Below, one piece after another: positions 1 through 12,159 of a stretch of 12,159 nt of DNA. The translations under genes were made by a program, and so were the position numbers. The notes below the pieces were generated by a model. That model saw only the letters and a list, made by a program, of their open reading frames with translations, was not told where the DNA came from and did not search any database. The stretch is taken from positions 1 through 12,159 of the forward strand of contig CACYDQ010000336.1 of NCBI GenBank assembly GCA_902773215.1, in the 5' to 3' direction. Each line of letters starts with the position of its first letter. Position 1 is the first letter of the stretch. The stretch comes from an uncultured Spirochaetaceae bacterium. Its GTDB lineage: Bacteria > Spirochaetota > Spirochaetia > Treponematales > Treponemataceae.

Positions 1-1228
1 CGAGGTTCTTGAGCGTGAGCGAGCCGTCCTCGCCGACGAAGATGCCCCACTTGATGCCTTTCTTGTCGGTGACGGCGTACTGCTTGTTCATCTTGGCTGC
101 GTCGGGGAAGACTTCGACGGCGACACCCCGCTCGCGGAGGGCTGCGGCGGCCTTGACGTAGGTCACTGCAAGGTTCGCATTCTGGTTGAAAATCTCCGCG
201 TCAATGTAGCTGCCCCTTCCTTCGGCAAGTCCCAGCTGGGACAGCCCGGCAATCAGGCGGTCAAGCCCGATGCTTGCCCCGACCCCGGGTATCTTGTCCT
301 TCATGTAGAGACCCGCGAGGTTGTCGTAGCGTCCACCTGAGCAGACCGAGCCGATGGAAGGCAGTTCGTCCAGGAAAGTCTCGTAGACCACGCCCGTGTA
401 GTAGTCCAGTCCCCGCGTTATGGAGGGGTCAAGCACGTAGGATGCGGAGATGCCGGTCGCGTCCATCATCGCGCGGATTTCCTTCATCCGCCTGGAGTCC
501 TCGGCCTCGCCTCCCGCAAGCTCCTCCAGATGGGCGAGGGTGGCTTCCCAGCCGTCCTTGCCCTGTATGTAGTCCAGTATGAGGTCCGCTGACTGGCTGC
601 TCCCCGTTATCTCGGCGAGCTCTTTGGCGACCTCGTCCTTACCGACCTTGGCGAGCTTGTCCACCACGCGGAGGATGTCCTCGCTCTTGTCGGTGCAGCT
701 GATTTTGGCAAGGAAGCGGTTAAAGATGCCCCGGTGGTTCACGTGGATCGTCACCTTTTCCACGCCGATTTCGGCGAGGGCGGCTTTCATCAGCTCAAGG
801 ATCTCAAAGTCGGATGCGGCGGAATCGCTCCCCACGCAGTCAAAGTCGCACTGGACGAATTCCCGGTAGCGGCCTGCCTGGGGCTTCTCTCCCCGCCAGA
901 CCTTGGCGATGTGGTAACGCTTGAAGGGGAAATAGAGCTCCTCGCGGTGCTCCGCCGTGAAGCGGGCGAAGGGCACGGTGAGGTCGAAGCGCATGGCAAC
1001 GTCCCGCCCCCCCTTGTCTTCAAAGCGGAAGACCTGCTTTTCGGTCTCGCCGTTGCTCTTGCGGAGCAGGATTTCCGTGTATTCCAGCACGGGGGTGTCA
1101 ATTGGCACGAAGCCCCGCGACCTGTATATCTTGGTCAGTTTCTCAATCAGCGACGAGCGCAGAATCTCGTCCTTGGGCAGGGAGTCCCTGAAGCCCTTCA
1201 GGACCTTTGGCTGTATAATCGTTTCCAT
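1..1228 (-). CDS. hisS: Histidyl-tRNA synthetase, partial (3' end beyond window)
   Basis: Cytoplasmic class II aminoacyl-tRNA synthetase that charges tRNA-His with histidine using ATP. The window holds 409 codons from the ATG; the C-terminal end of the anticodon-binding domain runs off the left edge. Visible are a start typical of the family (METIIQPKVLKGFRDSLP), motif 2 with GRYREF at about residues 119-124, the histidine-specific motif LDYYTGVVYE (274-283), SGGRYD (297-302) and the motif 3 stretch GVGASIGLDRLI. The ATP/histidine-site segment reads MRFDLTVPFARF followed by FPFKRYHIAKVWRGEKP, as in eukaryotic and Bacteroidota-like enzymes, and not the RPEGT form of E. coli. The ATG at 1228 was chosen because the in-frame ATG at 1237 shares its first two bases with the -10 hexamer. 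No Shine-Dalgarno is seen. The function is very secure. Confidence 0.97.
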   Translation of the reverse strand, partial: METIIQPKVLKGFRDSLPKDEILRSSLIEKLTKIYRSRGFVPIDTPVLEYTEILLRKSNGETEKQVFRFEDKGGRDVAMRFDLTVPFARFTAEHREELYFPFKRYHIAKVWRGEKPQAGRYREFVQCDFDCVGSDSAASDFEILELMKAALAEIGVEKVTIHVNHRGIFNRFLAKISCTDKSEDILRVVDKLAKVGKDEVAKELAEITGSSQSADLILDYIQGKDGWEATLAHLEELAGGEAEDSRRMKEIRAMMDATGISASYVLDPSITRGLDYYTGVVYETFLDELPSIGSVCSGGRYDNLAGLYMKDKIPGVGASIGLDRLIAGLSQLGLAEGRGSYIDAEIFNQNANLAVTYVKAAAALRERGVAVEVFPDAAKMNKQYAVTDKKGIKWGIFVGEDGSLTLKNL

Positions 1229-1235
1229 GCCCTGC

Positions 1236-1264
1236 ATTTTAGCAGAGATGGAGCGAAAATACAA
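1236..1264 (-). promoter_or_regulatory. Predicted promoter of hisS, leaderless arrangement
   Basis: Read on the minus strand, TTGTAT (1264-1259), a 17-base spacer and TAAAAT (1241-1236) form a sigma-70-like promoter with an extended TGC just before the -10. Only seven bases (GCAGGGC) separate the -10 from the ATG at 1228, so transcription should start at or within about one base of the start codon. It lies in the 51-bp gap after the chemoreceptor stop, so hisS is probably transcribed independently. No terminator hairpin is seen in this gap. Confidence 0.72.
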
Positions 1265-1279
1265 TAAGCATACTCGGGC

Positions 1280-3343
1280 CTATTCGGTCTTGAACCTCTT
1301 GATGTCTGCGCCGAATCGGGTTATCGTGCTGTCCATCTCCTCCACGCTGGAATCCAGCTGGCCGCCGCTCTTGACGACGCTCTGTGCGCTGTCGGACATA
1401 GCGGCCATGCTGTCGCGGACTGCCTCCACGGAGTCGCGCAGGCGGTTCATCTCGTCCAGAACCTGGCTGCTGCCCTCGGCCATGCGGGCGGATGCGCCGC
1501 GCACGTCAGCGGTGTTCTTGTCCATGCTGGAAAGCGAGCCGATGATGCTGCGGGACCCTGTGTTCTGTTCTTCCAGGGATTCCCTGATGGAACGGACCAG
1601 GCCGTCCGTCTCGTGGATGCGGACTGACACGCCGGAGAACGCCGCGCTGGACTCCTGGGAGGCCGACACAATCTCTCCGATGCTGTCCTGTATGTTCTTG
1701 AGCTGGTCGCCGATTGTCTTGGACTGGCCGGATGAGGTTTCCGAGAGCTTACGGATTTCGTCGGCAACGACCGCGAATCCCTTTCCGGCTTCGCCCGCAT
1801 GGGCGGCTTCGATGGCGGCGTTCATCGCGAGCAGGTTTGTCTGCTCGGCGATGGATGCTATGGCGGTGTTAGCTTCCTGAAGCATCTGGGACTGCTGCTC
1901 AATCTGGGAAATCCGTTCGTTGACCCGCTCTTGCTTGGCCATGCCGCTCTGGGCCTCCTTGTCCAGGAGGGCGAAGGATGTGGCCATTGTCTCCATGGAA
2001 AGGCTTATCTGCTCGATTCCTTTGACCAGCTGGCTTATGGCGGCGGACGAGTCGTGGATGCTCCTGCTCTGGGAGTCTATCATGTCATTGACCGTGGATA
2101 TGCTGGAGACGACCTCCTTGACGACGGAGGCGGTCTCCTCGAAGCCCGCGGCCTGGCTCTCTATCTGCTGCTGGACACTGCCGATGCTCGTGCGGATGCT
2201 CGTCATGGAATCCGACACGGAGGAGACGCTGGACTTCATTGTCTCGGAAACCGTGTCCAGCTGGATGCCGGTCGCCTTGAGCCCCCGCATCATTCCTTGC
2301 ATCTTCTCCATGAAGGCGTTGAATCCGTCTATGATGGCGTGGATGGACTGGAAGGGGGTGCGGATGTCCGTGTCCAGGCGGCGGGTCAGGTCCGCGTCGC
2401 CCGAGGCGATGTTCCTGACCGTGTTCTGCACCTCCCCGAGCGGCCGGAAAAGGCTGGTCATCGAGTAGGCGATGAGGATGACGACCGCCAGAATCAGGAC
2501 GATGGCGAAGGGGATGACGGCATTCCTCAGCAGCTCGGCCATGGTGAACGGCTTGTAGAGGACCATCGTCCAGGCGACTGAGGGAATCTCCTTGAGGAGG
2601 TACTCCCCTGTCAGGGTGTTGAAGCGTATCTCGTCTTTGGGGAAGAGCTCCTTGCCTTCAAGTTCGGGCAGCTGGCTGGTTATGGTGACGTGCTTTTCCA
2701 GAAGGGAGGTGTCCTTTGCGCCGCTTATTTCTTTGTCGGCGTTGAAGAAGAACAGCTCTTCCCCGTTGCTTTTCTCCCGGTACATCTGGTCAACGAAGTC
2801 AGACAGCTCTATGCCGGTTCCGATGAGGCCTATGCCCTTGCCAGAGCTGTTCCGCACGATTGCGTCCACCCAGAGCATGGTCTTCTTGAGGGCTATGTCG
2901 TAGCTGACCATGAAGGTGTAGGGGATGTCCAGCGCGAGACAGGCGGGGAACCAGGAGTTGGCGGGGTCGGACTTGTCCAGCGTGTACAGGACCTTGCCGT
3001 TGGAATAGTAGAGCAGGTCATTGTCCGAGATGGAGAATGTGTTCTTGCCCTTGAAGTTCTGCCGGAATGCCTCAATTTCCGCCTGTGCCCGGCTCGCAAG
3101 CCCGGGATCGGAGGGGGTTTCCATATATTTGATGATTGTCGGCGAGAGCGCCATCTGCTGTGCCAGCTTCAGCTCCGAGTTCAGGTTCGCGTCGAAGCCG
3201 AGGCTGCGGATTTTTGCGAGCTGCGTAAGCTCCTTTTCGGTCTCCATGTGGAACATTGCCCTGGATCCACATACGACCGCGGCCAGTCCGAGCAGGACTG
3301 CCGCCATGGTGACTGCCACTGAAAGGCTTTTGTTATTTTTCAT
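1280..3343 (-). CDS. Methyl-accepting chemotaxis protein with periplasmic CACHE-type sensor domain
   Basis: Transmembrane chemoreceptor of 687 residues that should signal to CheA/CheW and so control motility. In order: an N-terminal membrane segment (about 8-28); a periplasmic domain of roughly 240 residues whose [18 protein letters not shown] and [10 protein letters not shown] stretches fit a double-CACHE fold; a second membrane segment (about 275-297); HAMP (about 298-350); and a long coiled-coil signalling domain. The hairpin tip [21 protein letters not shown] (start about residue 500) and the following [14 protein letters not shown] are the strongly conserved MCP signature. The protein ends KRFKTE, so it lacks a C-terminal CheR/CheB-tethering pentapeptide. 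The ligand cannot be told from sequence. The ATG at 3343 begins a basic MKNNK leading straight into the first membrane segment, and is preceded by a promoter but no Shine-Dalgarno. The gene is divergent from feoA across 112 bp. Confidence 0.95.
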
Positions 3344-3351
3344 AACACTCT

Positions 3352-3379
3352 ATTATAGCAGTATCTGCACGTAAATCAA
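3352..3379 (-). promoter_or_regulatory. Predicted promoter of the chemoreceptor gene, near-leaderless
   Basis: On the minus strand TTGATT (3379-3374), a 16-base spacer ending in TGC and a perfect TATAAT (3357-3352) form an extended -10 promoter. Eight bases (AGAGTGTT) separate the -10 from the ATG at 3343, so the expected 5' leader is about one or two bases and cannot hold a ribosome-binding site. It is back to back with the feoA promoter; the two -35 elements are 24 bp apart. Confidence 0.75.
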
Positions 3380-3403
3380 GAGGTAATTTCTTTTGTGAGT
3401 TAC

Positions 3404-3432
3404 TTGACATTTTTGTTAGCAAGGTCTATCGT
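3404..3432 (+). promoter_or_regulatory. Predicted promoter of the feoA transcript
   Basis: A consensus TTGACA (3404-3409), a 17-base spacer and TATCGT (3427-3432) precede feoA. The expected start near 3439 gives a leader of about 17 bases containing the GGAGG ribosome-binding site at 3443-3447. I could not recognise a Fur or DtxR-type palindrome overlapping it. Confidence 0.6.
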
Positions 3433-3455
3433 AAGGTGTATTGGAGGAATAACAA

Positions 3456-3665
3456 ATGCCGCTGACTATGGCAAATCCGGAGGAGCAGTTCCTTATAAAG
3501 AAAATCAACGGAAACGAGGAGGTTCGCCGTTTCCTGGAGAATCTGGGCTTCGTTGCCGGGGCCTCCGTGACAGTCGTCTCCAAGATAGGGGAAAACCTCA
3601 TCGTCCGGATTATGGACAGCCGCATAGCGGTGAGCCGGGAGATGGCGCAGAAAATCATCGTCTGA
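3456..3665 (+). CDS. feoA: FeoA-family ferrous iron transport accessory protein
   Basis: Small SH3-like cytoplasmic protein of 69 residues, the usual length of FeoA, which supports ferrous iron uptake through the membrane GTPase FeoB. The sequence shows the family pattern: VRRFLENLGFVAGASVTVVSK in the first half, then GENLIVRIMDSRIAVSREMA leading to the C-terminal KIIV, with the short strands and conserved glycines of the fold. The ATG at 3456 has GGAGG at 3443-3447 with an 8-base spacer; the next in-frame ATG (3468) is too far from it. The next gene starts 17 bp downstream. Oddly, feoB is absent at this locus. The protein could act on a FeoB encoded elsewhere or be a stand-alone FeoA-like regulator; the family call is firm, the role less so. 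Confidence 0.9.
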   Translation: MPLTMANPEEQFLIKKINGNEEVRRFLENLGFVAGASVTVVSKIGENLIVRIMDSRIAVSREMAQKIIV

Positions 3666-3669
3666 CGGG

Positions 3670-3674
3670 GGAGG
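3670..3674 (+). promoter_or_regulatory. Ribosome-binding site that sets the start of the cysteine-rich peptide
   Basis: GGAGG lies 8 bases before the ATG at 3683, inside a G-rich run between the feoA stop and the next gene. A second GGAGG (3675-3679) is only 3 bases from the ATG and is less likely to be used. The site argues for a 52-residue product and against longer upstream in-frame reading. Confidence 0.65.
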
Positions 3675-3682
3675 GGAGGATA

Positions 3683-3841
3683 ATGCTTGGCACTGTACTT
3701 GTGAGTCTTGTCCTGCTGGCGCTTGTCGCCGCCATCATTTTTTCTCTGGTCAGGGGACGGAAGAAGGGCTCTCCCTGTGCCTCATGTGGCTGTGGCTGCG
3801 CCTCATGCGGGAAATCTTGCGGCCAGAGAGGCGGGAACTGA
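3683..3841 (+). CDS. FeoB-associated-type cysteine-rich membrane peptide
   Basis: Predicted 52-residue single-span membrane protein. A hydrophobic segment (residues about 2-22, VLVSLVLLALVAAIIFSLV) is followed by a basic stop-transfer patch RGRKKG and a cysteine-rich tail, CASCGCGCASCGKSCGQ, with seven cysteines. This architecture and length match the small FeoB-associated Cys-rich membrane proteins usually found just after feoB. They are thought to help iron transport, though the mechanism is not established. The cysteines could bind iron or a cluster (inference). It follows feoA by 17 bp and is surely cotranscribed with it. It is unusual that feoB does not stand between them. No terminator hairpin is visible before the next promoter, about 20 bp downstream. 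Confidence 0.82.
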   Translation: MLGTVLVSLVLLALVAAIIFSLVRGRKKGSPCASCGCGCASCGKSCGQRGGN

Positions 3842-3861
3842 CGGGATTTCTGATTTATTTC

Positions 3862-3890
3862 TTGAAAAAATAAGGATTGCCCCTTATAAT
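3862..3890 (+). promoter_or_regulatory. Predicted promoter of the hybrid kinase gene, leaderless arrangement
   Basis: TTGAAA (3862-3867), a 17-base spacer and a perfect TATAAT (3885-3890) make one of the strongest promoters in the window. Seven bases (AAAAGAG) separate the -10 from the ATG at 3898, so the transcript should begin at or one base before the start codon. The site also shows that the upstream in-frame TTG at 3877 is not a start, since it lies between the -35 and -10. Confidence 0.8.
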
Positions 3891-3897
3891 AAAAGAG

Positions 3898-6678
3898 ATG
3901 AAGCGGCTCTGTTTGTCACTGGCTTTCCTTTCCCTTGTGATTTTTTCTCTTTCGGCCCAGAAGAGGCAGGTAAGGGTTGCGTATTATCCGGTGAAGGGCT
4001 TTCAGGATTATGATAGGGATTCCGGCCTGTACTCGGGGTATTGCTATGAATACCTGCTTGCGATACGGCAGTATGCAGGATGGGACTATGCTTTTCTCAG
4101 GGTTGACAGCATGGGAGAGGCCCTCAGTCTCGTGGAAGAAGGGAATGCCGACCTGATAGCGGGTGTGCCGAGAGTATTTCAGTCTGATGACAGGCTTTGT
4201 TTTTCCGTGCGCGGCATCATAAATTCTTCCACGCGTCTGGTTGCAAACCCCGACAAGAGCCGCTTTGCCTACGGGGATTATAAAGGCTTCTACGGGATGC
4301 GGATCGGGATTCCTGCCGACGGGGATAACTTCACGTCGATTGTGCGTAATCTTCGCAATTTTGCCTCTGATCACAGCTTTTTCCCCGAGATTGTTTCTTT
4401 CGCGTCCGAGGAGGCGTGCGAGGCCGCGCTGTATTCCGGGGACATAGATGCCATGCTCAAGAACAGCATAGAGAAGACCAATTTCTATGCCGTCGCTGAT
4501 TACCAGTTCGAGGACTTGTTCTTTGCGGTCAACAGGGAGAAGACCGAGATACTGGAAGAACTGAACAACGCCCTCATTGAGATAGACAGGGTTATCCCGA
4601 CATACCGCTCTGACTTGGAGAGACGTTACTATACGGTGGAGCGGCGGGCCTCGTTCAACCCGAGCTTTTATGAGTCGGTTTTCCTGTCCAAGAGGAACGT
4701 CGTCAACGTCGGCTGTACGAGGACGTGGTTTCCTCTGGGCTACTTCGAGGGCGATCGTTTCTGTGGCCCCCTTGCGGACATATATTACCTGATAAGCCAG
4801 GAGACCGGTCTGAGGTTCAAGTATATCCCCTATGACACCTATGTCGATATGCTTGCGGCTTTCTCCCGGGGAGAAGTGGACGTACTGTGCGAGATGCCGT
4901 TTGATTTCCGTTATGCGGAACGTTACAATGCGAGCTTGTCGCGGGAGATGACGTCCATGAGCGTCATAGAGGTGCGCCGCTTGCCCGGGCAGGAGACGGA
5001 GCTTGAGGTAAAGGACGATAAGAAGCGCCTGGTCTGTGCGGAGCTTCCTGGTACCTATACGGGAGAGCTTGCCCGCATGTCGCTGGGGGACAGCTACGAC
5101 TACAAGACCTGCAAGACCGTCAAGGAATGCATCGATTCGGTTGTGTCCGGCGAGGTCGACATGACCTTCCTGTCAAGCTATCAGGTCGCGGCCTATCAGG
5201 CTAATCCCAAGTATAATACCCTCTCTTATACGGTCATGCCGGAGCTGCAATATTCGATATGCATTGGTGTCAGGAATGCCTGCGATCCCCGGCTCCTTTC
5301 GATTATTTCCAAGGGCCTTGCCATCATCGGGCAGGACAGGGCGAACGACCTCTTCCGCTCCTCCGTGCAGGAGGCGTACGGGGTGAGCCTCCTGACCTAT
5401 ATTTACCGGTCGCCCTTCCTTTTTGCCGGGATAATCATATTCATTGCGATTCTTCTTGTCATTATCCCCATGTCGATTATCTATTTTAAGTCCTTGAACC
5501 GCAAGAACAGGGATTTACGCAGGGCGAACAACGCCAAGACCGAGTTCGTCAGCAAGATGAGCCACGACATACGCACACCGCTCAACGGCATCCTCGGCAT
5601 GACCTATCTGGCAAAGGCCGAGACAAATCCGCCTAAGACAGGCGAATACCTGGACAAAATAGACCTGAGCGGGCATTTCCTCCTGAGCCTGGTCAATGAC
5701 ATACTGGACATGAACAAAATCGTGGGGAAGAACTTTGACCTGCACCCCGAGCCGTATCCTTTCGAGGAGTTCAAGTCCTACATCGTGGCAATCATAGCCC
5801 CGCTCTGCCTGAAGAAGGGGATTGCGTGCATCATCGACAATCTGGAGCTTGACGGGGCTCTGCTCGTGGACAGGCTCCGCTTCAACCAGGTCTTTGTCAA
5901 CCTTCTGTCGAATTCCGTCAAGTACACCAAACCCGGAGGCCATGTTCATCTCTGCTACGCCAACGTGTCATCGGACGACAAGACCTTCATCGGCGAGATT
6001 ATCGTCGAGGACAACGGCATTGGAATGAGCGAGGAATTCCAGAAGAGGATGTTCGAGCCGTTTACCCAGGAGAAAGACACGATGGCCAACATGGGAAGCG
6101 GCCTGGGGCTTTTCATTGTCAAGCAGCTGGTGGAGTCGATGGGCGGCTCCATCCGTGTGGAAAGCAAGCCGGGGCGGGGGACTCGTTTTATCGTCAGCCT
6201 GTCGCTTGAGCTGGTACCCATTACGAAGGAAGCCCCGCTTGTCCAGGAGGACATGGACCTCTTGGACGGTCTCCGTGTCCTTCTGTGCGAGGATAACGAA
6301 ATAAATGCAGAGATAGCCTCGCAGATGCTTGAACGGCGCGGCGTGACCGCAGATGTCGCCGAGAACGGGAGAGTCGGTCTGGAGAAGTTTGAGTCGAGCG
6401 AGGTCGGGTACTATGACCTCATACTGATGGACATACGGATGCCCGTGATGGATGGCTTCGAGGCCGCGAAAAAAATACAGCAGCTGGACAGGAGCGATGC
6501 AAAGGAAATTCCGATTATCGCCTTGACCGCAGACGCATACCTGCAGGACGAGGAGAAATCCACGAGCTGCGGCATGGTCGCGCACATAGCAAAGCCTGTC
6601 AATGCGGACAATCTCTATGAGACAATCGAACGCTGTATCAAGGCCCGCAACAGGGTCAGATCCTATGCATCGCGCTGA
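3898..6678 (+). CDS. Hybrid sensor histidine kinase with two periplasmic binding-protein domains
   Basis: Membrane sensor kinase of 926 residues with a BvgS-like layout. In order: a signal peptide (MKRLCLSLAF... cleaved near SLSA-QK, about residue 20); two tandem SBP_bac_3-type 'Venus flytrap' domains (about 24-245 and 262-495) that would bind a small solute in the periplasm; one membrane segment (about 507-530); HisKA with SHDIRTPLNG, phospho-acceptor His556; HATPase with N-box asparagines 668 and 672, DNGIG (705-709) and GSGLGL (733-738); and a receiver with acidic ED at 798-799, phospho-acceptor Asp845 in LMDIRMPVMDG, Thr877 and Lys899. All catalytic positions are present. Unlike BvgS there is no PAS domain before HisKA and no C-terminal HPt domain, so a separate HPt protein or direct REC output is needed. 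No response regulator lies beside it. The ATG at 3898 is chosen because it opens the signal peptide and sits 7 bases after a consensus -10. The 3' end overlaps the ACT gene by 23 bp. The ligand is unknown. Confidence 0.95.
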   Translation: MKRLCLSLAFLSLVIFSLSAQKRQVRVAYYPVKGFQDYDRDSGLYSGYCYEYLLAIRQYAGWDYAFLRVDSMGEALSLVEEGNADLIAGVPRVFQSDDRLCFSVRGIINSSTRLVANPDKSRFAYGDYKGFYGMRIGIPADGDNFTSIVRNLRNFASDHSFFPEIVSFASEEACEAALYSGDIDAMLKNSIEKTNFYAVADYQFEDLFFAVNREKTEILEELNNALIEIDRVIPTYRSDLERRYYTVERRASFNPSFYESVFLSKRNVVNVGCTRTWFPLGYFEGDRFCGPLADIYYLISQETGLRFKYIPYDTYVDMLAAFSRGEVDVLCEMPFDFRYAERYNASLSREMTSMSVIEVRRLPGQETELEVKDDKKRLVCAELPGTYTGELARMSLGDSYDYKTCKTVKECIDSVVSGEVDMTFLSSYQVAAYQANPKYNTLSYTVMPELQYSICIGVRNACDPRLLSIISKGLAIIGQDRANDLFRSSVQEAYGVSLLTYIYRSPFLFAGIIIFIAILLVIIPMSIIYFKSLNRKNRDLRRANNAKTEFVSKMSHDIRTPLNGILGMTYLAKAETNPPKTGEYLDKIDLSGHFLLSLVNDILDMNKIVGKNFDLHPEPYPFEEFKSYIVAIIAPLCLKKGIACIIDNLELDGALLVDRLRFNQVFVNLLSNSVKYTKPGGHVHLCYANVSSDDKTFIGEIIVEDNGIGMSEEFQKRMFEPFTQEKDTMANMGSGLGLFIVKQLVESMGGSIRVESKPGRGTRFIVSLSLELVPITKEAPLVQEDMDLLDGLRVLLCEDNEINAEIASQMLERRGVTADVAENGRVGLEKFESSEVGYYDLILMDIRMPVMDGFEAAKKIQQLDRSDAKEIPIIALTADAYLQDEEKSTSCGMVAHIAKPVNADNLYETIERCIKARNRVRSYASR

Positions 6679-6925
6679 ACACGCGCTCGTTCATGACGTT
6701 ACATTCCACGCCGAGTTCGGCGCAGCGTGCCGTCAGGTCTTTCCGCGCGCTGTCTATGTCGGTATCCGCGTTCTCGAAGTCAACCATCATCATCATGACG
6801 AAATTCCCGCTGAGGATGGTCTGGGTGATGTCCACGATGTTTATTGAATGTCCTGCGAGGTAGGCGGAGACCTTGGCGATGATTCCCACCTTGTCTCCGC
6901 CGACGACTGTGATTATTGCTTTCAT
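6656..6925 (-). CDS. ACT-domain protein, UPF0237 family
   Basis: Cytoplasmic protein of 89 residues, the normal length of this single-ACT-domain family. It opens MKAIITVVGGDKVGIIAKVS, the ACT ligand-loop pattern, followed by the helix AYLAGHSINIVDITQTIL and the strand GNFVMMMMVDF. The C-terminal half (about residues 55-89) supplies a second helix and strand. ACT domains usually sense amino acids or mediate dimerisation; the precise role of UPF0237 proteins is not established, and some relatives regulate amino-acid metabolism. The gene has its own promoter in a 41-bp gap after the cyclase and no Shine-Dalgarno. It converges on the kinase gene: its last seven codons and stop lie antisense to the kinase 3' end, overlapping by 23 bp, so no terminator can sit between them. 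Confidence 0.88.
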   Translation of the reverse strand: MKAIITVVGGDKVGIIAKVSAYLAGHSINIVDITQTILSGNFVMMMMVDFENADTDIDSARKDLTARCAELGVECNVMNERVFSAMHRI

Positions 6926-6934
6926 ATACGGCGT

Positions 6935-6963
6935 ATTTTAGCAGAAAGCGGGGGGCATTTCAA
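6935..6963 (-). promoter_or_regulatory. Predicted promoter of the ACT-domain gene, near-leaderless
   Basis: On the minus strand TTGAAA (6963-6958), a 17-base spacer ending in TGC and TAAAAT (6940-6935) form an extended -10 promoter. Nine bases (ACGCCGTAT) separate it from the ATG at 6925, leaving at most two or three untranslated bases. The -35 begins only 3 bases beyond the stop codon of the cyclase. Confidence 0.75.
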
Positions 6964-6966
6964 TAT

Positions 6967-9003
6967 CTACTTTGATGTGGCCTTCCACACTCCCTGCCAG
7001 TCTGAGGGCGGATCCGCCATGAGCTCCTCGCATTTTGCCGAATAGAAAGAGGCTGGCGGATCCTGCTCCTTTGTGGAGTCGAACACGGCCTTTGCCCCGG
7101 CGAAGTCACCAGCATAGAACAGATCGCGCCCTTTGTCAAAGGAGCCGATGAGCTCTTTTTTGGCGGCGAAGACTTCTTCTGTCATGGGCTCATAGACCGT
7201 GACGGCCTCCTTCTTGCCCACAACGGCAACACGGGCCAGCTCCCTGAAGCGCAGGGTACATCCATGCGCCAGCGCGCTTTCCATCGTGGCCTTGGAACAC
7301 ATCGTATAGGTGCCGAACTGCTTGTTCAGCCCCTCCAGGCGGGAGGCAAGGTTGACGCTGTCGCCAAGCATCGTGTAGTCAAAGCGGTTGGACGAGCCCA
7401 TATTGCCTACGACGGCATGGCCGGTGTTCATCCCTATCCGCTGGTAGAATTTCTTGCCCGTCATCTTGTGCAGGTCCGTGCGGAGCTCGTCAAGCCTCTT
7501 CTGGCATTCCATCGCCGCGCTAAGAATCCGCGCGGCATGGTCTTCCTGGTTGGCAGGGGCATTCCAGAAGGCGATAATGGCATCTCCCTCATATTTGTCG
7601 ATTGTTCCTCCCGACTCCAGTATGATGGAGCTCATCTCGGAAAGGTAGAGGTTCAGCACCTCCGTCAGCTTGGTCGGGTTCTTGGAAAGGCTCTCCGAGA
7701 TGCTTGTGAAGCCCTGTACGTCGGAGAAGAAGATGCTGATCTCCCGCTCCTCACCGCCGAGCCTGAGGCTGTCAGGGTTGCTTATCAGCTGGTCTATGAC
7801 TGCCGGGCTCAGGTACTGGGAGAAAGCTGCCTTGATGAAGCGTTTCTGCCTTCCTTCGAGCATGTAGGTCAGCGCGAGCTGGAGCAGGAAGGAGAACGCG
7901 AAGCTTGCGAGCGGGGCGACGAGCAGGATATACCAGCCCATGACGAAAAGTGCGAAGGAGCCGCCCGTTATGAGGAACAGCCCCAATATGACCGTACCTA
8001 TGGCGGACAGGACGTTGCCCAGGCTGCTCTTCCGTGCCTCCGTAAAGCTTATTGCGAGGATGCCGAGGATGCTTGCCAGCACTATCCATGCAACGGAGCC
8101 GGGGATGGGAACTGTCCGCATGAAGTCGCCGGACAAGTAATTGTCCAGCTCCGTGATGTGTACCCCGCAGCCCGGGTAGACCTGCGAAATCGGCGAAGAG
8201 CAGATATCGAAGAGTCCGGGCGCGTAGTAGGCGTAGTAGACATAGGCTCCCTCAAAGCTTTCCGGGGGAATCAGAGGCTCATTGCCGGCCTTGTAGTCGT
8301 AGTAACTCTGGAGCACGTCGGAGGCACGGTAGGGATTGTAGACGTCGAGGCCTGACCGGTAGCGGAGGAGCAGGGTCTCCCCCTTCTCGACGGGGGAGGA
8401 GGCCTTTATTTCGTCTATCGACATCCCCGATATGAGGAGGGGGGCGATTCCGAGCGAGGGGTATTCGCCGTCATCGCTGACGAATGAAATCCTTCCCCGC
8501 CGCATCACGTCGTCGCTGTCCTTCGCGCTGACCGTGGTGCCGATGACCCCCGCGCTCTCGCGGATTGAATCGACCGGGAAGATGAGATCGTCCGGGGAGC
8601 TTGAGGCATCGTCCGCGTACATCGCATGGACGACCTTTCCGTATTCGGCGCAGGCATCCGCGAAGGCATTGTCGTCCGCGTCCCCGTAGACCGAGGGCTC
8701 GGTAAAGAGGACATCAAATGCGATTGCCTCGGCATTGCCGATGTTCATGTACTTCACGATGTCGCCGAGGGCAGCGCGGGGCCAGGGCCAGCCCCAGCCC
8801 ATTTCCCGCCGGGCCCAGTTTATGCTCTCCTGATCTACCGTGATGAAGCAGATATCCTGTGACGGATAGCTGTACGGCGCGGCGAACTTGGTCCGGCTGT
8901 CAAAGGTCTTGTTCTCCAGGAAGGAGAAGAGCCCGGAGAAATGCAGGATGGTGATGGCGAGCGACACGCCGATGATTATGAGGACCGAACGGAAGTATTT
9001 CAT
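6967..9003 (-). CDS. CHASE2-domain adenylate cyclase (class III)
   Basis: Membrane-bound cyclase of 678 residues that should make cAMP from ATP in response to a periplasmic signal. An N-terminal membrane segment (about 5-26) is followed by an extracytoplasmic CHASE2 domain (about 30-300, with the typical WGWPWPRAAL and AIAFDVLF stretches), three membrane segments (about 303-320, 331-352, 355-378) and the catalytic domain (about 415-590). Catalytic residues are complete: metal ligands Asp428 (FSDVQGFT) and Asp474 (KYEGDAII), adenine-selecting Lys470 and Thr544 (DYTMLGD), and transition-state Asn551 and Arg555 (NLASRLEG). The Lys/Thr pair favours ATP over GTP. A tail of about 80 residues resembles a short TPR-like helical module ending in DPPSDWQGVW. 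It starts 2 bases after the M48 stop (TAA-AT-ATG) with only a weak distant ribosome site, so translation is probably coupled. It is the last gene of the SH3-M48-cyclase operon. Confidence 0.95.
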   Translation of the reverse strand: MKYFRSVLIIIGVSLAITILHFSGLFSFLENKTFDSRTKFAAPYSYPSQDICFITVDQESINWARREMGWGWPWPRAALGDIVKYMNIGNAEAIAFDVLFTEPSVYGDADDNAFADACAEYGKVVHAMYADDASSSPDDLIFPVDSIRESAGVIGTTVSAKDSDDVMRRGRISFVSDDGEYPSLGIAPLLISGMSIDEIKASSPVEKGETLLLRYRSGLDVYNPYRASDVLQSYYDYKAGNEPLIPPESFEGAYVYYAYYAPGLFDICSSPISQVYPGCGVHITELDNYLSGDFMRTVPIPGSVAWIVLASILGILAISFTEARKSSLGNVLSAIGTVILGLFLITGGSFALFVMGWYILLVAPLASFAFSFLLQLALTYMLEGRQKRFIKAAFSQYLSPAVIDQLISNPDSLRLGGEEREISIFFSDVQGFTSISESLSKNPTKLTEVLNLYLSEMSSIILESGGTIDKYEGDAIIAFWNAPANQEDHAARILSAAMECQKRLDELRTDLHKMTGKKFYQRIGMNTGHAVVGNMGSSNRFDYTMLGDSVNLASRLEGLNKQFGTYTMCSKATMESALAHGCTLRFRELARVAVVGKKEAVTVYEPMTEEVFAAKKELIGSFDKGRDLFYAGDFAGAKAVFDSTKEQDPPASFYSAKCEELMADPPSDWQGVWKATSK

Positions 9004-9005
9004 AT

Positions 9006-9896
9006 TTACCGTATTCCCTGTGTTTTTTCGAATCGGGCCGTACGGACTTTCCTGTTGTACTCCTTCTTGTATTTCTTCAGGTCGCCCTTTATGTTCTTGA
9101 TTCTGGATGCGGCGTCCGGATGGTTCTTGCAGAAGCCGGTCGTCTGTCCCTCTTCCTTGAGTTTGAGCAGGTTCAGCATGTCCTGCATCGCTTGCGGGTC
9201 ATATCCTGCATCGCTCATCAGGGACAGGGCCTTCTTGTCTGCCTGGAACTCCTGCGTCTTGGAGTAGCCGGAAGTCGCCAGCTCTTCTACCATGACATCG
9301 ACGTTCACGCCCAGATCGGCGAGAATCCGCGCGTTTCCGCTGTGAGGAAGCTCATCCCCGACGGCTTTGATCAGCTCGTTCGTCGCCCTGTTGGACTTTA
9401 TTGCCTTGACGCTGTGTCCCAGCTGGATGTGGGCTATCTCGTGCGCGATGACCGCCGCGAGGGCATCCTCATCCCCGGCGCACTCCATGAGTCCCCTCGT
9501 GATGAGGATGTGGCCGCCCGGGGAGGAGATGGCATTCACCTCGTCCGTGTCCAGGATACCGACATAGTAGCCCTTGTAGAGCAGGGGCATGTCGGATGCC
9601 TGGGTTATTGCGGCACAGATTTTGTTGGCGTATGCCGTCGCCGCCTTGTTATCGTAGAGCTTGTAGTTCTTCAGGACTGTCCCGGCGACCGCGCGCCCGA
9701 TGTAGTACTGCTGCTCGGGAGTTATTTCCTCGGTCACTGCCGCGATGGAGGAGGATGCCTTGGAGACCTCGTTCCCCGCGTTCTGGACTGACCCCGCAAT
9801 CTTCCTGAAGCCGTCGAGTCCGTCTGCGGGAACCGTGCCCTGGACGAAAGCCGCGAGGATGGCGCTGCTGATAAGTGCCTGCGTTCTCGCCCTCAT
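9006..9896 (-). CDS. Exported M48-family zinc metallopeptidase
   Basis: Predicted extracytoplasmic zinc protease of 296 residues related to the YcaL/LoiP/BepA group, which are envelope quality-control proteases in other bacteria. The N-terminus (MRARTQALISSAILAAFVQG) looks like a signal peptide without a lipobox cysteine. The zinc site is intact: HEIAH at 152-156 gives two histidine ligands and the catalytic glutamate, and Glu216 in EFQAD (216-220) is the expected third ligand. A conserved NAISSPGGHILITRGL strand precedes the active-site helix, and a Lys-rich C-terminus follows. No BepA-like TPR domain is present. AAGGAGG (9910-9904) lies 7 bases before the ATG, and the ATG shares its A with the TAA stop of the SH3 gene (TAATG), so the two are translationally coupled. 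Substrate unknown; the context suggests cell-envelope maintenance or processing of a sensor. Confidence 0.93.
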   Translation of the reverse strand: MRARTQALISSAILAAFVQGTVPADGLDGFRKIAGSVQNAGNEVSKASSSIAAVTEEITPEQQYYIGRAVAGTVLKNYKLYDNKAATAYANKICAAITQASDMPLLYKGYYVGILDTDEVNAISSPGGHILITRGLMECAGDEDALAAVIAHEIAHIQLGHSVKAIKSNRATNELIKAVGDELPHSGNARILADLGVNVDVMVEELATSGYSKTQEFQADKKALSLMSDAGYDPQAMQDMLNLLKLKEEGQTTGFCKNHPDAASRIKNIKGDLKKYKKEYNRKVRTARFEKTQGIR

Positions 9897-10357
9897 TACT
9901 CTGCCTCCTTGAGCTTGCCTTCCTTTATGAACGCCTGCCGCTCGGCATCGGAGACAGTGTTGCCCTCGATGATATCGACCGCAGCGTTGTCGGTATCCCA
10001 GGACGAGGCATCCCGGTTCTCGAAGCCTTCGGCGAATCCCTTTCCTGCCAGGGAAATCTCGTTCGCATCGGTCTTGACGGACTTGCCCGCGACAATCTTG
10101 CGTTTAGACAGGGCTGAGCTGCTGACCCAGCCCTTGACGGACGGGGAAGCCTTGGGAGAGACCTGTGTCCATTTGCCGGATTCCTTTATGAGCGTCAGCT
10201 CGTCGCCGTAGCTGACCGTCGCGATTGTCTTGGACGTGTTCGATGATTTCTCTTTGATGGCGAGCGACTGGACAGAGACATAGCGGGAGGCCCCGGCGGC
10301 GAACGCCGAGACAGCGATGCTTGCAGCAAGAACTGCTATGAACAATCTTTTAGACAT
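9896..10357 (-). CDS. Exported SH3-domain (SH3b-type) protein
   Basis: Predicted periplasmic or surface protein of 153 residues. A clear signal peptide (MSKRLFIAVLAASIAVSAFA, cleaved near AFA-AG) is followed by a bacterial SH3 domain at about residues 25-85: RYVSVQSLAIKEKSSNTS, then TVSYGDELTLIKESGKWTQV and GWVSSSAL. Such domains often bind peptidoglycan or proteins. The remaining 65 residues are polar, with no recognisable domain. The start at 10357 is chosen because GGAGG lies 7 bases upstream and the signal peptide begins there; the upstream in-frame ATG at 10387 directly abuts the -10 hexamer and cannot be in the transcript. It is the first gene of the operon with the M48 peptidase and CHASE2 cyclase. 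A function such as delivering the peptidase to the cell wall or sensing wall state is inference. Confidence 0.88.
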   Translation of the reverse strand: MSKRLFIAVLAASIAVSAFAAGASRYVSVQSLAIKEKSSNTSKTIATVSYGDELTLIKESGKWTQVSPKASPSVKGWVSSSALSKRKIVAGKSVKTDANEISLAGKGFAEGFENRDASSWDTDNAAVDIIEGNTVSDAERQAFIKEGKLKEAE

Positions 10358-10364
10358 ATAAAAG

Positions 10365-10369
10365 CCTCC
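10365..10369 (-). promoter_or_regulatory. Ribosome-binding site of the SH3-domain gene
   Basis: GGAGG on the minus strand, 7 bases before the ATG at 10357. It fixes this ATG as the start and removes ten residues from the longest open frame. Confidence 0.8.
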
Positions 10370-10387
10370 ATATATTAGATAAGGCAT

Positions 10388-10416
10388 ATTATATGCGCGT
10401 TTAGCCTTGTGTGCAA
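10388..10416 (-). promoter_or_regulatory. Predicted promoter of the SH3-M48-cyclase operon
   Basis: On the minus strand TTGCAC (10416-10411), a 17-base spacer and a perfect TATAAT (10393-10388). The expected start near 10381 gives a leader of about 24 bases that contains the GGAGG site, unlike the leaderless promoters elsewhere in the window. Its -35 lies inside a perfect inverted repeat. Confidence 0.75.
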
Positions 10417-10420
10417 GGCT
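10403..10420. repeat. Perfect 7-bp inverted repeat over the -35 element
   Basis: AGCCTTG (10403-10409), loop TGTG, CAAGGCT (10414-10420). It lies in the 87-bp gap between the racemase stop and the SH3 gene and covers the -35 of the operon promoter. It could be an operator for a dimeric regulator, or a hairpin ending the racemase transcript; no T-run follows it on the minus strand, which argues against a classic intrinsic terminator. Confidence 0.55.
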
Positions 10421-10444
10421 TATGGGGGAGAGCTAAGAAAAGTC

Positions 10445-11227
10445 TTATTTTTGGCGGAACTCTGCCTTGAGTTTCTCCGGGCAGACTTCCCTGACGAGCG
10501 CCTGGGCGAGGATTTTCGCCGGGTCAATCTTCGTTATGGGCATGCGGAGGCGGCCCATCGCGAGCGGTATCTCCGTGCAGCCCATGATGAAGGTGTCGTA
10601 GCCCTGGGCGACCATCTTCTCCGTGACGATGCGGAAGTTCTCCACCGCCTGGTCGGTTATCGGGTTGGAGCAGGCCTTTATGCCGTAGTCCCGGTTGTAT
10701 ATCGCCTCCCAGATGAGCTTCCTGTCCTCCTCATCGGGCTCTACTATCTGCTTCTCACCGTCAGGGTCAAAGAACGTGTGGTAGACACCGGAGTAGTAGC
10801 TTCCGGCCGTCGCATAGAGGACAACTTTTTTGCTCTTGACGTTCTCCCGCACCCACTTATAGGTCTCCTCGACGATATTCATCAGCGTCACGTCGAAGCC
10901 GTTCATTTCGATGAACCTCCGCACCTGGTTCATGATGATAGGGGAGTGGGCGGTGTTGCAGGGAATCGCTATGTGGGTTGCTCCCGCCTCCGCGAGCTTC
11001 TGTATAACGTACTCGATGCCCGTGCAGGGGTTCTCCGACTCCGGGTGCAGGATGTAATAGGTCCTGTCCGGAATCAGGCGGGAGGCCGAAATCATGATGA
11101 CATCGGGGTAGTCCTGGTCGCTTTTCGCGTCAACGCAGTCAAAGACTTTCCGCTCCAGATCCATCCCGGCATAGGGGCCCATGCCGCCCACTATGCCTAT
11201 CGCTTTCCTATTTCTTGTCAAATGCAT
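10445..11227 (-). CDS. Aspartate/glutamate racemase family protein
   Basis: Cytoplasmic PLP-independent amino-acid racemase, 260 residues, which would interconvert L- and D-aspartate (or a related amino acid) with two catalytic cysteines. The N-terminus carries GIVGGMGPYAG. The first catalytic cysteine is Cys90 in IPCNTAH and the second Cys217 in MGCTEIPLA, the spacing expected for this family. The GMGP motif points to the aspartate racemase group more than to MurI, but substrate cannot be settled. The 5' end overlaps the upstream cyclase by 20 bp, so they form one operon. The start is uncertain: GGAG (11234-11231) is only 3 bases from the ATG at 11227 but 9 bases from an in-frame TTG at 11221, which would give 258 residues. 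D-amino acids made here could serve peptidoglycan or signalling (inference). Confidence 0.9.
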   Translation of the reverse strand: MHLTRNRKAIGIVGGMGPYAGMDLERKVFDCVDAKSDQDYPDVIMISASRLIPDRTYYILHPESENPCTGIEYVIQKLAEAGATHIAIPCNTAHSPIIMNQVRRFIEMNGFDVTLMNIVEETYKWVRENVKSKKVVLYATAGSYYSGVYHTFFDPDGEKQIVEPDEEDRKLIWEAIYNRDYGIKACSNPITDQAVENFRIVTEKMVAQGYDTFIMGCTEIPLAMGRLRMPITKIDPAKILAQALVREVCPEKLKAEFRQK

Positions 11228-12159
11228 ACACTCCGTTCCACTTTTCGGGCGGGTTCAGCTTGAAGGCTTCCGCCCGTTCCTTGATGACTTCCGCAGCCTT
11301 GTCGTTCAGCCGGCGGATGACCGCAGACATATACTTGATGCAGTTGTCCCAGTCTCCTTCAAAGTAGTACTTGAGTCCCTTCTCGTAGCCCCGGTAGACC
11401 TTGAGGATATTCATATCCAGCTTGTTCTTCTCAGCCAGAAGCTCGTAGATATAGAGAGGCTTGGTTTTGCCCTTCACCGTAATCTTGTCGAGCATGCGGA
11501 ACTCGAAGTCGTCCTTGACCAGGTCGTGGGTGACCGAGCTGATGATGATTTCCGTCCCGTAGTACTTGTTGATTCCCTCCAAACGGCTCGCGAGGTTCAC
11601 GTTGTCGCCGAGAACCGTGTAGTTGATTCTCTCGTCCGATCCCATGTTGCCGACGACAACCTCGCCCGTGTGGATGCCGAAGCGGGTGCGGAACTTGGGC
11701 TTGCCCTCGCGTATCCATGCGTTGGACAGGTTAAAGCCCTGCATCTGGCAGGTGAGGGCTGAGCGGCAGGCAAGCTCCGCGTGCTGCTTGATGTCCATCT
11801 CGATCGGTGCGCCCCAGAAAGCCATGATGGAGTCGCCGATGTACTTGTCTATCGTGCCCCGGTTGCCCGAGATCGTGTGGGCGAAGAGGGAGAAGTAGTC
11901 GTAGAGGCGGTTCACGAGGTCTTCCGGCTTGGTTTTCTCGGATATGCCCGTGAAGTTCTCTATATCGGAGAACATCAGGGTCAGGGTCTGCTTCTTGCCC
12001 CCGATCTCCGCCTTCTGGCTGTTCCGTATGAGCTGGGTCACGAGGTCGGAGGGAACGTACTTCTTGAAGTTGACGAGGCCCTGTTTCATTCCCTCGAAGG
12101 ATTCGACCATGTTGTCTATCTCTTTTATGCCGGAGTCGTGCATGACCACGCCGTCATCA
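11208..12159 (-). CDS. Adenylate cyclase (class III), partial, probably HAMP-linked
   Basis: C-terminal part (about 316 residues) of a cyclase whose 5' end lies beyond the right edge; the frame stays open to the edge, so the GTG at 12149 need not be a real start. The first visible residues (SGIKEIDNMVESFEGM) look like the last helix of a HAMP domain, followed by the linker FKKYVPSDLVTQLI and the catalytic domain. Metal ligands are Asp in FSDIENFT (codon 11966-11964) and Asp in KYIGDSIM (11834-11832); the ATP-selecting Lys (11846-11844) and Thr of NYTVLGD (11618-11616) and the NLASRLEG Asn/Arg pair are all present, so cAMP synthesis is expected. A TPR-like tail ends NPPEKWNGVYAFDKK, resembling the tail of the CHASE2 cyclase. 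The full protein probably has an N-terminal membrane sensor domain, as usual for this architecture. The gene ends inside the racemase gene. Confidence 0.93.
   Translation of the reverse strand, partial: DDGVVMHDSGIKEIDNMVESFEGMKQGLVNFKKYVPSDLVTQLIRNSQKAEIGGKKQTLTLMFSDIENFTGISEKTKPEDLVNRLYDYFSLFAHTISGNRGTIDKYIGDSIMAFWGAPIEMDIKQHAELACRSALTCQMQGFNLSNAWIREGKPKFRTRFGIHTGEVVVGNMGSDERINYTVLGDNVNLASRLEGINKYYGTEIIISSVTHDLVKDDFEFRMLDKITVKGKTKPLYIYELLAEKNKLDMNILKVYRGYEKGLKYYFEGDWDNCIKYMSAVIRRLNDKAAEVIKERAEAFKLNPPEKWNGVYAFDKK

Follow-up and report, generated by a model that had tools for sequence, protein, structure and literature searches.

Start-adjacent promoters suggest leaderless mRNAs in a Treponema lineage

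Introduction

Like the organism studied here, Leptospira is a spirochaete, and it is among the bacteria in which leaderless mRNAs have been described. In Leptospira interrogans, dRNA-seq placed the mapped start of 430-450 genes at most 10 nt from the start codon, beside leadered genes (PMC5243855). In a survey of gene starts by Zheng et al. (2011; PMC3160421), TA-led genes were found in 6 of 18 spirochaete genomes, where they made up 1.8-6.9% of genes with a mean of 3.9%; Treponema is not mentioned in the accessible main text of that survey. Outside the spirochaetes, many genes of Mycobacterium tuberculosis are leaderless and stand beside leadered genes (PMC3898074; a count of 505 is cited in PMC5243855). 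In Deinococcus-Thermus, a -10 element a few bp before the open reading frame drives leaderless mRNA, as tested with reporters, and about 30% of open reading frames are of this kind (PMC12340547). These statements follow the accessible parts of the four papers.

Among the matches listed in literature searches, whose scope lay mostly outside subscription journals, we found no report of leaderless mRNA in Treponema. For "leaderless mRNA" and Treponema together, the matches listed held only a toxin-antitoxin review, judged by its accessible text. The word "leaderless" also occurs eight times in a T. pallidum paper, which was set aside because its accessible text applies the word to antimicrobial peptides without leader peptides and not to mRNA.

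Results

Four genes in the window have a promoter next to the start codon

The window is the whole stretch of DNA that was analysed, 12,159 nucleotides long, and is contig 336 of a MAG of 2.69 Mb in 523 contigs that is 72% complete. Since hisS in the window is 91-95% identical to hisS of three Treponema MAGs (L021, which is from goat rumen, L022 and L045), we conclude that the source is a Treponema. Pfam matches named the genes for hisS, a chemoreceptor, feoA, a FeoB-associated Cys-rich protein, a hybrid kinase, an ACT protein, a CHASE2 cyclase, an M48 peptidase, an SH3 protein and a racemase.

An initial annotation of this DNA had described a -35/-10 pair directly before hisS, the chemoreceptor, the hybrid kinase and the ACT gene (Table 1), and had predicted leaderless mRNAs from this placement. 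Direct reading and a script found the spacers (17, 16, 17 and 17) and the distances from -10 to ATG (7, 8, 7 and 9) to be exact. The four genes were also said to have no Shine-Dalgarno (SD) site, and indeed GGAG, GAGG and AGGA were absent 3-12 nt before each of the four ATGs in a script check. With +1 placed seven bases past the -10, the predicted leaders would be 1, 2, 1 and 3 nt for hisS, the chemoreceptor, the kinase and the ACT gene, or 0 if the A of the ATG were used. A same-strand gene precedes hisS by 51 nt and the ACT gene by 41 nt, and the ACT promoter fits inside this 41-nt gap behind the cyclase gene. The -35 of hisS (TTGTAT) is weak, matching the consensus at only 3 of 6 positions, so that consensus scans list just three of the four genes and miss hisS. 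In such a scan, five ATGs in the window had a pair matching at 9 or more of 12 positions and ending 6-10 nt upstream; three are the named gene starts and two are intragenic. The same count in 40 dinucleotide shuffles of the window had a mean of 0.4 and a maximum of 3.

The promoter positions had also led the initial annotation to move two gene starts, and both changes are supported. For hisS, two observations favour the start at 1228: the mechanical TTG start at 1264 coincides with the -35, and in 65 of 80 relatives the matches start at residue 1. The kinase start at 3898 is backed by the position of the mechanical TTG at 3877, which falls in the promoter spacer, and by the relative L232, which keeps an ATG 7 nt past the same -10.

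The window also holds genes with strong SD sites. For feoA (3456), the Cys-rich gene (3683), the SH3 gene (start 10357) and the M48 gene (9896), the SD sites claimed earlier are present: their GAGG ends 7 or 8 nt upstream of the ATG. The promoters of feoA and the SH3 gene, which are of the same type as those of the four genes, lie 23 and 30 nt before the ATG, and thus leaderless-type and leadered layouts coexist in the window as proposed. No SD tetramer precedes the cyclase gene at 9003, and its start was not among the window ATGs with a close promoter pair. The longest open reading frame of the SH3 gene begins at 10387, directly behind the -10 TATAAT. We prefer the SD-preceded ATG at 10357 as the likely start, since transcription would start only after the beginning of the longer frame.

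Several neighbouring features were observed along the way. The 112-bp divergent region at 3344-3455 carries back-to-back promoters for the chemoreceptor (leaderless type) and feoA (leadered), and so offers a compact natural comparison. Between 3456 and 3841, the Cys-rich gene follows feoA directly with no feoB between them, and the hybrid kinase comes next. Nucleotide cyclase genes lie near each other at 6967-9003 (CHASE2 by Pfam) and 11208-12149 (judged from the translation only).

Table 1. Genes, predicted start-adjacent promoters and SD-led contrast genes in the window
Feature	Coordinates	Strand	Basis
hisS, histidyl-tRNA synthetase, cut by window edge	2..1228	-	Pfam PF13393, E 1.5e-50
hisS predicted leaderless promoter and start: TTGTAT-17-TAAAAT, 7 nt, ATG at 1228	1226..1264	-	direct reading and script check
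Methyl-accepting chemotaxis protein (chemoreceptor)	1280..3343	-	PF00015, E 1.7e-28
Chemoreceptor predicted leaderless promoter and start: TTGATT-16-TATAAT, 8 nt, ATG at 3343	3341..3379	-	direct reading and script check
feoA, leadered contrast: TTGACA-17-TATCGT, -10 ends 23 nt before ATG at 3456, GGAGG	3404..3665	+	sequence scan
FeoB-associated Cys-rich protein, SD contrast	3683..3841	+	PF12669, E 4.1e-11
Kinase predicted leaderless promoter and start: TTGAAA-17-TATAAT, 7 nt, ATG at 3898	3862..3900	+	direct reading and script check
Hybrid sensor kinase (solute-binding match, HisKA, HATPase_c, receiver)	3898..6678	+	Pfam
ACT-domain protein, 89 aa	6656..6925	-	PF13740, E 3.9e-14
ACT predicted leaderless promoter and start: TTGAAA-17-TAAAAT, 9 nt, ATG at 6925	6923..6963	-	direct reading and script check
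M48 peptidase gene, contrast: GGAGG 7 nt before ATG	9006..9896	-	PF01435
SH3 gene, leadered contrast: TGCACA-16-TATAAT ends 30 nt before ATG at 10357, GGAGG 7 nt before ATG	9896..10415	-	sequence scan

The layout is in excess across the genome

A genome-wide count of close -10 boxes had been proposed as a check on the leaderless prediction. In the whole genome, TATAAT stood 6-8 nt before an ATG 112 times and 14-16 nt before an ATG 25 times (p = 1.2e-14), and the prediction withstood this test against chance. For a closer view we sampled 100 contigs with numbers from 3 to 434 of 523, the last 89 lying outside the sample; 73 were readable (485,691 bases) and 27 masked. Left out of the statistics were 19 contigs (20 stretches) that had been picked by promoter pattern or that held the window. 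A simple home-made codon-usage gene caller gave 349 usable gene starts. With a box defined as TANNNT with at most one mismatch to TATAAT, boxes ending 6, 7, 8 and 9 nt upstream of the start were present in 16, 7, 7 and 5 genes (35/349), compared with about 2 at each other position. No such excess appeared at 2747 internal in-frame Met codons of the sample, which had 10 boxes at 6-9 nt against 8 per four positions elsewhere.

We then fitted a mixture model with three classes (SD, -10 and none) and a prior for the -10 distance that was flat over 0-30. The model returned AGGAGG for the SD class and, for the -10 class, the motif TAtAaT peaking 6 nt before the start, so that +1 would fall on the A of the ATG. 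When the free model was refitted on shuffled upstream regions it made 51-105 calls, compared with 66 in the real sequence; because free motifs overfit in this way, the free model alone proves nothing, and fixed parameters were used instead. With fixed parameters (distance 5-11, P over 0.5), the -10 class held 59 of the 349 genes and 28-48 in ten dinucleotide shuffles, whereas at P over 0.9 there were 42 real calls and 5-13 in the ten shuffles. SD calls numbered 253 in the real sequence and 175-203 in shuffled sequence. Among the 59 genes of the -10 class, distance 6 was the commonest (25/59).

The -35 element, unused by the model, provided independent evidence. TTGACA with at most two mismatches occurred at a spacer of 17 in 30 of the 59 genes and of 18 in 11, with other spacers found 0-5 times, and 44 of the 59 had a -35 at 16-18 bp. 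Requiring P of at least 0.9 together with a -35 at 16-18 bp left a strict set of 34 genes. The share of sampled genes with the leaderless layout thus runs from 34 (strict) to 59 (loose) of 349, or 10-17%, where 17% is an upper estimate because the shuffles also give 28-48 loose calls, and the strict figure is inflated much less.

Genes with the leaderless layout counted as first in their unit (divergent neighbour, or a gap of at least 40 nt) in 55 of 56 cases with a known upstream neighbour, compared with 133 of 228 SD-led genes, although the rule contains some circularity, since a promoter itself takes up about that much room. A Pfam scan of 30 of the 34 strict genes matched 27 at 1e-8 and left three without a match. 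In 11 of the 27 the domain begins 2-12 residues past the predicted start (for example at residue 6 in phosphofructokinase, 8 in GatB and 10 in chorismate synthase), and so at least those starts are right. No functional theme was seen among the Pfam-matched strict genes, which mix metabolism, translation, signalling and restriction. At L174:787-2388, L143:1643-3220 and L185:1254-4643 the strict set contains two AAA-ATPase/PD-(D/E)XK proteins from a single family as well as a type I restriction R subunit, so the layout occurs in genes of these kinds too.

In the sample, leaderless and SD genes did not differ significantly in start-region folding energy (p = 0.13), and early-codon composition and the +4 base gave no clear difference. 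Start codons were not distinctive either, with ATG, GTG and TTG used 56, 3 and 0 times in leaderless genes and 223, 21 and 2 times in SD genes.

Relatives keep the layout to different degrees

We examined 78 hisS loci, leaving out L099 and L100, and found an ATG at the aligned start in 64 and none in 14. A box lay 6-9 nt upstream in 42 of the 64, in 28 of them at exactly 6, and an SD was present in only 3 of the 64. A -35 at 16-18 accompanied the box in 31 of the 42. The box-bearing loci come from Treponema, Treponemataceae, Spirochaetaceae, Spirochaetales or Spirochaetes and have a GC of 30-63% (fetched loci); as mutual relatives they are not independent cases. In the close relatives L021, L022 and L045 the -10 lies at 7-9 nt. 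Four loci without an aligned ATG (L034, L037, L038 and L040) have, by eye, an ATG two codons upstream with a box 7 or 9 nt before it.

For the ACT gene, the kinase, feoA and the chemoreceptor we considered the best 20-30 places per search, the window's own included. Among the best 30 ACT loci, 11 had a box at 6-9, and at one of these an SD tetramer also stood at 3 nt. A further 12 had an SD tetramer 3-12 nt upstream, and seven had neither. These counts suggest that ACT orthologues mostly use either the leaderless layout or an SD. In two genomes, L214 and L217, the sequence just upstream of the ACT gene is nearly identical and ends in a strong SD, where other relatives have the leaderless promoter. 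Possibly a repeated sequence has displaced the ACT promoter there.

An ATG lay near the aligned start in 18 of the best 20 chemoreceptor loci and was missing in two. Of these 18, three had a box and no SD (the window's own included), 11 had an SD and no box, and four had neither. In L293, the nearest relative, whose N-terminal part is 91% identical, the -35, the -10 and the 8-nt distance are kept while the spacer sequence has diverged. Among the matches listed for the kinase, the only close orthologue was in L232, which keeps the layout; a distant one in L233 has its box at 11 nt. As a control we used feoA, for which one of the best 30 loci lacked an ATG near the aligned start; the remaining 29 had a box at 6-9 in no case and an SD in 21.

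The excess extends across the class

Comparing 149 genomes of the phylum, we found more TATAAT-ATG pairs at 6-8 than at 14-16 in all 26 genomes of the class, our own included, although only nine of the 26 pass the Bonferroni cut-off and some excesses are tiny (G141: 104 vs 103). The fold ratio of the two counts was 4.48 in our genome, 1.51 in the genus, 1.40 in the rest of the family, 1.75 in the rest of the order and 1.18 in the rest of the class. Since fold ratios also depend on GC, we note as well that the excess counts of the eight other genomes of the genus run from 9 to 93 and bracket our own 87. Summed over the other 123 genomes of the phylum, the counts were level (40,728 at 6-8 vs 40,702 at 14-16), which does not prove absence, as a TATAAT count misses lineages with another -10 sequence. 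Of these 123, 62 had an excess; only G011 passes the Bonferroni cut-off, and p is below 0.01 in three more.

Discussion

From sequence we obtained promoter geometry, a genome-wide excess, an independent -35, conservation, and rarity of SD sites in the same genes. Together these support the leaderless interpretation of the initial annotation, and leaderless mRNA from start-adjacent sigma-70-type promoters is very probably the best explanation of the four genes and of the genome-wide layout. The layout is real, and it is a kind of gene start that is already known. We propose that a sigma-70-type promoter is placed so that RNA polymerase would start at the A of the start codon, or 1-3 bases before it. 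The resulting mRNA would lack both a 5' leader and an SD site, and initiation would take place at the 5'-terminal AUG itself, by ribosomes that, as judged from other bacteria, would probably be assembled 70S. The leaderless mode would serve about 10-17% of genes in this Treponema lineage, nearly all of which have room for a promoter of their own, and SD sites would serve most other genes beside it.

Other readings of the same data fare less well. The most serious, which we consider unlikely, is that the promoters are real but minor, with transcription of the genes coming mainly from further upstream, either from another promoter or by read-through of the preceding gene, so that most of their mRNA is leadered. 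The short gaps to same-strand genes before hisS and ACT would allow this, as would the weak -35 of hisS; however, the longer transcript would carry no SD before the ATG, and the hisS layout is kept in 42 of 64 loci. A still less probable reading takes the hexamer to be an A/T-rich unstructured stretch that aids 30S loading on mRNA from an upstream promoter. Start regions rich in A/T and low in structure are common in bacteria, and the four genes do lack an SD. Yet the motif is specifically TAtAaT and not any A/T, and we rejected an A/T-rich start region without a promoter because the -35 sits at a fixed 17-18 bp spacer in 41 of 59 genes, with each other spacer found at most five times.

We give almost no credence to a chance placement of promoter-like sequences in this one window. 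It could draw on the consensus scan at 9 of 12, which only three of the four genes pass, but the window shuffles fall well below the observed count on average (maximum 3), conservation speaks against it, and the genome-wide counts rule it out. Wrongly called gene starts were rejected on the residue-1 matches of hisS, the kinase ATG in L232 and the Pfam domain starts. Leaderless initiation from start-adjacent promoters, the reading we favour, has its own contrary evidence: the layout is present in only 11 of the best 30 ACT loci, an SD takes its place in 11 of 18 chemoreceptor loci, the -35 of hisS in the window is weak, and start-region folding does not differ significantly between leaderless and SD genes.

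Gene-start prediction often relies on SD-based models; about one in ten genes here needs a promoter-based one. With its leaderless layout kept across many relatives, hisS lends itself to a clean test of why a gene remains leaderless, and the ACT gene, leaderless or SD-led depending on the member of the genus, is a natural experiment on the switch between modes. More speculatively, and with rather more doubt than confidence, treponemes and their class relatives could be a further leaderless stronghold besides actinobacteria and Deinococcus-Thermus. Genes such as hisS would then have been kept leaderless over long divergence (30-63% GC), implying selection for leaderless translation itself, for example to make histidyl-tRNA synthetase when normal initiation is limited.

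The described systems, as given in the accessible parts of the papers, resemble this one in different respects. As in M. tuberculosis, leaderless and leadered genes appear to stand side by side here, although that organism belongs to another phylum (PMC3898074). L. interrogans shows the same coexistence, proven there by RNA and in another lineage; no shared motif other than sigma-54 elements is described in the accessible text, whereas we find a clear sigma-70 pair (PMC5243855). Deinococcus-Thermus shares the -10 next to the open reading frame (PMC12340547), and here 44 of 59 such genes also have a -35 at 16-18 bp. The TA-led genes of Zheng et al. have a TANNNT box whose first T lies about 12 bp ahead of the start and were likewise read as leaderless (PMC3160421). 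Their spirochaete mean of 3.9% compares with 10-17% of sampled genes here, by different methods, and by our estimate the predicted leaderless share in this Treponema exceeds the published spirochaete range.
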